The notes under the pieces: model-generated
The model's input: the letters and a program-made list of their open reading frames with translations, nothing else
Databases searched by the model: none
What the model was told of the DNA's origin: nothing
Shown: positions 1 through 64,000 of the stretch, piece after piece
Layout of the letters: every line of letters begins with the position of its first letter
How positions within the stretch are numbered: position 1 is the first letter of the stretch
Translations under genes and position numbers: made by a program
Source of the DNA: Bradyrhizobium oligotrophicum S58
GTDB taxonomy: Bacteria > Pseudomonadota > Alphaproteobacteria > Rhizobiales > Xanthobacteraceae
NCBI RefSeq assembly: GCF_000344805.1
Contig: NC_020453.1
Coordinates: forward strand, 4,993,001-5,057,000
Length of the DNA: 64,000 nucleotides
Reading direction: 5' to 3'

Positions 1-7
1 AAAAAGC

Positions 8-763
8 GTGGACCACTTCGCCGGATTGCTCGCACCGATGGCTCACCAGGCCATGCGCGACGCGCCCCGGCACCAGCAGGACTGGGTGCTGACATCGCCA
101 CCGCTGCAGGGATTGCCGTGCGGCGCCAATCTGGTCTGCCGCGCGGCTTACGGCATGATCGCCAAAGCCCTGCCGCCCGGCATGACCCTGCGCCTCGACG
201 CGATGCAGATTCAGGGCTCCAGGAAACCAATCGACAGCGAGGCCGACTTCAAGGGCTACAACGACTACAGCAAGCACGACCTGAAGACCCGGCAGCACTT
301 TCACTTGGCGCGCGATCAGCCCGCACGCTACGATCTTTCCAACTTCGCAGGCCGCCGCGTAATCTTCGTGAACGACATCAACGTTACCGGCACGCAGCTC
401 GCCGTGATCACGAAGCTTCTGGATGGCGCCGGTGTCGAGCGCCTCGACGTCTTGCTGATCGTGAATGTCGAGCGCCCGATCGGACGCACGTTTCCCCAGA
501 TCGAGAGCGAGATCAACGCTTCGAGCCTCGCCGGTCTCCCGGACTTCATCGCCTTCCTGCGCGATGGCGAATTCGAAGCCACGGGAAAATTGATCTCGCG
601 GCTGCTGTCCCATGATCCGGATGAACTCGCAGCGATCTTCGACGCGCTGCGCCCTTCCGGGCGACGGGTGCTGCATCGCGCGATCCTTCAGGAGGGCCTC
701 TATGGAGGCCGCTTTTTCAAGGAAAGAATGCAGGTGGTCGAGCGGGCCGTTCTCGAAGAATGA
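8..763 (+). CDS. Phosphoribosyltransferase-like protein (possibly 5'-partial)
   Basis: The protein resembles the type I phosphoribosyltransferase fold. A hydrophobic strand followed by N-D-I-N-V-T-G-T (about residues 118-129) fits the PRPP-binding loop, which normally reads two acidic residues, two hydrophobics, then TG. The first position is Asn instead of an acidic residue. The remaining sequence is not a standard purine or pyrimidine salvage enzyme, so substrate and pathway are unknown. The first possible start is a GTG at base 8, but the frame is open to the window edge, so the true start may lie upstream. A VanX-like gene follows 39 bases later on the same strand, suggesting one operon. 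The pairing of a PRTase with a dipeptidase homologue could mean synthesis or salvage of a nucleotide-linked peptide, which is inference only. Confidence 0.55.
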   Translation: MDHFAGLLAPMAHQAMRDAPRHQQDWVLTSPPLQGLPCGANLVCRAAYGMIAKALPPGMTLRLDAMQIQGSRKPIDSEADFKGYNDYSKHDLKTRQHFHLARDQPARYDLSNFAGRRVIFVNDINVTGTQLAVITKLLDGAGVERLDVLLIVNVERPIGRTFPQIESEINASSLAGLPDFIAFLRDGEFEATGKLISRLLSHDPDELAAIFDALRPSGRRVLHRAILQEGLYGGRFFKERMQVVERAVLEE

Positions 764-802
764 ACGATCAGACGATCGGCTGGGGTCCGAGGGAGGCTGG
801 CA

Positions 803-1606
803 ATGACCGCGTCGATTTTCGATCTTGCGTATGAAGTCCCCATCATCAAGCCGAAGGTCTATGCCGGGAGCTATACGCGCATCCCCTTCGACTCGACTGA
901 CCCACGCCGGAACGAGCCTTTGGTCAGGCTGGAAACCGTCGGCGTCGCCTATGAAGCCCATCACGCGCGGACCGACGGCGGCAACTGGCCGTATTTCGGA
1001 GCGGTGCCTGGCGCACGCAAGGATGTCTGGCTGCGCAAGACCGTTGCCGGCATGCTGGCCGACGTCAATGACCTGCTCCGGCCCTACCGCGTCGAGCTGA
1101 TCGTTTGGGATGGATATCGCACGCTCGCCTGCCAGCAAGGCATGTGGGACTTCTTCTATCGCGAAGCAGCTCGAGCGCTGCCCGACGGAACGCCGGCGAC
1201 CTGGCGCGCGCAGGCGCTCAAGCATGCCGTCGATCCCAGCGATTTCAGGGAAGATGATCCGGAAACCTGGCCGACCCATGCGACTGGCGCTGCCGTCGAC
1301 CTGGCGCTGCGCGACCTGCAATCCGGAGATTACTGCGAACTGGGCGGCCGTTTCGAGGACATCAACGACGTCGCCGCTACGGATTATTTCGAGCGGAAAC
1401 TCGCGCGCGGGGAGATCGCTGATGACGACCCCCGACTGAGATATCGGCGCCTGCTCCATTGGGCCATGCTCAGCGCGGGCTTCGAGAACGATCCGTTCAC
1501 GTTCTGGCACTATGATTGGGGTAGCCAGCTCTATGTAAAGATGACGCATGCGCTGCGAGCCGATCCGGTCAAAGCCGCCTGGTACGGCTATATCGCTCCC
1601 CCTTGA
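803..1606 (+). CDS. VanX-like D-Ala-D-Ala dipeptidase family protein (peptidase M15D)
   Basis: VanX-type zinc dipeptidases cleave D-Ala-D-Ala. Family landmarks are visible: G-Y-R at residues 104-106 (the VanX substrate Arg), H159 and D166 in an H-x6-D pattern (first two zinc ligands), and H236 in F-W-H-Y-D (third zinc ligand). In VanX the catalytic base is the Glu three residues before the last His (E-W-W-H). Here that position is Thr (T-F-W-H), so normal activity is doubtful. At 267 residues it is longer than VanX (about 200). The ATG start at 803 has a good GGGAGG upstream. No signal peptide is seen, so it is probably cytoplasmic. It probably shares a transcript with the upstream PRTase-like gene. 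Confidence 0.7.
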   Translation: MTASIFDLAYEVPIIKPKVYAGSYTRIPFDSTDPRRNEPLVRLETVGVAYEAHHARTDGGNWPYFGAVPGARKDVWLRKTVAGMLADVNDLLRPYRVELIVWDGYRTLACQQGMWDFFYREAARALPDGTPATWRAQALKHAVDPSDFREDDPETWPTHATGAAVDLALRDLQSGDYCELGGRFEDINDVAATDYFERKLARGEIADDDPRLRYRRLLHWAMLSAGFENDPFTFWHYDWGSQLYVKMTHALRADPVKAAWYGYIAPP

Positions 1607-1877
1607 GCGTCGCCGCGGTGAACGCCGTATCAGGCGCTCGCACGACATTGTTGGATTTGCGTGGTCTTGGCTCTCCGGTCGGCGCCCAACGTTGACCCCA
1701 CTCGAGAGTCGGCATGTCTTCTATTCCGAATTGCAGCGGCTTGCCGGCGTCGATGTTGGACGTCGACGCATACTGCCGATAAAATGTCTGCAGCGCGACG
1801 GCGACGCCGTCAGACAGGCCGCAGATCACTCTGCCCGGGCCTACTTGATGCGGGACATCGCACGGACGCGTGTCATA

Positions 1878-2421
1878 CGTTTCAGACGGCGGGCATGGCT
1901 GAGCCATCTCGCGGCGATCTCCACCCGAGTTGTGGTCCTAAGTGAACCTCTTCTTCAAGAAGAGGCGCAGGGAAGACCGGGTATCGGCTGATACCCGCGG
2001 TCCGCGTGCAACAAAAAGCACGCGGCAGAACCACAGGTTCAGCCCAATATCCGGCCTTCCCTGCGCGACGGTTTTGCGGGTTATAGGCGCTCTCCCCGGG
2101 GATCGGCTGTCTTGCCCCCGTCGCCAGCGGATCATCATCACCACCGGCTTGGCATCAGCACCGCGATGCCAGGACCACACCATTTCGCCGTCGCATCGCT
2201 CCGTTCGTCGGCCCGGCTGTGACACCAGGCTGCAGAGCAACGCGCCCATCGCATCTCCGGCTCGACGCTCGTGACGATCGCGAAACGTCCCTCTTCAGCG
2301 AGCCGGGATGCGCGGAAATGTGCAGGTGATTTGCCCGACGGTGCAAGTGATAAGTCCGCGACAAACTGGCACGACGGGCAGTCGCCGCATGACGGCCATG
2401 CGGAAAATTGCTCGTCGTGCA
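1878..2421. repeat. Dispersed repeat, copy A
   Basis: About 545 bases that recur at 21589-22140 and 57645-58200 in the same orientation. Copy A is the most diverged at both ends. The shared core begins near a CCTCTTC/GAAGAGG hairpin (1949-1967) and includes a strongly folded segment (1966-2066). The three copies carry no conserved reading frame; overlapping ORFs differ between copies. No transposase is present. It could be a non-autonomous element or a structured RNA-bearing repeat. Confidence 0.85.
1966..2066. other. Conserved folded core of the repeat (three-way-junction-like)
   Basis: An outer stem pairs GCGCAGGGAAGACCGG (from 1966) with CCGGCCTTCCCTGCGC (2051-2066). It encloses two perfect hairpins: GGGTATC/GATACCC (1979-1985 with 1990-1996, loop GGCT) and CCGCGTGC/GCACGCGG (2002-2009 with 2018-2025, loop AACAAAAA). 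Copy B has GGCC where A and C have GACC, which makes its outer stem fully paired. The first loop also changes (GGCT to GACT) while its stem is kept. This suggests the fold is under constraint as RNA or as DNA cruciform. Confidence 0.6.
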
Positions 2422-2665
2422 ATCTGGCCGAGCCCTGTCGGGAAGCAGAGCTGATCAATTGGCCTCGGTCCGTAGCGTCGACAAAGCGCAGCTGCCCACC
2501 GATGTCGGTGACCACCAGCGGTAGGGCACGGCGCTTCGCACCTTGCCCGCCTCGCCGAGCAGGGCGGGCGCTCATCATCCTCCCGCGAATTCGAACCAAG
2601 ACGCTAGAGCGGCGTTGGTGGCAGCCGGACCGAGTGCACATCCGGCGCCAGAACCGGAGGCCGGC

Positions 2666-3016
2666 ATGACTGTCCGCAAATTCGCTTTGACAGACGTTTC
2701 CTTCGCGCGCTCGCCCGGACAGGACGGCGACGTGTTCGCGGCCAATGTCATCGACCAGCGACACGGCGCGCCGGTCAGCATCGGCTACGGGCGTTACGCG
2801 CCCAACCAGAGCCTCGTCGAGACGATCGCCGTGGACGATGTCATGGTGGTGCTCCAGGGGCAGCTGTCGGTCTCTTCCGACGGCAGCACGGTGACCGCCG
2901 GCGCAGGCGAGATCGTACACATGCCGAAGGGCTCCGCCGTCACCATCCGCTCCCATGACGAGGGTGCGGTGACCGCCTACGTCACCTATCCGCATTGGCA
3001 GCAGGCGTCGGGCTGA
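2666..3016 (+). CDS. Small cupin-domain protein (EutQ-like)
   Basis: A 116-residue single-domain cupin. The middle contains the beta-barrel pattern: R-Y-A-P-N-Q, a hydrophobic V-M-V-V-L-Q-G strand, an A-G-E-I-V-H-M-P-K-G turn, and a terminal T-Y-P-H-W. Such cupins are annotated as EutQ-like; the substrate is unknown and few classical metal ligands remain. The ATG at 2666 has GGAGG just upstream. It lies 245 bases after repeat copy A and 10 bases before the broken FAD oxidoreductase copy, so the intact ancestor was probably a cupin-oxidoreductase pair. A frameshifted paralogue is at 58315. Confidence 0.7.
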   Translation: MTVRKFALTDVSFARSPGQDGDVFAANVIDQRHGAPVSIGYGRYAPNQSLVETIAVDDVMVVLQGQLSVSSDGSTVTAGAGEIVHMPKGSAVTIRSHDEGAVTAYVTYPHWQQASG

Positions 3017-3026
3017 CGCCGCCCAC

Positions 3027-3751
3027 CGCAATGGCGGCCAGGCACAGAATGCCTCGGGACGCCTGACGCGCTCGCAATGGATCAAGCGCTGGGGGCTCGA
3101 CATCGCCAAGCGCATGCACGCCGAGGTCACCGAGGGCCTCGAGGCTTTTGAGGAACTGGTGCGATCGAGCCCTGTCGACGTCGAGCCACAGCGCGGCGGT
3201 CACCTCTACATCGCTCACCGCCAGCGCAATCTCGACAAGATCGCAGCGGAATCAAAAGTACTCAACGATGTGTTCGGCTACGCCTCGCACGTGATCTCGC
3301 ATGAGGAACTGGCGAACGACTTCGTCAACGAGGCCGAGGCCGTCGGCGCGGTGCACCGCTTGGAACAGGCGTGCATCCGGCCAAGCTCGCCTTCGGCTAT
3401 CTGCAGATGGCGCGCGCGCTCGGCGCGCGGGTCCATCCCGCAAGCCCGGTCCAGCGCATCGAGCAACGCGACGGGAAGTTCGTGCTGCGCACGCCCGGTG
3501 GCGCTGTCGGTGTGAACGGCGTCGGCATCGCCACCTGCGCCTATACGTCGCTCGGGCTCACGCCAAACTTGTCCGGCCGCTGCATGCCGATCCTGTCGAA
3601 CTCGCTGGTCACACGCACGCTCACCGCGGCCGAACTCACCGACACGCGCACCTTGCGCTTCTACTACCGGCTGCTGCCGGATAACCGGATTCAGATTGGC
3701 AGCCGCAGCGCCATCACGGGTGCCGACGCCACGCATGACCGCCACCTCCAG
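3027..3751 (+). pseudogene. Truncated, frameshifted copy of the FAD oxidoreductase at 37822-39210
   Basis: This stretch matches 38104-38865 of the intact FAD-dependent oxidoreductase gene at high nucleotide identity, on the same strand. It lacks the N-terminal FAD-binding region and the C-terminal third. A 4-base deletion near 3356 shifts the frame after V-G-A-V-H, and a 33-base deletion near 3641 removes 11 codons. Homology stops sharply at CTCCAG (3746-3751), where an oppositely oriented chemoreceptor fragment begins. It is therefore a rearrangement scar and cannot make a working enzyme. Confidence 0.9.
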
Positions 3752-4363
3752 CCGGCCAGGCGAAACGCGACATCGACATTGCGGCTGCGCTTGAATTCGT
3801 CGAAGAAGCCTTGCCCGAAGGTCAGGCCGAACTCGACCGAACCGAGATGCCTGCCGGCCGAGACGATCGGCACCACGCCGCGGAGCCCGAGGCCGGCGAC
3901 GCCGCTCTCGAGCCCGACGATCGGCTTGCGCTCGGCGTTGGCCGCCACCACGGTCTTGCGAAAGCCCGACAGATCGTCGCCGAACTTTGCCGACTGGTGC
4001 ACGCGCAGAAAGGACGTCGCCGGCGGGGTGTGAAACTGAAACTGGTCGACGCCGTAATCGGACTTCATGCTCGCCATGCCCGCGCCGAACAGCCGCATCA
4101 AGGCGTCGCGGTCGTTCTGCGCCATGGCATCCTGGACGGCGGGAATCTTGGCGACCACCGCGCTCATGGCTTCCGCACGGGTCGACTCCAGCTGCAAACG
4201 CAAATTGAAGGCGTCATATTGGGCGTGGAGCTCGCGCTCGTTGGCGCGGTCGATGATGCCGCCGATGATCCACATGGCGACCACGAGCACGAACAAGGCC
4301 GTCGCAGCGGCACCGATCACCAGAGAAGGTGATCCGGGTTCTCAAGCCACCAAACTTCAACAT
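3752..4363 (-). pseudogene. Chemoreceptor (MCP) sensor-domain fragment
   Basis: The reading frame on the minus strand gives a membrane anchor (L-V-I-G-A-A-A-T-A-L-F-V-L-V-V-A-M-W), a helical stretch and a Cache-type sensor segment ending F-G-L-T-F-G-Q-G-F-F-D-E-F-K, as in bacterial methyl-accepting chemotaxis proteins. It lacks the second membrane span, HAMP and signalling domains: it ends at the junction with the FAD-oxidoreductase remnant. The natural start (M-L-K-F-G-G-L-R-T-R, ATG at 4363) is out of frame with the membrane anchor because of an indel near 4320. It is damaged at both ends. Beyond the start, 4364-4557 holds no other gene I can support. Confidence 0.75.
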
Positions 4364-4557
4364 GCAATCCTCGAACGTTGACCGGTGCTCGAGTATTGTA
4401 GCGCTGAAACTAATTATTCCTGAATGAGTCAACCAATGTTGCGAACTAACAGCAAGGGTGCGCAGCGAGGCGAGAGGCCGCCGTCGACACTTCCGCTCCC
4501 GCTCCGTTCCCTGCCGCAAAATCTTTTAGTTGCACGACGATCACAACTCAACAAGGA

Positions 4558-4592
4558 CAGACACTCGGCGCCCTGACGGAGCCGAGTGTCTG
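4558..4592 (-). terminator. Terminator-like hairpin after the rhodanese gene
   Basis: A perfect 12-base stem, CAGACACTCGGC (4558-4569) with GCCGAGTGTCTG (4581-4592), lies 17 bases beyond the 3' end of the minus-strand rhodanese gene. The following sequence is only weakly T-rich, so it may be a rho-independent terminator of modest strength or a 3'-end stabiliser of the YeeE-YedE-rhodanese transcript. Confidence 0.6.
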
Positions 4593-4608
4593 ACGGATCG
4601 GAGAGGGC

Positions 4609-4950
4609 CTAGGCGACAGGACCGCCATGCGCGCGCCAGCGGCTCATGCCGCCGGCATAGTGGCGGATGTCCTGCCGTCCTGCCGCCAACGCCCGCCGCA
4701 ATGCCGTGGCCGAGCGGCCGCCGGCCTGGCAGATCAGAACTACCGGCTTGTCGTGCACAAGACTGTCCGGATCGAAACGCGACAGCGGATGATTGACTGC
4801 GCCCGGAATGTGACCGCCCTTGAACTCGTGCGGCTCGCGGACATCGACGATCACACAGCTGCGCTGCTGATGCGCCTTGACCAGCTCGTCGTGCTCGATG
4901 GCCGGCACGCTGGTCGATCCCGTCAGCTTGTTGAACAATCCTGCCAGCAT
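4609..4950 (-). CDS. Rhodanese-domain sulfurtransferase
   Basis: A 113-residue single-domain rhodanese. It shows V-I-V-D-V-R-E-P-H-E-F near residue 34 and the active-site loop C-Q-A-G-G-R-S near residue 74, with the catalytic Cys that carries a persulfide. There is no signal peptide, so it is cytoplasmic. It is the last gene of a minus-strand group with two YeeE/YedE half-transporters, which suggests it accepts or relays sulfur from imported thiosulfate or sulfane sulfur. Confidence 0.9.
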   Translation of the reverse strand: MLAGLFNKLTGSTSVPAIEHDELVKAHQQRSCVIVDVREPHEFKGGHIPGAVNHPLSRFDPDSLVHDKPVVLICQAGGRSATALRRALAAGRQDIRHYAGGMSRWRAHGGPVA

Positions 4951-4998
4951 TGGATGAACCTTTCGACTGTTGATGAGGACTGGTCGGACGAAAGCCGC

Positions 4999-5556
4999 CT
5001 AGCCCCGCAAGCGCCCCGCCCTCGACTCGGACGCTTCGACCCAGAAGAAGAACGCCCCTGCGCCAATCGCGAGCGCGACGAACCAGACACCATCCGGCAC
5101 GCCGGTGATATCTGGCAGCCGCACCTTGCCGAGCGCCCAGACATTGAGGATGTGGGCCTTCACCCAGTCGAAGCTCAGCGCATAGAGGATCGCGCCGACG
5201 ATCATGCCGAACGCGCCGACCGCGGCATGCACGCTGCCGCTGGCGATCGCGCCGAGCGCAGTGCCGGGGCAATAGCCGTAGACGACCATGCCGATGCCGA
5301 ACAGCGCCGCACCGAGCGCGACGGCCAGCATGTTGGCATCCTTGACGTAGTATTTGGTGTTGCCGGTATCGACCAGCAGCAGCACGCCGATGCCGCCGAC
5401 GACGATCGCGGTGCCCATCACCTTCAAGACCGTGAAGTCGCGCAGCCGGAACTGGTTCTCGATCACGTTGCAACTCGTGACCTTGCCCTGCTGCAGGAGA
5501 TAGCCGAACACGGCGCCCATCAACAGCGGGCCGGCGATGCTCGTCAATGACGTCAT
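4999..5556 (-). CDS. YeeE/YedE-family sulfur transporter, half-size (second half)
   Basis: A 185-residue membrane protein with about five hydrophobic segments and the family motif Y-G-Y-C-P-G-T-A-L-G-A, whose Cys is typical of sulfur-transport YeeE/YedE proteins. K-V-T-S-C-N-V-I near the N-terminus is a second typical Cys site. It lies 10 bases after the partner half at 5567-6118, so the two probably form the equivalent of one full-length transporter. Known relatives import thiosulfate or move sulfane sulfur; the exact substrate here is inferred from the rhodanese and sox context. Confidence 0.85.
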   Translation of the reverse strand: MTSLTSIAGPLLMGAVFGYLLQQGKVTSCNVIENQFRLRDFTVLKVMGTAIVVGGIGVLLLVDTGNTKYYVKDANMLAVALGAALFGIGMVVYGYCPGTALGAIASGSVHAAVGAFGMIVGAILYALSFDWVKAHILNVWALGKVRLPDITGVPDGVWFVALAIGAGAFFFWVEASESRAGRLRG

Positions 5557-5566
5557 GGCCCTTCTC

Positions 5567-6118
5567 CTATGCTTTGCGGAACATGATGCGCGACACCATC
5601 AGGCCGGTCGCGAACATCACGGCGAGGAACAGCCAGCTCGACAGCGCCAGTTGCAGACCGCCTGAAATGCCGTGTCCGCTGGTGCAGCCGCCGGCCAGAC
5701 GCGCGCCATACATGATGACGATGCCGCCGAGAAACGCAGCGACGAAACGCTTGAACACCGACGGACCAAAGCGCTCCCTCCAGACCTCCGGCACCAGCTC
5801 GAGGCGCCAGGTGCCGGAGATGACCGCCGAAAGGAATGCGCCGAGCGGAATGCCGACCAGGAACCAGACGCCATAATCCCATTTCAGCGGCATCGATTTC
5901 CAATAGCTGTTGGCGGCGACAGCGTCGGATCCGATCACCGGCACGGCGAACAGTGACGCGATACGCGAAAACGCCGTCGTCACACCGAGCGGGTCGCCGA
6001 ACCCGGCAAAGGCCACCCAGCTGAGGATGCCGATGCCGGCGCCGACCAGATAAGGCGACCAGTCGATGCGACCGGACTTCCTTGCACCTCCGACCGCGAC
6101 GTCGGTCATGATCGTCAT
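5567..6118 (-). CDS. YeeE/YedE-family sulfur transporter, half-size (first half)
   Basis: A 183-residue membrane protein with the hallmark G-G-C-T-S-G-H-G-I-S-G-G near residue 138 and hydrophobic segments on both sides. It is the first gene of the minus-strand trio with the second half (4999-5556) and the rhodanese. The ATG at 6118 has a GGAGGG upstream; a second in-frame ATG three codons later is possible. A SoxR-type operator lies 65 bases upstream, so the trio is probably induced by reduced sulfur together with the sox genes. Confidence 0.85.
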   Translation of the reverse strand: MTIMTDVAVGGARKSGRIDWSPYLVGAGIGILSWVAFAGFGDPLGVTTAFSRIASLFAVPVIGSDAVAANSYWKSMPLKWDYGVWFLVGIPLGAFLSAVISGTWRLELVPEVWRERFGPSVFKRFVAAFLGGIVIMYGARLAGGCTSGHGISGGLQLALSSWLFLAVMFATGLMVSRIMFRKA

Positions 6119-6182
6119 GACGCCTGTCCTCCCTGCTCGCGCGGCCCGGTGCCGCGATCGACAAGTACGGCACTATATACGT

Positions 6183-6204
6183 ATATTCGAACTTGTGAAT
6201 GTAT
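6183..6204. promoter_or_regulatory. Candidate SoxR operator upstream of the YeeE-rhodanese genes
   Basis: ATTC (6185-6188), eight bases, then GAAT (6197-6200). The ATTC-N8-GAAT form fits ArsR-type persulfide-sensor operators as I recall them for SqrR/BigR. The surrounding sequence is AT-rich, in contrast to its GC-rich setting. A further GAATAT half-site follows near 6211. The same core occurs at 17236, 17938 and 19491. Confidence 0.6.
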
Positions 6205-6499
6205 TTTTGAGAATATCATGCGGCGCGCAGGCTCCGAGACTCCGTCGATCCGGCGCGACTTTGCCGTTGACCGCGGCATCCGAAGCCCAGCCTACCGGGC
6301 TTGCTGCCGCCCCAAACAGGCTCATGACATCGCGCGGCCGACGTCGTGGCCGAACCAAAGATGGGCGAGCCGCTGCGCGGCGAGCAGACAGTGGCGCGTC
6401 CCGAATCCGCATCAGGCATGCGCTGCATTGCTATCCGCGCCGCTGCAGCCGGTCGAGACGGCGCCCCGTCCCTCCCCCGCCACCCGTAGAGGCGGCCTG
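6205..6499. other. Intergenic stretch without a supported gene
   Basis: Between the YeeE-rhodanese promoter and the 3' end of the chemoreceptor gene. I see only open frames without a convincing start, composition or family match, and no transposase, tRNA or strong terminator. Confidence 0.5.
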
Positions 6500-8188
6500 C
6501 TAGGCCGCCCTCACGCCGGTGATGAACTTCGTGACCTCGATGCTCAGCCTCGCACTGTCGCCGGCCAGCGACTTTGCGGCGGCCAGAACCTGCGACGCGG
6601 CGGTGCCGGTATCGACTGCACCACGCTGCACATCCGTGACGTTGGCCGAAACCTGCTGCGTCCCCGAAGCCGCGTGCTGGACGTTGCGCGATATCTCCTG
6701 CGTCGCAGCTCCCTGCTGCTCCACGGCTGCAGCAATCGTCGACGAGATCTCCGACAGCTTCTCGATCGTGATGCTGATCTCCCGGATCGCTCCGACCGAC
6801 TGCTGGGTCGCGGACTGGATGCCCGATATCTGCTGGCCGATCTCGCCGGTGGCCTTGGCCGTCTGCTCGGCCAGCGCCTTGACCTCGGACGCGACCACGG
6901 CAAATCCGCGACCGGCCTCGCCGGCGCGCGCGGCTTCGATCGTTGCATTGAGCGCGAGCAGATTCGTCTGGCCGGCAATCGTATTGATGAGCTCGACCAC
7001 GTCGCCGATACGGGCAGCGGACTTCGAAAGCTCGCTGACCTGCTCATTGGTCTTGCGGGCCTGTGCCACCGCCTCGTTGGCCATGCGCGCAGAATCCTGG
7101 ACCTGTCTGCTGATCTCGTTGACGGATGCGGACAGTTCCTCCGCCGCCGAGGCCACCGACTGCACGTTGTTGCAGGCTTCTTCGGACGCAGCGGAGACGG
7201 ACGTCGCCAGGTTCTGCGCGCGATTGGCCGTATCGCTCAGTCCTCCGGCGTGCCCTTCCAATTTGCTCGACGCGGTCGAGACGGTCTCGACGATCTCGCT
7301 GACCACCGTCTCGAAACGGCCCGTCATCTCGTCAAGCCGCCGACTGCGATCCAGCTTCACCTCCGCCTCCCTCGACGCAATATTGTCGGCTACCTTCTTG
7401 GCGATCAACGCGACCTTGAAGACCTCCAGGGCGTCGGCCATCATGCCGACTTCGGTCTTCTGGCCGCGATACGGAATCTCCGTCGCCAGGTTGCCCTCGC
7501 CGAGCGCTTGCATGGGTCGGATGATCGAGGCGATACACCTGGAAATGTCACGAACGAACCAGCTTCCGATCCCGATGCCAGCGAAGACCGCAAGCGCGAT
7601 GATCGTCGACATCAGTGTGAATGCCTGGGCGTAGCCATCGGCGGCGACCTTCGTCTCCGCGTCGGCGCCACGATTGTTGAGCTCGATGGACTTCTTCAGA
7701 TATTCATCCGACTGATTGGCGATGCTCCGGACCGTCTTGTTGAACAGATCACTCGCCTGCTTGGTCGCATTACCGTTCCCAGCGCGCAGAACGTCGAGCA
7801 CGCCATCCGCCGTCTTCAAATATTGCTCCCAGGCTCGCGACCAGCTCTCGAACAGGTCACGATCCTCAGCCGACGAGATCATCGCTTCATAGGAGCGACG
7901 CGCCGTCGTGATGGCCGCAAGCGTCGCCTTCATGTTGCGATCGAGGTTATCTCTTTCTTCGGCCGTGTCGGCGGTCATATAGGCGCGGAGCTGCGCGCGA
8001 TTGAGATTGATACCGGAGCGCAACTCGCCGAGCACGCGGACGCTCGGCAGCCAGTTCTTGGCAATCTGTTCGGTATGCGTGTTGGTCGTCTGCATGCCGC
8101 GGACTGCCAGCAATCCTACCACGGCCATGGCCACTAGCAGCAGCGCAATGACGATGGCCATCTTTGCTCGAATTGAGAGTTGTGACAT
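6500..8188 (-). CDS. Methyl-accepting chemotaxis protein
   Basis: A transmembrane chemoreceptor of about 562 residues. In order it has a first membrane span ([17 protein letters not shown]), a periplasmic four-helix-bundle type sensor of about 150 residues, a second span, a HAMP linker, and a cytoplasmic signalling domain with the conserved hairpin [23 protein letters not shown] chose the ATG at 8188 (M-S-Q-L-S-I-R-A-K); the frame extends upstream to 8266, but that leader is not hydrophobic or conserved-looking. It sits inside the sulfur-oxidation island between YeeE/YedE genes. It could guide movement toward thiosulfate or another sulfur donor, but the ligand is not shown by the sequence. 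Confidence 0.9.
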
Positions 8189-8343
8189 CTCGCGCGCCTT
8201 TGATTGCAGCAGCATTTCGTATCGGTCCACCGCATGATGGCGCCGCATTGCTCGTGAGAGTAACATTGAACCTTCGAAAATTGGTTAATGGAGCAACCGC
8301 GGAGTACATAGCAAGCTGGCGCCGAGGCCTGCTATGCGGTGAT

Positions 8344-9456
8344 TCACGAAGACGTCGCGGCGGACGGTGGCGCTACGCTCTGCAGCGGGATCGGCGCCGA
8401 TCTGGCGGCGAACAGCCATCGGTCGACGACGAAGTCGGTGAGCGCCGCGCCCAGCCACATGCCGCCGAGCACGATCCATGCGGTGAGAGCGAACACCGAT
8501 GCTCCGGTCACGCCGGCGCCGACGGCACAGCCGCCGGCCAGCATCGCGCCAAAACCCATGAGAACGGCGCCGATCAGATAGCGGCGCATGCCGCGCCCAT
8601 CCGAGAAGCCTTCCAGATTGAGTTCGCGCGCCAGAGCGGCCGCGACAAAGGAGCCGATGAAGACGCCCGGGATGATGCCGAGATCGAAGCCCGGCTTGAG
8701 TTGCGTGCCGGCGAGCACCTGCATCAGCAGCTCCGCCGAAGGACCGCTGAAGGTCAGGCTCTTCAGCGGCACCGGCGAGAACGAAGATTGGCCGAGCTGA
8801 TAGGTCAGCAGCCAGCCGGCCGCGACTGCGGCTCCTGCTGGCACTGCCGCGCGCAGGATCTTCGGTCCGACCTGAAACTTCGACACCGCGGCGAGGCCTG
8901 CCAGGAACCACAGCATGCCGAAGCCGAGCTTCTCTGGCGTGCCGCCGCCGAACAGACCCATGATGTCGCGCGACGGGCCGCCATCGACGAGCCAGAGGTT
9001 GGTGAGCCACTCGCGCAGCGGTGAGAGCAGCCCGTGATACGCGGACTGCGCCGTCACAGCGAAGATCAGGCCCGACAGCAGCGCCCGCAGATTGCCGTTG
9101 GCCGAGAGCACCAGCAGGCGGCTGGCGCATCCGCGCGCCAGGATCATGCCGCAGCCGAACAGGGTGCCGCCGATCATCGCGCCGGAAATGCTCCCCTGCT
9201 GCGCAAGCTGGCGCGCTTCGGAAACGTCGAGCAGGCCCATCGCCACCAGCGCCTGGGTGCCGAGCAGCGCCGAGGCGAAGGTGAGGAGCCACACCGCCAG
9301 ACGCGGGCCACCATATCCGCGTGCGAACTCGACCGTGGCCGCTCGCAGGCAGAAGCGGCTGCGCTGGGCGAAGAAACCGAACGCGCAGCCGACCGCGAGC
9401 CCGCACAGCAGCGACACCAGCTCCTCACCCAACAGGTCGATCAATGCGGTGAGCAC
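8344..9456 (-). CDS. Full-length YeeE/YedE sulfur transporter (SoxT/TsuA-like)
   Basis: A 370-residue multi-pass membrane protein with two repeats of the sulfur-transport domain. Cys-bearing motifs R-G-C-A-S-R (first half) and A-G-G-C-A-V-G-A-G-V-T-G (second half) match the family. Relatives include the thiosulfate importer TsuA and SoxT proteins of sox clusters. It is followed upstream on the same strand by the DsrE-like/hydrolase genes that continue the soxXYZABCD run, so it probably brings thiosulfate or a sulfur intermediate across the inner membrane. Confidence 0.85.
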   Translation of the reverse strand: MLTALIDLLGEELVSLLCGLAVGCAFGFFAQRSRFCLRAATVEFARGYGGPRLAVWLLTFASALLGTQALVAMGLLDVSEARQLAQQGSISGAMIGGTLFGCGMILARGCASRLLVLSANGNLRALLSGLIFAVTAQSAYHGLLSPLREWLTNLWLVDGGPSRDIMGLFGGGTPEKLGFGMLWFLAGLAAVSKFQVGPKILRAAVPAGAAVAAGWLLTYQLGQSSFSPVPLKSLTFSGPSAELLMQVLAGTQLKPGFDLGIIPGVFIGSFVAAALARELNLEGFSDGRGMRRYLIGAVLMGFGAMLAGGCAVGAGVTGASVFALTAWIVLGGMWLGAALTDFVVDRWLFAARSAPIPLQSVAPPSAATSS

Positions 9457-9524
9457 GGGCGCTCTCGTTGTTCAGGTCCGCCGCGCGAGGCACCGGGCGG
9501 CATCGGCAAAGACATAAGCGCCCG

Positions 9525-9965
9525 TCATGGGCGCAGATAGGCATATCCGCTCTGCTGCAGCTCAGTGAGACGCACCACGCCACCCTTCTCCGCGACCGCG
9601 AAGCCGGGCAGGAGATCGTCGAGCTTCACGCCTTGCGCCTTCATCGTGTTGGCACAGGCCTCGAAGCCGACGCCGGCCTTCATGAGACGCTCGGCGAGAG
9701 CCGAGATGGTCTGATCGACCGAGATCGCATGAAAGGCGCGCAACCCCGGACCATGGATCACCAGGCGAATGTCGGCGCGTCCTGGCCCTCCGGTGCCATC
9801 GACGTGGTTCTGGAGGTTGCCGAGAACGAACAAAGCGCGGTCCTGATCGGCGAGATGATAGGCGACGCGCTGGCGCGGAGACTCCGTCGCCGCTCGTGCG
9901 CTGCCGACACCGAACATTCCAAACACGCCAGCAAGACCAGCTTGCATCAAAGATCGTCGTTCCAT
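9525..9965 (-). CDS. Exported DsrE/F-like protein
   Basis: A 146-residue protein with an N-terminal export signal beginning M-E-R-R-S-L and ending A-R-A, then a DsrE-type fold: I-R-L-V-I-H-G-P-G strand, long helix, F-E-A-C-A-N-T-M with a single Cys near residue 104, and a C-terminal G-V-V-R-L-T-E-L-Q segment. DsrE-family proteins carry sulfur on cysteine. Export to the periplasm places it with the Sox enzymes. It is paralogous to 10889-11353, with the same C-A/G-N-T core. It lies nine bases after the exported hydrolase. Confidence 0.8.
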   Translation of the reverse strand: MERRSLMQAGLAGVFGMFGVGSARAATESPRQRVAYHLADQDRALFVLGNLQNHVDGTGGPGRADIRLVIHGPGLRAFHAISVDQTISALAERLMKAGVGFEACANTMKAQGVKLDDLLPGFAVAEKGGVVRLTELQQSGYAYLRP

Positions 9966-9974
9966 GGGTTACTC

Positions 9975-10877
9975 CTAACGCGCGGCTGCAATGAATCCTG
10001 CGATGCGATCAGCGGCATCCTCGGCGGCGAGATCACGAAAGAAGTGATCCGCGTCGTCGATCGTCTCCAGCCGGACACGGCTGCCGGCGCGAGCGGCCAG
10101 CGGCGCGAACGAGGCTGCCACGTCCGGCACGGTCTTGTCTTGCGCGGCCGCAAGCACCTGGACCGGGAGACTCACCTCTGCGATCAGCGCAGCCGTGTCC
10201 TGGCGCCGGCCGGCGCGATAGAATGCCGCGAAGGCGCGCGCGGTCACCTTGGCATCGCGGCAATAGATGAAGCCCGGCACGGACATCCACTCGCTGCCGC
10301 GCCCGGCCGCAATCGCGGCCTCAGCCTTTTCGAGCAGCGGCGCCAATGGCTGGCCGTAGCTCTCGGCATAGGCGGCTCTCAGGGTGGTCTCAATGCCTGC
10401 GGTGGCCGGAGCCAGCAGAATCGCGCCTTCAATGGCGGCATTCGCATTGGCGACCAGATAGCGCGCAACCTGATTGGCGCCGCGCGAATGCCCGAGCACA
10501 AAGAGGTGCGACGAGGTCTTACGCGCCTCGCTGAGCCACGCCGCGATCTCCGCGATCGCATCATCAGGCGCATAGTCATGAGGCTTGGCGCAGTCGTACA
10601 TGCCGGTGCGGCCATCGAGGCCGAGCACGAGGTTGTGCGCGAGCGAGGCGATGCCGCGCCCGGCCAGAGCCTTGGACAGGCCCTGGATGGTCTCCATGTC
10701 CTTGTGGGCGAGCGTGCCGTGGGTCATCAGCACCAGCGGCACATCGGGCCCCGATTGCGCCGGCAGCCGGAGCGTGCCGAGCGCGATGCGGCCGCCAATG
10801 ACGAGCTCGCGCGGCTCCTCCGCAGCGAGCGCGACCGATGTCACGAGCGAGACAACGAGAGCGAGCGACCACCGCAT
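9975..10877 (-). CDS. Exported alpha/beta hydrolase in the sox operon
   Basis: A 300-residue alpha/beta hydrolase with a cleavable signal (A-L-V-V-S-L-V-T-S-V-A-L-A). The nucleophile elbow is G-H-S-R-G, the acid is probably in the A-Q-D-K-T-V segment, and the His is in D-D-A-D-H-F-F. M-T-H-G-T is the oxyanion region. It resembles dienelactone-hydrolase-like or lysophospholipase-like proteins, but the substrate is unknown. It sits between two DsrE-like genes downstream of soxD, with gaps of 9 and 11 bases, so it is co-transcribed with sox. Start: ATG at 10877. A role in thioester or lipid sulfur chemistry would be speculation. Confidence 0.8.
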   Translation of the reverse strand: MRWSLALVVSLVTSVALAAEEPRELVIGGRIALGTLRLPAQSGPDVPLVLMTHGTLAHKDMETIQGLSKALAGRGIASLAHNLVLGLDGRTGMYDCAKPHDYAPDDAIAEIAAWLSEARKTSSHLFVLGHSRGANQVARYLVANANAAIEGAILLAPATAGIETTLRAAYAESYGQPLAPLLEKAEAAIAAGRGSEWMSVPGFIYCRDAKVTARAFAAFYRAGRRQDTAALIAEVSLPVQVLAAAQDKTVPDVAASFAPLAARAGSRVRLETIDDADHFFRDLAAEDAADRIAGFIAAAR

Positions 10878-10888
10878 CTTCAAGCCCT

Positions 10889-11353
10889 TCAGGGACGCAC
10901 GATCGTCCAGTTCTTCTCGGCCAGGTCCAGCAGGGTTGCGACCCCGGTCTTGACCACCGTGACACCCTCGAGCAACGGCGGCAGCCGTCCCTCCTTGCTC
11001 GCGAGCGTCTCCAGCGTATTGCCGCAGGCGATGAAGCTCACATTGGGCATCGACCTGGCAAAACCCATGACCCGCTCCCTCACCGGCGACCGATCGGCCA
11101 GCAGCATGTCCAGGCCGCCGTTGAAGGCGACGATCACGATCTCGACCTCGCCGCCCTCGCCCGAATAGTGACGCGAAACGTTGGCGGCAACGTCGAGCAC
11201 CGCGCGCATCTTGGCCGGGTCGTCGTCGCTGATCTGCAGCGCGAGCCTGTGCGGCCCGGCCGCGACAGCGATGGACGCAGCCCCACCACAGGCCACCGCG
11301 ACGGATGCGACCGCCAACAGCATCTGGCGGCGACTGCATCCCGCAATCGTCAC
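10889..11353 (-). CDS. Exported DsrE-like protein after soxD
   Basis: A 154-residue protein with a signal peptide (M-L-L-A-V-A-S-V-A-V-A-C-G-G-A-A-S) and a DsrE-like core: V-E-I-V-I-V-A-F-N-G-G-L, N-V-S-F-I-A-C-G-N-T-L with a Cys in the position typical for the family, and G-V-T-V-V-K-T-G-V-A-T-L. Start is taken as the GTG at 11353, whose GTGA overlaps the soxD stop codon by four bases, indicating translational coupling. It is probably a periplasmic sulfur carrier or binding protein linked to the Sox pathway; this role is inferred from family and operon. Confidence 0.8.
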   Translation of the reverse strand: MTIAGCSRRQMLLAVASVAVACGGAASIAVAAGPHRLALQISDDDPAKMRAVLDVAANVSRHYSGEGGEVEIVIVAFNGGLDMLLADRSPVRERVMGFARSMPNVSFIACGNTLETLASKEGRLPPLLEGVTVVKTGVATLLDLAEKNWTIVRP

Positions 11354-12063
11354 TCGACGCCTCGCGGCTTGCCGTCCTTGTCCTCCGGCGTGACGTCGAC
11401 CGCGGTCGCCCTCCCGGTGATCTTGACCGGCGCGATGCAGTTCTTCATGCAAGGGTCCTTCTGCCAGAACGCCTTCTCGCTCGTGGCCCGGTCGTCCATG
11501 ATGAATCCGGCCTCGTTCGGCATCTTGATCGTGGAGAGATTGCTGTTGCTCAGCTCGAAATTCTGGTCGGTGACGACATCGTTCAGGTAGAGCACATAGG
11601 CGACCAGCGCATAGTACTCGTCGACCTTCAGCGACTGCGGGCTGCCGAACGGCATCGCGTGGCGGACATAGTCGAACAGCGTCGAGGCGTAGGGCCAGTA
11701 GGAGCCGACCGTCTTGACCGGATTGTCTGCCGTCAGCGAGCCCTTGCCGCCCGCCAGCACCGGCCAGCGGCCGGCGCCCTCGCCGAACTCGCCATGGCAG
11801 CTGGCGCAATTGTCCATGAAAAGCTTCTCGCCCTGCGCGACGCTGCCCTTGCCGACCGGCAGCCCCTGCCCGTCGGGACGCACATCGATGTCCCAGCCGC
11901 GAATTTCCTCCGCGCTGGGCGCGCGGCCGATGTTGAAGCGCTGCGGCGCCTTCGTCTCGATCTTGGCCTCGGTCTTCTCGCTCGGACCGCCGGCAAGTGC
12001 CGCCGAAGCTACAAGCGTTGCCAGCGCGGCGGCTGCAATGATGAGCTTAGGCGACCTCGACAT
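11350..12063 (-). CDS. soxD: SoxD, cytochrome c subunit of sulfane dehydrogenase
   Basis: SoxD partners SoxC to oxidise the sulfane sulfur bound to SoxY. The 237-residue protein has a signal peptide (I-I-A-A-A-A-L-A-T-L-V-A-S-A-A-L-A) and one clear heme motif, C-A-S-C-H, near residue 88. Met ligand candidates follow in H-A-M-P-F-G-S. The C-terminal C-M-K-N-C is not a heme motif, so this looks like a single-heme form, in contrast to the diheme SoxD of Paracoccus. The ATG at 12063 overlaps soxC by 17 bases. Confidence 0.9.
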   Translation of the reverse strand: MSRSPKLIIAAAALATLVASAALAGGPSEKTEAKIETKAPQRFNIGRAPSAEEIRGWDIDVRPDGQGLPVGKGSVAQGEKLFMDNCASCHGEFGEGAGRWPVLAGGKGSLTADNPVKTVGSYWPYASTLFDYVRHAMPFGSPQSLKVDEYYALVAYVLYLNDVVTDQNFELSNSNLSTIKMPNEAGFIMDDRATSEKAFWQKDPCMKNCIAPVKITGRATAVDVTPEDKDGKPRGVE

Positions 12064-13330
12064 TCTCGACCTCACCGTTTGCCTGCACGTGCCAGGTCTG
12101 GATGCCATTGTTGTGATAGATGGAGTTGTAGCCGCGGACCTTGCGCAGCTCGGCCTTGGACGGCTGGACGTAGCCGCTCTCGTCCTGCACCCGCGACTGC
12201 AGCAGCAGCGGCTCACCGTTCCAGTCGAACTCGTAGTAGAAGCGCGTCAGCGCCTTATCCAGCACCGGACCGTCGAGCCGCGCCGGCCACCAGTTGCGGC
12301 CGCCATCGAGCGACACATCGACGCGCTTGACCTTGCCGCTGCCCGACCACGCCAGGCCCGAGACGATCGTAAAGCCCTTGCCATGCCTGATCGGCGCCTG
12401 CGGGCTCGGGCTCGTAATCACGGATTTCGCATCCATCGCCCAAGTGAAGCGCCGCGCCTTTCCGTTCGGCAGCAGATCCGTGTACTTCGATGTCTCCTCG
12501 CGCGTCTGCCAGGGCTGATCGCCGACCTTGATGCGGCGCAACCATTTGACCCAGAGATTGCCCTGCCATCCCGGCACGACGAGCCGCATTGGATAGCCCT
12601 GCTCGGGATACAGCGCCTCACCGTTCATCTTGTAGGCGATGATGCAGTCGTCGAGCGCCTTCTCGATCGGCAGGCTGCGATCCATCGATGCGGAATCGGC
12701 GCCCTCCACCAGCAGCCACTTGCCGTTGGTCTTGACGCCGGCTTCTTCCAGCAACGTGCGCAGCGAGACGCCCGTATATTGCACGCAGTGGATCATGCCA
12801 TGGGTGAACTGGCAGCCGTTGAGCTGGGCGCCGCGCCATTCCATGCCTGAATTGGCCGCGCATTCCATGAAGTGGATGCGGTTGACGCGCGGGTAGCGCT
12901 TGAGCTCGTCGAGCGAGAGCAGCAGCGGCCGATCGACCAGACCATGGATCATCAACCGGTGATCGGCAGGATCGACGTCGGCCACACCGCCATGATGGCG
13001 CTCGAAGCACAGGCCGTTCGGCGTGATGATGCCCTCCAGCTCATGCAGCGGCGTGAAGCTGACCGAGGACTCGCGCGACGCCGTCAGCCATTCGACGTCG
13101 CGGCGGACGACGTCCTTCTCGAACTTGGACGGCTTGCCGTAGGGACGCACGGCTACACCCTCGCCGAGCGTCCGCGTCCATTCCGGCACGTTCGGTGGCT
13201 GGTTGGCGGGATTGCCGGCACCGGCACGGGCCTGCGGGGCCAGCGCCGTGGCTGCGAGGCCACCGGCCGCGGTCAGGAAACCGCGGCGCGACGCGCGCGG
13301 GGCTGAGGGCAGAGATTTGTCCTTCGACAT
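12047..13330 (-). CDS. soxC: SoxC, molybdenum sulfane dehydrogenase
   Basis: A sulfite-oxidase family molybdopterin enzyme of about 427 residues with a Tat signal (S-R-R-G-F-L-T-A-A-G-G). The molybdenum-binding Cys lies in H-F-M-E-C-A-A-N-S-G, followed by the dimerisation domain with S-L-D-G-G-R-N-W. With SoxD it removes electrons from SoxY-bound sulfane, allowing complete thiosulfate oxidation to sulfate without sulfur globules. I chose the ATG at 13330 because the GGAG lies about 10 bases upstream; a GTG at 13339, overlapping the soxB stop, is the alternative. Confidence 0.95.
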   Translation of the reverse strand: MSKDKSLPSAPRASRRGFLTAAGGLAATALAPQARAGAGNPANQPPNVPEWTRTLGEGVAVRPYGKPSKFEKDVVRRDVEWLTASRESSVSFTPLHELEGIITPNGLCFERHHGGVADVDPADHRLMIHGLVDRPLLLSLDELKRYPRVNRIHFMECAANSGMEWRGAQLNGCQFTHGMIHCVQYTGVSLRTLLEEAGVKTNGKWLLVEGADSASMDRSLPIEKALDDCIIAYKMNGEALYPEQGYPMRLVVPGWQGNLWVKWLRRIKVGDQPWQTREETSKYTDLLPNGKARRFTWAMDAKSVITSPSPQAPIRHGKGFTIVSGLAWSGSGKVKRVDVSLDGGRNWWPARLDGPVLDKALTRFYYEFDWNGEPLLLQSRVQDESGYVQPSKAELRKVRGYNSIYHNNGIQTWHVQANGEVENVEVA

Positions 13331-13335
13331 CGTCG

Positions 13336-15030
13336 TCACACTCCGGAGACTTTGACGGCCCGGTTGGGCTCGAGACGCACGGTTTTCTGGCGCTGCAGAT
13401 AGCTCGACACGACCTCCCAGATCGGCGGGCCCTGGGTGCCCTCGTTGACGCTGGCCCAGCCAGCGACCTGATATTCGCGCGCCGGATCGATCGCTGCGCC
13501 GGTCTTGATCAGGCGCATGTCCGAGATGCGCTGCCCTTGCGGCTTGTTGACGTCGATCGCATAGGACATGCCGCCGATGCGGACCATGTCGCCGCCCTGC
13601 TGGTAGTAGGGATCGACGTTGAACAGGTTGTCGGCGACGTCCTCGATGATCTCCTTCAGGCGCGTGCCGGTCATGCCCATGCGGTAGACCGCGGGATAAG
13701 TGATCGCGGTGGCGTTGGTGACGTCCTCGAAGGTGATGTCCTGGCCCGGCATCACGCTGGTGCCCCAGCGGAAGCCCGGCGACAACGCGATCTCCGCATC
13801 GCGCTCCTGTAGCAGCGCCTGGCAGATCAGATCATCGAACGTGCCGTTGAAATTGCCGCGGCGATAGAGCAGCGTCTCGGTACGCCCGAGCGGGCGAGCG
13901 AGTTCCGCGGCGAACGGCTTGCGCACCTCGGCGATCTTGGCGGCCATCGCGGCATCCGGCGTAATCACGTCGGAGAACAGCGGGATCAGCTTGTAGCGAT
14001 AGCCTTTGACCTCGCCGTCCTTGACGTCGAGATCGAGCCGCGAGACGAACTTGCCTGAGGAGCCCGACGCAATCAGCAGCGTCTTGCCGATCTTCACGGC
14101 CTCGGGCAGCGCATCATGAGTGTGCCCTGTCAGGATGACGTCGAGACCCTTGACCCGGCTCGCCAGCTTGCGGTCGACGTCAAAGCCGTTGTGAGACAAC
14201 AGCACGACCAGACCAGCGCCGGCTTTGCGCGCCTTGTCGACCTGGCTCTGGACGTCCTCCTCGCGCACGCCGAACGACCAGTTCGGAATCATCCAGCGCG
14301 GATTGGCCACCGGCGTATACGGGAAGGCCTGACCGAGCACGGCGATCTTGAGGCCGCCGCGCTCGATCATCGTCGACGCCTCGAACGCCGGCTCGTTCCA
14401 CTCGGTGTCGCGGATGTTGAGACCGAGGAACGGGAAGCCGAGCGCGTCGACCGCCTGCTTGACGCGCTCGGTGCCGTAGGTGAACTCCCAATGGCCGGTC
14501 ATCGCATCGGGCTTCAGCAGCGCCATGCAGTCGATCATGTCCTGACCGCGGGTCTTGAGCGACGTCCATGATCCCTGCCAGGTGTCGCCGCCGTCGAGCA
14601 GCACCACCTTGTCGCCGCGCTCGGCGCGGATGGCCTTGATGACGGTGGCGGCGCGGTCGAGGCCGCCAATACGCCCGTAGGTCTTGGCCAGCGCCTCGAA
14701 ATCCTCCGATGTCAGCGCGTAGGCGGACGACGATCCCGGAGCGATGCCGAACTTCGTGAGGAAGTCCTTGCCGGTGACGTGCGGCGGCTGCCCCTTGGCG
14801 TCGCCGACGCCGAGATTGGTCGACGGCTCGCGGAAATACAGCGGCATCAGCTGCCCGTGAATGTCGGTGACATGCACGAGCGTGACGTTGCCGACCGGCT
14901 CGAACGCCAGCAGCTCCTTCTCTGTCAGCTTCTGCTGCGCAAAGGCGCGGGACGTGCCGGCGAGGCCGGATCCGCCCGTCAGGGCAGCCGCCGCCAATGC
15001 GACCTGAACGAATTCGCGACGCGATATCAT
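13336..15030 (-). CDS. soxB: SoxB, thiosulfohydrolase
   Basis: SoxB hydrolyses SoxY-cysteine-S-sulfonate to release sulfate in the periplasm. The 564-residue protein has a Tat signal (M-I-S-R-R-E-F-V) and the metallophosphatase-like metal-binding motifs V-T-D-I-H-G-Q, L-D-G-G-D-T-W-Q-G, L-L-S-H-N-G and L-T-G-H-T-H-D for the two-manganese site. A 5'-nucleotidase-type C-terminal domain follows. Length and order match alphaproteobacterial SoxB. It lies 21 bases after soxA. Confidence 0.97.
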   Translation of the reverse strand: MISRREFVQVALAAAALTGGSGLAGTSRAFAQQKLTEKELLAFEPVGNVTLVHVTDIHGQLMPLYFREPSTNLGVGDAKGQPPHVTGKDFLTKFGIAPGSSSAYALTSEDFEALAKTYGRIGGLDRAATVIKAIRAERGDKVVLLDGGDTWQGSWTSLKTRGQDMIDCMALLKPDAMTGHWEFTYGTERVKQAVDALGFPFLGLNIRDTEWNEPAFEASTMIERGGLKIAVLGQAFPYTPVANPRWMIPNWSFGVREEDVQSQVDKARKAGAGLVVLLSHNGFDVDRKLASRVKGLDVILTGHTHDALPEAVKIGKTLLIASGSSGKFVSRLDLDVKDGEVKGYRYKLIPLFSDVITPDAAMAAKIAEVRKPFAAELARPLGRTETLLYRRGNFNGTFDDLICQALLQERDAEIALSPGFRWGTSVMPGQDITFEDVTNATAITYPAVYRMGMTGTRLKEIIEDVADNLFNVDPYYQQGGDMVRIGGMSYAIDVNKPQGQRISDMRLIKTGAAIDPAREYQVAGWASVNEGTQGPPIWEVVSSYLQRQKTVRLEPNRAVKVSGV

Positions 15031-15051
15031 GATGTGTCTTCCTTGTGTCCG

Positions 15052-15876
15052 CTAGTTGCGGACCGACGGTGTCTCGACGGGCAGGCCGATGCCGCGCCAG
15101 GCGACGTAGACTTCGAGCGCGAGGAACTCGTCCGACAGCGGCTTGTAGGGCACGCCGCGAACGTCGAACATGCAGCCCTCGAACCGTTCGTGCAGCGGGA
15201 TCAGGCGCTGATCGCGCAGCCGGTAGGTCGGAAAGCCGTTGGTCTGGCCTTGGCTCAGAAAATCAGCACGCATGAACTTGCCGTTGTTCTTCTCATGACA
15301 GGAGGCGCAGGCGAGATCGAGCTGGCCGACCCTGGTGTAGTAGATCGCCTTGCCCTTCTCGAACCAAGGCGACATCGGGCCGTCCGTCTTCACCGCCACC
15401 GGCATGCCGCGCGACTGGAAGCGGACGAAGGTCGTCATGTCGGTCAGCTCCTTGGACTTGAAGGCCCAGGGCTCCGCCTTCATGTGCTCGGTGCGGCAGA
15501 TGTTGATCTGCTGCTCGAGATTGACCGGCTTGTTGAGCTTTTCGCTCCATTTCGGCATCGCCGCACCGACGTCCTTCATGCTCGTCTCGGCATCGCCGTG
15601 GCAGCTCATGCACGACTTGCCTTCGCTGCCGTCGACCGCCTTCCAGACGTCGGCGGCCCGCTCCACCGAGAGGAAGCCCGGATTCTCCAGGTCGTCGTCC
15701 TGCAGCGCGCGCGTTTCCTTGGTGCGGAACTGATAGCCCGAGATGATGGTCTGAAAGACGTGGCCGGGAGGCGCCGGAATGCCCTTCCGTTCCGCCTCCT
15801 GACCGAACGTCGCGATGGCCGAGAGGGTCAGCGCAGCCGTGGCCAGGACAGCGAGAGAACCGTAGCGAATGGACAT
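15052..15876 (-). CDS. soxA: SoxA, diheme cytochrome c
   Basis: SoxA with SoxX links thiosulfate to the SoxY cysteine. The 274-residue precursor starts with a signal peptide and contains two heme motifs, C-M-S-C-H and C-A-S-C-H. The conserved catalytic Cys that becomes a persulfide heme ligand is in F-E-G-C-M-F-D-V-R. Both motifs are present, so this is the diheme type. It lies between soxZ and soxB with short gaps. Confidence 0.97.
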   Translation of the reverse strand: MSIRYGSLAVLATAALTLSAIATFGQEAERKGIPAPPGHVFQTIISGYQFRTKETRALQDDDLENPGFLSVERAADVWKAVDGSEGKSCMSCHGDAETSMKDVGAAMPKWSEKLNKPVNLEQQINICRTEHMKAEPWAFKSKELTDMTTFVRFQSRGMPVAVKTDGPMSPWFEKGKAIYYTRVGQLDLACASCHEKNNGKFMRADFLSQGQTNGFPTYRLRDQRLIPLHERFEGCMFDVRGVPYKPLSDEFLALEVYVAWRGIGLPVETPSVRN

Positions 15877-15909
15877 CCGTCACTCTCCGTAGCGATCACA
15901 CGCTGCCGA

Positions 15910-16236
15910 TCAGGCCTTCAACGCGATCTTTTCCTCGGCCGTCACCACCGAGCCGTCGTCATCCGTCCAGGCGAACTTGAACGTGCCTTCCTCGTCGATC
16001 TTCGCGTCGAACTGGATGTACGGATTGGCGGAGATCGCCGGCTCCAGCACGCAGGAGAACACCGGCTTGCCGTTGAACTCGCAAGCGAACTTGTTGATGA
16101 TCTTGCGTGGGATCGGCTTGCCCTGCGCATCCTTGCGCTGGCCCGATTCCATCAGATGCGAGACCAGCGTCTTGATCTGGATGATCTCGCCCTTCTTGGC
16201 TTCCTTCGGAAGCTTGATCCGCGGCTTGTCTGCCAT
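15910..16236 (-). CDS. soxZ: SoxZ, SoxY partner
   Basis: A 108-residue protein without a signal peptide, beginning M-A-D-K-P-R-I-K-L-P and showing the immunoglobulin-like beta-sandwich sequence typical of SoxZ. SoxZ heterodimerises with SoxY and is co-exported on the SoxY Tat signal. It lies 18 bases downstream of soxY, the usual arrangement. Confidence 0.95.
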   Translation of the reverse strand: MADKPRIKLPKEAKKGEIIQIKTLVSHLMESGQRKDAQGKPIPRKIINKFACEFNGKPVFSCVLEPAISANPYIQFDAKIDEEGTFKFAWTDDDGSVVTAEEKIALKA

Positions 16237-16254
16237 GTTGCTTTCTCCCCTGTC

Positions 16255-16707
16255 TCAGCCGCCGCAGCCGCCGATGGTGACCTTGACGGTCTTGCGCTCG
16301 GTGAAGAGCGAGCCGTCGCTCATCTTCGCGATCGCGATCACGTTCTGGGTCTGCGCCAGACGAATACGGATCGACGCCTCGGCCTTGCCGGACATCGGTG
16401 TGAACATCAGCGTCGCGACGCCGGCGTTCGGATTGCCGTCGGCCACGAACAGCACTTCCTTGACGTAGTTGTCCGGCGTCATCGGGCTTTCAACCGAAAG
16501 CGCGAGCGGCACGGTATTGCCGTTCTCGGCGATTTCAGGCAGATCGAGCGTGATCTTGCCCTTGGCCGCTTCCTTGCCGCCGGTGAACGTCTTGATCAGC
16601 TCGGCCGCGTCGTTGCTCGGCTCGGCGTTGGCGGCCATCGGCATCACCGTCAGGGCGACGAAACCGCCGCCGAGAAGGAACGCCTGTCGTCTATTGATTG
16701 CGCCCAT
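16255..16707 (-). CDS. soxY: SoxY, sulfur-carrier protein
   Basis: SoxY carries all pathway intermediates on a C-terminal cysteine. The 150-residue precursor has a Tat signal (N-R-R-Q-A-F-L-L-G-G-G) and ends with the diagnostic swinging arm G-G-C-G-G. It is co-directional with soxX and soxZ. Confidence 0.97.
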   Translation of the reverse strand: MGAINRRQAFLLGGGFVALTVMPMAANAEPSNDAAELIKTFTGGKEAAKGKITLDLPEIAENGNTVPLALSVESPMTPDNYVKEVLFVADGNPNAGVATLMFTPMSGKAEASIRIRLAQTQNVIAIAKMSDGSLFTERKTVKVTIGGCGG

Positions 16708-16727
16708 GCATCATCCTCCAGAGGCGG

Positions 16728-17171
16728 TTATTTCAATGTTTCGAGAAATGCGACGACGTCCTCGACCTGCGCGGCGGTGAGGACGGGCTTGCCGACGAAC
16801 TCCGGACGCACGCGATTGAGGCCGTCGTTCTTGTAGAAGGCGGGCATCACCGTATCGACGAAGATTCGCTTGGGATCGGCAACGATGAGGCGCAGCTGCG
16901 CCGTATTGTAGCGACCAGCGACGCCGTCGAGCGACGGACCGAACTCACCGTGAAACTCTTCGGATTTGAGCTGCGACACCTGGTGACAAGCGAGGCAATT
17001 GCCCAGCGTCCGCGTCAAGAACACCTTCTTGCCGGCATCGGCATTGCCGGGCGCGCCCGTCAACGATTTCGGAATGGCATCGTCGACGACGTCGAGCCTG
17101 ATCGACTCGTCGCCTCGCGCTGTTGCTGACAGCAACGCGCAGAACAAGGCAGCCGGGATCAAACGGCGCAT
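16728..17171 (-). CDS. soxX: SoxX, monoheme cytochrome c
   Basis: SoxX is the electron-accepting subunit of SoxXA. The protein of about 147 residues has a signal peptide (M-R-R-L-I-P-A-A-L-F-C-A-L-L), one heme motif C-L-A-C-H, and a distal Met in D-T-V-M-P-A-F. I chose the ATG at 17171, which has GGTGGA just upstream and places the signal peptide at the start; the frame is open to 17243. It is the first gene of the soxXYZABCD run, with a SoxR-type site about 65-95 bases upstream. Confidence 0.95.
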   Translation of the reverse strand: MRRLIPAALFCALLSATARGDESIRLDVVDDAIPKSLTGAPGNADAGKKVFLTRTLGNCLACHQVSQLKSEEFHGEFGPSLDGVAGRYNTAQLRLIVADPKRIFVDTVMPAFYKNDGLNRVRPEFVGKPVLTAAQVEDVVAFLETLK

Positions 17172-17235
17172 GCTTCCACCCTGACCGACGAGGCTTCCCC
17201 TCGCCTGCTCATGTTCGACGAACTTACGGCTCGTC

Positions 17236-17265
17236 ATATTCACAAATTATGATTTGATAATGTGA
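17236..17265. promoter_or_regulatory. Candidate SoxR operator of soxX
   Basis: ATATTC (17236-17241), then eight bases to TGAT (17250-17253), in an AT-rich stretch ending ATAATGTGA. This is the ATTC-N8 core with a degenerate second half, TGAT, the same variant as at the soxS promoter (19491). It sits in the 128-base gap between soxW and soxX. Confidence 0.5.
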
Positions 17266-17299
17266 CTAATGTCAAGCCGATTTCGATGCGGCGGCACAC

Positions 17300-17890
17300 T
17301 CAACCTTTAGACGCGGCGAGATAGTCGCGGAACGTGCCGCGCTCATAGGCTTCGTCGCGCACGAAGCGAAACATTGCGAGGAAGTGCGGCGGCTTGAGAT
17401 AGCCCGGCGCACGCGCCACCTCGCGTGCGAGCGGCTCCTTGGCTGCGACGCCGTCGGCGGAGGGCGGAAAGAACTGGAAGGTCGGCGTGAACCGGATGGC
17501 GTAGCGCTCGGCGAGCTCCTTCTCGGTGAGCTCCTTGCCGTCGAAGTCGGTCACCTTGCGGGCGCCGAGCAGATTGAGCTGCAGCACTTCGAAGTTCGCC
17601 CGGATGTAGTCGGTGATGGCAGGATCGGCAAAGTTCACCAGATGCGTCTCGCGGCAATACGGACAGCCGCGAAGCTCCCACATGATCGCGAGCCGCTTGC
17701 CTTCCGATGCCGCGCTGTCGAGATCCTCGCGGAGATCGAGGAAGCTGTTGAGGAACCACGGCTGATGATACAGCCCGTCGTCGCCGAGCGCCGCGTCCGC
17801 TCGCGCCAGCGTCGGCACGGCGCCGAGGATGGCCGCGGCAGGCAGCATGGCCATCAGATCGCGCCGCGTCATCGTCCCGGTCGAAGTCAT
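17300..17890 (-). CDS. soxW: SoxW, periplasmic thioredoxin
   Basis: A 196-residue thioredoxin-fold protein with a Tat-like N-terminus (T-R-R-D-L-M-A-M-L) and active site W-E-L-R-G-C-P-Y-C-R. In sox clusters SoxW receives electrons from SoxV and keeps Sox cysteines reduced. The C-X-X-C is intact and the cis-Pro loop (R-F-T-P-T-F) follows. ATG at 17890, with a SoxR-type operator about 48 bases upstream in the divergent gap with 17972. Confidence 0.85.
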   Translation of the reverse strand: MTSTGTMTRRDLMAMLPAAAILGAVPTLARADAALGDDGLYHQPWFLNSFLDLREDLDSAASEGKRLAIMWELRGCPYCRETHLVNFADPAITDYIRANFEVLQLNLLGARKVTDFDGKELTEKELAERYAIRFTPTFQFFPPSADGVAAKEPLAREVARAPGYLKPPHFLAMFRFVRDEAYERGTFRDYLAASKG

Positions 17891-17937
17891 GAGCCCGCCC
17901 AGCGCGCTTTGCCAAATCTTTCGAAGTTCGGTACACC

Positions 17938-17960
17938 ATATTCGAATAATAGAATGTGAA
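17938..17960. promoter_or_regulatory. Candidate SoxR operator between soxW and an exported protein
   Basis: ATTC (17940-17943), eight bases, GAAT (17952-17955): a perfect ATTC-N8-GAAT. It lies midway in the 81-base divergent gap, so it could control both soxW and the gene at 17972. Confidence 0.65.
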
Positions 17961-17971
17961 AAGGACATTCG

Positions 17972-18688
17972 ATGCTGCGCCGCGCCATCATTCTGTCCCT
18001 CGTACTGTCGTGTCTCGTCCCGAGCGTCCATCTGCATGCCGCAGAGAAAGCGGACATCGCTGCGCTGATGCCGGCGGCGATGGGCAGCCTGCGCGCCGCT
18101 GCGAGCTATGCGCGCACCGGCAATATCGGCCTCGCGCAGACCGAGCTCGACGATGCCCGGCGGGCCTGGGCAAAGCTCGGAGGACTGACCGCGCGCGCGG
18201 CAGGCCCCCATTCGGACACGTCGCTTGCGGAGCTGATCGCGGGCGGAAGCGATCGCCTGAGCAAGGCCGACGCGGCGCTGGCCGCCGGTAATGGCGCCCG
18301 CGCTGCGGCGGACATCGCCGCGCTGCGCCAGTCGATCCACGCGCTGAGACGCGATGCCGGTATGATCGAGCTCAGCGATTGCGTGTTCGAGCTCGCCCCT
18401 GTCATGGACGCATTGCGCAACGTCGCGACGCGGTTCGCGGCGAACACCGCCGCGCCCGACGATGTCGTCGAAGCCGGCGCCGCTCTGCACGCCCGGTTGC
18501 AGCGCTGCAACGGCCTCGCCGCGCCCGACATTGCGGGCCAGGCCGAATTCCGCCGCCTGATTGACGGCGCCACCGCGAGCGCCGCGGAGATCGGCCGTGC
18601 CGCGCGCGAGGGCGATGCCGGCCTCGTGCATCGCTTCGAGATCGAGCTGCAATCCTTTGTCAATCTGCTCGACTTCCGCTTCGGCTGA
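17972..18688 (+). CDS. Exported helical protein of the sox cluster, function unknown
   Basis: A 238-residue protein with a signal peptide (A-I-I-L-S-L-V-L-S-C-L-V-P-S) followed by an Ala-rich, almost all-helical sequence. It has two cysteines in the mature part (S-D-C-V-F-E and L-Q-R-C-N-G) and no heme motif. The helix pattern recalls cytochrome c'-like four-helix bundles without heme, but I cannot assign a family. AAGGA precedes the ATG at 17972. It is divergent from soxW across a shared operator and convergent with soxV, so it is probably part of the sulfur response. Confidence 0.7.
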   Translation: MLRRAIILSLVLSCLVPSVHLHAAEKADIAALMPAAMGSLRAAASYARTGNIGLAQTELDDARRAWAKLGGLTARAAGPHSDTSLAELIAGGSDRLSKADAALAAGNGARAAADIAALRQSIHALRRDAGMIELSDCVFELAPVMDALRNVATRFAANTAAPDDVVEAGAALHARLQRCNGLAAPDIAGQAEFRRLIDGATASAAEIGRAAREGDAGLVHRFEIELQSFVNLLDFRFG

Positions 18689-19423
18689 TCAGCCGATGGT
18701 GGTGAGCGAGGGAAAGCGCTCGAAGATCCATTGCGACATCTCCGGAATGACCCCGGCGAGAAAGGCCACGCCGGTGAGGACGAGAAAGCCGCCCATCGCC
18801 TTTTCAACCCATGGCAGATGCGGCTTGATGCCCTTCAGCATCGTCATGAACTGCCCCGTGAAAGCCGCCGCGATCAGGAACGGGATGCCCGTTCCGACCG
18901 AATAGGCCGCGAGCAGCAGCGCGCCCTTCCCCACGGTGGCCTCCGCGCCGGCCATCATCAGCACGGCAGCGAGCACCGGCCCCGCGCACGGCGTCCAGCC
19001 GAAGGCGAAGGCCAGCCCCATGACGAACGCCCCGAGCAGGCCGGCCGGTGTGCGGCCGACATCGATCGTCGCGCTCCGGTACAGCAAGGGAATCCTGAGC
19101 ACCCCGAGGAAATGCAGCCCCATCGCGATGATAACGAGCCCCGCGACCATGCCGAGCTGGCCGAGATGACCGGCGATGAAGCGGCCGAAGACGGAGGCTG
19201 TCGCACCGAGGCCTATGAACACCAGCGAGAAGCCGGCGACGAAGCACAGCGCCGTCAGCATCGTCCGCCGACGCTGGACCATGCCGCCCTCGGTCATCGG
19301 ATCGGCCGCCGAGATGCCGGCCATGTAGCACAGGAACGGCGGGACCAACGGCAGAATGCAGGGTGACAGGAACGACAGGAGGCCGGCGGCGAGCGCAGCG
19401 CCGAGCGTGACGTCGAGATCCAT
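18689..19423 (-). CDS. soxV: SoxV, CcdA-family membrane electron transporter
   Basis: A 244-residue CcdA/DsbD-beta type protein with about six membrane spans. The two conserved redox cysteines are in S-P-C-I-L-P-L-V-P-P and G-W-T-P-C-A-G-P. In sox systems SoxV passes cytoplasmic thioredoxin electrons to periplasmic SoxW or SoxS. It is divergent from soxS, with a SoxR-type operator in the 118-base gap. GGGAGG precedes the ATG at 19423. Confidence 0.9.
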   Translation of the reverse strand: MDLDVTLGAALAAGLLSFLSPCILPLVPPFLCYMAGISAADPMTEGGMVQRRRTMLTALCFVAGFSLVFIGLGATASVFGRFIAGHLGQLGMVAGLVIIAMGLHFLGVLRIPLLYRSATIDVGRTPAGLLGAFVMGLAFAFGWTPCAGPVLAAVLMMAGAEATVGKGALLLAAYSVGTGIPFLIAAAFTGQFMTMLKGIKPHLPWVEKAMGGFLVLTGVAFLAGVIPEMSQWIFERFPSLTTIG

Positions 19424-19490
19424 CTATCCTCCCGCGGCCCAATGATGAGGCCCGCCTGCACGGCAGGATTCGGAAATCGTGCACTGGTAC

Positions 19491-19513
19491 ATATTCGAAT
19501 TTAATGATAGATT
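19491..19513. promoter_or_regulatory. Candidate SoxR operator between soxV and soxS
   Basis: ATATTCGAAT (19491-19500) with ATTC at 19493-19496, then eight bases to TGAT (19505-19508). It matches the 17236 site in its second half and the 17938 site in its first half. It lies between divergent soxV and soxS-soxR, so it would also make soxR autoregulated. Confidence 0.6.
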
Positions 19514-19541
19514 GGCCGGAGAGTCCAGAGAGGATGGCAGC

Positions 19542-19931
19542 ATGCCCGGTCAAATCACAGCGCGCAGGCTCGCAACGCTCGCCTCGGCCGCGATCGCCGT
19601 GCTGTCCCTGTCGACCCCGCTCCTCGCCTCCGAGCTCGTGATGTTCGAGCGCCCCGGCTGCGGTTGGTGCGCCCGGTTCAATGCCGAGATCGCGCCGATC
19701 TATGGCAAGACCGACGAAGGGCGCGCCCTTCCGCTGCGACGGGTCGACCTCACCCAAAAGCTGCCGGCGGATCTCGCCGGCATAGACCCCGGCGCCTTCA
19801 CGCCGACCTTCGTGGTGGTCGACCAGGGCCACGAGATCGGGCGGATCCGCGGCTATCCGGGCGACGCGTTCTTCTTTGGGCTGCTCGGCCGCATAATGAA
19901 TGCTACAAGCGGAACGCCGGCCCGCTCCTGA
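19542..19931 (+). CDS. soxS: SoxS-like periplasmic thioredoxin
   Basis: A 129-residue protein with a signal peptide ending L-L-A-S and a thioredoxin-type active site E-R-P-G-C-G-W-C-A-R right after it. The cis-Pro segment is F-T-P-T-F-V-V-V-D. SoxS reduces and activates SoxYZ in Paracoccus. ATG at 19542 with AGAGAGGA upstream; the frame is open further back to 19479, but that would include the operator. soxR follows after 24 bases. Confidence 0.85.
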   Translation: MPGQITARRLATLASAAIAVLSLSTPLLASELVMFERPGCGWCARFNAEIAPIYGKTDEGRALPLRRVDLTQKLPADLAGIDPGAFTPTFVVVDQGHEIGRIRGYPGDAFFFGLLGRIMNATSGTPARS

Positions 19932-19955
19932 CGGACAATCGAGGATCCCAAATTC

Positions 19956-20306
19956 ATGCCGCTGCCGAAGTTGAAGGACATCGAAACCTCCGCCGAGCTC
20001 GAGCAGATGATCGAGAAGGCGCGGGAAGCCAGCGAGATGCTCAAGGCGCTGTCCCACGAGTCCCGGCTGCTGCTGCTCTGCATCCTTTCCGAAGGCGAAA
20101 AATCCGTCACCGAGCTCGAGCAGTTTCTCGGCGAGCGGCAGTCGACGGTGTCGCAGCAGCTCGCCCGTCTCAGGCTCGACCGGCTGGTGACGACGCGGCG
20201 CGACGGCAAGACGATCTATTACAGTCTCGCCAGCGAGGACGTCCGCAAGATCCTGACCGCGATCTACGACGTCTTCTGCGAGCCGGTCCGCAAGCGCCGC
20301 CGCTGA
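19956..20306 (+). CDS. soxR: SoxR, ArsR-family persulfide-responsive repressor
   Basis: A 116-residue winged-helix ArsR protein. The recognition helix region is S-T-V-S-Q-Q-L-A-R-L, followed by the wing R-R-D-G-K-T-I-Y-Y. It has exactly two cysteines, C42 (L-L-L-L-C-I) and C108 (D-V-F-C-E-P). That spacing matches the persulfide-sensing pair of SqrR/BigR, where a tetrasulfide bridge releases the repressor from DNA. It most likely represses the sox genes through the four ATTC-N8 sites and is induced by reduced sulfur. The call as SoxR rests on its position in the cluster. Confidence 0.9.
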   Translation: MPLPKLKDIETSAELEQMIEKAREASEMLKALSHESRLLLLCILSEGEKSVTELEQFLGERQSTVSQQLARLRLDRLVTTRRDGKTIYYSLASEDVRKILTAIYDVFCEPVRKRRR

Positions 20307-20445
20307 AGGTCCCGCTTGCGTTGCGACGTCGTCGGCCCCGCAGTAAGCGGGCGCGAACGCCGGCAGCGGCCTTCGCAACAGCTCTGGCTTCGCCGTCGAT
20401 CCTGGCGCACAATCGCCCGGACAAGAACAAGGACATCGGGGAGGC

Positions 20446-21531
20446 ATGCTCAGTCCGTCAGCTTTGACGTTCATGTGCGGACTGCTGGCAGGCGGCGTGC
20501 TCGGGGTCGCCGGCCGCGCGGGTCGCTTCTGCACGCTCGCGATGCTCGAGGACGCCTTCTTCGGCGCCGACACGCGGCGGCTCAAATCCTTCGCCTTGGC
20601 TGCGGCCATCGCGCTGGTCGCGACCCAATTGCTCGCCGGCTTCGGCCTCGTCGATCTGTCCCGCTCGATCTATCTGACCTCCTCCATTCCGCTCGGCGGC
20701 GCCATCCTGGGCGGCTTGTTGTTCGGGATCGGCATGGCGCTGGTCGGCACCTGCGGCTTCGGGACCTTGGTTCGCATCGGCGGCGGCGATCTGCGCGCCA
20801 TCGTGGTCTTTCTCGTGCTCGGCGTCTCGGCGCTGGCGGCGATGCGCGGGCTCATTGGCTTCATGCGCGTCGGCCTGATCGAGCCGCTGTCCGTGCGTCT
20901 GCCTGACGCGATGACCCAGGGCATGGACTCGCTGCTGTCGCCTGCGCTCGGCTCCTATGCCAGGCCTGTTCTCGTCTCTCTGATGGCGGTGGCGCTCGCG
21001 GCCTGGGCGCTGGCCGATGGCCGGCTGGCAAGATCGCCGCGGCTGTTGTTGTCGGGGCTTGCCGTCGGCGGCGCGGTCGCCTTCGGCTGGTTTGCAACGG
21101 GATGGCTGGGGAATGACGATTTCGATCCGGAGCGGGTCGCCTCGCTCACCTTCGTCGCGCCGCTCGGCAACACGGTGCTGTACATCGCCACGCTCTCCGG
21201 CAGCCACGCCGACTTCGCGATCGGCTCGGTCCTGGGCGTCATCCTGGGGTCCTTCGCCGCCGCGATGGTCTCGCGCGTCTTCCGTTGGGAAGCCTGCGAC
21301 GACGCGCGCGAGCTGAAGCGCCACATGATCGGCGCGCTGCTGATGGGCACCGGCGGCATCATGTCGATGGGCTGCACCATCGGCCAAGGCCTGTCCGCAT
21401 TCTCGACCCTCGCACTGTCGGCGCCGCTCACAATGCTGGCGATCGCCTGCGGCGCACGCCTTGGACTCGAATACACCATGACCGGCGAATGGCGGCCGGC
21501 CTTGCGCAACCTGCTCCGGATGAGCCATTGA
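20446..21531 (+). CDS. Full-length YeeE/YedE sulfur transporter (SoxT/TsuA-like)
   Basis: A 361-residue multi-pass membrane protein of the sulfur-transport family. Its Cys motifs are G-R-F-C-T-L-A, V-G-T-C-G-F-G-T-L-V-R-I-G-G-G and S-M-G-C-T-I-G-Q-G. It follows soxR by 139 bases on the same strand, with GGGGAGG before the ATG. It is the fourth YeeE/YedE gene of the island, which is unusually many; each may serve a different sulfur species or direction. Confidence 0.85.
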   Translation: MLSPSALTFMCGLLAGGVLGVAGRAGRFCTLAMLEDAFFGADTRRLKSFALAAAIALVATQLLAGFGLVDLSRSIYLTSSIPLGGAILGGLLFGIGMALVGTCGFGTLVRIGGGDLRAIVVFLVLGVSALAAMRGLIGFMRVGLIEPLSVRLPDAMTQGMDSLLSPALGSYARPVLVSLMAVALAAWALADGRLARSPRLLLSGLAVGGAVAFGWFATGWLGNDDFDPERVASLTFVAPLGNTVLYIATLSGSHADFAIGSVLGVILGSFAAAMVSRVFRWEACDDARELKRHMIGALLMGTGGIMSMGCTIGQGLSAFSTLALSAPLTMLAIACGARLGLEYTMTGEWRPALRNLLRMSH

Positions 21532-21588
21532 CGTCTGCACGCAAGGGGAATGATCCCGCGCGTCCCGGCGCGACATCGTCAGGGGCAC

Positions 21589-22140
21589 CTTCTCCACGTT
21601 TCAAACACCAGGCATGACTGCGCCATCTCGCGGCTGCTTCCGCCCGAGCTTTGCAATCAGTCGACCTCTCCTTTGAAGAAGAGGCGCAGGGAAGGCCGGG
21701 TATCGACTGATACCCGCGGTCCGCGTGCAACAAAAAGCACGCGGCAGAACCACAGGTTCAGCCCAATATCCGGCCTTCCCTGCGCGACGGTTTGACGGGT
21801 TATAGGCGCTCTCCCCGGGGATCGGCTGTCTTGCCCCCGTCGCCAGCGGATCATCATCACCACCGGCTTGGCATCAGCACCGCGATGCCAGGACCACACC
21901 ATTTCGCCGTCGCATCGCTCCGTTCGTCGGCCCGGCTGTGACACCAGGCTGCAGAGCAACGCGCCCGTCGCCTCCCCGACTCGACGCTCGTGACGATCGC
22001 GAAACGTCCCTCTTCAGCGAGCCGGGATGCGCGAGAATGTGGAGGTGATTTGCCCGACGTGGCAAGTGATTAGTTTGCGGCAAACTGGCACGACGGGCAG
22101 TTGGCGCATGCGGGGCATGCGAAGATTACCCGTCGGGCAG
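21589..22140. repeat. Dispersed repeat, copy B
   Basis: About 550 bases matching copies A and C, in the same orientation. It starts at CTTCTCCACGTTTCAAACA, runs through the folded core, and ends after GGGGCATGCGAAGATTACCC. In this copy the outer stem of the core is fully complementary. It marks the left edge of the AT-richer accessory block. Confidence 0.85.
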
Positions 22141-22600
22141 ATGGACAGGGTTAGGAGATAACCGTGGGAAGCCGTGGCCGAATACGGACATGACCACGGA
22201 GAGAGGACCGTAAACGGACGTGGATGCACTAGCTTCGTGCGGGCCCCGCTCTAAACGGCGCAACGAGGGGAGTTCGATAGCGAGCGAAGCTAAGGAGTCT
22301 TATGCGGGCCAGCAGGCGCCACCGAAATCCCGTCACCGTAATCCTACGGTGAAGTTACGCCGCTACTCACGGCTGGTATGCGTTGGCTCATGCCCCTCTC
22401 CGCGTTGCCAGCTTGCCGCAGGAAGGCTGCTGAGCTAACAACTTCGATGTCCACGATATTCACGTAGAAGAGTAATACCATTAGCACGCAATCCACATTT
22501 CTTCAGTTTTATCAATGCATTAGATCGACAATTAATATTTCCGCGCTTACCAACAATAGCTAGTGAATAGACGCGCTCTTGATACTATGCGAGACATGCA
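22141..22600. other. Intergenic stretch, possible structured sequence; no gene seen
   Basis: The first 300 bases are GC-rich and full of short complementary pairs, for example CGGGCC near 22240 with GCGGGCC near 22306, and CGTAATCCTACGG. They have no coding frame, tRNA or known RNA that I can identify. From 22441 on, the composition drops to AT-rich and probably contains the promoter of the downstream HTH-CHAT operon. Confidence 0.45.
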
Positions 22601-22603
22601 TAT

Positions 22604-22615
22604 ATTTCGCGAAAT
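22604..22615. promoter_or_regulatory. 12-base palindrome upstream of the HTH-CHAT operon
   Basis: ATTTCGCGAAAT is a perfect palindrome 18 bases before the TTG start at 22634. It is placed where an autorepressor would block transcription or initiation. Binding by one of the downstream small HTH proteins is inference. Confidence 0.5.
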
Positions 22616-22633
22616 CGTTCATAGGAGAATCGA

Positions 22634-22942
22634 TTGGATACTTCCGATGAATTGCTGAAGGCTATTTTGGCTACTGTTGCACGGAATACATTTCCGCCTG
22701 CGGTTATTACCAAGATTGTGGCTCCGACCTCGGGAAGCGAAAAACAGCTCCTGGCGTACAACCTGTGCGACGGGCAGACGCCACAAGCCGAGATTTGCAA
22801 GAAAGCAAAACTCGACAAAGGAAGCTTTAGCCGCTCTCTAACGAAGTGGATAGAAGCCGGAGTCGTTGTGCGTATAGGCAGCGAGCGCCTGCCTCTACAC
22901 GTTTATCCGCTCACCAAGGTCTCGGCGAGAGACGAAGATTAG
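22634..22942 (+). CDS. Small winged-helix DNA-binding protein
   Basis: A 102-residue protein starting with TTG after a strong AGGAGA. The middle reads A-E-I-C-K-K-A-K-L-D-K-G-S-F-S-R-S-L-T-K-W (helix-turn-helix), then A-G-V-V-V-R-I-G and L-P-L-H-V-Y-P-L, which look like a wing. It resembles MarR-like winged-helix regulators in miniature. First gene of the five-gene run ending in the CHAT protease; the next gene starts three bases after its stop. Composition is AT-richer than the flanking sox genes, suggesting horizontal transfer. Confidence 0.7.
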   Translation: MDTSDELLKAILATVARNTFPPAVITKIVAPTSGSEKQLLAYNLCDGQTPQAEICKKAKLDKGSFSRSLTKWIEAGVVVRIGSERLPLHVYPLTKVSARDED

Positions 22943-22945
22943 GCC

Positions 22946-23155
22946 ATGAACGAAGAAATACTGGAGAAGCTCGACATCCTCATAAGGCTGCAAGCTGCAG
23001 CTCTGACGGCGGCGATGGAATCTTCAAAGGAAAAGATCCTATTCCTTTCGGCCGCAGGCCTCCGCCCAACGCTGGTCGCTGACATCCTCGGGACTACAGC
23101 CAACAACGTCAACGTCACGCTGTCGAAGAGCCGCAAGCCGTCGAAAGCGAAGTAA
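22946..23155 (+). CDS. Small helix-turn-helix protein 1 of 3
   Basis: A 69-residue protein. An N-terminal amphipathic helix (E-I-L-E-K-L-D-I-L-I-R-L) precedes a sigma-region-4-like helix-turn-helix: A-A-G-L-R-P-T-L-V-A-D-I-L-G-T-T-A-N-N-V, followed by a basic tail S-K-S-R-K-P-S-K-A-K. It shares its layout with the next two genes, though identity is low. It sits in an operon three bases after the winged-helix gene. Function unknown; DNA binding and possible dimerisation through the helix are inferred. Confidence 0.7.
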   Translation: MNEEILEKLDILIRLQAAALTAAMESSKEKILFLSAAGLRPTLVADILGTTANNVNVTLSKSRKPSKAK

Positions 23156-23170
23156 AGCAGGGGAGCGACC

Positions 23171-23377
23171 ATGGAAAGCAACGAAACTCTGGAGGAGCTA
23201 CGCGCCATCAAGATGCTGCTCATCCTGAATGCGCTCGCGCAGGGCTGCCAGCAGAAGCACGTCGCTGCGGCGCTCGGCATTAGCGACGCCACGCTAAGCC
23301 GGATGTTTCCGAAGGGATTCGCCAGGGAAATTGCCAAAATTGTTGAACGCCGCCTTGTTCACACGGACACGGCATGA
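23171..23377 (+). CDS. Small helix-turn-helix protein 2 of 3
   Basis: A 68-residue protein with the same plan: N-terminal helix (E-T-L-E-E-L-R-A-I-K-M-L-L-I-L), then A-Q-G-C-Q-Q-K-H-V-A-A-A-L-G-I-S-D-A-T and L-S-R-M-F-P-K-G. AGGGGAG precedes the ATG. Its TGA overlaps the ATG of the next gene (ATGA), so the two are translationally coupled. Likely DNA-binding; targets unknown. Confidence 0.7.
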   Translation: MESNETLEELRAIKMLLILNALAQGCQQKHVAAALGISDATLSRMFPKGFAREIAKIVERRLVHTDTA

Positions 23378-23547
23378 CGGAAGAACAGGCCGCTCAGATA
23401 ATCAAGGAATTGGAAATCATCCGCAAGCTTAAGCTCGCGGAAATGCTCGAGCGCGGCTATTCCCAATCACAACTCGCACAAATCCTCGGCGTGAGCCAGC
23501 CTACAATCAGCCGTATGGCGCCGAAAGTAACCGGCAAGAAAGGCTGA
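23374..23547 (+). CDS. Small helix-turn-helix protein 3 of 3
   Basis: A 57-residue protein. It begins M-T-E-E-Q-A-A-Q-I-I-K-E-L-E-I-I-R-K-L-K and has the helix-turn-helix E-R-G-Y-S-Q-S-Q-L-A-Q-I-L-G-V-S-Q-P-T-I, then S-R-M-A-P-K-V. The last motif (S-R-M-x-P-K) is shared with the preceding protein, so these two are the closest pair. It overlaps the previous gene by four bases and the CHAT gene starts four bases after its stop. Confidence 0.7.
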   Translation: MTEEQAAQIIKELEIIRKLKLAEMLERGYSQSQLAQILGVSQPTISRMAPKVTGKKG

Positions 23548-23551
23548 AGCG

Positions 23552-24583
23552 ATGATAGGCAGGACCGCCGTAATCGACTGGTCAGGCAACTACGAAGAGA
23601 ATTGCGAACGTCTTGCGAAGCACCTCGGCACTAGCAAAATCCGTCGGAAGTTGTTCGATACAATATACGGTCGCGGATCGAAACCGCGATCGCGCAAGCA
23701 GATGCGTATCGATGCCCAGCTCAAGGCGGGCGACGAGCAACAGGCCCAGAATGAACTAGACCATCTTGCGCGTTATGGCCTTATCCGCCGCGAAGATAAT
23801 AATGGGCAAGTGAAAGATGGCAGCAAGTATTTGTACAGTAAGGATTCAAACGTTCGCGCCCATCGCAAGATGATCGTTAAGTTCGCCGATAATCCCAAGC
23901 TAGCCGCAGCTATACCGACCAAGCGAAGGCCCGCGGTGAAGGTATCCAACGTAAAGACTGTCACCGTTCGCGCGCTAAAGAAGCTCAAGCGACTCAATGT
24001 GTTGTACTTGACAGCCAATCCCGACGAGCAAAATTCATTGCGGATCGATGCAGAAGTTCGGCAAGTTCAAGAAGCCGTGCGTGGATCAAAGCTACGAGAC
24101 AACATCGAATTACTTTATCGACCTGCTGCGGACCTCGATTCCTTAGTCGACGGACTGAATGATTATGCGCCTGGAATTGTACATTTTTCGGGGCACGGCT
24201 ACAGCGGAGGCCTCGCTGTCGATCACGCTAAGGTCACTCGGCCGAAGAGAAGGATTCTGACATTTGAGCATCTTGGAAAGGCGTTCGCCGCAGTCGATAC
24301 TCCTCCTCGGGTCGTCGTTTTGAACGCATGCGAAAGTGCTGGCGCAGAAAAGGCGTTGTTGCCTTTGGTTTCGGCCATTATCGTGATGAGGGACAGCGTA
24401 AGCGATATTGCGGCAACGGCATTAGCAACCCGTTTCTACGCAGCGATTGCTGCCGGTCAATCACTGAAGTCCGCATTCAAGCAAGGTGTGCTTGCAGTAG
24501 AGCATGCGTCAATAAATGAGGCCGACATTCCGCAGCTAATCACTGCGCCAGGCGTGAATTCGGCCACTTTTTATCTCGTGTAA
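23552..24583 (+). CDS. Winged-helix/CHAT caspase-like protease
   Basis: A 343-residue protein with two parts. Residues 1-110 read like a winged-helix domain: Q-N-E-L-D-H-L-A-R-Y-G-L-I-R-R-E, then a wing ending S-K-Y-L-Y-S-K-D. Residues 145-343 are a CHAT domain: L-N-V-L-Y-L-T-A-N-P, E-V-R-Q-V-Q, the catalytic His H215 in V-H-F-S-G-H-G, and the catalytic Cys C260 in V-L-N-A-C-E-S-A. Both catalytic residues are present, so it should be an active cysteine protease. CHAT proteases act in bacterial conflict systems, often activated by a sensor. Here the sensor may be the DNA-binding part or the four small HTH partners encoded immediately upstream. The native substrate is unknown. Confidence 0.85.
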   Translation: MIGRTAVIDWSGNYEENCERLAKHLGTSKIRRKLFDTIYGRGSKPRSRKQMRIDAQLKAGDEQQAQNELDHLARYGLIRREDNNGQVKDGSKYLYSKDSNVRAHRKMIVKFADNPKLAAAIPTKRRPAVKVSNVKTVTVRALKKLKRLNVLYLTANPDEQNSLRIDAEVRQVQEAVRGSKLRDNIELLYRPAADLDSLVDGLNDYAPGIVHFSGHGYSGGLAVDHAKVTRPKRRILTFEHLGKAFAAVDTPPRVVVLNACESAGAEKALLPLVSAIIVMRDSVSDIAATALATRFYAAIAAGQSLKSAFKQGVLAVEHASINEADIPQLITAPGVNSATFYLV

Positions 24584-24776
24584 CTCACGGAGGAACGCGA
24601 TCTTCGCTACCCGATGAATGCCGGTAGACCAGAGTTCTCCTGGGGGTGATATGCTGAAAGCGCTGGCAATGAGGCACCGAAAAGCGCGGAGGCTCAGGAT
24701 TGAGTAGCGTTAGAGGCGCCCCACGGTCCTTCTCAATTTTGTACATAGGTCGAGGGCGGAGCCCAAAGTCCATTGT

Positions 24777-25589
24777 GTGATAGACTATACTGATAAAGAA
24801 TGGTGCCACTTAGATTTTTTTTTGCGCCCGGTGGCGAGTGGGATTACAATGCTTGTTGATGTCTCCTGCTGGCATTTTGAGTACCTGCACGACACACCGC
24901 AGGATCGCGCGCTTCGCGCATACGATGCGTCACTCGTGCGGGGTCCAGAGTATTACGACTTCCCCGACACCGAGGCCCTGCTGAAGCACCTGGACGGGCC
25001 TGGGGACGACGACCGCTGCCGATTTCAGCAGAGCATAGCGGAGCGGCTAGGGCAGGACCCGGATGTCGCGGCTGTAAAAGCGCTCCGCACACCGCTCAAG
25101 AACCTAAAACACTTTCGGGCTTATCGTCGCCGCCAATATGACAAGTACCATGCGGCGGCTCGGCAGATTGCTGACGGGAAAGCGTCGACGACGGATCGAA
25201 AGCTTATCGACGAGTTCGACCTCGAGTTCAACGCCTCCAAGATATCACTAGACCCGGGTCAGATCTTGTTTCATGGCCGATGCAACGACCAACTCGTCGC
25301 AGAGCATCCCTACCCTAGCTACGTCTCTGCTACACTCGATCCCATCGTTGCCCTAAACAGCGCTTACAGGCGGGCTGGCGTTGACTGCATCAATGGACGC
25401 CCAATCGTTCTGGTACTTAAGTTGTGCGTGTCGCTGCGTTCGCTATGGGGCCACGTCGGGAAGTCTCAGGAATGGGAGCTGCTCCTGCCACGCGGCATAG
25501 ATTGGAAAGAGACAGAGCGCCGGCCGGGGAAGGCCTTCGACATCATTCACGCCACAGCAGTTGCCGAGCCCAAACGTCCGAAAACATGA
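24777..25589 (+). CDS. Putative ADP-ribosyltransferase-fold protein
   Basis: I do not recognise a named family, but the C-terminal 110 residues show the order of an R-S-E class ADP-ribosyltransferase. R168 is in I-L-F-H-G-R, S184-A-T186 in Y-V-S-A-T-L-D, and E232-x-E234 in Q-E-W-E-L-L-L-P-R-G. The first 150 residues are charged and helical. There is no signal peptide. It lies 193 bases after the CHAT gene on the same strand and shares its composition, so it may be a second effector or an independent toxin. The start is either the GTG at 24777 or an ATG at 24849; the latter loses only 24 residues. No obvious antitoxin gene is adjacent. Confidence 0.55.
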   Translation: MIDYTDKEWCHLDFFLRPVASGITMLVDVSCWHFEYLHDTPQDRALRAYDASLVRGPEYYDFPDTEALLKHLDGPGDDDRCRFQQSIAERLGQDPDVAAVKALRTPLKNLKHFRAYRRRQYDKYHAAARQIADGKASTTDRKLIDEFDLEFNASKISLDPGQILFHGRCNDQLVAEHPYPSYVSATLDPIVALNSAYRRAGVDCINGRPIVLVLKLCVSLRSLWGHVGKSQEWELLLPRGIDWKETERRPGKAFDIIHATAVAEPKRPKT

Positions 25590-26483
25590 GGTCAGCTTAC
25601 GAAAAACCGGCTTTTGGAGCGGCCAGTATTGATCTGGAGTGGCGCACCGCGGCAGTTGCACCCACGGCAGTGACCGCATTGGAGCCGAACAGGCCAAGCA
25701 CCGCCGAGCAGCAGCCCCGTGCCAACCTAAATTACGACCTTCGAGACCAGGATGATCCTTCGACGCTCGGCAGCTTCGGCGAGCTCCTGTAGCCGCGCCT
25801 CCATTCGGGATATCTTTCGCTCGAGCCGTCTTGATCCATCAGACCAACTGTTCTCCGCGATCTTTGCACCACGAAGCGATTGGGCCTGCGTCGCTGGCGT
25901 CAGATCAAGACTTGAACGACCCCACAAACCTCCGGTCAGCCGCATCCCAGCCGTCGGGCGGTTTGAGGTTCATGACCTGCATGAGGAAGGTGTGCGGTCC
26001 GGAGAGGCGAACACGCTCCTGGCGAGCGCCGGGGCCGGATGACGGCGCCACGGAGGATGGCCAGCAGATAGCACCACGATATCCGCTCGTGACGGCCTAC
26101 CCTACTCCCACTCGATCATCTTGAGCGTGACTAAGACATTGATCCTAAAGGCTTTTGCCGAGATGTCGTCTCAGGACGCCGATTACGAGACCGGCGATTT
26201 TCTTTCATCTTGATTCCACAGGAATATTTTGCGCGCTCATGCCGAGGTCCCCTTCAGCAACTATCGGCTACTATTGCCCTGCACAGCAATGAGTAACTGC
26301 TGACCTTGGAGTCAGCCGCTAGCGAATGAGAGCTGAGCGAAGACCATAGGTCGCTGTCGGCCGGCGACGCAAGCTCTGGACGCTGCAATGGCCGACATCC
26401 TCCCCGCTTGCCGACGATGTATCACGGCCACTCCGCGCAGCAGCGCCGTCGCGACGATCCTGGAGCGTTCGCAGGGATGTCGA
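25590..26483. other. Gene-poor stretch with an att-like remnant
   Basis: Nearly 900 bases with short, mutually overlapping frames on both strands and no recognisable domain. A minus-strand frame at 25727-25945 has a coiled-coil-like R-M-E-A-R-L-Q-E-L-A-E-A-A-E-R-R but no convincing start. The stretch separates the CHAT/ART block from the ABC-transporter operon and contains the guaA-end-like sequence at 26100. Confidence 0.5.
26099..26115. other. Candidate attachment-site remnant resembling the guaA 3' end
   Basis: ACCCTACTCCCACTCGATC on the plus strand reads in reverse as codons I-E-W-E-stop, the last codons of guaA. The real guaA end at 61128-61147 shares CCTACTCCCACTC and ATC around one mismatch, in the same orientation. 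No guaA coding homology continues to the right. The 3' end of guaA is a well-known integration site for genomic islands. Confidence 0.35.
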
Positions 26484-27494
26484 TCAAGGCAGCTCGGCGA
26501 CACGATGACAGGCGACGTAGTGGTGTGATCCGATCGCATCCAACGCAGGAAGACGCTGCGCGCATTTGTCAATCGCGGCCGGACAGCGCTGCGCGAAACG
26601 GCAGCCGGGCGGCGGGTCAACCGGACTCGGCGGATCGCCCTTGACGAGATGGCGGCGTTTCAATTCGTCGCGCATGGGTCCGGGCGGCGCGGCGGCCGCA
26701 ATCAGAGACCAGGTATAGGGATGGCGCGGCGCAGCGAATATCTCGGCGGCGGGCGCCTGCTCGACGATCTTGCCGAGATACATCACCGCGACCTCGTCGC
26801 AGAATTTCTGGATCACGCCGAGATCGTGCGAGATGAAGATGTAGGTGAGATCACGCTCGCGCTGCAGCCGTTTCAACAGATTCAGGATCTGTGCCTGGAT
26901 CGCCACGTCGAGCGCGGATACCGCCTCGTCGCAGACGATCAGATCGGGCTCGGGCGCCATCGCCCGCGCGATGCAGAGCCGCTGACGCTGGCCGCCCGAG
27001 AATTGATGGGGAAACAGATCGGCTGCCTGCGGCGGCAGGCCGACGTCGCCCAGCAGCCTGCGCACCCGCTCGTCGCGCTCGCTGCGCGTCCCGATTCCGA
27101 GCAGGTCGAGCGGCTCGCGGATCTGGTCGCCGGCGCGGCGGCGCGGGTTGAGCGCCGAGAACGGGTCCTGGAAGACGATCTGCAGATGCCGCCGCACCTC
27201 GCGCAGCGGCCGACCGGTGAGGCTGGCGATGTCACGGTTGCCGAACACGATCTGGCCCGATGTCGCCGGCACCAGCCGCATCACCGCTTGCGCGGTGGTG
27301 GACTTGCCCGAGCCGCTCTCACCGACGATGCCAAAGGTGGTGCCGCGGCAAACGCGGAAGCTGATGCCGTCGACTGCATGGACGAAAGACGGCTTGCCCT
27401 GGCGGCGGCCGGCCGGGAAATGCACGACGAGGTCGTTGACGTCGAGCAGCACCTCGCGGGTGCCTGTCCCGCGGATCGCGTCAGCCAAGCTCAT
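26484..27494 (-). CDS. Peptide-type ABC importer ATPase (OppF/DppF-like)
   Basis: A 336-residue ABC ATPase. Walker A is G-E-S-G-S-G-K-S-T, the Q-loop F-Q-D-P-F-S-A-L-N-P, signature F-S-G-G-Q-R-Q-R, Walker B L-I-V-C-D-E-A-V, H-loop I-S-H-D-L-G. The C-terminal oligopeptide/dipeptide region has C-R-F-A-Q-R-C-P. The Walker B Glu is intact. ATG at 27494 overlaps the preceding ATPase gene by four bases. Last gene of the operon. Confidence 0.93.
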   Translation of the reverse strand: MSLADAIRGTGTREVLLDVNDLVVHFPAGRRQGKPSFVHAVDGISFRVCRGTTFGIVGESGSGKSTTAQAVMRLVPATSGQIVFGNRDIASLTGRPLREVRRHLQIVFQDPFSALNPRRRAGDQIREPLDLLGIGTRSERDERVRRLLGDVGLPPQAADLFPHQFSGGQRQRLCIARAMAPEPDLIVCDEAVSALDVAIQAQILNLLKRLQRERDLTYIFISHDLGVIQKFCDEVAVMYLGKIVEQAPAAEIFAAPRHPYTWSLIAAAAPPGPMRDELKRRHLVKGDPPSPVDPPPGCRFAQRCPAAIDKCAQRLPALDAIGSHHYVACHRVAELP

Positions 27495-28489
27495 GCGGCG
27501 ATCTCCGTCTTGCGCCAGCAGGACACCGCGTGGCTCGGCGCGATCGGCTCGAGCGCCGGCTGCGGCTGCGCGCGGCAAACGTCGCGGGCCTGCACACATC
27601 TTGCCAGAAAAGCGCAATCGGCGCCGCGCGCGCCGAGCGGCGGCACCATGCCGGGGATCTCGCCGAGGTCGACCCAGGGCTGCGGCGCCTGCCCCAATGC
27701 GAGGTGCGGGACGCAGCCGAGCAGACCGCGCGTATAGGGATGGCGCGGTGCCGTCACGATCTCGCGCGAGGCCCCGGCCTCGATGCAGCGTCCGGCATAG
27801 AGCACGAGGATCTCGTCAGCGAGTTCAGCGACTGCACCGAGATCGTGGGTGATCAGCAGGATCGCCGTCCCGGTGCTGCGCTGCAGTTCGGCCAGCAGGT
27901 CGAAAATCTGCGCCTGCACGGTCACGTCGAGCGCGGTGGTCGGCTCGTCGGCGATCAGCAGCTTCGGCCGCCCGGCCAGCGCCATCGCGATCATGACGCG
28001 CTGGCGCATGCCTCCCGAAAGCTGGTGCGGATAGGCATCGATCCGCTGCTCCGCGGCCGGAATCTGCACCGCGCGGAGCAGCTCGACGGCGCGCGATCGC
28101 GCCGCGGCCCGATTGAGCCCCTGGTGCCAGCGAAGCACCTCCCCGATCTGGTCACCCACGGTGAACAGCGGATTGAGCGCGGTCATCGGCTCCTGGAAGA
28201 TCATCGACATGGCGCTGCCGCGCAAGGACCGCATCTCCTTCGCCGGCAGGGTCAGCACGTCCCTGCCCTCCAGCACGATGCGGCCCGAGGTAATGACGAA
28301 ATCCTCCGGCAGCAGCCGCATCAGGGCCAGCGCCGTCATGCTCTTGCCGCAACCGGATTCGCCGACCAGCGCCAGGGTCTGCGCCGGAGCAACCGCGAAC
28401 GACAGGTTCTCGATGACGGGTACAAGGCGGCCGGCCCCGTTGCGCATGCTCACATTGAGATCATCGACTTCGAGCAGCGCACCCATCAT
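27491..28489 (-). CDS. Peptide-type ABC importer ATPase (OppD/DppD-like)
   Basis: A 332-residue ABC ATPase with Walker [10 protein letters not shown]-loop [10 protein letters not shown], signature L-S-G-G-M-R-Q-R, Walker B L-L-I-A-D-E-P-T, and the oligopeptide C-terminal cysteines D-C-A-F-L-A-R-C. It pairs with the OppF-like subunit. It overlaps the upstream permease gene by four bases. Confidence 0.93.
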
Positions 28490-29388
28490 GACCTCCGCCG
28501 CAGACGCGGGTTGATCGCGTCGTTGAGGCCGTCGCCGACCAGGCTGATCGCGAGCACCGCAAGGAAGATCGCCGCGCCTGGGAACATCACCGCCCACCAC
28601 GCATCGAGAATGTAGTTGCGGTTCTGGCCCAGCATCAGCCCCCAGCTCATGACGTTCGGATCGCCCAGGCCAAGGAAGCTCAGGCCGCCCTCGAACAGGA
28701 TGGCGACACCGATCGCCAGCGTGGCCGACACGATCACCGCGGGCAGCGCATTCGGCAGCAGCACAAGCAGGATCAGGTTGGCGCTGGATGCGCCCGCCGC
28801 GCGCGACGCCTTGACGAAATCGAGATCGCGCAGCCGCATGAACTCCGCCCGCGTCAGTCGCGCCACCGAGGTCCAGCTCACCCCGCCGATCGCGAGCGTG
28901 ATCGTGGTCAGCTTCGGCCCGAACAGCGTCACCAGCACCATCGCGAACAACAGCGGCGGCAGGATCTGGAAGAACTCGGTGATCTTGACCAGCCCGGCAT
29001 CGATGGCGCCGCCGAAGAAGCCGCTGACGGCGCCGACGACGAGCCCGATCGCGATCGTGATCAGCGCCGCGGCGGCGCCGACCGCGAGCGTCGCGCGACC
29101 GCCGTAAATCAGTCCGGCCAGCACGTCGCGGCCGAGATAGTCGGTGCCGAACCAGGCATCGGCATCCGGCGGCATGAACGGCGCGCCGACGAGATCGAGC
29201 GGATCGACCGGATAAAGCGACGGCCCGACCACGGCCACCAGAATGATCAGGACCAGCATCCAGGCGCCGGCCACGCCCGACGGACTCTTCATGAACTGCC
29301 ACAGGGCCAGGCGCCAGGGCGGCACGGCCGCCGGCGCGGAAAGATCGATCTGCGGCGTCGCCATCGGCGAGGACGTCTCAATCGTCAT
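28486..29388 (-). CDS. Peptide-type ABC importer permease (OppC/DppC-like)
   Basis: A 300-residue inner-membrane permease with six predicted spans. The N-terminal OppC-type segment includes Y-P-V-D-P-L and G-T-D-Y-L-G-R-D-V-L. The coupling EAA-like loop reads R-A-A-G-A-S-S-A-N-L-I. It overlaps the OppB-like gene by four bases, as is usual for this transporter class. Confidence 0.93.
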   Translation of the reverse strand: MTIETSSPMATPQIDLSAPAAVPPWRLALWQFMKSPSGVAGAWMLVLIILVAVVGPSLYPVDPLDLVGAPFMPPDADAWFGTDYLGRDVLAGLIYGGRATLAVGAAAALITIAIGLVVGAVSGFFGGAIDAGLVKITEFFQILPPLLFAMVLVTLFGPKLTTITLAIGGVSWTSVARLTRAEFMRLRDLDFVKASRAAGASSANLILLVLLPNALPAVIVSATLAIGVAILFEGGLSFLGLGDPNVMSWGLMLGQNRNYILDAWWAVMFPGAAIFLAVLAISLVGDGLNDAINPRLRRRS

Positions 29389-30365
29389 CGCCGCCCCGTC
29401 CGGATTCGCGGGTCGACGAGGCGGTAGATCATATCGGTCACGATGTTTGCGGTCATCACCATCAGGGCGGAGAAGAACAGCACGGCCATCAGGGTCGGAT
29501 AGTCGCGACGCAGGATGGAATCGAACACGAGCCTGCCCATTCCGGGCCAGCTGAACACGGTCTCGACCAGCACGGCGCCGGCGAACAGATTGCCGAACTG
29601 ATGACCGGCGACGGTCACGATCGGTATCAGCGTATTGCGCAGCGCGTGCTTGCCGACCACCAGCCATTCTGGCAGCCCCTTGGCGCGGGCTGTTCTGACA
29701 TAGTCGGCCGAGAGCGCCTCGATCATGTTGACGCGCGCCAGCCGACTGTATTGCGCGATGAACACCAGGGCCAGCGTCAGCGACGGCAACACCAGATGGC
29801 GGCCGACGTCGAGCACATAGGCGAAGCCGTGCTTGGGATTCACGACGTCGGCCATGCCGACCACCGGGAGGATCGGCCACACCGAGCCGAACAACAGGAG
29901 CAGCAGCAGCCCGGTCCAGAAGATTGGCGCCGCATAGCCCGCCAGCGAGACCACGGTGACCGCATGGCTGAACAGGCCGTTCGGCCGCCGGGCACTGACC
30001 ACCCCGAGCAAGGTCCCGATCGCAAGCGCGGCGGACAGCGCGCACAGCGTCAGATAGAGCGTCGCCGGCAGCCGCTGCAGGATCAGGCCGAGCACGGGCT
30101 GGTTGAAGTAATAGGAGTAGCCGAAGTCGCCGACGGCAACGTTGCCGAGGTAGATGGAGAGCTGCTGCATCAGGCTCTGGTCGAGTCCATATTTGGCGCG
30201 CAACGCCGCAACGACCTCCGCCGACGCGCCACCCATCTCGCCGGCGATCACCTGGACGGGATCGCCGGGAGCAAGATGGATCAGGCAGAAGTTCAGCACC
30301 AGCACAGCGATCAGCAGGGCAATCGCATTGACGATCTGCCTGGCCAGATGGGTGGCGAATGCCAT
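29385..30365 (-). CDS. Peptide-type ABC importer permease (OppB/DppB-like)
   Basis: A 326-residue permease with an N-terminal span, a periplasmic stretch containing A-P-G-D-P-V, then five further spans. The EAA loop reads Y-V-R-T-A-R-A-K-G-L-P. Family length is normal. It lies 54 bases after the binding-protein gene. Confidence 0.93.
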   Translation of the reverse strand: MAFATHLARQIVNAIALLIAVLVLNFCLIHLAPGDPVQVIAGEMGGASAEVVAALRAKYGLDQSLMQQLSIYLGNVAVGDFGYSYYFNQPVLGLILQRLPATLYLTLCALSAALAIGTLLGVVSARRPNGLFSHAVTVVSLAGYAAPIFWTGLLLLLLFGSVWPILPVVGMADVVNPKHGFAYVLDVGRHLVLPSLTLALVFIAQYSRLARVNMIEALSADYVRTARAKGLPEWLVVGKHALRNTLIPIVTVAGHQFGNLFAGAVLVETVFSWPGMGRLVFDSILRRDYPTLMAVLFFSALMVMTANIVTDMIYRLVDPRIRTGRR

Positions 30366-30419
30366 GGTGCAGCAAGTCTCCTCGTGGCTTTCGGAACGCC
30401 GTTGTCGGTCGGATCCGCC

Positions 30420-32015
30420 TCAGGTCTTCGGCGGGACTTCCCAGTACAGTTCGTCGAGCGGCGACATCATGCCCCAGATCGAGTTCGGGAGATTGCCGAG
30501 CCCCTTGGCGAACGCATTGTAATACGGACTGACATTGATGAAGTAGATCGGCACCTCTGAGACGACGATCTTCTGGAATTCCGAGTAGAGCGCCTTGCGC
30601 TTCTCGGGCGAGGTCTCGACCGCCGCCGCCTGCAAGAGTTCGTCAACCTTGGGGTTGGAATATTGCTGTGTGTTCGACCAGATGATGCCCTTGCGGATGT
30701 TCGACGTCAGGTAGGTCCGGTTGACGCCGATCACTGGGTCGCCCCAGTTGTAGACGGTATCCATGGTCAGGTCGAAATCGAAATTCGAGACGCGCTGCGC
30801 CCAGGTCGGAAAATCCGGCGCGGCGCGCACCTCGAGATTGATGCCGACGCGCTTGAGCTGCGAGCGCATGTATTCGGCGACGTTGCGCTGCTGCTCGTCA
30901 GCGCCGGGAATGTAGTCGATGGTCAGCGAAAAGCGCGAGCCGTCGGCGCCCTTGGCATAGCCCGCGGCATCCAGCAGCGCGGCTGATTTGACATAGTCGA
31001 CCTTGTAGGGCTCGACGCCGGCTTCGGCCAGCGGCGACTCCGGCGCGATCGGCCCGAGCGCCGGCGTCGCCTTGCCGCCCATCAGCTTGGAGACGATGAA
31101 ATCGCGGTTCGCCGCATAGGCGATCGCCTGGCGCACACGGACATCATCGAGCGGCTTCTTCCTGGTGTTGAAGGCGAGCCAGTTGAGCGGGCCGACGCCG
31201 GCCATGCCCTTGTCGGTCACGATCAGGTTCGGGGCCTTCTGCAGGCGATCGATATCACGCGCACCCGCGATGAAAGGAAGCGCGCTGAAATCGCCGCGCT
31301 CCAGCGAGACCACGGCCGCATTCTGATCCGACACCAGCCTCACCACGATCTTGTCGAGCTTGGGCCGGCCGGGGATGAAGAATTTGTCGAACTTCTCCAG
31401 CGTATAATATTCGCCCTGCTTGTATTCCGTCAGCTTGAACGGACCGGAGCCGATCGGCTTGAGATTCGCCGGATGCGTCTTCAGGTCCTGGCCGTCGCCA
31501 TAGACGTGCTTGGGCAGGATCGGCATCAGCGCCGGCGACATTGCCAGGAGCAGCGACGGGCTCGGGTTCTTCAGGCGGAGGATCGCGGTCGCGGGATCCG
31601 GCGTCTCGACCTTGTCGACCGCCGCCAGCATCGTCTGGAACGGATGATTGGCCTTGATCGCCATGATCGAGAACGCGACGTCCTCCGACGTCACGGGATG
31701 GCCGTCGTGGAAGACGGCATCCTTCACCAGATGCAGCGTGACGGACAATCCGTCAGGCGCAACCTCCCATGACTGCGCCAGATAGGGCTGTGGATTCCAC
31801 TTGTCATCATAGCGCAGCGGGCTCGCGAAGATCTGCGCTGTCGGCATGGCCGTCGCCATGCCCGACTGCACAGCGCCGTTGAAATGCCGTGGCACCTGCG
31901 TGGTCGCGACCACCAAGGTGTTGCCGCCGGATGACTGAGCCTGCGCCGCGGGGGATGCGGCCGTGGCCGCAACGAGTCCGATAGCTCCGAGCACGAAATG
32001 TCGTCTGATCAACAT
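30420..32015 (-). CDS. Periplasmic solute-binding protein of the peptide/nickel class
   Basis: A 531-residue family-5 binding protein. The N-terminus has a twin-arginine-like start (I-R-R-H-F-V-L-G-A) and a cleavable signal ending A-Q-A-Q. Family features include L-A-Q-S-W-E-V-A-P-D-G and V-R-Q-A-I-A-Y-A-A-N-R-D. Substrates of this class range from peptides to opines and small metal chelates. Neighbouring CobW and amidohydrolase genes suggest an amide- or peptide-like nutrient, which is inference. Confidence 0.9.
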   Translation of the reverse strand: MLIRRHFVLGAIGLVAATAASPAAQAQSSGGNTLVVATTQVPRHFNGAVQSGMATAMPTAQIFASPLRYDDKWNPQPYLAQSWEVAPDGLSVTLHLVKDAVFHDGHPVTSEDVAFSIMAIKANHPFQTMLAAVDKVETPDPATAILRLKNPSPSLLLAMSPALMPILPKHVYGDGQDLKTHPANLKPIGSGPFKLTEYKQGEYYTLEKFDKFFIPGRPKLDKIVVRLVSDQNAAVVSLERGDFSALPFIAGARDIDRLQKAPNLIVTDKGMAGVGPLNWLAFNTRKKPLDDVRVRQAIAYAANRDFIVSKLMGGKATPALGPIAPESPLAEAGVEPYKVDYVKSAALLDAAGYAKGADGSRFSLTIDYIPGADEQQRNVAEYMRSQLKRVGINLEVRAAPDFPTWAQRVSNFDFDLTMDTVYNWGDPVIGVNRTYLTSNIRKGIIWSNTQQYSNPKVDELLQAAAVETSPEKRKALYSEFQKIVVSEVPIYFINVSPYYNAFAKGLGNLPNSIWGMMSPLDELYWEVPPKT

Positions 32016-32096
32016 GGCTATCCCGCTTCCTGATTCACGACAGGGTGGATGATGAGAAAGTCGCTTGGTGGTCCGATAGGCCTCGATGTCATCGCG

Positions 32097-33041
32097 TCAT
32101 GCCGCAGCGGTCAGGGCGCGGTCGAGGATCGCGTCCAGTTCGTGATCCGATGGCAAATTCGCGGTGCCCACGCCCGCGAGCGTGATCGTCTCGGCCACAT
32201 CAGGCGCAGCATCATCTGCCGGCGTCAGCGACCAGTTGCGCGACACCAGCTGGAACACCTGCGCCCGGTCGTCGCCGTTGACTCGGCAGATTCCCTTCAG
32301 CCGCAGCAATTGTCCCGGCAGATCGAGCACGGCCGCGGCGAGCCTGTCGCGATCGAAACGTCCGGGACGCTGATAGGTCCAGCGACGGAAATCGCTCTCA
32401 TGATCCACCGTCCCCACGACCGGCTCGGCGCGGAAACGCGCGGGCCGCCCTCGTCCGAAAACGGCGTGATGCACAGGAGCTAGCGCCGATAGTTGCTCGA
32501 TCGGCACATCCGGCCGGATGGCGCCGATGACGGCACACGCCGCCGCGCGCTGGCTCTCGCTGGCCAGGTCGCATTTGCTCAGCAGCACGACGTCGCATCT
32601 GGCGAACTGGTTGCGGATGGTCTCGCCGATATGCCGGTCCTCGCATTGCATTGCGATACGGGTTGCATCGGCCAGCACGACGACGCCGTCGAGCCGCAGC
32701 GACGGCTCCACCAGCGCGATCTCGGCGATGCGCCAGGGATCACCCACTCCGCTGGATTCGATCACGACGCGATCGAAGCGCCCGACATCGTCCAGCAGCC
32801 GCGCCAAGGTATCGAGAAAGCCCGCCCCGATGCTGCAGCAGACGCAGCCATTGGTGAGCGACATCGTCGTGCCGTCGTGGCTCCGGATCAAAGCCGCATC
32901 GACGTTAATCTCGCCGAAATCGTTCACCAGCACCGCGCAGCGTTCCGTGCTGGCGGATAGCAGGCGGTTGAGCAGCGTCGTCTTCCCGGCGCCGAGAAAG
33001 CCGCCGATCACGGTGAACGGAATGGGCGCTGAGACCGTCAT
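32097..33041 (-). CDS. CobW/COG0523-family GTPase, putative metallochaperone
   Basis: A 314-residue G3E GTPase. Walker A is G-G-F-L-G-A-G-K-T-T-L-L-N, the metal-binding C-x-C-C is G-C-V-C-C-S-I, the switch has E-S-S-G-V-G-D-P, and the base-recognition motif is S-K-C-D-L. The CobW C-terminal domain is present. This family delivers zinc or other metals to client enzymes. It overlaps the amidohydrolase gene by four bases, so the client may be that metal-dependent amidohydrolase. Confidence 0.88.
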   Translation of the reverse strand: MTVSAPIPFTVIGGFLGAGKTTLLNRLLSASTERCAVLVNDFGEINVDAALIRSHDGTTMSLTNGCVCCSIGAGFLDTLARLLDDVGRFDRVVIESSGVGDPWRIAEIALVEPSLRLDGVVVLADATRIAMQCEDRHIGETIRNQFARCDVVLLSKCDLASESQRAAACAVIGAIRPDVPIEQLSALAPVHHAVFGRGRPARFRAEPVVGTVDHESDFRRWTYQRPGRFDRDRLAAAVLDLPGQLLRLKGICRVNGDDRAQVFQLVSRNWSLTPADDAAPDVAETITLAGVGTANLPSDHELDAILDRALTAAA

Positions 33042-34684
33042 GCGCGGGGCGCCTCCTTGACGATGCCGCCGACCACCGTGCCCCACACCGGAACGTCCTT
33101 CAACATCTCCGGCGCGACCGTCAACGGATCCTGCTCGAGGACAGCGAAATCGGCGTATTTGCCGGCCTCGATGCTGCCGACGAGATGATCGAGCTTGAGC
33201 GTATAGGCCGCGCCGATCGTGATGGCGTTCAGCGCCCGCTCCACGCTCAGCGCCTCGGTCTCCGCGCCGAGCTTGCGGCCCGACGAGGACACGCGGTTCA
33301 CGGCGCACCACGCGGTGAACAGCGGCGACAGCGGCGTGACCGGCGCATCGGAGTGGATCGAGAACGGGACGCCGATCCGCTGTGCCGTGCCGGTAGCATC
33401 GAGGCGGTTCGCCCGCTCCGGCCCCATCGTCAGCTCGTAATGGGAATCGCCCCAGTAGAAGACGTGGTTTGCAAACAGATTGACGCACATGCCGAGTGCC
33501 TTCATGCGGCGGAATTGCGCCGCGTCGGCCATTTGGCAGTGCTGCAGGGTGTGGCGATGATCCGGACGAGGGTGAGCGGTCTGCGCCTTCTCCACCGCGT
33601 CGAGCGCAAGCTCGGTCGCCTCGTCGCCATTGGTGTGGATGTGAAGCTGGATGCCGGCCCGGTGGTAGAGATCGACCAGGCGCGGCAGCTCCTCCGGCGC
33701 GATGTACCAGAGGCCGTTCGGCGCGCCGTTGTGATAACCGGGCCAGCGCAAGCGCGCCGTGAAGCCCTGGATCGAGCCGTCGACGACCAGCTTGACGATG
33801 CCGTAATGCAGCTTGTCGTTGCCGGACTCGCGCAAGCCAACGATCTTTTCGATCGCCTGGTCCGGACCATGTGTGGCCGAAGCCAGCGCCGGCACCAGAC
33901 GCACGCCGAAATCCGGCTGCTGCGTCGCGGAGCGGTAGAGGTCCAGCGTGTTCTCGCTGAGGTCGTTGTGCAGATCGGTGATCGTGGTGACGCCCTGCAC
34001 GCAGGCTGACGACGCATAGCGCTGCACATCGGACATCGTCAGTAGCTCCGACAGCGGATTGCCCACCAGGCGGAACGCCCGAAGTCGTGCCGCGATGCCT
34101 TGCAGCTCACCGCTGGCCAGACCGTCGGCTCCGGCGACCACGCCAGAGATGTCGGTGGCGTGCAGGAGCTGCGTCCGCTCCAGCACCAGCGTGTTGACCA
34201 CACTGATGTGGAAGCTGGCGTGGATCACCATGATAGGCCGCGTCGTCGAGACCCGGTCCAGCGCTTCGCGCGCCAGCTTCTGGCCACCGATATGCAGCGG
34301 ATCGAAACCCCAGGCGAACAGCGTTGCATCCGGATCGGCCGTTCCGGCTTCGGCCTCGCGCAGCCGCGCGACGATGGCGTCGAGGTCAGCAACGCCGGCG
34401 ACCGCCCTGCCCTCCGGCGAGCGCCGTTCGAACGCCCCGACATAGGGCAGCGACCACATGATGCCTTCCATGATGTGGCTATGGCCTTCGACGAAGCCCG
34501 GAAGCAGCACCTTGTCGCGAAAGCGCATGTCGATCCGACCGTCCGGAGCGAACTGAGCGATCTCCGCTTCGCTGCCGGCCGCAACGATCCGCCCCGCCCG
34601 CACCGCAACATGCGTCGCAAACGGCCGCGACGGGTTCATCGTCACGATCCTGCGGGCCGCGTAGACGACGGTATCTGAACTCAC
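33038..34684 (-). CDS. YtcJ-like metal-dependent amidohydrolase
   Basis: A 548-residue amidohydrolase of the YtcJ/NfdA group. Metal-site motifs are G-F-V-E-G-H-S-H (H-x-H), later L-H-I-H-T-N-G-D and the terminal Asp in S-I-H-S-D-A-P-V-T-P. There is no signal peptide. The start is the GTG at 34684 with GAGGAA upstream; the frame is open back to 34822, but the leader looks non-coding. It is the first gene of the seven-gene uptake operon, divergent from a MocR regulator. It probably hydrolyses an imported amide or N-formyl compound; the substrate is not readable from the sequence. Confidence 0.85.
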   Translation of the reverse strand: MSSDTVVYAARRIVTMNPSRPFATHVAVRAGRIVAAGSEAEIAQFAPDGRIDMRFRDKVLLPGFVEGHSHIMEGIMWSLPYVGAFERRSPEGRAVAGVADLDAIVARLREAEAGTADPDATLFAWGFDPLHIGGQKLAREALDRVSTTRPIMVIHASFHISVVNTLVLERTQLLHATDISGVVAGADGLASGELQGIAARLRAFRLVGNPLSELLTMSDVQRYASSACVQGVTTITDLHNDLSENTLDLYRSATQQPDFGVRLVPALASATHGPDQAIEKIVGLRESGNDKLHYGIVKLVVDGSIQGFTARLRWPGYHNGAPNGLWYIAPEELPRLVDLYHRAGIQLHIHTNGDEATELALDAVEKAQTAHPRPDHRHTLQHCQMADAAQFRRMKALGMCVNLFANHVFYWGDSHYELTMGPERANRLDATGTAQRIGVPFSIHSDAPVTPLSPLFTAWCAVNRVSSSGRKLGAETEALSVERALNAITIGAAYTLKLDHLVGSIEAGKYADFAVLEQDPLTVAPEMLKDVPVWGTVVGGIVKEAPRA

Positions 34685-34877
34685 CGCGAACTTCCTCAAT
34701 TTCCGAGAGCCGTTAAGAGCCGTTCTCGAAACCTGCGGTGCCGAATGAGTCCAGGCCAGCGCCAGATGCCATGCACAAATGGAGCCAGCCCATGCGAAAC
34801 ACGGCCGCAGGCATTCCGCCATGGCGCGGTTTTTGCTTTAGTTTCAGCAGCTCACAGGGTCAGGACCAAATACCTCG

Positions 34878-36419
34878 ATGGCAAAATTCGCGCCCTTGCT
34901 GCGATCCGAAGCGGACCGGCCAACAGTTCCGATTCACGACCTCCTGTTCTGGGTTTCACTGTTCGACGGCCTGGACCGCGGCGGCACCTTCCTGCAACTT
35001 CAGATCCGACAGATGATCGTAACAGCGATCGAGGATGGTCGTCTGCCGCTCGGCGTTCGCATGCCGTCCAGCCGCGATCTCGCCGCGCTGCTCAAGGTGT
35101 CCCGCAATACCATCGTCATCGCCTATGAGCAGCTCGTCGATCAGAACTTCCTGGTCTCACGCGAGCGCAGCGGTTACTTCGTGGCCGGCCTGCCCAAGCA
35201 TATCGGCGAAGCCCAGCAGCCTGCGACGGAGGTCTACAGCCGCCGCTGGACCGAGCGGTTCGCACTGCAGCCGTCGGCGCTACGCAACATCGTCAAGCCG
35301 CTTGACTGGCAGACCTATCCCTATCCCTTCATCTTCGGCCAGTTCGACCCGAGCCTGTTTCCCACCAACGACTGGCGCGAAAGCGCGCGCGCGGCGCTCA
35401 GCGTGCCCGAGATCAACAACTGGGCGCGCGACATGATCGACGGCGACGATCCGGCGCTGATCGAACAGTTGCAGCGGCAGGTGCTGCCGCGCCGCGGCAT
35501 CCGCGCCCGCGCCGACGAGATCATGCTCACGATCGGAGCACAGCACGCCCTGTACTTAATTGCGAAGCTGTTCCTGCAGCCCGACACCCCGATCGGAATC
35601 GAAGACCCCGGCTATCCGGACGCGCGCAACATCTTCGGCATGATGACGTCGCAAGTCCTGCCGCTTCGGCTCGACGATCAGGGTCTGGTGCCTGACGAGG
35701 CGTTCGCGCGCTGCGCGCTGGCGTATGTGACGGCGAGCCATCAATGCCCGACCACGGCCACGATGTCGCGGGCGCGCCGCGAGGAGATTCTCAAGGTCGC
35801 GCGCGAGCGCGACATCGTCCTGATCGAGGATGATTATGAAAGCGAGCTGATGCCGGAGGGCAGCAGCCTGCCGCCGTTGATGAGCCTGGATCGCGACCAG
35901 AGCGTGCTCTATGTCGGCAGCCTGTCGAAGGCCTTGGCGCCCGGCCTGCGGCTCGGCTACGTCGTGGCGCCGGCGCCCGTCATCCGCGAGTTGCGTGCGC
36001 TGCGCAGGCTGATGCTGCGCCATCCGCCGCTGAACAACCAGCGCGTCGCGGCCTTGTTCATCGGCCTCGGACACTACCGCTCCCATCTGCAGCAGGTCGG
36101 CCGCGTGCTGCTCGAACGCGCCACCCTGCTCGACACCCTGCTGCCGCAGGCACTGCCGGGCTGCAGCTGGTCGCGCGGCCCGGGCAGCACCAGCTATTGG
36201 ATCACCTGCCCCGCGGGAACGGACACGGTCAAGCTGTCAGAGGTCGCGCGCGCCGAAGGCGTCGTCATCGAGCCCGGCGACGTGTTCTCGATCAACCCGG
36301 ATGCGACGCGCAACTGCTTTCGTCTCGGCTTCTCCTCGATCCGGACCGACCGGATCGCGCCGGGTATCGCGAAGCTGGGCCAGATCTTCGCCCGGTCCAT
36401 GTCGTCGCAAGACACCTGA
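34878..36419 (+). CDS. MocR/PdxR-type regulator (GntR HTH fused to aminotransferase domain)
   Basis: A 513-residue fusion. Residues about 30-95 are a GntR winged helix (G-V-R-M-P-S-S-R-D-L-A-A-L-L-K-V-S-R-N-T). From about 130 on it is a class I aminotransferase fold with the PLP lysine in Y-V-G-S-L-S-K-A-L-A-P and the phosphate-binding R-L-G-Y. Members use PLP or an aldimine as effector. It is divergent from the amidohydrolase-CobW-ABC operon across 193 bases and is its likely regulator. Confidence 0.9.
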   Translation: MAKFAPLLRSEADRPTVPIHDLLFWVSLFDGLDRGGTFLQLQIRQMIVTAIEDGRLPLGVRMPSSRDLAALLKVSRNTIVIAYEQLVDQNFLVSRERSGYFVAGLPKHIGEAQQPATEVYSRRWTERFALQPSALRNIVKPLDWQTYPYPFIFGQFDPSLFPTNDWRESARAALSVPEINNWARDMIDGDDPALIEQLQRQVLPRRGIRARADEIMLTIGAQHALYLIAKLFLQPDTPIGIEDPGYPDARNIFGMMTSQVLPLRLDDQGLVPDEAFARCALAYVTASHQCPTTATMSRARREEILKVARERDIVLIEDDYESELMPEGSSLPPLMSLDRDQSVLYVGSLSKALAPGLRLGYVVAPAPVIRELRALRRLMLRHPPLNNQRVAALFIGLGHYRSHLQQVGRVLLERATLLDTLLPQALPGCSWSRGPGSTSYWITCPAGTDTVKLSEVARAEGVVIEPGDVFSINPDATRNCFRLGFSSIRTDRIAPGIAKLGQIFARSMSSQDT

Positions 36420-36423
36420 GCGG

Positions 36424-37218
36424 CTACAGCAGGTCGCTTAGCCCCTTGAGCGCGCTGCCGAGAGCGACCGCTGCGAGACTCGTCATCGACACCCGGCGAT
36501 GCAGCGTGTCGCTGCCGCGGTGAAAACCGAGATCGCCGAGCCAGGTCCCGACCAGCATCACGGGAATACCAAGCGCGGTCAGGACCGCGACATGCAGGTC
36601 GAGGAGATCGAACGACGCGAGGGTGGCGGTCGCAACGATCGAGGAGACGAGGAAGAACACCATCATCGAGGCACGCGCAGCGATTCGGCCGAACGCGCCC
36701 GAATTGTAGTAGACGATCACCGGCGGCCCGGGCATGCCCGCAAGACCGTTGAACATACCGGCGGTGAGACCGACCAGCGCTGTGATCCTGCGCGCCGGTG
36801 CCGTCGTCAACCGAAACCCGGCGTTCAGCAGCACGACCGCGCCGACCGTGATCAGGGCAATCAGGAGGCGTGCCGCCGAGGCCGAGACCAGGCTGAGCAC
36901 CAGCACGCCGATCGGAGAGCCGATTACGCCTCCGAGGATCAGCCAACGCAGCGAGGGCCAGTCACAGACCCGCGAGGCGCGCGGCAGATCGCCGAGCCCG
37001 ATCAGAAGCTGCAGACAGACTGCGACCGGCACCGATTGCGTTGGCGGCATGAACAGGCCGAGCAACGGCACGGCCGTCAGCGCAAAGCCGAAGCCCGTGA
37101 AACCGCGCACCAGCGCCGCTGCAAAGATCGACAGCGCCGCAGCGAGCACCAGTGCGGCGCTCGGCAGCGAGGTGGCGGCGATGTCATAGACCGCGACGGC
37201 CAGTTGCTGCGGGGCCAT
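36424..37218 (-). CDS. TauE/SafE-family membrane exporter
   Basis: A 264-residue protein with about eight membrane spans and the family pattern R-G-F-T-G-F-G-F-A in the first half, echoed by G-M-F-N-G-L-A-G-M-P-G-P-P-V in the second. The family moves sulfonates, sulfite or other organic anions. It is convergent with the MocR gene (4-base gap), so not in its operon. Start ATG at 37218; substrate unknown. Confidence 0.88.
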   Translation of the reverse strand: MAPQQLAVAVYDIAATSLPSAALVLAAALSIFAAALVRGFTGFGFALTAVPLLGLFMPPTQSVPVAVCLQLLIGLGDLPRASRVCDWPSLRWLILGGVIGSPIGVLVLSLVSASAARLLIALITVGAVVLLNAGFRLTTAPARRITALVGLTAGMFNGLAGMPGPPVIVYYNSGAFGRIAARASMMVFFLVSSIVATATLASFDLLDLHVAVLTALGIPVMLVGTWLGDLGFHRGSDTLHRRVSMTSLAAVALGSALKGLSDLL

Positions 37219-37411
37219 CGTCAGGGTGTGATGTAAGGACACAGAGGCGGCGTCATGCGCCCAGTCATCAGGATCGCCATCGTTGTGAAAGGGCCAGCCG
37301 CGCCCGACCACCGGGCCAGTTCTGGCTACAGAGCTCGCCCGCTCTGGTTCTAGGGCCCCCAACCGCCGGCGTGGCACATGCGAGCCAAGCTCCAACCGCG
37401 GAGGACATGAC

Positions 37412-37825
37412 ATGGCCGATCTCGAAACCGTCCGCAGCGAACTGCTCGACAATCTGTTCGCCGCCTTCAACCGTCACGATGGCGCAGCCGTGATGGCCTG
37501 CATGACCGATGACATCGTGTTCGACGCAGCTGCCGGCCCCGACAGCTGCGGGCGTCGTATCAACGGCAGGGCCGACGTGCGCGCCGCGTTCGAGGCGACC
37601 TGGGGCGGCATGCCCGACGTCAGCTGGGAGTGTACGCGCCATGCGGTGTTCGGCGACCGGGCCCTGTCCGAGTGGATCTTCCGCGCGACCGCGCCCGACG
37701 GCCGGCGCATCGAAGTGCAGGGCTGCGACCTGTTCAGCTTCCGCGGCGACAAGATCTGCACCAAGAGCGCCTTCCGCAAGGACCGGCCGCCGCAGCCGGC
37801 CGCGAGCGGGAGTGCCGCGCGATGA
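37412..37825 (+). CDS. SnoaL/NTF2-like protein
   Basis: A 137-residue protein of the cone-shaped NTF2-like fold: F-A-A-F-N-R-H-D-G-A-A-V-M-A-C-M-T-D-D-I-V-F-D, then a G-R-A-D-V-R-A-A-F helix and V-Q-G-C-D-L-F-S-F-R-G-D-K-I. Such proteins are small ligand-binding units or isomerase-like enzymes. The gene overlaps the FAD oxidoreductase start by four bases (ATGA), so both probably act on the same amine-derived compound. Confidence 0.8.
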   Translation: MADLETVRSELLDNLFAAFNRHDGAAVMACMTDDIVFDAAAGPDSCGRRINGRADVRAAFEATWGGMPDVSWECTRHAVFGDRALSEWIFRATAPDGRRIEVQGCDLFSFRGDKICTKSAFRKDRPPQPAASGSAAR

Positions 37826-39210
37826 ACATGCATGCCTTGCCGACGGCCGCCTACGACCCCCACTACGACCCGCTGGTCGCCGACGGACCAGGTCGTAACC
37901 GCGACTACGCTCCCACCTACTGGATCGCCACCGCCGGCACGCCGCCGGAGAGCGACGGTCCGATCACGACCGACACGACGGCCGAAATCGCCATCATCGG
38001 CTCGGGCTACACCGGTCTCGCTTGCGCGATCTTCCTGGCCCGCGAGCACGGCATCAAAGCGATCGTGCTCGAGGCCAACCGCGTGGCCTGGGGCTGCAGC
38101 ACGCGCAATGGCGGCCAGGCCCAGAATGCCTCTGGCCGGCTGACGCGCTCGCAATGGATCAAGCGCTGGGGGCTCGACGTCGCCAGGCGCATGCACGACG
38201 AGGTCACCGAGGGCTTCGAGGCCTTCGAGGAACTGGTGCGATCGAGCCCTGTTGACGTCGAGCCGCAGCGCGGCGGTCACCTCTACATCGCTCACCGCCA
38301 GCGCAATCTCGACAAGATCGCAGCGGAATCAAATGTGCTCAACGATGTGTTCGGCTATGCCTCGCGCGTCATATCACGTGAGGAACTGGCTAGCGACTTC
38401 GTCAATGAGGCCGAGGCCGTCGGCGCGGTGCACGAGCCGCTTGGAACCGGTGTGCATCCGGCAAAGCTCGCCTTCGGCTATCTGCAGATGGCGCGCGCGC
38501 TCGGCGTGCGGATTCATACCGCGAGCCCGGTAACGCGCATCGAACAGCGCAACGGCAAATTCGTTCTGCATACGCCGGGCGGCGCCGTCAGCGTGAACGG
38601 CGTCGGCATCGCCACCGGTGCCTATACCTCGCTCGGGCTGACGCCGGAATTGTCCGGCCGCTGCATGCCGATCCTGTCGAACTCGCTGGTCACGCGCCCG
38701 CTCACGGCGGCCGAACTTGCGGCGACCGGCTTCAAGACCCGGCAGGTCATCACGGACACACGCACCTTGCGCTTCTACTACCGGCTGCTGCCGGACGACC
38801 GGGTCCAGATCGGCAGCCGCAGCGCGATCACCGGCGCCGACGCTACGCATGACCGCCACCTCCAGCTTTTGATCGATGGCCTGCATCGCAAATTCCCCGC
38901 GATCACCGGCATCGAGATCGATTACTCCTGGTGGGGCTGGGTCGATGTCAGCCACGACATGATGCCGCGCATCGTGCGCCCCGATCCCCAGGCGAGACTG
39001 GTGTATGCGCTCGGCTATGGCGGCAACGGCGTGTCCTATTCGGCCCAGGCCGGCCGCCGCATGGCGCAAATGCTCGCGGGCCAATCCTTCAAGGGACAGG
39101 ACCTGCCGATCTTCACCTCGCCGCTGCCGACGCATCCCTTCGCGCCGTTCCGCCGCATCGGACAGCGGATGCTCTATCGCTGGTATCATCTGCGCGACGA
39201 GGCGAGTTGA
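37822..39210 (+). CDS. FAD-dependent amine oxidoreductase (gamma-glutamylputrescine oxidase-like)
   Basis: A 462-residue DAO-family flavoenzyme. The FAD Rossmann motif I-A-I-I-G-S-G-Y-T-G is near residue 57. R-N-G-G-Q near 94 and the C-terminal A-L-G-Y-G-G-N-G-V-S-Y-S match PuuB-type amine oxidases. It probably oxidises a polyamine or amino-acid-derived amine. A broken duplicate of its middle lies at 3027-3751, 35 kb away in the same orientation. Start overlaps the NTF2-like gene. Confidence 0.88.
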   Translation: MNMHALPTAAYDPHYDPLVADGPGRNRDYAPTYWIATAGTPPESDGPITTDTTAEIAIIGSGYTGLACAIFLAREHGIKAIVLEANRVAWGCSTRNGGQAQNASGRLTRSQWIKRWGLDVARRMHDEVTEGFEAFEELVRSSPVDVEPQRGGHLYIAHRQRNLDKIAAESNVLNDVFGYASRVISREELASDFVNEAEAVGAVHEPLGTGVHPAKLAFGYLQMARALGVRIHTASPVTRIEQRNGKFVLHTPGGAVSVNGVGIATGAYTSLGLTPELSGRCMPILSNSLVTRPLTAAELAATGFKTRQVITDTRTLRFYYRLLPDDRVQIGSRSAITGADATHDRHLQLLIDGLHRKFPAITGIEIDYSWWGWVDVSHDMMPRIVRPDPQARLVYALGYGGNGVSYSAQAGRRMAQMLAGQSFKGQDLPIFTSPLPTHPFAPFRRIGQRMLYRWYHLRDEAS

Positions 39211-39359
39211 GCCTCCCTGGCGTAATGCAAGATCGACCAGACTGGCCTGCCGGTGTCCGCTTCGAGGTCAACAGCACGGAGTTCTGGTTCATGACGATCG
39301 CCAAAGGCAGGATATCAGCGTGCCGTCCTGAACGAGGGTATACCAACGCCTCGTACTAC

Positions 39360-40280
39360 TCATGCTCTCCCAAGGGACTCTTCGATATTTGCCAGGGCAA
39401 GGCTCAGCCTTGGTGCAACGAAATCCAGGAAGGCACGGCGCTTGAGCGGCTGGACCGGTTGCGGCTGGTGCATGAGGTTGACCGGGGTTGGGTGATCGTC
39501 CCGGCGGTGCAGGATCTGCACCAGCCGACGGTCAGCGATCGCAGGAGCGGCCTGGTATGACATCAGGCGCGCGACACCGAGGCCGGCCGCCGCCGCCTCC
39601 ACCACGGCGTCGGCCGTGTTGACCGAAAACCGCGGCTTGATGGGCACTGTGCGTTCGTTGGCGCCACTGCCGAACGTCCAGCTCCGGTAGGTCTGCAAGC
39701 CTTCGAAGGCGATGCAATCATGATCGCGTAAAGCCTCGAGGTTCGCGGGTTCGCCGCGGCGGGCGAGGTAGTCCGGACTGGCGCTGAGGATCCAGCGCAC
39801 GTGGCCGACCTGGCGGCTGATGAGTTGGCTGTCTGGCATGCGGCCGATGCGGACCGCGACGTCGACATGCGCTTCGACGATATCGATGACGTGGTCCGAC
39901 AGGATCAGCCGCACGCTGACCGGCGTATAGGCGGCAAGGAACGCATGGACGAGCGGCGCGACATGAAGCTTGCCGAACATGATCGGCGCCGTCACCAGCA
40001 ACTCGCCGCGCGGTTCGCGATATTCGCCGCTGGCCGCGCGCTCCGCCTCGGCCAGATCGTCGAGCAGGCGCCGCGCCACAGCCGCGAAGGCTTCGCCGGC
40101 CTCGGTCAGGATCAGCTTGCGGCTGGTCCGCACCAGCAGCCGCGAGCCGAGATGTGCCTCCAGATCGGAAATCCAGCGACTGACCGTCGGCAGGGGCACG
40201 CCGAGCGCTCGGGACGCCGCCGAGAGGCTGCCGCCATCCACTGCCGCCACCAGCGTCCGCATCGCTTCGAAGCGGTCCAT
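39360..40280 (-). CDS. LysR-family transcriptional regulator
   Basis: A 306-residue LysR regulator with the N-terminal HTH (G-S-L-S-A-A-S-R-A-L-G-V-P-L-P-T-V-S-R) and the LysR substrate domain. ATG at 40280 is chosen because the HTH then begins at the usual distance. It is divergent from the AhpD-like gene and probably controls it; the target site is likely in the 113-base gap. Confidence 0.92.
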   Translation of the reverse strand: MDRFEAMRTLVAAVDGGSLSAASRALGVPLPTVSRWISDLEAHLGSRLLVRTSRKLILTEAGEAFAAVARRLLDDLAEAERAASGEYREPRGELLVTAPIMFGKLHVAPLVHAFLAAYTPVSVRLILSDHVIDIVEAHVDVAVRIGRMPDSQLISRQVGHVRWILSASPDYLARRGEPANLEALRDHDCIAFEGLQTYRSWTFGSGANERTVPIKPRFSVNTADAVVEAAAAGLGVARLMSYQAAPAIADRRLVQILHRRDDHPTPVNLMHQPQPVQPLKRRAFLDFVAPRLSLALANIEESLGRA

Positions 40281-40393
40281 CACTCTTCCAAAAATTGAAA
40301 CCTCGGCTCTCAAAATTAACGCCTACTGCTCAAAAATGGAAGAGCGTAGGTGAGGGTCATCAGCCAACAGGGCTGCCACGAAAGGACCCTCCC

Positions 40394-40945
40394 ATGACCC
40401 GCATCCCGACCCCCGCCACCATCGCCGATGCGCCCGAAGCCTCGCGTTCGCTGCTTGAAGCGGTCGCCAAGCAGCTCGGCAGCACGCCAAATATGTTCCG
40501 TGCGATCGCGCTCAGCCCGCAGGCGCTGGCCGGCTATGTCGCTTTGTCCGGCGCGCTCGGCAAGGGTTCGCTGCCCGCCGCCACGCGGGAGCGGATCGCC
40601 TTGGCGGTGGCCGAAATCAACGGCTGCAGCTACTGCCTGTCCGCGCACACCTATCTCGGCCGCAACCTCGCCGGGCTGGATGACGCGGAGATCACCGCCA
40701 ACCGCAACGGCGCGTCGAACGACCTCAAGGCCGACGCCGCCGTTCGCTTCGCAGCCCTGGTCGCTGCCAATCGCGGCCATGTCACCGACGCCGATTTCGC
40801 CGCCGTGAAGCTCGCCGGCTACACCGACGCTGAGGTCATCGAGATCGTGCAGCACGTCGCTCTGAACAGCTGGACCAACTTCTTCAACGAAGTGTTCAAG
40901 ACCGAGATCGACTTCCCGGTCGTCGAAACCAGCAAGGCCGCCTGA
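40394..40945 (+). CDS. Carboxymuconolactone decarboxylase/AhpD-like protein
   Basis: A 183-residue helical protein with the AhpD-type redox motif N-G-C-S-Y-C-L-S-A-H, in which both Cys and the following His are kept. Such proteins reduce peroxides through C-X-X-C. The context of several peroxiredoxins and GST nearby fits an oxidative or electrophile response. ATG at 40394; divergent from the LysR gene. Confidence 0.88.
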   Translation: MTRIPTPATIADAPEASRSLLEAVAKQLGSTPNMFRAIALSPQALAGYVALSGALGKGSLPAATRERIALAVAEINGCSYCLSAHTYLGRNLAGLDDAEITANRNGASNDLKADAAVRFAALVAANRGHVTDADFAAVKLAGYTDAEVIEIVQHVALNSWTNFFNEVFKTEIDFPVVETSKAA

Positions 40946-41021
40946 CCCCAAGGGCGTGAGGACCGCATCGGCTCTCCCCACGCGCCTGACGCCCTTTCAC
41001 CCCTTCATCGGAGCTTCCCCC

Positions 41022-41873
41022 GTGACCCACTACAAGTTCGCCACCGTCAATGATCGCCAGGTGTTCTATCGCGAAGCCGGCGATCCGACACATCCGACCA
41101 TCATCCTGCTGCACGGCTTTCCCACCAGCAGTTTCATGTTCCGAGACCTGATCCCGCTGCTGGCGGAACGGTTCCACGTGATCGCTCCCGACTACATCGG
41201 CTTCGGCCAGTCAGATGCGCCATCGGTTGCCGAGTTCGACTACAGCTTCGAGAATCTGACCACGCATGTGGCGGGGCTGATCGAGCAGCTCGGACTGAGC
41301 TCCTACATCCTCTACATGCACGACTACGGCGGCCCCGTCGGCTTCCGGCTGTTCACGCGCAATCCGAAGGCCGTCACCGGCTTCGTCATCCAGAACACCA
41401 ATGCGTATATGGAAGGCGTCGGCGAGATGGCGGCGCAGGTCTTCCTGCCGCTGTGGGCGAAGCGCGACGCGGCCAGCGAGGCCGCCGCGCGCGGGCTCCT
41501 TGCCGCCGACACGACGAAGTACCAGTATCAGGTCGGCGCCCGCAATGCCGAAGCCATCAGCCCCGACAATTGGACGCATGATCAGGCGCTGCTCGACCGC
41601 ACCGGCCATGATGCGGCACATCTGAACCTGCTCGAAGACTACAAGACCAACGTCGGGCTCTACGACGGCTGGCACCAGGCCTTCCGCACCCACGGCCCGA
41701 AGACGTTGATCGTGTGGGGCAGGAACGATCCGTTCTTCATCCCCGCCGGTGCCGAGGCCTATCTCGCCGATCTGTCCGACGCCCGCCTCGTCTGGCTCGA
41801 TGCCGGCCACTTCGTCCTCGACGAAAACGCCGCCACGGTCGCCGCGGAGATCAAGGCGAGCTTCGCCAACTGA
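41022..41873 (+). CDS. Alpha/beta hydrolase (haloalkane dehalogenase/epoxide hydrolase-like)
   Basis: A 283-residue alpha/beta hydrolase. The oxyanion motif is L-H-G-F-P-T-S, the nucleophile lies in M-H-D-Y-G-G-P (Asp, as in dehalogenases and epoxide hydrolases), the acid in G-R-N-D-P-F-F, and the His in D-A-G-H-F-V-L-D. The Asp nucleophile argues against an esterase. The GTG at 41022 has GGAG upstream; a GTG at 40956 is also possible. It follows the AhpD-like gene by 76 bases. Confidence 0.85.
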   Translation: MTHYKFATVNDRQVFYREAGDPTHPTIILLHGFPTSSFMFRDLIPLLAERFHVIAPDYIGFGQSDAPSVAEFDYSFENLTTHVAGLIEQLGLSSYILYMHDYGGPVGFRLFTRNPKAVTGFVIQNTNAYMEGVGEMAAQVFLPLWAKRDAASEAAARGLLAADTTKYQYQVGARNAEAISPDNWTHDQALLDRTGHDAAHLNLLEDYKTNVGLYDGWHQAFRTHGPKTLIVWGRNDPFFIPAGAEAYLADLSDARLVWLDAGHFVLDENAATVAAEIKASFAN

Positions 41874-41894
41874 AGTCTCCAATCCAAGGAGACT

Positions 41895-42095
41895 TTGCTG
41901 TTTGCGACCATTGCGATCACTGGTGCGGCGTCGGGCTTTGGCCGCGACACCGCGAGAACACTCACCAATGTGGGGCATCGCGTATTCGCCGCGATACGCG
42001 CGATTGCCGGCCGGAAGATGGACGCCGCGAATGCACTGCTTGCCAGGGCCGGCGCGCCGAGACCGAGCACAGGATCTCAGCTTCACGGCTGCTGA
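41895..42095 (+). pseudogene. N-terminal fragment of a short-chain dehydrogenase
   Basis: A TTG after AAGGAG opens a frame reading I-A-I-T-G-A-A-S-G-F-G-R-D-T-A, the NAD(P)-binding motif T-G-x3-G-x-G of SDR enzymes. It continues for only about 35 residues of SDR-like sequence before drifting into unrelated codons. The remaining 200 residues of a normal SDR are missing, so it is a truncated remnant, perhaps of a gene replaced by the convergent intact SDR at 42120. Confidence 0.6.
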
Positions 42096-42119
42096 GGTCC
42101 GGCTTTTCAAAAGCCTGCT

Positions 42120-42830
42120 TCAACCGCGGCCCAGACTAGCGCCGCCATCGACGAACAGCGTTTGTCCGGTGATGAAGCCAGCAGCGTCCGACGCGAGGAA
42201 GGCGATCGCGGCGGCGATTTCGGCGGGCGCACCCAGCCGGTTCATCGGCACCTGAGCGAGGTACCGGGCTTCACCCTCGCTGCCGGGAGCATTGTTGGAA
42301 CGGAACAGCTCGGTCTCGGTCGGCCCGGGAGCAACCGCGTTGGCGGTGATGCCGTGCGGCGCCTGTTCGATGCCGATCGTGCGCGTGATGCTCTCGAGCG
42401 CAGCCTTCGACGCGGCATAGCTGGTGCGTTGCGGCAGACCCAGTGTGACGAGGCTGGTGACGTTGACGATCCTGCCGAACCGTGCGGCCCGCATCGCGGG
42501 CAGCAGCGCCTGGGTGAGGCGGAGCGCCGGTTGCAGGTTGAACGCCAGCAGACTGAGGAAGGCCGTCGGATCGACGTCGCCGAACCGCTCCGCCCGCGCC
42601 ATGCCCGCATTGTTGACGATGCCGAGCACGTCGCCGCGCGCCGCGACGCTCTCGACCAGCGCGCTGGTTGCTGCCGCGTCAGCGAGGTCAACCTCGATGA
42701 ATGTGCCAGGAAAGGCGGCCGGCGCGGATCGGGCGATGCCGATCACATGCCAGCCGTTTGCGGAAAGCGCCTCGGCGGCCGCTCGCCCAATGCCCTTGGA
42801 AGCTCCGGTCACGATGATGCTGCGCGCCAT
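42120..42830 (-). CDS. Short-chain dehydrogenase/reductase
   Basis: A 236-residue SDR. The cofactor motif is T-G-A-S-K-G-I-G, the N-N-A-G motif follows, and the catalytic Ser is in N-V-T-S-L with Y-A-A-S-K as Tyr-Lys. All catalytic residues are present. It ends a four-gene minus-strand run (crotonase, peroxiredoxin, GST, SDR) and lies four bases after the GST gene. Confidence 0.9.
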   Translation of the reverse strand: MARSIIVTGASKGIGRAAAEALSANGWHVIGIARSAPAAFPGTFIEVDLADAAATSALVESVAARGDVLGIVNNAGMARAERFGDVDPTAFLSLLAFNLQPALRLTQALLPAMRAARFGRIVNVTSLVTLGLPQRTSYAASKAALESITRTIGIEQAPHGITANAVAPGPTETELFRSNNAPGSEGEARYLAQVPMNRLGAPAEIAAAIAFLASDAAGFITGQTLFVDGGASLGRG

Positions 42831-42834
42831 CGCC

Positions 42835-43452
42835 TCAACCCTCCGCCATCGCGATGGTCCGCGCGATCCCGCGCTGGAAGGCGGGCCGGGCCTCCAATTC
42901 GGCGATATAGCGCTGGACGTTAGGCGCAGCGTCAATCGACACTTGAGCGAACTGGCGTCGCCACAGCCAGCCGAAATGGGCGATGTCGGCGATGCTGAGC
43001 GCGTTGCCTGCGACGAAGCGCTGATGCGCCAGAAGATTGTCGAGAAGGCCGGTCACGCGCTGCGCCTCGTTGCCGAAGCGGTCGATGGCAACCGGAATCG
43101 ACTGGGGCGCTAAATTGCGGAAAAAGCCCGCGTTGCCGAACGCCGGCCCCAGCCCCGACGCGTGGAAGAACAATTGTTCGAACACCCGTGCCCGCGCTGC
43201 GCCCGATGTCGGCAGCAGCTTGCCGGTCTTTTCCGCCAGATAAACCAGGATCGCGGCGCTTTCGCTCAGGACAAGATCGCCATCGACCAGCACCGGTACC
43301 TTGCCGTTAGGGTTTAGCGCAACGAAATCGGGCGCCTTCTGGCCCCCTTGGCGGATGTTGACGCTGGTGAGGATGTAATCGAGCCCCAGTTCTTCCAGCG
43401 CGATCGGAATTTTGACGCTGTTGGGCGTCGAAAAGGCATAGACGTGGATCAT
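42835..43452 (-). CDS. Glutathione S-transferase
   Basis: A 205-residue GST. The N-terminal thioredoxin-like part has [10 protein letters not shown] (Ser/Asn activation type), N-P-N-G-K-V-P-V-L and [10 protein letters not shown]. The C-terminal helical domain follows. Likely conjugates electrophiles. It sits between the peroxiredoxin and SDR genes in the crotonase operon. Confidence 0.92.
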
Positions 43453-43495
43453 CGGTCAGTCTCCGGGAAATGCGGCGATCTATCCGTGCGGGCAA

Positions 43496-44173
43496 TCAGG
43501 CGCGCGCCAGCGACGCGGCGCGGACGGCGGGCAGCATGTCAGACGGCTCAGGCCGGCGCGTGTAGTCGGGGTTCACCTCGGCATAGCGGATCGTTGCGTC
43601 CTGCCCGATCACGAAACGGCCCGGCATCGGCAGCGTCCAGCTGGCGTCGCCATTGAATGCAGGGAGATCGTTGCGCAGCACGTCGCGGTAGAGCGCGATC
43701 AGATAGTCCGGCATGCGGAAGCGCAGGCCGAACATCGCGGCAACCGTGTTTTCGGCATCCGACAGGATCGGAAAGTCGAGTTCGTTCTGGCGCACCGATT
43801 TGCGGCTGTTGACTCGGGTCTGCGGGCTGATCGCAATCAGGTTGGCTCCGGCCTGGCGAAAATCGGGCAGCGCGGCCTGCAGGGCCTGCAGCTCCATGTT
43901 GCAATAGGGGCACCAGACGCCGCGGTAAAAGCTAACGATCAGCGGTCCGCGCGCGAGAAGATCGCGCGAACTCACCAATGTTCCGTCCTCGGCGGGCAAC
44001 GCGAAGTCCGGCGCCTGTTCGCCCGCCTTCAGCGCGCGGCCGGCAGCTCCCGAAGCGATCAGTTCGTCGGTGGCACGGTCCATCGTCGCAATAACGGCGG
44101 CGGGCACGCTGTAGGGCGGCTTGCCCGCGCGGAAGTCGGCCTTGAAGGCGTCGAGTCTGGCTTGCAGGGTCAT
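43496..44173 (-). CDS. Peroxiredoxin-like thiol reductase (AhpC/TSA family)
   Basis: A 225-residue protein with a thioredoxin fold and the active site R-G-V-W-C-P-Y-C-N-M-E, a C-X-X-C form typical of peroxiredoxin-like proteins. The P-x-x-x-T/S-x-x-C context is altered, so bacterioferritin-comigratory or thioredoxin-type chemistry is possible. It is in the crotonase-GST-SDR operon. A paralogue with the same W-C-P-Y-C is at 48607. Confidence 0.85.
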   Translation of the reverse strand: MTLQARLDAFKADFRAGKPPYSVPAAVIATMDRATDELIASGAAGRALKAGEQAPDFALPAEDGTLVSSRDLLARGPLIVSFYRGVWCPYCNMELQALQAALPDFRQAGANLIAISPQTRVNSRKSVRQNELDFPILSDAENTVAAMFGLRFRMPDYLIALYRDVLRNDLPAFNGDASWTLPMPGRFVIGQDATIRYAEVNPDYTRRPEPSDMLPAVRAASLARA

Positions 44174-44251
44174 GTCGGGTCTCCTGATGACAAGTGTTCG
44201 AACGGGTGTCCTGGCGGCCGGGTGGTGCGCCGCCCCGCCAGAGGAGGCGGA

Positions 44252-45022
44252 TCAGCCTTGCGCGGCCATGCGGCGGGCGACGTCTGCGGCGCTGATCCCT
44301 TCGAGCGCGAGGCCGTAACCGGCGCCTTCGTCGATGATGCGACGCAGCTTCTGCGTCAGCGCGATGCGGGTATAGCGGCTGGTCAGCGGCGGCAGCGCAG
44401 CGAGACCGTCGGCAATCTCGTGCGCGCGCGCCAGCAGGCGGTCGGCAGGGACGATTTCGTTGACGGCGCCATATGCCATGGCGGTCCGGGCATCGAGCAC
44501 CTGACGGGTGAGGATGAAATAGCGTCCCCGAACACTTCCGATCACTTCGGGCCACAACAGATTGACGCCGTCGCCCGGCACGATCCCGAAATCGAAATGC
44601 GGCTTGTCCTGAAACACCGTCTCGGGCGTCGCGAGGATGATGTCGGTCAGAAGCGCGTATTCGCTGTGCAGCAGCACCGGGCCATTGAGCGCGGTGATCA
44701 TCGGAACTTCGATGTCGAGGATGTTGGAAAGGACCTTCCGGCCTTCGCGCAGGATCCTGTCATAGCCTTGCGGGCTGAAGAAATCGAAGCCGTCCGCTTC
44801 GATCGTGTCCATGAACGCGTCGCCGCTGCCCGTGAGGATGACGACGCGATTATCGCGATCCTCGCCGATCACGTGGAACAGATCGACGAACTGCTCATGC
44901 GTATGGCCGTTGAAGATCAGCTTTCCACCGCCGGAATGAAGGGCGACTTCGAGCACGCCATTGTCCTGGCGGGTCAGCCGGGCGTTGGGAAAAGCATCCT
45001 TGTAGGTATCGAACTTGGCCAT
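44252..45022 (-). CDS. Crotonase-family enoyl-CoA hydratase/isomerase
   Basis: A 256-residue crotonase-fold protein. The oxyanion regions are near G-G-G-K-L-I-F-N-G-H and A-L-N-G-P-V-L-L-H-S-E. The usual catalytic Glu in G-I-V-P-G-D-G appears replaced by Asp or other residues, so it could be a C-C hydrolase such as 6-oxocamphor hydrolase rather than a hydratase. First gene of the operon, divergent from LysR 45175, with a T-N11-A operator between. Confidence 0.85.
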   Translation of the reverse strand: MAKFDTYKDAFPNARLTRQDNGVLEVALHSGGGKLIFNGHTHEQFVDLFHVIGEDRDNRVVILTGSGDAFMDTIEADGFDFFSPQGYDRILREGRKVLSNILDIEVPMITALNGPVLLHSEYALLTDIILATPETVFQDKPHFDFGIVPGDGVNLLWPEVIGSVRGRYFILTRQVLDARTAMAYGAVNEIVPADRLLARAHEIADGLAALPPLTSRYTRIALTQKLRRIIDEGAGYGLALEGISAADVARRMAAQG

Positions 45023-45117
45023 CGGAACCTCTATCGGGCCATCCGGGGATCGGCGGCGTCTCGCCAGAGGTAAGCCGGGTCACGCCGGCGCGGACGATGG
45101 CTCGTGGCGATATCGCT

Positions 45118-45134
45118 TATTCCCATATGGAATA
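45118..45134. promoter_or_regulatory. LysR operator between the crotonase operon and LysR
   Basis: TATTCC (45118-45123), five bases, GGAATA (45129-45134). The inner ATTCC-N5-GGAAT is a classic T-N11-A LysR box with perfect arms. It lies 41 bases from the LysR ATG and 96 bases from the crotonase ATG. Confidence 0.75.
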
Positions 45135-45174
45135 GATGAGTGTAACTTGCCCGTCAGTGGGGGAGGTGTCCGGC

Positions 45175-46065
45175 ATGGACCGAATGGGAGCGATGCAGAC
45201 ATTGGTCCGGGTGGTCGACACCGGCTCCTTCTCGGCTGCTGCGCGTGCGCTCAACATCGGACAGCCGGCGGTCTCCAAGACGGTTGCGCAGCTCGAGGAC
45301 CGTCTGGGGGTTCGTTTGCTGACCCGGACCACTCGGGGGCTCAGCCCGACCGAGGCAGGCCTGCGCTTCTACGAACGCGCGCGTCGCGCCATCGAGGAAG
45401 CCGACGAAGCGGAGCTTGCGGCACGGGGCGCCGGCGCGGGGCTACACGGCACCTTGCGTGTATCGGCGGCGACGACTTTTGCGCGGCTGCATGTCGTGAA
45501 GCTGCTGCCCGGTTTTCTCGCCGCCCATCCGAGGCTTGAGGTCGAGCTGATTCTCGACGACAGGGTGATCGATCTGGTCGAGGAGAGGATCGATGTCGCG
45601 CTGCGTATGGGCGACCTCGAGGACTCGTCTGCGACGGCACGGCGGCTGGCGTCGAGCCCGCGGTCAATGCTTGCAACGCGGCGCTATTTCGAGCGGGTGG
45701 GGATGCCCGCATCACCTTCCGACCTCGCCGGGCATGACAGCGTCGTCTACATGCAGGGGCGTCACGGCACATGGCGATTCCGGCACGATGGAACCGAGAC
45801 GTCTGTGGTGGTCGGCGGTCGGCTGCGGGTCAGCAGCGCCGAGGGCATCCGTTCCGCCGTGCTGGCAGACATGGGACTGACAATCGCGTCCCACTGGATG
45901 TTCGCACCCGAAATGGCTTCGGGCGAGGTCTGTACCGTGCTTGACGCATGGACACTCGACCCCATCGACCTGTGGGCGGTCTTCCCCACTGGCCGTCTGG
46001 TGTCAGCAAAGGCGCGTGCCTTCACCGATCTGGTTGCAGCGGCGCTACGATCCGATGCGGGTTGA
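45175..46065 (+). CDS. LysR-family transcriptional regulator
   Basis: A 296-residue LysR protein. HTH is G-S-F-S-A-A-A-R-A-L-N-I-G-Q-P-A-V-S-K. ATG at 45175 with GGGGGAGG upstream. Divergent from the crotonase-peroxiredoxin-GST-SDR operon and likely its regulator through the palindrome at 45118. Confidence 0.92.
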   Translation: MDRMGAMQTLVRVVDTGSFSAAARALNIGQPAVSKTVAQLEDRLGVRLLTRTTRGLSPTEAGLRFYERARRAIEEADEAELAARGAGAGLHGTLRVSAATTFARLHVVKLLPGFLAAHPRLEVELILDDRVIDLVEERIDVALRMGDLEDSSATARRLASSPRSMLATRRYFERVGMPASPSDLAGHDSVVYMQGRHGTWRFRHDGTETSVVVGGRLRVSSAEGIRSAVLADMGLTIASHWMFAPEMASGEVCTVLDAWTLDPIDLWAVFPTGRLVSAKARAFTDLVAAALRSDAG

Positions 46066-46069
46066 TCGA

Positions 46070-46290
46070 GCCACGCACGATTGCTGCCAGGACTGGGCCT
46101 GGCCGATGGTTTCGAACAGATAGTCGACATAGGCGCGCACGCGGATCGGGCGCGACGTCGCTCCGATACAGGACCTGACTATCGTTGACGCCGATCAATC
46201 TGGGCCCCTGGGGGACAAGCAGGAAACGCACTGAGGTTGCATCGAAGATATTCTCGGTGACCGGCTCCGCGATCTGTCCTGGCTGGTGTC
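46070..46290 (-). pseudogene. LysR C-terminal remnant
   Basis: On the minus strand this reads segments typical of the LysR C-terminus: P-V-T-E-N-I-F-D-A-T, a V-P-Q-G stretch, and then, in another frame, I-R-V-R-A-Y-V-D-Y-L-F-E-T-I. The two parts need a frame change, and no HTH end is present. It is probably a decayed regulator; 46291-46404 shows nothing further. Confidence 0.45.
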
Positions 46291-46404
46291 AGCAAATTGC
46301 AGTGATCCAAGCTCCCTGCCCCTCCCCCCATTCCTGCCTCAACGACACCAGGATGTAGACGCGGGGGTTGTCGCCGGAGCAAGGGCTTCGGAAAGCGGGT
46401 CGAC

Positions 46405-47613
46405 TCACTCCTTGAACCACGACACGAGCACGGCGGCTATGCCGAGCGCCAGCGCTATTCCGGCGACACAGGCGCTCCAGCCGCACCGATCGAACAACTG
46501 ACCGAGCAGCGCGCTGCCGGCCAGGCCACCGAAGAAATAGCAGGCGAGATAGCTGCCGCTGGCGATGCCTCGATTCTTGGTCGCAGCTCGCCCGACGAAG
46601 CCGGTGACGGCAGCCTGCGCGAAGAAGGTTCCTACCGCGACCAGCACCATGCCACTCAGCACAGCGGCGAGGTGCGCAGAGAGCAACAGCGGCAGGCCGG
46701 ACGCGGCCAAGGCCACAGCCGCCCATATCGTTACGCGGGTGCCGAGCCGGATTGCGACGGGCCCCGCCAGAAGCGTCGTGACCACTGAGGGCGCGAACAC
46801 AAAGTAGACGACGCCAAGCGTCATCATTCCGAGCGAGAGCGGTGGCTGCACCAGTACGAAATTGACGAAGGTGAAGGTGCCGATGAAGGCGAACAGAATG
46901 CAGAAGCCGATGCCGAAGGCCGCGCGCAGACGTGGATTGCGCCAATGTGCAGCCAGGGCTTTCCATGGACTGTCGCCGGGCCTGCCCTCGCTGATCCGCG
47001 CAACGCTGCGGATCGTGAAGTACACCAGCACGGCGCCGGCCAGGTTGAGCGCGGCAAACAGCAGGAAGTTCCAGGCCAGCCCAAGACCATCGACCACCGC
47101 TGCGGCGATCAGGCGCCCGACGAGATTGCTCACGACATTGCCGGTGATGTAGGCCGCAAAGGCGCTGCCGGCATCGGCCGCGCTGCATTGCTCGCCGAGA
47201 TGAGCCAGCGTCAGCGCAAAGGCCGAGGCCATACAGAGACCCTGCATGACACGGAGCGCCGTGAAGGTCATCAGACCGGGAGCCACCGCCAGCAGGCTGG
47301 TCGGCACAGCAAGCAGAACGAGACTCAGCAGGATGCCGACGCGGCGATTGATCCGCGGGCTGAAGATGCCGACGACAAGACTCGCGATGGCCATGCCGAT
47401 CGTGCAGGCGTTGACGGCAAAGCCCATCGCCGCAGGCGTCACGCCGTAGTGGCGGGTCAGTGCCGGCAGGATCGCCTGGGTCGCAAAAAGATCGACGACG
47501 GTGAGAAACGCGGTCAACCCGATGACCAGCGCGCGGCGTACGGTGCTCGGAGCATGGCTGACCGTTGCTATCGCAGCCGGCATCATCGGTGCGGAGGACA
47601 TGTCGATCATCAT
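46405..47613 (-). CDS. Major facilitator superfamily transporter
   Basis: A 402-residue protein with about 12 membrane spans in two halves. The first half has a loop-2/3 motif variant F-S-P-R-I-N-R-R-V-G, and M-Q-G-L-C-M-A-S-A lies at span 4. It resembles YnfM-type efflux proteins. Good GGAGA precedes the ATG at 47613 or the next codon. Substrate not deducible. Confidence 0.88.
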   Translation of the reverse strand: MMIDMSSAPMMPAAIATVSHAPSTVRRALVIGLTAFLTVVDLFATQAILPALTRHYGVTPAAMGFAVNACTIGMAIASLVVGIFSPRINRRVGILLSLVLLAVPTSLLAVAPGLMTFTALRVMQGLCMASAFALTLAHLGEQCSAADAGSAFAAYITGNVVSNLVGRLIAAAVVDGLGLAWNFLLFAALNLAGAVLVYFTIRSVARISEGRPGDSPWKALAAHWRNPRLRAAFGIGFCILFAFIGTFTFVNFVLVQPPLSLGMMTLGVVYFVFAPSVVTTLLAGPVAIRLGTRVTIWAAVALAASGLPLLLSAHLAAVLSGMVLVAVGTFFAQAAVTGFVGRAATKNRGIASGSYLACYFFGGLAGSALLGQLFDRCGWSACVAGIALALGIAAVLVSWFKE

Positions 47614-47643
47614 GGGAGGGTCTCCTGCCGCCAGGACTAAAGA

Positions 47644-47696
47644 GATGTAACGCCCCCGCGTGCAGGCGCGGTGCGGGGCGTCGGGGGCGTCACATC
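47644..47696 (-). terminator. Strong hairpin between the exported cupin and MFS genes
   Basis: GATGT-A-ACGCCCCCG (47644-47658) pairs with CGGGGGCGT-C-ACATC (47682-47696), 14 of 15 positions. It lies after the stop of the cupin gene (minus strand) and 31 bases before the MFS start. No T-run follows, so it may be a terminator or an mRNA-processing structure. Confidence 0.5.
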
Positions 47697-47742
47697 GGGC
47701 AAAGCAGTCGCCTGACGAGAGGCGCTCGATACAATCGGGTCG

Positions 47743-48225
47743 TTACATGTTGTGATCGTGTGGATCGCGGCGGACGTCGCCCACATAGAGGATGACGGTC
47801 TCCTTGCCGAGATTCTTCCACCAGTGCGATGTGCCGTGGACTTCGGGGCGGATGTCGCCGGCCTTGTGCACGATCGGGTCGACGCAATTGGAGGCGTATT
47901 CGACGATCTCCCCCTGCTGCACGAAGATGAGTGCCGGCCGGTCGTCATGGCTGTGCCACGGCACGATGCCGCCGGGCTCGATGGTCAGCTTGCGGAAGCG
48001 CAGCTCGCGGTCCTTGATGTTGGCGGGCTGCTTCTCGAGGTCGATCGAACCCAGCGTCACGTCGGTGACGCCGACCGGTTTGTAGTCGACCATGGCGCGC
48101 GCATCCGGCTTCATCTTATCGGCCGGACATTCGCCGGCGAAGGACGGCTGCGCGGTTAGTATGGCTGTGCCGAGGACGGCCAGGCTGAGCGACAAAGTCC
48201 GGGGAAGACGGCATTGCAGGAACAT
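47743..48225 (-). CDS. Exported cupin protein
   Basis: A 160-residue protein with a signal peptide ending P-S-F-A-G and a cupin core. The metal-binding pattern W-H-S-H-D-D-R-P-A-L and Q-G-E-I-V-E-Y are visible, with a second half P-E-V-H-G-T-S-H-W-W. Metal ligands look intact. ATG at 48225 with GAGGAGA upstream. Function unknown; periplasmic. Confidence 0.82.
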   Translation of the reverse strand: MFLQCRLPRTLSLSLAVLGTAILTAQPSFAGECPADKMKPDARAMVDYKPVGVTDVTLGSIDLEKQPANIKDRELRFRKLTIEPGGIVPWHSHDDRPALIFVQQGEIVEYASNCVDPIVHKAGDIRPEVHGTSHWWKNLGKETVILYVGDVRRDPHDHNM

Positions 48226-48606
48226 CGGGAGTCTCCTCTGTTGATGGTGCATTCAGCAGCAGTGATGGCATTGTCATCGAGGGCCACGGCCTCCGGAAAT
48301 GCCAAGTGTCTTTCGAGACGATATCGCGGAGCTATCCGTGTCCGAGCCTATGTCGGATCTCGGCAGTACCGATCTCACCGAGGATGTTGCGCCCGGTGCC
48401 GACAATTGGAAAATGCAGTCTGGCTCTGAACGCGATAGCGCCGCGCTATCCCAGCGCGATTGGCGACGGCTATCGAACCGATTGGGGATCGGCATTTCCG
48501 CCTCGCCGCAGACCATTGTGAGGTGTCGGCTGCGCCATGTTGCGCGGCGGCGCCCTTTCAGGAACTGCGCAGAAGCCCTATCCTGCAACCCTTGCCGGAG
48601 CCGACC
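48226..48606. other. Divergent intergenic stretch, no gene seen
   Basis: The 380 bases between the exported cupin (minus) and the peroxiredoxin-like gene (plus) hold promoter space for both. I see short frames only, no repeat and no clear operator. Confidence 0.45.
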
Positions 48607-49314
48607 ATGACCGCTCTCTCCCCCGCCGACGCCGAACGGCTCAAGCTCGCGTTCCAGCGCTGCCGCGAGATGGATGGCCCCTTGAACGAACAGCTCCGCG
48701 CCTATGCGGAGGCCGGTCGCGACATCTTTCCTGCCTATGCCGCGGCCGTGGACCGGCTGGTCGAGCGGCTCGACGAGAACGGCGGCGGCGTCAATGCACC
48801 ACGGCCCGGCGAACCGATGCCCCCCTTCATCCTGCCCGACGAGCGCGGTCGTCTCGTTGCACTGTCATCCCTGCTGGCGAAGGGCCCGGTCGCGGTGATG
48901 TTCTTCCGCGGCCATTGGTGTCCGTATTGCCGGCTCAACGTCCGTGCCGTGATCCAGGCCGCGCCACGGATCGAGTCCATGGGCGCGCGGTTGGTGGCCA
49001 TCATGCCGGAAACGCAGGAATACACCGGCAGGTTCAAGGCGGATTGCGACGCGGACTTTCCGATCCTGACCGATCTCGACAACGGCTATGCCCTGTCGCT
49101 GAACCTCGCGATCTGGCTCGGTCCCGAGATCCAGCAATTGCTGTCCCACCAGGACATGGCGAGATTTCACGGCAATGCCAGCTGGATGCTCCCGATCCCC
49201 GCCGTGTTCGTGGTCGGCCGCGACGGCATGGTCTCGTCGCGCTTTGTCGATCCGGATTTCCGCAGGCGCATGGACGTCGAGGACCTGGTCGATGCGCTGG
49301 AGCGCGCGCGCTGA
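48607..49314 (+). CDS. Peroxiredoxin-like protein (AhpC/TSA family)
   Basis: A 235-residue thioredoxin-fold protein with active site F-F-R-G-H-W-C-P-Y-C-R-L-N and the family's P-G-E-P-M-P-P-F near residue 70. It is a paralogue of 43496. ATG at 48607 with GGAG upstream. The convergent LysR gene is 10 bases away, so it has its own promoter. Confidence 0.85.
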   Translation: MTALSPADAERLKLAFQRCREMDGPLNEQLRAYAEAGRDIFPAYAAAVDRLVERLDENGGGVNAPRPGEPMPPFILPDERGRLVALSSLLAKGPVAVMFFRGHWCPYCRLNVRAVIQAAPRIESMGARLVAIMPETQEYTGRFKADCDADFPILTDLDNGYALSLNLAIWLGPEIQQLLSHQDMARFHGNASWMLPIPAVFVVGRDGMVSSRFVDPDFRRRMDVEDLVDALERAR

Positions 49315-49324
49315 GCTTATCGCC

Positions 49325-50212
49325 TTATCCCGCGATCGCGCGCCAGTCGGCGCCGCGAAGCATCCGCATCACGGCCGAGGCCACGGCGGTGCGCTGGCGG
49401 CCGGCAACTCCGTAGAGATGAACGGTGCGTCGTGCGTCGAGACCCGTGATCATCGTGCGCTTCAGCGTCTCCGGCACCGGTGAGGTGTGCGGCATCATTG
49501 CAACCCCGATGTCGGCCTGCACCAGCTCAATCAGGTCTCGCTCCGAGCAGACCTCATGGCTACGATCGATGTCGAGACCGTGCTCTCGCAGACCGTCGGA
49601 AATCCGGTTGCGGTGTTCGCAATAGGTCCGGCTCAAAAGCTGTTCGGTCCGCAGATCGTCGATCTCGACCTTGTCGCGGTCGGCGAGATGATGATCCTTG
49701 CGCACGACCAGCTCGAAATCCTCGGTGAACAGCGGCCAGACATCGAGCCGATCCCAGCTCTCGTCGATCTCGGCGGCGATGCCGAGTTCAGCCTCGCCCT
49801 TCTTCAGATACTCGGCCACCTCGCGGCTGTTGCCGCGCAGGAAGCGGAACTCCAGCTGGTTGAATTGCCGCTTGATCTGCTCGAGGTGCGGAATCAGCAG
49901 CGCAAGGTCGATCGAATGCGTGAGCGCGATCCGCAGCGCGCCGACCTCACCGCTCTTGAACGAGGACGCCAGCGATCGGGCGCCGAGCGCGGCGTCATAA
50001 CACTGTTGCAGGAGCGGGTGCATGCGCTGCCCGAGCTCGGTCAGTTGGGCCGCGGGGCGTTCGCGCCGAAACAAATCACCGCCGAGCTCTGCTTCGAGCT
50101 GCTTGATGGCGCGCGTGAGCGATGGCTGCGTGACATTGCACTCCTCGGCGGCCCTGGTGAAGTTGAGCAGCCGCGCAACGGCGAGGAAATAGCGGACCTG
50201 ATGCATCTCCAC
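49325..50212 (-). CDS. LysR-family regulator (OxyR/CynR-like class)
   Basis: A 295-residue LysR protein beginning M-E-M-H-Q-V-R-Y-F, with HTH L-L-N-F-T-R-A-A-E-E-C-N-V-T-Q-P-S-L-T. The start is a GTG at 50212 with AGGAG upstream; an ATG two codons later is possible. It is divergent from the 3-hydroxybutyrate dehydrogenase gene and convergent with a peroxiredoxin-like gene, either of which may be a target. Confidence 0.92.
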   Translation of the reverse strand: MEMHQVRYFLAVARLLNFTRAAEECNVTQPSLTRAIKQLEAELGGDLFRRERPAAQLTELGQRMHPLLQQCYDAALGARSLASSFKSGEVGALRIALTHSIDLALLIPHLEQIKRQFNQLEFRFLRGNSREVAEYLKKGEAELGIAAEIDESWDRLDVWPLFTEDFELVVRKDHHLADRDKVEIDDLRTEQLLSRTYCEHRNRISDGLREHGLDIDRSHEVCSERDLIELVQADIGVAMMPHTSPVPETLKRTMITGLDARRTVHLYGVAGRQRTAVASAVMRMLRGADWRAIAG

Positions 50213-50407
50213 GGATCGCCTCCCTGCTCCTTTATCCCGCGGTTGAATATCCTAAAGCCGTGACGAAGGACATCTGGCCGACAATAGCGCCGTCCTATCG
50301 TTTCGGAAGCCATCCAGCATTTCCATTGGATCGGTTGGCCCTGCAGACTGCAATCGAGATTGTGCACCCCAGGCGTCCGTTCGCAAAGATCATACGAGGG
50401 ATCAGTC

Positions 50408-51232
50408 ATGAACGTTACTGCGCCAATGCCGTCGCCGGTTACCGCCAGACCACTGTCCGGGAAGGTGGCGCTGGTGACCGGCTCGACCAGCGGCATCGGA
50501 CTCGGCATCGCGCGTGCGCTGGCAGAGGCCGGCGCCGACATCGTGCTGAACGGCTTCGGTGATGCAAAAGAGATCGAGATAACTCAGGAGCAGATAGCAG
50601 CTGGGTTCGGCGTCAGGGCGAACTACTCCCCGGCCGACATGACGAGCCCAGACTCCATCGCCGAGATGATCGTCACGACCATCACTCAATCCGGCCGGCT
50701 CGACATCCTCGTCAACAATGCCGGCATCCAGCATGTCGCGCCGCTCGAACAATTCCCGCCGCAGAAGTGGGACCAGATCCTCGCGATCAACCTGTCGTCG
50801 GCCTTTCACACCACCCGCCTGGCGCTGCCGGCGATGCGCCAGAACGGCTTCGGCCGGGTCATCAACGTCGCCTCGGCTCACGGGCTGGTCGCTTCGCCGT
50901 TCAAGGCCGCCTATGTCGCGGCAAAGCATGGAATCGTCGGCCTGACCAAAGTGACGGCCCTGGAGACGGCCGAGGCTGGCATCACCTGCAACGCGATCTG
51001 CCCCGGCTATGTCTACACGCCGCTGGTCGAGGCACAGATCGACGGACAGGCCAAAGCCCACGGCATCTCGCGCGATCAAGTGATCCGCGACGTGTTGTTA
51101 GCCCAGCAGCCCAGCAAGCGCTTCGCTTCCGTCGAGGAAATCGGCGCATTGGCCGTGTTCCTGTCGAGCGCGGCAGCGGCGTCGATTACAGGGACGGCGC
51201 TGCCGGTCGACGGCGGCTGGACCGCGCATTGA
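50408..51232 (+). CDS. bdhA: 3-hydroxybutyrate dehydrogenase
   Basis: A 274-residue SDR with the BdhA-type N-terminus L-V-T-G-S-T-S-G-I-G-L-G-I-A, N-N-A-G-I-Q-H-V-A-P, catalytic S-A-H-G and Y-V-A-A-K, and the C-terminal T-G-T-A-L-P-V-D-G-G-W-T-A-H. It interconverts 3-hydroxybutyrate and acetoacetate in polyhydroxybutyrate turnover. ATG at 50408. Followed 52 bases later by a patatin gene, a combination that fits storage-polymer or lipid use. Confidence 0.92.
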   Translation: MNVTAPMPSPVTARPLSGKVALVTGSTSGIGLGIARALAEAGADIVLNGFGDAKEIEITQEQIAAGFGVRANYSPADMTSPDSIAEMIVTTITQSGRLDILVNNAGIQHVAPLEQFPPQKWDQILAINLSSAFHTTRLALPAMRQNGFGRVINVASAHGLVASPFKAAYVAAKHGIVGLTKVTALETAEAGITCNAICPGYVYTPLVEAQIDGQAKAHGISRDQVIRDVLLAQQPSKRFASVEEIGALAVFLSSAAAASITGTALPVDGGWTAH

Positions 51233-51284
51233 CACGTCAAGGTAAGCCTCGGGACGTATTACAAACACGGTGAGGGAGCTGCAG

Positions 51285-52427
51285 ATGACAGGCAGGGACG
51301 CTGCGAAGGCGATCAACGACGAGCCGAGACAGATCGTGCTGGTGCTGCAGGGTGGCGGGGCGCTCGGCTCCTACCAGGCCGGCGTCTATCAGGCCCTGCA
51401 TGAAGCGGGGATCGAGCCGGACTGGATCATCGGCACCTCGATCGGCGCCATCAACGCCAGCCTGATCGCCGGCAATGCGCCCGCGAAGCGGCTGCCGCGG
51501 CTGAGGGAGTTCTGGAAGCGGATGGAGCAGAACCCGGTCTGGAACCTGCGCACCGCCTTTCCGGGATTCAACGAACGCCTCGCCTACTGGTCGACCATCA
51601 CCAACGGCATTCCCGGCTTCTTTCGTCCCAACCCGTTCGCCCATGCCGGCTATTCCTATCCGCTCGGGGCCGATAATGCAGGCTTCTATTCGACCTCCCC
51701 GCTGGAAAGGACACTGAACGACCTGGTCGATTTCGACCTGATCAATCGCTCTGCGCCGCGCCTGACCGTCGGTGCCGCGCATGTGCGCACCAGCCAGATG
51801 CGCTATTTCGACAGCCGCGACGGCGAGCTGACAGTGAAGCATGTCATGGCCTCGGGCGCCCTGCCCCCGGCCTTTCCCGCCATCCGCATCGACGGCGAGC
51901 TATACTGGGACGGCGGCATTCTCTCGAACACACCGACCGAAGCCGTGTTCGACGATAATCCGCGCAGGAACTCACTGATCTTCGCCGTCCATCTCTGGAA
52001 TCCAGTGGGAGCCGAGCCGACGACGATGGCCGAGGTGTTGAACCGTCACAAGGACGTGCAGTACTCCAGCCGTATCGTGAGCCAGATTGCGCGCCAGCAA
52101 CAGGCTCATCGACTCCGCCATGTCATCAACCAGCTGGCGGCGCGTCTGCCGGAGAATGAACGCAACGATCCGGCCGTCCGCGAGCTCGCCAGCTACGGCT
52201 GTTCGACGAGGATGCATGTGGTGCGCCTTCTCGCGCCGCAGCTCGACCACGAGACCCATACCAAGGACATCGACTTCAGTCCCTCCGGCATCATGCAGCG
52301 CTGGGACGCCGGCTACGCGCATACCCGATCGGTGCTGCAGCAGAAGCCGTGGATCGGCGAATTCGATGCGCTCACGGGCGTGATCCTGCACGAGCACATG
52401 GACGAGATGCCGATCGCGGCGGAGTGA
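51285..52427 (+). CDS. Patatin-like phospholipase
   Basis: A 380-residue patatin-family hydrolase. The oxyanion loop L-Q-G-G-G-A-L-G-S-Y, nucleophile G-T-S-I-G and the Asp in D-G-G-I-L-S-N form the Ser-Asp dyad. A C-terminal extension after residue 220 is typical of bacterial patatins with DUF3734. ATG at 51285 with GAGGGAG upstream. Likely co-transcribed with bdhA. Confidence 0.9.
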   Translation: MTGRDAAKAINDEPRQIVLVLQGGGALGSYQAGVYQALHEAGIEPDWIIGTSIGAINASLIAGNAPAKRLPRLREFWKRMEQNPVWNLRTAFPGFNERLAYWSTITNGIPGFFRPNPFAHAGYSYPLGADNAGFYSTSPLERTLNDLVDFDLINRSAPRLTVGAAHVRTSQMRYFDSRDGELTVKHVMASGALPPAFPAIRIDGELYWDGGILSNTPTEAVFDDNPRRNSLIFAVHLWNPVGAEPTTMAEVLNRHKDVQYSSRIVSQIARQQQAHRLRHVINQLAARLPENERNDPAVRELASYGCSTRMHVVRLLAPQLDHETHTKDIDFSPSGIMQRWDAGYAHTRSVLQQKPWIGEFDALTGVILHEHMDEMPIAAE

Positions 52428-52520
52428 GAACGCCTCCGCGAGCCATCGCGAAGCAGGGAGAAGAGCCGTGCCCGCTCGGACGCGGCTTTGATGCGCTCCT
52501 GAATCCTGGACATGCGTCGA

Positions 52521-53027
52521 TCAGGTCCGGCCTCGCCAAGCACAAATCAGGTAGTCGAGCGAGACCCGTCCGCCGCCATGTGCCATGAGCGCAAGCGCCA
52601 TCGCCGCCCAGGTGATGTGCAGCGGCCAGCCATCGGGCACGGCGAGCTCGACGATCGCGGTCATGACCAGCAGGCCGAGTGCTGCGAAGCGCGTTCCCAA
52701 ACCGAGCACCAGCAGCACCGGAAACGTGATCTCGCCGCAGCCGGACATGAAGGCCATGACGCCCGGAGCCGGGAAATGATAGGGACCGCCCGGCAGATGC
52801 AGCATGAACTCGTCGGTGAACAAGGTCACGGCGGTGTCGCTCAGCTTCAGGAAGCCGTCCCATTTCAGGATGCCGGATCGCCAGAACGGCACAGCAAGCG
52901 CGACCCGCAGCGCCAGCTGGGCAACCGACAGCGGCGCGATCATCTGAACGAGGTGCCTCGCTTTGTCGACGAGGGCGCCGAGCGGAGGAACATTCGAACT
53001 GGCTGCAATGCGCTGCTCTGTGATCAT
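52521..53027 (-). CDS. DoxX-family membrane protein of the bufferin operon
   Basis: A 168-residue protein with four membrane spans, P-F-W-R-S-G-I-L-K-W in the first span, and the DoxX fold. It ends the minus-strand bufA1-bufB-bufC operon and overlaps bufC by four bases. DoxX proteins commonly accompany bufferin clusters; the role is unknown, perhaps a redox or membrane partner. Confidence 0.85.
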   Translation of the reverse strand: MITEQRIAASSNVPPLGALVDKARHLVQMIAPLSVAQLALRVALAVPFWRSGILKWDGFLKLSDTAVTLFTDEFMLHLPGGPYHFPAPGVMAFMSGCGEITFPVLLVLGLGTRFAALGLLVMTAIVELAVPDGWPLHITWAAMALALMAHGGGRVSLDYLICAWRGRT

Positions 53028-53806
53028 GATGGATGTCCCGACGTGACTGAGGTGAAGGCGCCGGCCTCGATCAGACCTGCGATGTTGGTGGCGAGGTCGA
53101 ACTGCCGCTCGGCGTCCAGGGCATTCACGGCTGCCTCGCCGAGCGGCCGGCCGTCGATCAGGCTTGCGACGAAGATTGCGCCGCCGAGCGGCAGCCGCCG
53201 GACCTCGACGTCGAAGTCCGGACGGACGACGAGAGCGTCCTCGGCGGTTGAGGCATCGATGCGTCCTGTCGGCTCAGTGGTCCGATTGGCGGCAAAGATC
53301 GTGACCGCGGCGAAGGTCGAGCGTACGAGCCGGGTGGCGGGATGCGGAGTGAACACGACATTGGCGAGCCTGTCCGGCGCGATCGTCGACAACGCTGCGG
53401 GCGCCAATGGTGCGGCGTCGGCGGCATGGTAGGCGTCCAGCCACGCACGCTCGATCCGCGCCACGTCGGCGAGCCACGGCAGCCCGGCGGCATGAGGATA
53501 CGTTTCGATAAAGGCCGGAAAATCGTGGCCATACGCGAACAGCAGCGGTGACGTCGGCGGCGTCCGCCGCATGTGGCTGCGCGCCATCGCGCGAAAGAAG
53601 TCGTCGCCCGTGATCCGCTGCACCGCCGGATAGATCGCGGCCAGCGCATTGATCAGGCTCACCGTGACGTTGTTGCGGTACACGTCGTAGCGACGGCCGG
53701 CCGATCTGCCGCCAGGTCCGGCGACGTCAACCGGGGCGGCCGCGCTTGGCGCGAGCAGGCCTGCGGAAAACGCCGCTGCGTAGTTGGACGACCCGTCAGG
53801 CTGCAT
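53024..53806 (-). CDS. bufC: BufC (DUF2063), bufferin maturation partner
   Basis: A 260-residue DUF2063 protein. The N-terminal helical domain has [13 protein letters not shown] and the family's W-L-A-D-V-A-R-I-E motif near residue 130. It partners the DUF692 enzyme as its substrate-binding subunit, analogous to MbnC. It overlaps bufB by 11 bases and the DoxX gene by four. Confidence 0.88.
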
Positions 53807-54701
53807 GGCGGATGCTCTCGGTGGCTCGATCGAGAATGCGCTGAGCTGCGGCCGCCTCGGCCTTCAGGACCGGCCACTCCGGGACCTTGCTGTCCCATTC
53901 GATCAACGTCGGTACGGGCCCGCAGCGGGCGATCACGATCTCGAATAGTTTCCAGACCGCATCGGCGACCGGTCCGTCATGGCTGTCGATCAGCAGCAGA
54001 TCGCCATCGTCGCTGTGCTGCTCGGCATGGCCGGCGAGGTGGATCTCGCCGACACGCGCAAGGGGAAATTCGTTCAGATAATCCAGCGCTGCGAAGCCGT
54101 GATTGGTTGCAGAGACGAAGACGTTGTTGACGTCGAGCAGCAGCCTACAGCCGGTCCGCTGCGTGATGCTGCGAAGGAAATCAGTTTCGCTGATCGTGGA
54201 GTTGCGAAAGGTGACGTAGGTTGCGGGATTCTCCAGCAGGATGGGCCGCCGGAGCGCCTCCTGGACCTGGTCGACATGATCGCAGACCCGCGCCAGCGTT
54301 GCCGCCGTATACGGGAGTGGCAGCAGGTCATTGAAGAAGCTGGTCGCGTGCGTGGACCACGCCAGATGTTCGGACACCAGCGTGGGCTGGTAGCGTGCGA
54401 CGAGCCCGCGAAACCGGGCGAGGTGGTCACGGTCGATCGGGGAATGACCGCCGATCGACATGCAGACGCCGTGCAGCGACAGCGCATGGTCGCAGCGGAC
54501 ACGCTCCAGCGCGCGATGCGGCGGCCCGCCGGCGCCCATGTAGTTCTCGGCATGCACCTCGAAGAAGCCGCGCTGCGGCGGCTCCCCGAGGATCGCGGGA
54601 AGATGCTCGTGCTTGAAGCAGGTGCCCGCCACACCGCCGAGCGGCGGCGGGAAGCGAAGGGGCATGCGCGTTGAACCCCGCAGCGAGATCCGATCTGTCA
54701 T
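53796..54701 (-). CDS. bufB: BufB (DUF692), multinuclear iron RiPP-modifying enzyme
   Basis: A 301-residue DUF692 TIM-barrel protein of the MbnB group. Metal-ligand regions are visible in order: [40 protein letters not shown] and D-S-H-D. Such enzymes modify precursor cysteines to thiooxazoles or oxazolones. It lies 34 bases after bufA1. ATG at 54701. Confidence 0.92.
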
Positions 54702-54735
54702 GCTCTCCTCCCCCTGCCCCCCGTTGTTCACCAGC

Positions 54736-57455
<2,720 letters not shown>

Positions 57456-57644
57456 CGACAGCCTTTTGCGAACGAGACCTGGGCTCATCGGCGTTGGCCC
57501 CGGGCTCGACGATCGTCGCAGATCGACCAACCGACGCGTATCGCAGCAAGAGCCTTCCGGCATTTCCATCGGCGCGACACGGCCTTCTTCATCGACGGGC
57601 CGGCGCCGCTGTGCAACGCCGGCACGGGATGTCGTCACGACAAG

Positions 57645-58200
57645 CTTCTCCACGTTTCAAACAGCAGGCATGACTGAGCCATCTCGCGGCACCTTGCGCC
57701 CGAGCTTTGCATTCGTTCGACCTCTTCGTCGGAAGAAGAGGCGCAGGGAAGACCGGGTATCGGCTGATACCCGCGGTCCGCGTGCAACAAAAAGCACGCG
57801 GCAGAACCACAGGTACAGCCCAATATCCGGCCTTCCCTGCGCGACGGTTTGACGACTTATAGGCGCTCTCCCCGGGGACCGGCTGTCTTGCCCCCGTCGC
57901 CAGCGGATCATCATCCCCGCCGGCTTGGTCTCAGCGTCGGGAGACCAGGACCACGCCACTTCGCCGTCGCCTCGCTCCGTTCGTCGGCACGGGCTGTGAC
58001 ACCCGGCTGCAGAGCAACGCGCCCGTCGCATCTCCGGCTCGACGCTTCATGACGATCGCGAAACGTCCCTCTTCAGCGAGCCGGGATGCGCGAGAATGTG
58101 GAGGTGATTTGCCCGACGAGGCAAGTGATTAGTTTGCGACAAACTGGCGCGACGGGCGGTTGACGCATGCGGGGCATGCGAGGATTGCCCGTCGGGCGGT
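57645..58200. repeat. Dispersed repeat, copy C
   Basis: About 556 bases matching copies A and B, in the same orientation. It starts CTTCTCCACGTTTCAAACA, contains the folded core (from about 57740), and ends at GCCCGTCGGGCGG. Like copy A, it is followed by a cupin gene, here 115 bases downstream. Confidence 0.85.
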
Positions 58201-58314
58201 TTAAGCCGGCTGTCTCAAATCCCATGGAGATTGCGGCGACAGCGAACCAAACATTCGCTTCCGCGTTAACCGCCACCGCTTCAAACCATCCGCCGGACAA
58301 CCCAGGTGACGCCA

Positions 58315-58659
58315 TGACTGTCCGCAAATTTGCTCCGACCGACGTTCGAACGCTCGCCCGGACAGGATGGCGACGTGTTCGCGGGCAATGTCGTCGACCA
58401 ACGCCATGGTGCGCCGATCACGATCGGCTACGGGCGTTATGCGCCCAATCAACGCCTTGTTGAGACGCTCGCCGTAGACGACGTCATGATCGTGATCGAG
58501 GGACGACTGTCGGTCTCGACCGGCGGCAGCACCGAAACCGCCGGTCCGGGCGAGATCATCCATATGCCGAAAGGCGAGCATGTCACGATCCAGTCGCATG
58601 ACGAGGGAGCGCTGACTGCCTACGTCACTTATCCGCATTGGCAGGAGGCACAGGCCTGA
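58315..58659 (+). pseudogene. Cupin (EutQ-like) gene copy with a 5' frameshift
   Basis: It is paralogous to 2666-3016. M-T-V-R-K-F-A-x-T-D-V is encoded from 58315 but a 5-base deletion relative to the intact copy puts the rest in another frame, which then reads R-S-P-G-Q-D-G-D-V-F-A to the normal C-terminus T-Y-P-H-W. A TTG at 58330 opens the second frame and could give a shortened protein lacking about the first ten residues. The cupin core is otherwise intact, so loss may be recent or partial. Confidence 0.75.
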
Positions 58660-58819
58660 GTGCTCTGACGCGGACCGCGCCCACCCTCGCTCCAAATCCA
58701 AACCTCACCAAGGCAGTTTCGTGCACGGTCACCGTAACCTGGGCACCCTTCGAATGCACTACCCCCCAAAATTCCTGATGAATTTTCTGCACTTTCACCG
58801 CAACCCGCCCAGAGGCTGA

Positions 58820-59101
58820 TTAGCGGCTAAGCCGCTCCATCGCCTCAGCAGGAGTCATTGGCAGCACGTAGTATCCAGCCCTCCATCCAGGGATAGCTTC
58901 GCACTGATCCACCTCGATCACCACGTAACGATAACCGACAAAATCATCCATGCCACTGGACGCAAACCGTGGGGGCTCCAGTCCACGGTAAAATGATGGA
59001 TCAACGTGCAAAGTCATGATGCAGCCCGAAAGAGCAAGCTCGTAAACGGCTTCTCCCAGGGTAGGATTATCGCCACCTTTTGCAAACCACACCTTTGCCA
59101 C
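58820..59101 (-). CDS. Small hypothetical protein of the DUF262-HEPN operon
   Basis: A 93-residue protein starting with GTG after GAAGG (V-A-K-V-W-F-A-K-G-G). It has no recognised domain; V-G-Y-R-Y-V-V-I-E-V-D-Q-C-E-A is a beta-rich segment. It lies 85 bases after the HEPN gene on the same strand, in AT-richer sequence. It may be an immunity, adaptor or unrelated cargo protein. Function unknown. Confidence 0.55.
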   Translation of the reverse strand: MAKVWFAKGGDNPTLGEAVYELALSGCIMTLHVDPSFYRGLEPPRFASSGMDDFVGYRYVVIEVDQCEAIPGWRAGYYVLPMTPAEAMERLSR

Positions 59102-59186
59102 GCTGCACCTTCTCGATCTGATGAACAACTTTATGACAGGCAAAAAAGAACAGCACATGAAGTGATGGTCTACGCGAACTCCCAAC

Positions 59187-59864
59187 CTATTCGGTCCCAA
59201 CTGCGTTTCGTACGTCACCCACGCCTAAACGCTTGTAACTCTCGAGAGTCGCCGCATTCTCGATATCGGTCTTATAGCTTCTCATCATCTGCAACACTTC
59301 GTCCGCCAAAACAATAAAATCTGCTTGGGGGAGATCCAAGTATTCACCATGAGCTACCTTGTTGCGCCTACTTACCAGACTTTCATCGATCAGCTTGAAC
59401 TTCGTTGCATAAGGCTCTGTGGAAATATCCAACGATTCAGCAATATTAACGAAGACTTTGGACGAAAGGTTCGACTCCGTATCGATGGCGCTCGACATAC
59501 TCATCTTTGCCGGCTTGTCCATTTCGGCTAGAACAAAGTCAAGAGCCTCAATATTGGACCTCGCCTTTCGGCCACTGCTTAGCAAGCCAAGACGCCCCTT
59601 CAAACCGAACACCGCAAAACAAGTCTTGAGGTCCCGATAAATGTGCCCCTGATTGTCTACGAAGTTCAGGTAGATCTCAGACGACGCCTTTATAAACCCC
59701 TCCCAGTGCGCGTAGATCAGCGCGACCCCCGCGCGGATGAAAGTTTTTGAGCTCGCAGCTTGACCCTTCGTTGCCAACTTGAAGTCAGATATTTCCTTAA
59801 TGCGCCAACTCATCTCAGCGTCGAGCGCTTCTTGAAGCTGAGACAACGTACGTATCTTCGCCAT
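59187..59864 (-). CDS. HEPN-domain protein (MAE_28990/MAE_18760-like)
   Basis: A 225-residue helical protein. The HEPN ribonuclease-type motif R-x4-H appears as R167-N-K-V-A-H172. The N-terminal Y-A-H-W-E-G-F-I-K fits the MAE_28990/MAE_18760 HEPN family. Such proteins are predicted RNases of toxin-antitoxin or phage-defence systems. It follows the DUF262 gene by 14 bases, so the two form a pair. Confidence 0.82.
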   Translation of the reverse strand: MAKIRTLSQLQEALDAEMSWRIKEISDFKLATKGQAASSKTFIRAGVALIYAHWEGFIKASSEIYLNFVDNQGHIYRDLKTCFAVFGLKGRLGLLSSGRKARSNIEALDFVLAEMDKPAKMSMSSAIDTESNLSSKVFVNIAESLDISTEPYATKFKLIDESLVSRRNKVAHGEYLDLPQADFIVLADEVLQMMRSYKTDIENAATLESYKRLGVGDVRNAVGTE

Positions 59865-59878
59865 CTTCTTTGGTCTCG

Positions 59879-60991
59879 CTACTGATTAGGATTCAGCAGC
59901 TGAGCAGCGATGGGAAGCAATTTCGAGAGACGAGTAGTCCCTCTAACTCCCGCGCCAGAACTGGTTGTAAATGCGTTGTTGTTCCAAATACCTCGAGCAA
60001 CCCGCACGATAAACCCACTTCGGTCATCCGCTTCCATAGCCTCAAGTGCAGCTACGTTATGAGAAACGCCTGTGGCGAGCACCTCAAATACGGACATGAG
60101 GAATTTCCCTGCGAACGCATGGCCGTTCCAGCGCTTGAAGGCCTGATCGCTAAGAGCTTCATCTAGATACCGAAAAGTCTTGACAAATATTGCATCTTCG
60201 CCCGCCTTATCAAAATTTCGGTTCGTCGCCATTTCGATCAAGGCCCGATCTAGGTATTCGTGAACATCTAGACCGGCGCGATAAGGAACAGAACGAAAAG
60301 AGAGAAACCGCAAAACGAGCTCCACGCCGGCCTGCGCCTCTATTGCCGAATCCGTCTGCGCGGTTGTTCTTCTGAAGGGCTCATACTCTGACAGGGCAAT
60401 TAGCCAGTGGTAGAAATCTGGATTGATCGAGACCGCAATACTATTTCTCACCTCCTGCTCGGTCAGCCCTGCACCGCCGGTGTTCAATCTTTGAAATAGC
60501 TCAAATTTTGCCGCGAGATCACTTTCGCTCTTTAGTATCTCCACGCGAACTCGCGCGCGCTTGATTTCAATCTGCAAAGACTGACCAATGCCATCTTCAG
60601 CTCCATCGCTGGAGTCGGCCCAGCGCTTTCCGTCCAAACTGGGCAGAAACTGAGTTCCATTTAGAACCAGAGGCCCGAGTTCTTGTGCGCGCTCACCCTT
60701 GAGATCGCCGGTAAGCTGGAACAGAGTAGACAGGCGCTGAAGGCCATCGATTAGCTCCCAAATACCACCCTCGTTCTGAAAAACGAAAATCGGAGGAAAA
60801 GGGATTCCGAGCAACAAAGATTCGATAAAACGAGTTTTACGTTCATCGTCCCAGCGAAACAGCCGCTGGAAGACGGGATCAATTTTCAGTTCGTTATCCT
60901 TGTACAGATTTATTAGTTCGCCGAGCGACATTTCATAGCCGTCAGTAACGACTTTTTTTCTGGCTGCCTTGACTTCATCGAGCAACGACAT
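59879..60991 (-). CDS. DUF262-family protein (ParB/GmrSD-N-like)
   Basis: A 370-residue DUF262 protein. The ParB/Srx-like core has P-V-F-Q-R-L-F-R-W near residue 40 and I-D-G-L-Q-R-L at 81-87, a variant of the usual D-G-Q-Q-R. DUF262 proteins such as GmrSD bind nucleotides and cut modified phage DNA; this one lacks a C-terminal nuclease (DUF1524) and is paired with a HEPN protein instead. ATG at 60991 with AGAGGGA upstream. AT-rich compared with guaA next door, pointing to acquisition. Confidence 0.85.
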   Translation of the reverse strand: MSLLDEVKAARKKVVTDGYEMSLGELINLYKDNELKIDPVFQRLFRWDDERKTRFIESLLLGIPFPPIFVFQNEGGIWELIDGLQRLSTLFQLTGDLKGERAQELGPLVLNGTQFLPSLDGKRWADSSDGAEDGIGQSLQIEIKRARVRVEILKSESDLAAKFELFQRLNTGGAGLTEQEVRNSIAVSINPDFYHWLIALSEYEPFRRTTAQTDSAIEAQAGVELVLRFLSFRSVPYRAGLDVHEYLDRALIEMATNRNFDKAGEDAIFVKTFRYLDEALSDQAFKRWNGHAFAGKFLMSVFEVLATGVSHNVAALEAMEADDRSGFIVRVARGIWNNNAFTTSSGAGVRGTTRLSKLLPIAAQLLNPNQ

Positions 60992-61132
60992 TCGTCCCTC
61001 TTTCAGAAAGAGACACTGACTAGACACGAAATTGTATTCTTGAAAGGAAGATCGCAACACCCCTTTGATCTTCCAGTCCAGTTCGATCCACTTCTTAAGC
61101 GTCGATGCGACAGAATTGATCTTTTAAGCCCC

Positions 61133-62737
61133 CTACTCCCACTCAATCGTCCCCGGCGGCTTGCTCGTCACGTCGTACACCACCCTATTCACGCCCTTCA
61201 CCTCGTTGATGATGCGCGTCGCCGTGTTCCCTAAGAACTTCATGTCGAACGGATAGAAGTCCGCCGTCATGCCGTCCGTCGAGGTGACGGCGCGCAGGCC
61301 GACGACGTAGTCGTAGGTGCGGCCGTCGCCCATGACGCCGACGGTCTTGACGGGGAGCAGCACGGCGAAGGCCTGCCAGATGGTGTCGTAGAGGCCCGCT
61401 TTCCGGATCTCGTCGATGTAGATGGCGTCGGCCTTGCGCAGGATGTCGAGCTTGTCGACGGTGATCTCGCCGGGGCAGCGGATGGCGAGGCCCGGGCCCG
61501 GGAACGGGTGGCGGCCGACGAACACGTCGGGCAGGCCCAGCTCGCGGCCGAGCACGCGGACCTCGTCCTTGAACAGCTCGCGCAAGGGTTCGACCAGCTT
61601 CATGTTCATGCGATCAGGCAGGCCGCCGACATTGTGGTGCGACTTGATCGTCACCGAGGGGCCGCCGGTGAAGGAGACGCTCTCGATCACGTCGGGATAG
61701 AGCGTGCCCTGCGCCAGGAAATCGGCGCCGCCGATCTTCTTGGCTTCGGCCTCGAACACGTCGATGAAGAGTCGTCCGATGGTCTTGCGCTTCGCTTCCG
61801 GGTCGGTGACACCGGCGAGCTCGCCGAGGAAGAGTTTTGACGCGTCCACGTGCACCAGCGGGATGTTGTAGTGGTGCCTGAAGAGATCGACGACGGTCTC
61901 GGCCTCGTTGAGCCGGAGCAGGCCGTGATCGACGAACACGCAGGTGAGCTGGTCGCCGATCGCCTCGTGGATCAAGACGGCTGCGACGGCGGAATCGACG
62001 CCGCCGGAGAGGCCGCAGATCACCTTGCCTTTGCCGACCTGGGCGCGGATCTTCTTGATCTCCTCGGCGCGGAAGGCGTGCATGGTCCAGTCGCCGCCGA
62101 GGCCGGCGATGTTGCGGACGAAGTTGCGGATCAGCTTGGCGCCATCCGGCGTGTGCACCACCTCGGGGTGGAACATCAGGCCGTAATATTTGCGCGCCTC
62201 GTCCTGGATCACGGCGAAGGGCGCGTTCGGCGAGACGCCGGCGACCGAGAAGCCCGGCGGCATCTGGGTGATGCGGTCGCCATGGCTCATCCACACCTGG
62301 TGCTGCTCGCCTGTCTGCCAGACGCCCTCGAACAGGCGGCTATTGGTCTTCACCTCGACGTCGGCGCGGCCGAACTCGCGGTGGTGTCCGCCCTCGACGG
62401 TGCCGCCGAGCTGGGCGGCCATCGTCATCTGGCCGTAGCAGATGCCCATCACGGGGACGCCAGAGTCGAAGATCAGCTGCGGGGCGCGCGGGGAGCCGGC
62501 CTCATGGACGGATTCGGGGCCGCCGGACAGGATCACGGCCTTAGGCCTCATCTCGCGGAAGGCGGCCTCCGCCTTCTGGAACGGCACGATCTCGCAATAC
62601 ACGCCGTCCTCGCGCACCCGGCGCGCGATCAGCTGCGTGACCTGGCTGCCGAAATCGACGATCAGGATCTTGTCGTGGAGCGCGGCCACGGAGGTGTCGG
62701 CGGCGGCGCTGGTCTGGGTGTTGGCTGGGGCTGTCAT
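61133..62737 (-). CDS. guaA: GMP synthase (glutamine-hydrolysing)
   Basis: Converts XMP to GMP using glutamine and ATP. The 534-residue protein has a class I amidotransferase domain with Cys in G-I-C-Y-G-Q and His/Glu in M-F-H-P-E-V, the PP-loop G-L-S-G-G-V-D-S, and the GMP-synthase C-terminal domain ending G-T-I-E-W-E. All catalytic residues are present. The last codons serve as the likely att core for the adjacent island. Confidence 0.98.
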
Positions 62738-62804
62738 GGCAAGGAATTACGCCGAGAGCACGAGTCCCGCAACCCTTCGACGGGGCCGACGCCCTTTCCT
62801 CCCC

Positions 62805-62902
62805 GTCATTCCGGGGCGCGCGGAGCGCGAGCCCGGAATCCATAACCAAGACCGGGAAGTATGGATTCCGGGCCCGCGCCAAGGGGCGCGTCCCGGAATG
62901 AC
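62805..62902. repeat. Palindromic intergenic repeat unit 1
   Basis: Inverted arms starting GTCATTCCGGGGCGCG (62805) and ending GCGCGTCCCGGAATGAC (62902), with inner GGAATCCATA/TATGGATTCC complementarity. This is the dispersed palindrome type common between genes in Bradyrhizobium-like genomes. Confidence 0.75.
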
Positions 62903-63093
62903 AGCGTGATTGTGGCGACGCCGTCAAACCCCGCGAAAGCGGGGTATCCATTACGCCGCGGCGTCTCGGTCGGCCACGACCGGCGGTGGAATACTGGGTC
63001 CCCCGCCTTCGCGGAGGACGACAGCGGAGGGTGTCCGCGGCCGCCTGCCCCGTCATCGCCGGTGGCCGTGGGGCGGCCCCGGCTCCATCCTCC

Positions 63094-63167
63094 GTCATTG
63101 CGAACGCAGCGAAGCAATCCAGGGCTGCGGGTGGGACTCTGGATTGCTTCGCTGCGCTCGCAATGAC
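63094..63167. repeat. Palindromic intergenic repeat unit 2
   Basis: Two 29-base arms (63094-63122 and 63139-63167), beginning GTCATTGCGAACGC and ending GCTCGCAATGAC, complementary except at one position. The loop is 16 bases. With unit 1 it fills most of the 460-base gap between guaA and rsmB; no gene is seen there. Confidence 0.8.
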
Positions 63168-63197
63168 GACGGAAAGAGCTTTGACGGCGGAGAGGGA

Positions 63198-64000
63198 TTA
63201 CGCCTTCTTCAGCACCGACACGAAGAAGCCGTCCGTGCCGGTGCGGCGGGGGGTCATCAGCCAGCCTTCGTCCGACTTCAGGGCGGCCTCGGCGAAGGCC
63301 TCGGCCTTGTCCCAGAGGACGGTCGCGGTCTGGTCGGGGGGCTGGATGGTGAACTCCGGGTGGCGGGCGACGAAGCTGCGGACCTGGCCGCCGTTCTCCG
63401 GCTGGAGCACCGAGCAGGTGATGTAGGCGATGCGGCCGCCGGGCTTGACCAATGCGGCTGCGCGCTCAAGCACTTCGGCCTGGTCCTTGAGGCGGATCTC
63501 GAGCGCGCCGGGGCGCATACGCCATTTGGCGTCGGGGTTGCGGCGCCAGGTGCCGGTGCCCGTGCAGGGGGCGTCGATGACGACGAGGTCGGCGGAGGCC
63601 TTGATGTCGGCGAGCGGGTCGGCGTCGCCTTTCGGCGTGCGCACGTCGGCGTTGTGGACGCCGGCGCGCGACAGCCGCTCGTGGATGGGCGCCAGCTGGC
63701 GCTTGTCGCTGTCGGTGGCGATCAGCCGGCCCTTGCCGCCCATCATCGCAGCCAGAGCGAGCGTCTTGCCGCCGGCGCCGGCACAGAGGTCGATCACCTG
63801 CTCGCCAGGCTTGGCCGCGGTGAACAAAGCCGCGAGCTGCGAGCCCTCGTCCTGGACCTCGATCGCGCCCTTGATGAAATCCTCCTCGGCATGAACGCCG
63901 GGATTGCGGGCGTCGGCGCCGAGCTGGATGCGCAGGCCGATCGGCGACCACGGCGTCGGCACGGCGCCGAGATGCTTGAGCGAGGCCTCTACTTTTTCGC
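63198..64000 (-). CDS. rsmB: RsmB-like 16S rRNA m5C methyltransferase (5'-partial)
   Basis: The C-terminal 267 residues of a Sun/RsmB-type RNA cytosine-C5 methyltransferase; the gene starts beyond the window. The SAM motif is D-L-C-A-G-A-G-G-K-T, the catalytic site D-A-P-C-T-G-T-G-T, and the second Cys lies in Y-I-T-C-S-V. It modifies 16S rRNA (C967 in E. coli numbering). The frame is open to base 64000. Confidence 0.9.
   Translation of the reverse strand, partial: EKVEASLKHLGAVPTPWSPIGLRIQLGADARNPGVHAEEDFIKGAIEVQDEGSQLAALFTAAKPGEQVIDLCAGAGGKTLALAAMMGGKGRLIATDSDKRQLAPIHERLSRAGVHNADVRTPKGDADPLADIKASADLVVIDAPCTGTGTWRRNPDAKWRMRPGALEIRLKDQAEVLERAAALVKPGGRIAYITCSVLQPENGGQVRSFVARHPEFTIQPPDQTATVLWDKAEAFAEAALKSDEGWLMTPRRTGTDGFFVSVLKKA

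Follow-up and report, generated by a model that had tools for sequence, protein, structure and literature searches.

What is the constant part of an operon in which a run of miniature DNA-binding-type genes leads into the gene of a CHAT protease: the protease, or the small genes in front of it? The question is raised by five same-strand ORFs at 22634-24583 of the window, that is, of the whole 64,000-nucleotide stretch of Bradyrhizobium oligotrophicum S58 DNA analysed here. The initial annotation had placed five ORFs there, and both their coordinates and the gaps between them were verified. In operon order they encode 102 aa (with a TTG start), 69 aa, 68 aa, 57 aa and 343 aa, and the successive gaps are 3, 15, -4 and 4 bases, HTH-C overlapping HTH-B2 by 4 bases. 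Plus-strand ORFs of at least 55 aa cover 99% of this stretch; in 500 dinucleotide shuffles of it the coverage averaged 46% and reached 81% at most, and a 343-aa ORF arose in 0/500. The features referred to below are the following.

22579..22606, plus strand: promoter-like site upstream of g1, a consensus match only (10/12 positions)
22634..22942, plus strand: g1, small winged-helix protein, 102 aa, TTG start (MarR_2 match, orthologues)
22946..23155, plus strand: HTH-A, small HTH protein, 69 aa (orthologues at 6/6 loci)
23171..23377, plus strand: HTH-B2, small HTH protein, 68 aa (orthologues at 6/6 loci)
23374..23547, plus strand: HTH-C, small HTH protein, 57 aa (HTH_3 match; orthologues at 6/6 loci)
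23552-24583, plus strand: whole effector (N-domain and CHAT), 343 aa
23552..23944, plus strand: effector N-domain, predicted winged-helix adaptor, residues 1-131
23945..24583, plus strand: effector CHAT protease domain, residues 132-343, with His215 and Cys260

The promoter-like site is not functional evidence, since the region holds three such sites against 1.9 +/- 1.3 in shuffles. A palindrome scan of the 300 bases upstream of g1 found no palindrome common to the loci described below, single ones occurring at some of them.

By its domain and its His-Cys pair, the effector of the window is a CHAT peptidase, and its predicted activity is proteolysis. Namely, the CHAT domain scores 53.1 bits against a Pfam cut-off of 24, and His215 and Cys260 lie at the positions that the initial annotation had assigned to the catalytic pair, both residues being invariant in 5/5 CHAT members of the set described below. 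The closest Foldseek match of the CHAT part is SAVED-CHAT (PDB 8tl0, E 1.1e-12), and the PADLOC SAVED_CHAT match spans model positions 295-461 of 498 only. The effector had also been credited with a winged helix of its own at the N-terminus, which the predicted structure bears out (pLDDT 87-93 over residues 21-110); no Foldseek-type match reaches E 0.001 or better, so that the support is modest, and the structural matches include the winged helices of TubR and Orc1. The host genome, a single contig of 8,264,165 bases, contains six CHAT matches, five of them above cut-off, and at the other five CHAT loci (3.4-4.0 kb each) the effector N-domain has no match.

Pfam's general HTH models exceed their curated cut-offs for HTH-C only, which passes two of them (HTH_3 with 28.8 bits vs a cut-off of 23, and HTH_23); none does so for g1, HTH-A or HTH-B2, and the MarR_2 match of g1, at E 8.9e-5, is under the curated cut-off. 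Over the loci, the HTH proteins have 57-124 aa and a pI of 7.9-10.0, and the putative recognition helix of HTH-B2 carries ATLSRMFPKG. Three of the small proteins had been thought to share one layout resembling region 4 of sigma factors. This holds for HTH-B2 and HTH-C and has to be withdrawn for HTH-A, whose sigma-factor match has an E of 0.011 and whose second-best scores, those to non-A genes, are 21-55 vs 129-300 among HTH-A proteins. HTH-A would thus be a remote relative of HTH-B2 and HTH-C at best, and in its sequence it is the most distinctive small gene of the cassette.

How widely does this set occur, and does it follow the protease? In an effector-led search of the order, 8/397 genomes matched at E 1e-8 or better. 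Three of the eight matches (the window, G182 and G265) included the N-domain, and small HTH genes lie upstream in 3/3; the five others (L009-L013) were confined to the CHAT part, with no g1, A, B/C or N-domain profile match within approximately 3.5 kb. Consequently, the co-occurrence of N-domain and small HTH genes that the initial annotation had anticipated was indeed found. Nine plasmid CHAT loci (L015-L023, approximately 8.6 kb) gave no g1, A or N-domain match except a g1 match at chance level (7.1 bits, E 0.87). An HTH gene near a CHAT gene is not unusual by itself, since L018, one of these plasmid loci, has B/C-profile matches of 17.3 and 13.2 bits, and at L015 an annotated 309-aa winged-helix gene precedes the CHAT genes. 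L015 (plasmid NZ_CP039902.1) is also a dense conflict-type cluster, with three CHAT, two TIR, one caspase and one winged-helix gene annotated within approximately 8.7 kb. The plasmid CHAT proteins match the window effector mainly within the CHAT part; one Nostoc plasmid record covers 83% of the effector query (residues 44-327) at 26.6% identity.

Searches led by g1, over genome samples that overlap each other, matched 2/398 genomes of the phylum, 3/367 of the class (one weak, G1328), 2/247 of the family of G265 (one weak, G916), 1/28 of the family of G182 and 2/146 of the genus; only part of the first-look candidates were scored, and all genome-search counts are lower bounds. Across 84,980 species, each represented by a single genome, an effector-led scan returned 0 loci, and a joined alignment of g1, HTH-A and N-domain returned four, namely a Bauldia sp. 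MAG (the same locus as G182), the Alphaproteobacteria MAGs HGW-11 and IP29b_bin.162 (the latter being G1233) and Mesorhizobium loti LU (G265). Both patterns used in the joined scan were drawn from g1, so that cassettes with a diverged g1 would escape. Together with the window and the same-genus copy G752, these loci are the six distinct full cassettes. All six are alphaproteobacterial. The cassette is rare, yet it is spread over at least four families (groups f1, f16, f24 and f237), its carriers being soil and environmental bacteria.

A wide search with an 11-row profile matched 46/398 genomes, all at 26.5 bits or less except G000, the host genome of the window, and G265. In the 28 loci that were checked from the 44 low-scoring genomes (approximately 1.5 kb on each side), 25 had one HTH match and three had two; by eye, L053 and L060 look like ArsR-type regulators, and the two matches at L057 lie on opposite strands. 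No array like those at L032 or L041, to which we return below, is among these 28, and the low-scoring loci are treated as background. As for viruses, the window effector has no match among phage records, and viral contigs gave none with any of three queries (effector, g1 and the joined alignment). One viral match to the M. loti effector (L084) was dismissed as chance: it spans 27 residues, the rest is dissimilar, and no cassette profile exceeds 3 bits there.

At all six loci the genes follow one another on one strand as g1, A, (B1), B2, C and effector, neighbouring genes being separated by 0-15 bases or overlapping by 1-59, depending on the start codons chosen, and no cassette gene has an internal stop codon. 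B1 lies 5' of B2 in 4/6 loci and is missing from the window and G752. The identity of the window copy to the other five is 36-72% for g1 and 41-80% for HTH-A, each of which has an orthologue at 6/6 loci, HTH-A always as the best match. In 92/102 directed comparisons of the small HTH genes, a gene's best match is its positional counterpart; the 10 others lie among B2 and C, always with M. loti as one partner, and A is never confused. Between the window and G752 the identity is 71% for g1, 80% for A, 74% for B2, 77% for C and 52% for the effector, with pN of 0.12-0.33 and pS of 0.64-0.82 over all genes (0.21 vs 0.79 for g1), while HGW-11 vs IP29b and window vs HGW-11 give pN of 0.12-0.35 and pS of 0.72-0.87. 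Synonymous sites in these pairs are near saturation, hence we give no ratios; the values point to purifying selection on every gene of the three locus pairs. What is more, the identities of the HTH genes covary with that of the N-domain over 15 locus pairs, which are not independent of one another (Spearman rho 0.55-0.88). In other words, the cassette is, as far as sequence comparison goes, one repeatedly inherited, ordered unit.

This unit stands out from its surroundings. The G+C of the window cassette is 0.534 vs 0.64 for the whole window, the corresponding values for cassette and rest at the other five loci are 0.576/0.623, 0.552/0.696, 0.52/0.653, 0.494/0.563 and 0.455/0.626, and the cassette is therefore AT-rich relative to its surroundings in 6/6 loci. 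Read by eye, the ORFs on either side of the cassette differ from one to another of the five other loci, which suggests that the cassette moves as its own unit; no obvious defence island was seen in the flanks by eye. Synteny with four relatives of the same genus extends over the left flank to approximately 21.5-21.8 kb, and no synteny of the right flank is seen in the compared stretches, leaving no clean junction. Near the end of this synteny, upstream of the operon, an inverted repeat lies at 21684-21785, with 20-base arms that are 95% complementary and 62 bases apart. On the other side, 193 bases past the CHAT gene and on the same strand, a 270-aa ORF (24777-25589, plus strand) is unassigned in both Pfam and PADLOC at E 1, and its layout bears a faint likeness to ADP-ribosyltransferases. 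Rfam has no match across the 64-kb window.

Could the small proteins then simply be the regulators of a mobile element, concerned with its replication, partition or excision control, next to a protease gene that is a bystander? HTH-B2 and HTH-C do have weak matches to RepB and KorA/TrfB models, the N-domain has the winged helices of TubR and Orc1 among its matches, and a transposase-like ORF (by eye) adjoins the L035 copy. That said, reading the flanks by eye revealed no integrase, replication or transfer gene that recurs beside the cassettes, the Bauldia g1 has no match among 72,556 plasmid or 50,697 phage records, and the enzyme carries a winged helix in the same polypeptide, which links the two functions. 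We therefore regard this explanation as very improbable.

The last gene encodes a CHAT protease at five of the six loci; M. loti LU is the exception, and it retains g1, A, B1, B2 and C as well as the effector N-domain, whose identity to the other N-domains is 28-33%. The M. loti catalytic part is not similar to CHAT (best score 15.4 bits, E 7.6) and instead matches plasmid proteins of Gordonia (87.4 bits) and Rhodococcus (75.1 bits). In these actinobacterial proteins (L042, 3419-4453; L043, 3443-4459) the M. loti-type catalytic domain stands behind unrelated N-termini, and their annotated neighbours include no HTH array. The M. loti domain and its plasmid relatives have in common the motif KDWGGEQxD...LKGP...NGDQ, which we take to resemble that of PD-(D/E)xK-type nucleases. 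From the conserved GGEQxD...LKG pattern, the domain looks like a candidate nuclease; it belongs to no named family in the libraries searched and has no solved structure by sequence match. Its predicted structure is poor (pLDDT mostly below 50) because the catalytic part had been aligned to CHAT. Since the HTH set and the N-domain are constant and the enzyme is variable, we take the HTH set to be the core of the cassette and the enzyme to be interchangeable, and the faster change of the effector relative to the HTH genes points the same way.

This bears directly on the circuit that the initial annotation had proposed, a sensor-repressor circuit centred on the protease. Under that proposal an invader signal would lead CHAT to cleave one or more of the HTH proteins and so set off a transcriptional response, as with the CRISPR-linked CHAT and Lon proteases. 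The CHAT fold of the effector is indeed nearest to that of SAVED-CHAT, and protease circuits with sigma-type partners are known, namely Csx29 with Csx30 (PMC10028731) and the type III CRISPR set CalpL/T/S, comprising a Lon protease, an anti-sigma and a sigma factor (passages of PMC11417357). However, in M. loti LU a domain other than CHAT accompanies the N-domain and the full set of five HTH genes, which argues that the HTH proteins are not chiefly substrates of CHAT; moreover, with 57-124 aa they are too small for an obvious separate regulatory half. As a general account the circuit is decidedly unlikely, and cleavage of HTH proteins by CHAT may occur within the CHAT members.

If the HTH set is the core, one may ask whether it occurs with yet other enzymes. 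At L032 (G916, 3236-5564, minus strand) five consecutive small genes lead up to the gene of an HNH protein (38.5 bits vs a cut-off of 21.4); three of the five have clear g1-profile scores (31.9, 22.0 and 18.1 bits), one scores 8.3 bits and one has no match. At L041 (G1328, 1841-3969, plus strand) five mini HTH genes precede a 255-aa protein, a candidate nuclease by a weak NucS match under the cut-off (E 0.0047), and then an AbiEi-type gene; three of the five are A-like (30.3, 29.0 and 25.1 bits) and two are winged-helix genes (g1 profile, 23.3 and 11.1 bits). Among 2675 control ORFs the best g1 score was 7.1 bits, and the A profile had 0 matches. Both arrays were found via g1, so that their g1 matches are partly circular, while the A-like matches at L041 are independent; the B1/B2/C profile, with 22.3 bits on the other strand at L041 vs 17.3 bits on a control, does not discriminate. 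A profile search did not find the effector N-domain in L032 or L041. Judging by these profile scores, the two arrays are probably distant relatives of the cassette and not members of it, and docking through the N-domain cannot be general, since the arrays do without it. An ambitious extension is that the HTH array is itself the sensor, its different HTH subunits jointly recognising foreign DNA by sequence or topology and the assembled array recruiting and firing a plug-in effector (CHAT, nuclease-like domain or HNH), and that these loci would be the first of an immune class. We consider this possible, if doubtful.

A simpler alternative is addiction of the toxin-antitoxin kind, in which the HTH proteins would be antitoxins and autorepressors, no invader would be sensed, and the effector would kill once the HTH proteins were lost. 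The architecture would suit it, given small DNA-binding-type genes upstream of a single effector in a compact unit whose neighbourhoods vary (by eye), and HTH-C has weak matches to the antitoxin models VapB15, HipB and HigA. These matches, however, are all far under their cut-offs, and no toxin-antitoxin model is above cut-off for any of the five operon proteins, the best being VapB15 with 20.2 bits vs 80. In addition, four or five antitoxins per toxin would, in our judgement, be unusual, and the effector changes faster than the HTH genes (52% vs 71-80% identity between the window and G752). On balance, we find addiction unlikely.

The reading that we tentatively prefer, and that we hold to fall a little short of an even chance, is that the cassette is a compact, horizontally exchanged conflict device on a miniature HTH core, with an HTH assembly controlling the effector. 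The HTH proteins would form a hetero-assembly on DNA, and the effector would use its winged helix to dock either on this assembly or on the DNA to which the assembly is bound. At rest the assembly would keep the effector inactive and probably repress the operon; foreign or disturbed DNA would alter the assembly, by which the effector would be freed or clustered. It would then damage the cell or the invader, by protein cleavage in the CHAT loci and probably by nucleic-acid cleavage in M. loti.

Large sensors such as NTPases, cyclases and Cas complexes are the usual route to the discovery of defence systems. If the conflict-device reading is true, a unit of HTH proteins of 57-124 residues and a winged helix would easily be missed, because its members are filed as transcriptional regulators, and the CHAT versions would be a caspase-like protease under DNA-level control without CRISPR. 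An effect that is common to the CHAT and non-CHAT versions must stem from the HTH core.

The initial annotation knew of no such system, and the set has no name in any Pfam, NCBIfam or PADLOC model scanned. Apart from the CHAT part, the cassette proteins have weak partial matches only in PADLOC-DB 2.0.0 (2023), to mad1 (17.8 bits), PDC-M05A (18.2 bits) and the HTH parts of CARF/Csa3, and a literature search of titles and abstract openings, largely without subscription papers and bioRxiv, found no description of such a set. Both CHAT effectors and systems that exchange their effectors around a fixed core are of familiar kinds; a core made of arrayed miniature HTH proteins is not among what we found in the libraries and literature searched. 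Domains of ECF-like HTH type occur in some conflict systems according to passages of PMC8195603, and the passages of that source on conflict systems do not contain the HTH cassette set.

Four known systems are nevertheless close enough to be compared. With SAVED-CHAT of type III CRISPR (PDB 8tl0) the likeness lies in the CHAT fold; here a winged helix, and not SAVED, precedes CHAT, and a repeat scan of 21500-26500 in the window found no direct-repeat family. Craspase (Cas7-11, the TPR-CHAT protein Csx29, Csx30 and RpoE; PMC10028731 and PMC9729208) likewise ties a CHAT protease to transcription-type proteins, but it has TPR where the window effector has a winged helix, and the HTH set is found also without a CHAT enzyme. 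CalpL/CalpT/CalpS is likewise small and joins a protease to transcription-type proteins, and differs in that CalpL is a Lon-type protease with a SAVED sensor (passages of PMC11417357). Finally, type II toxin-antitoxin modules with HTH antitoxins resemble the cassette in having small DNA-binding-type genes 5' of an effector; here, in contrast, there are four or five HTH genes, and the effector itself bears a winged helix.
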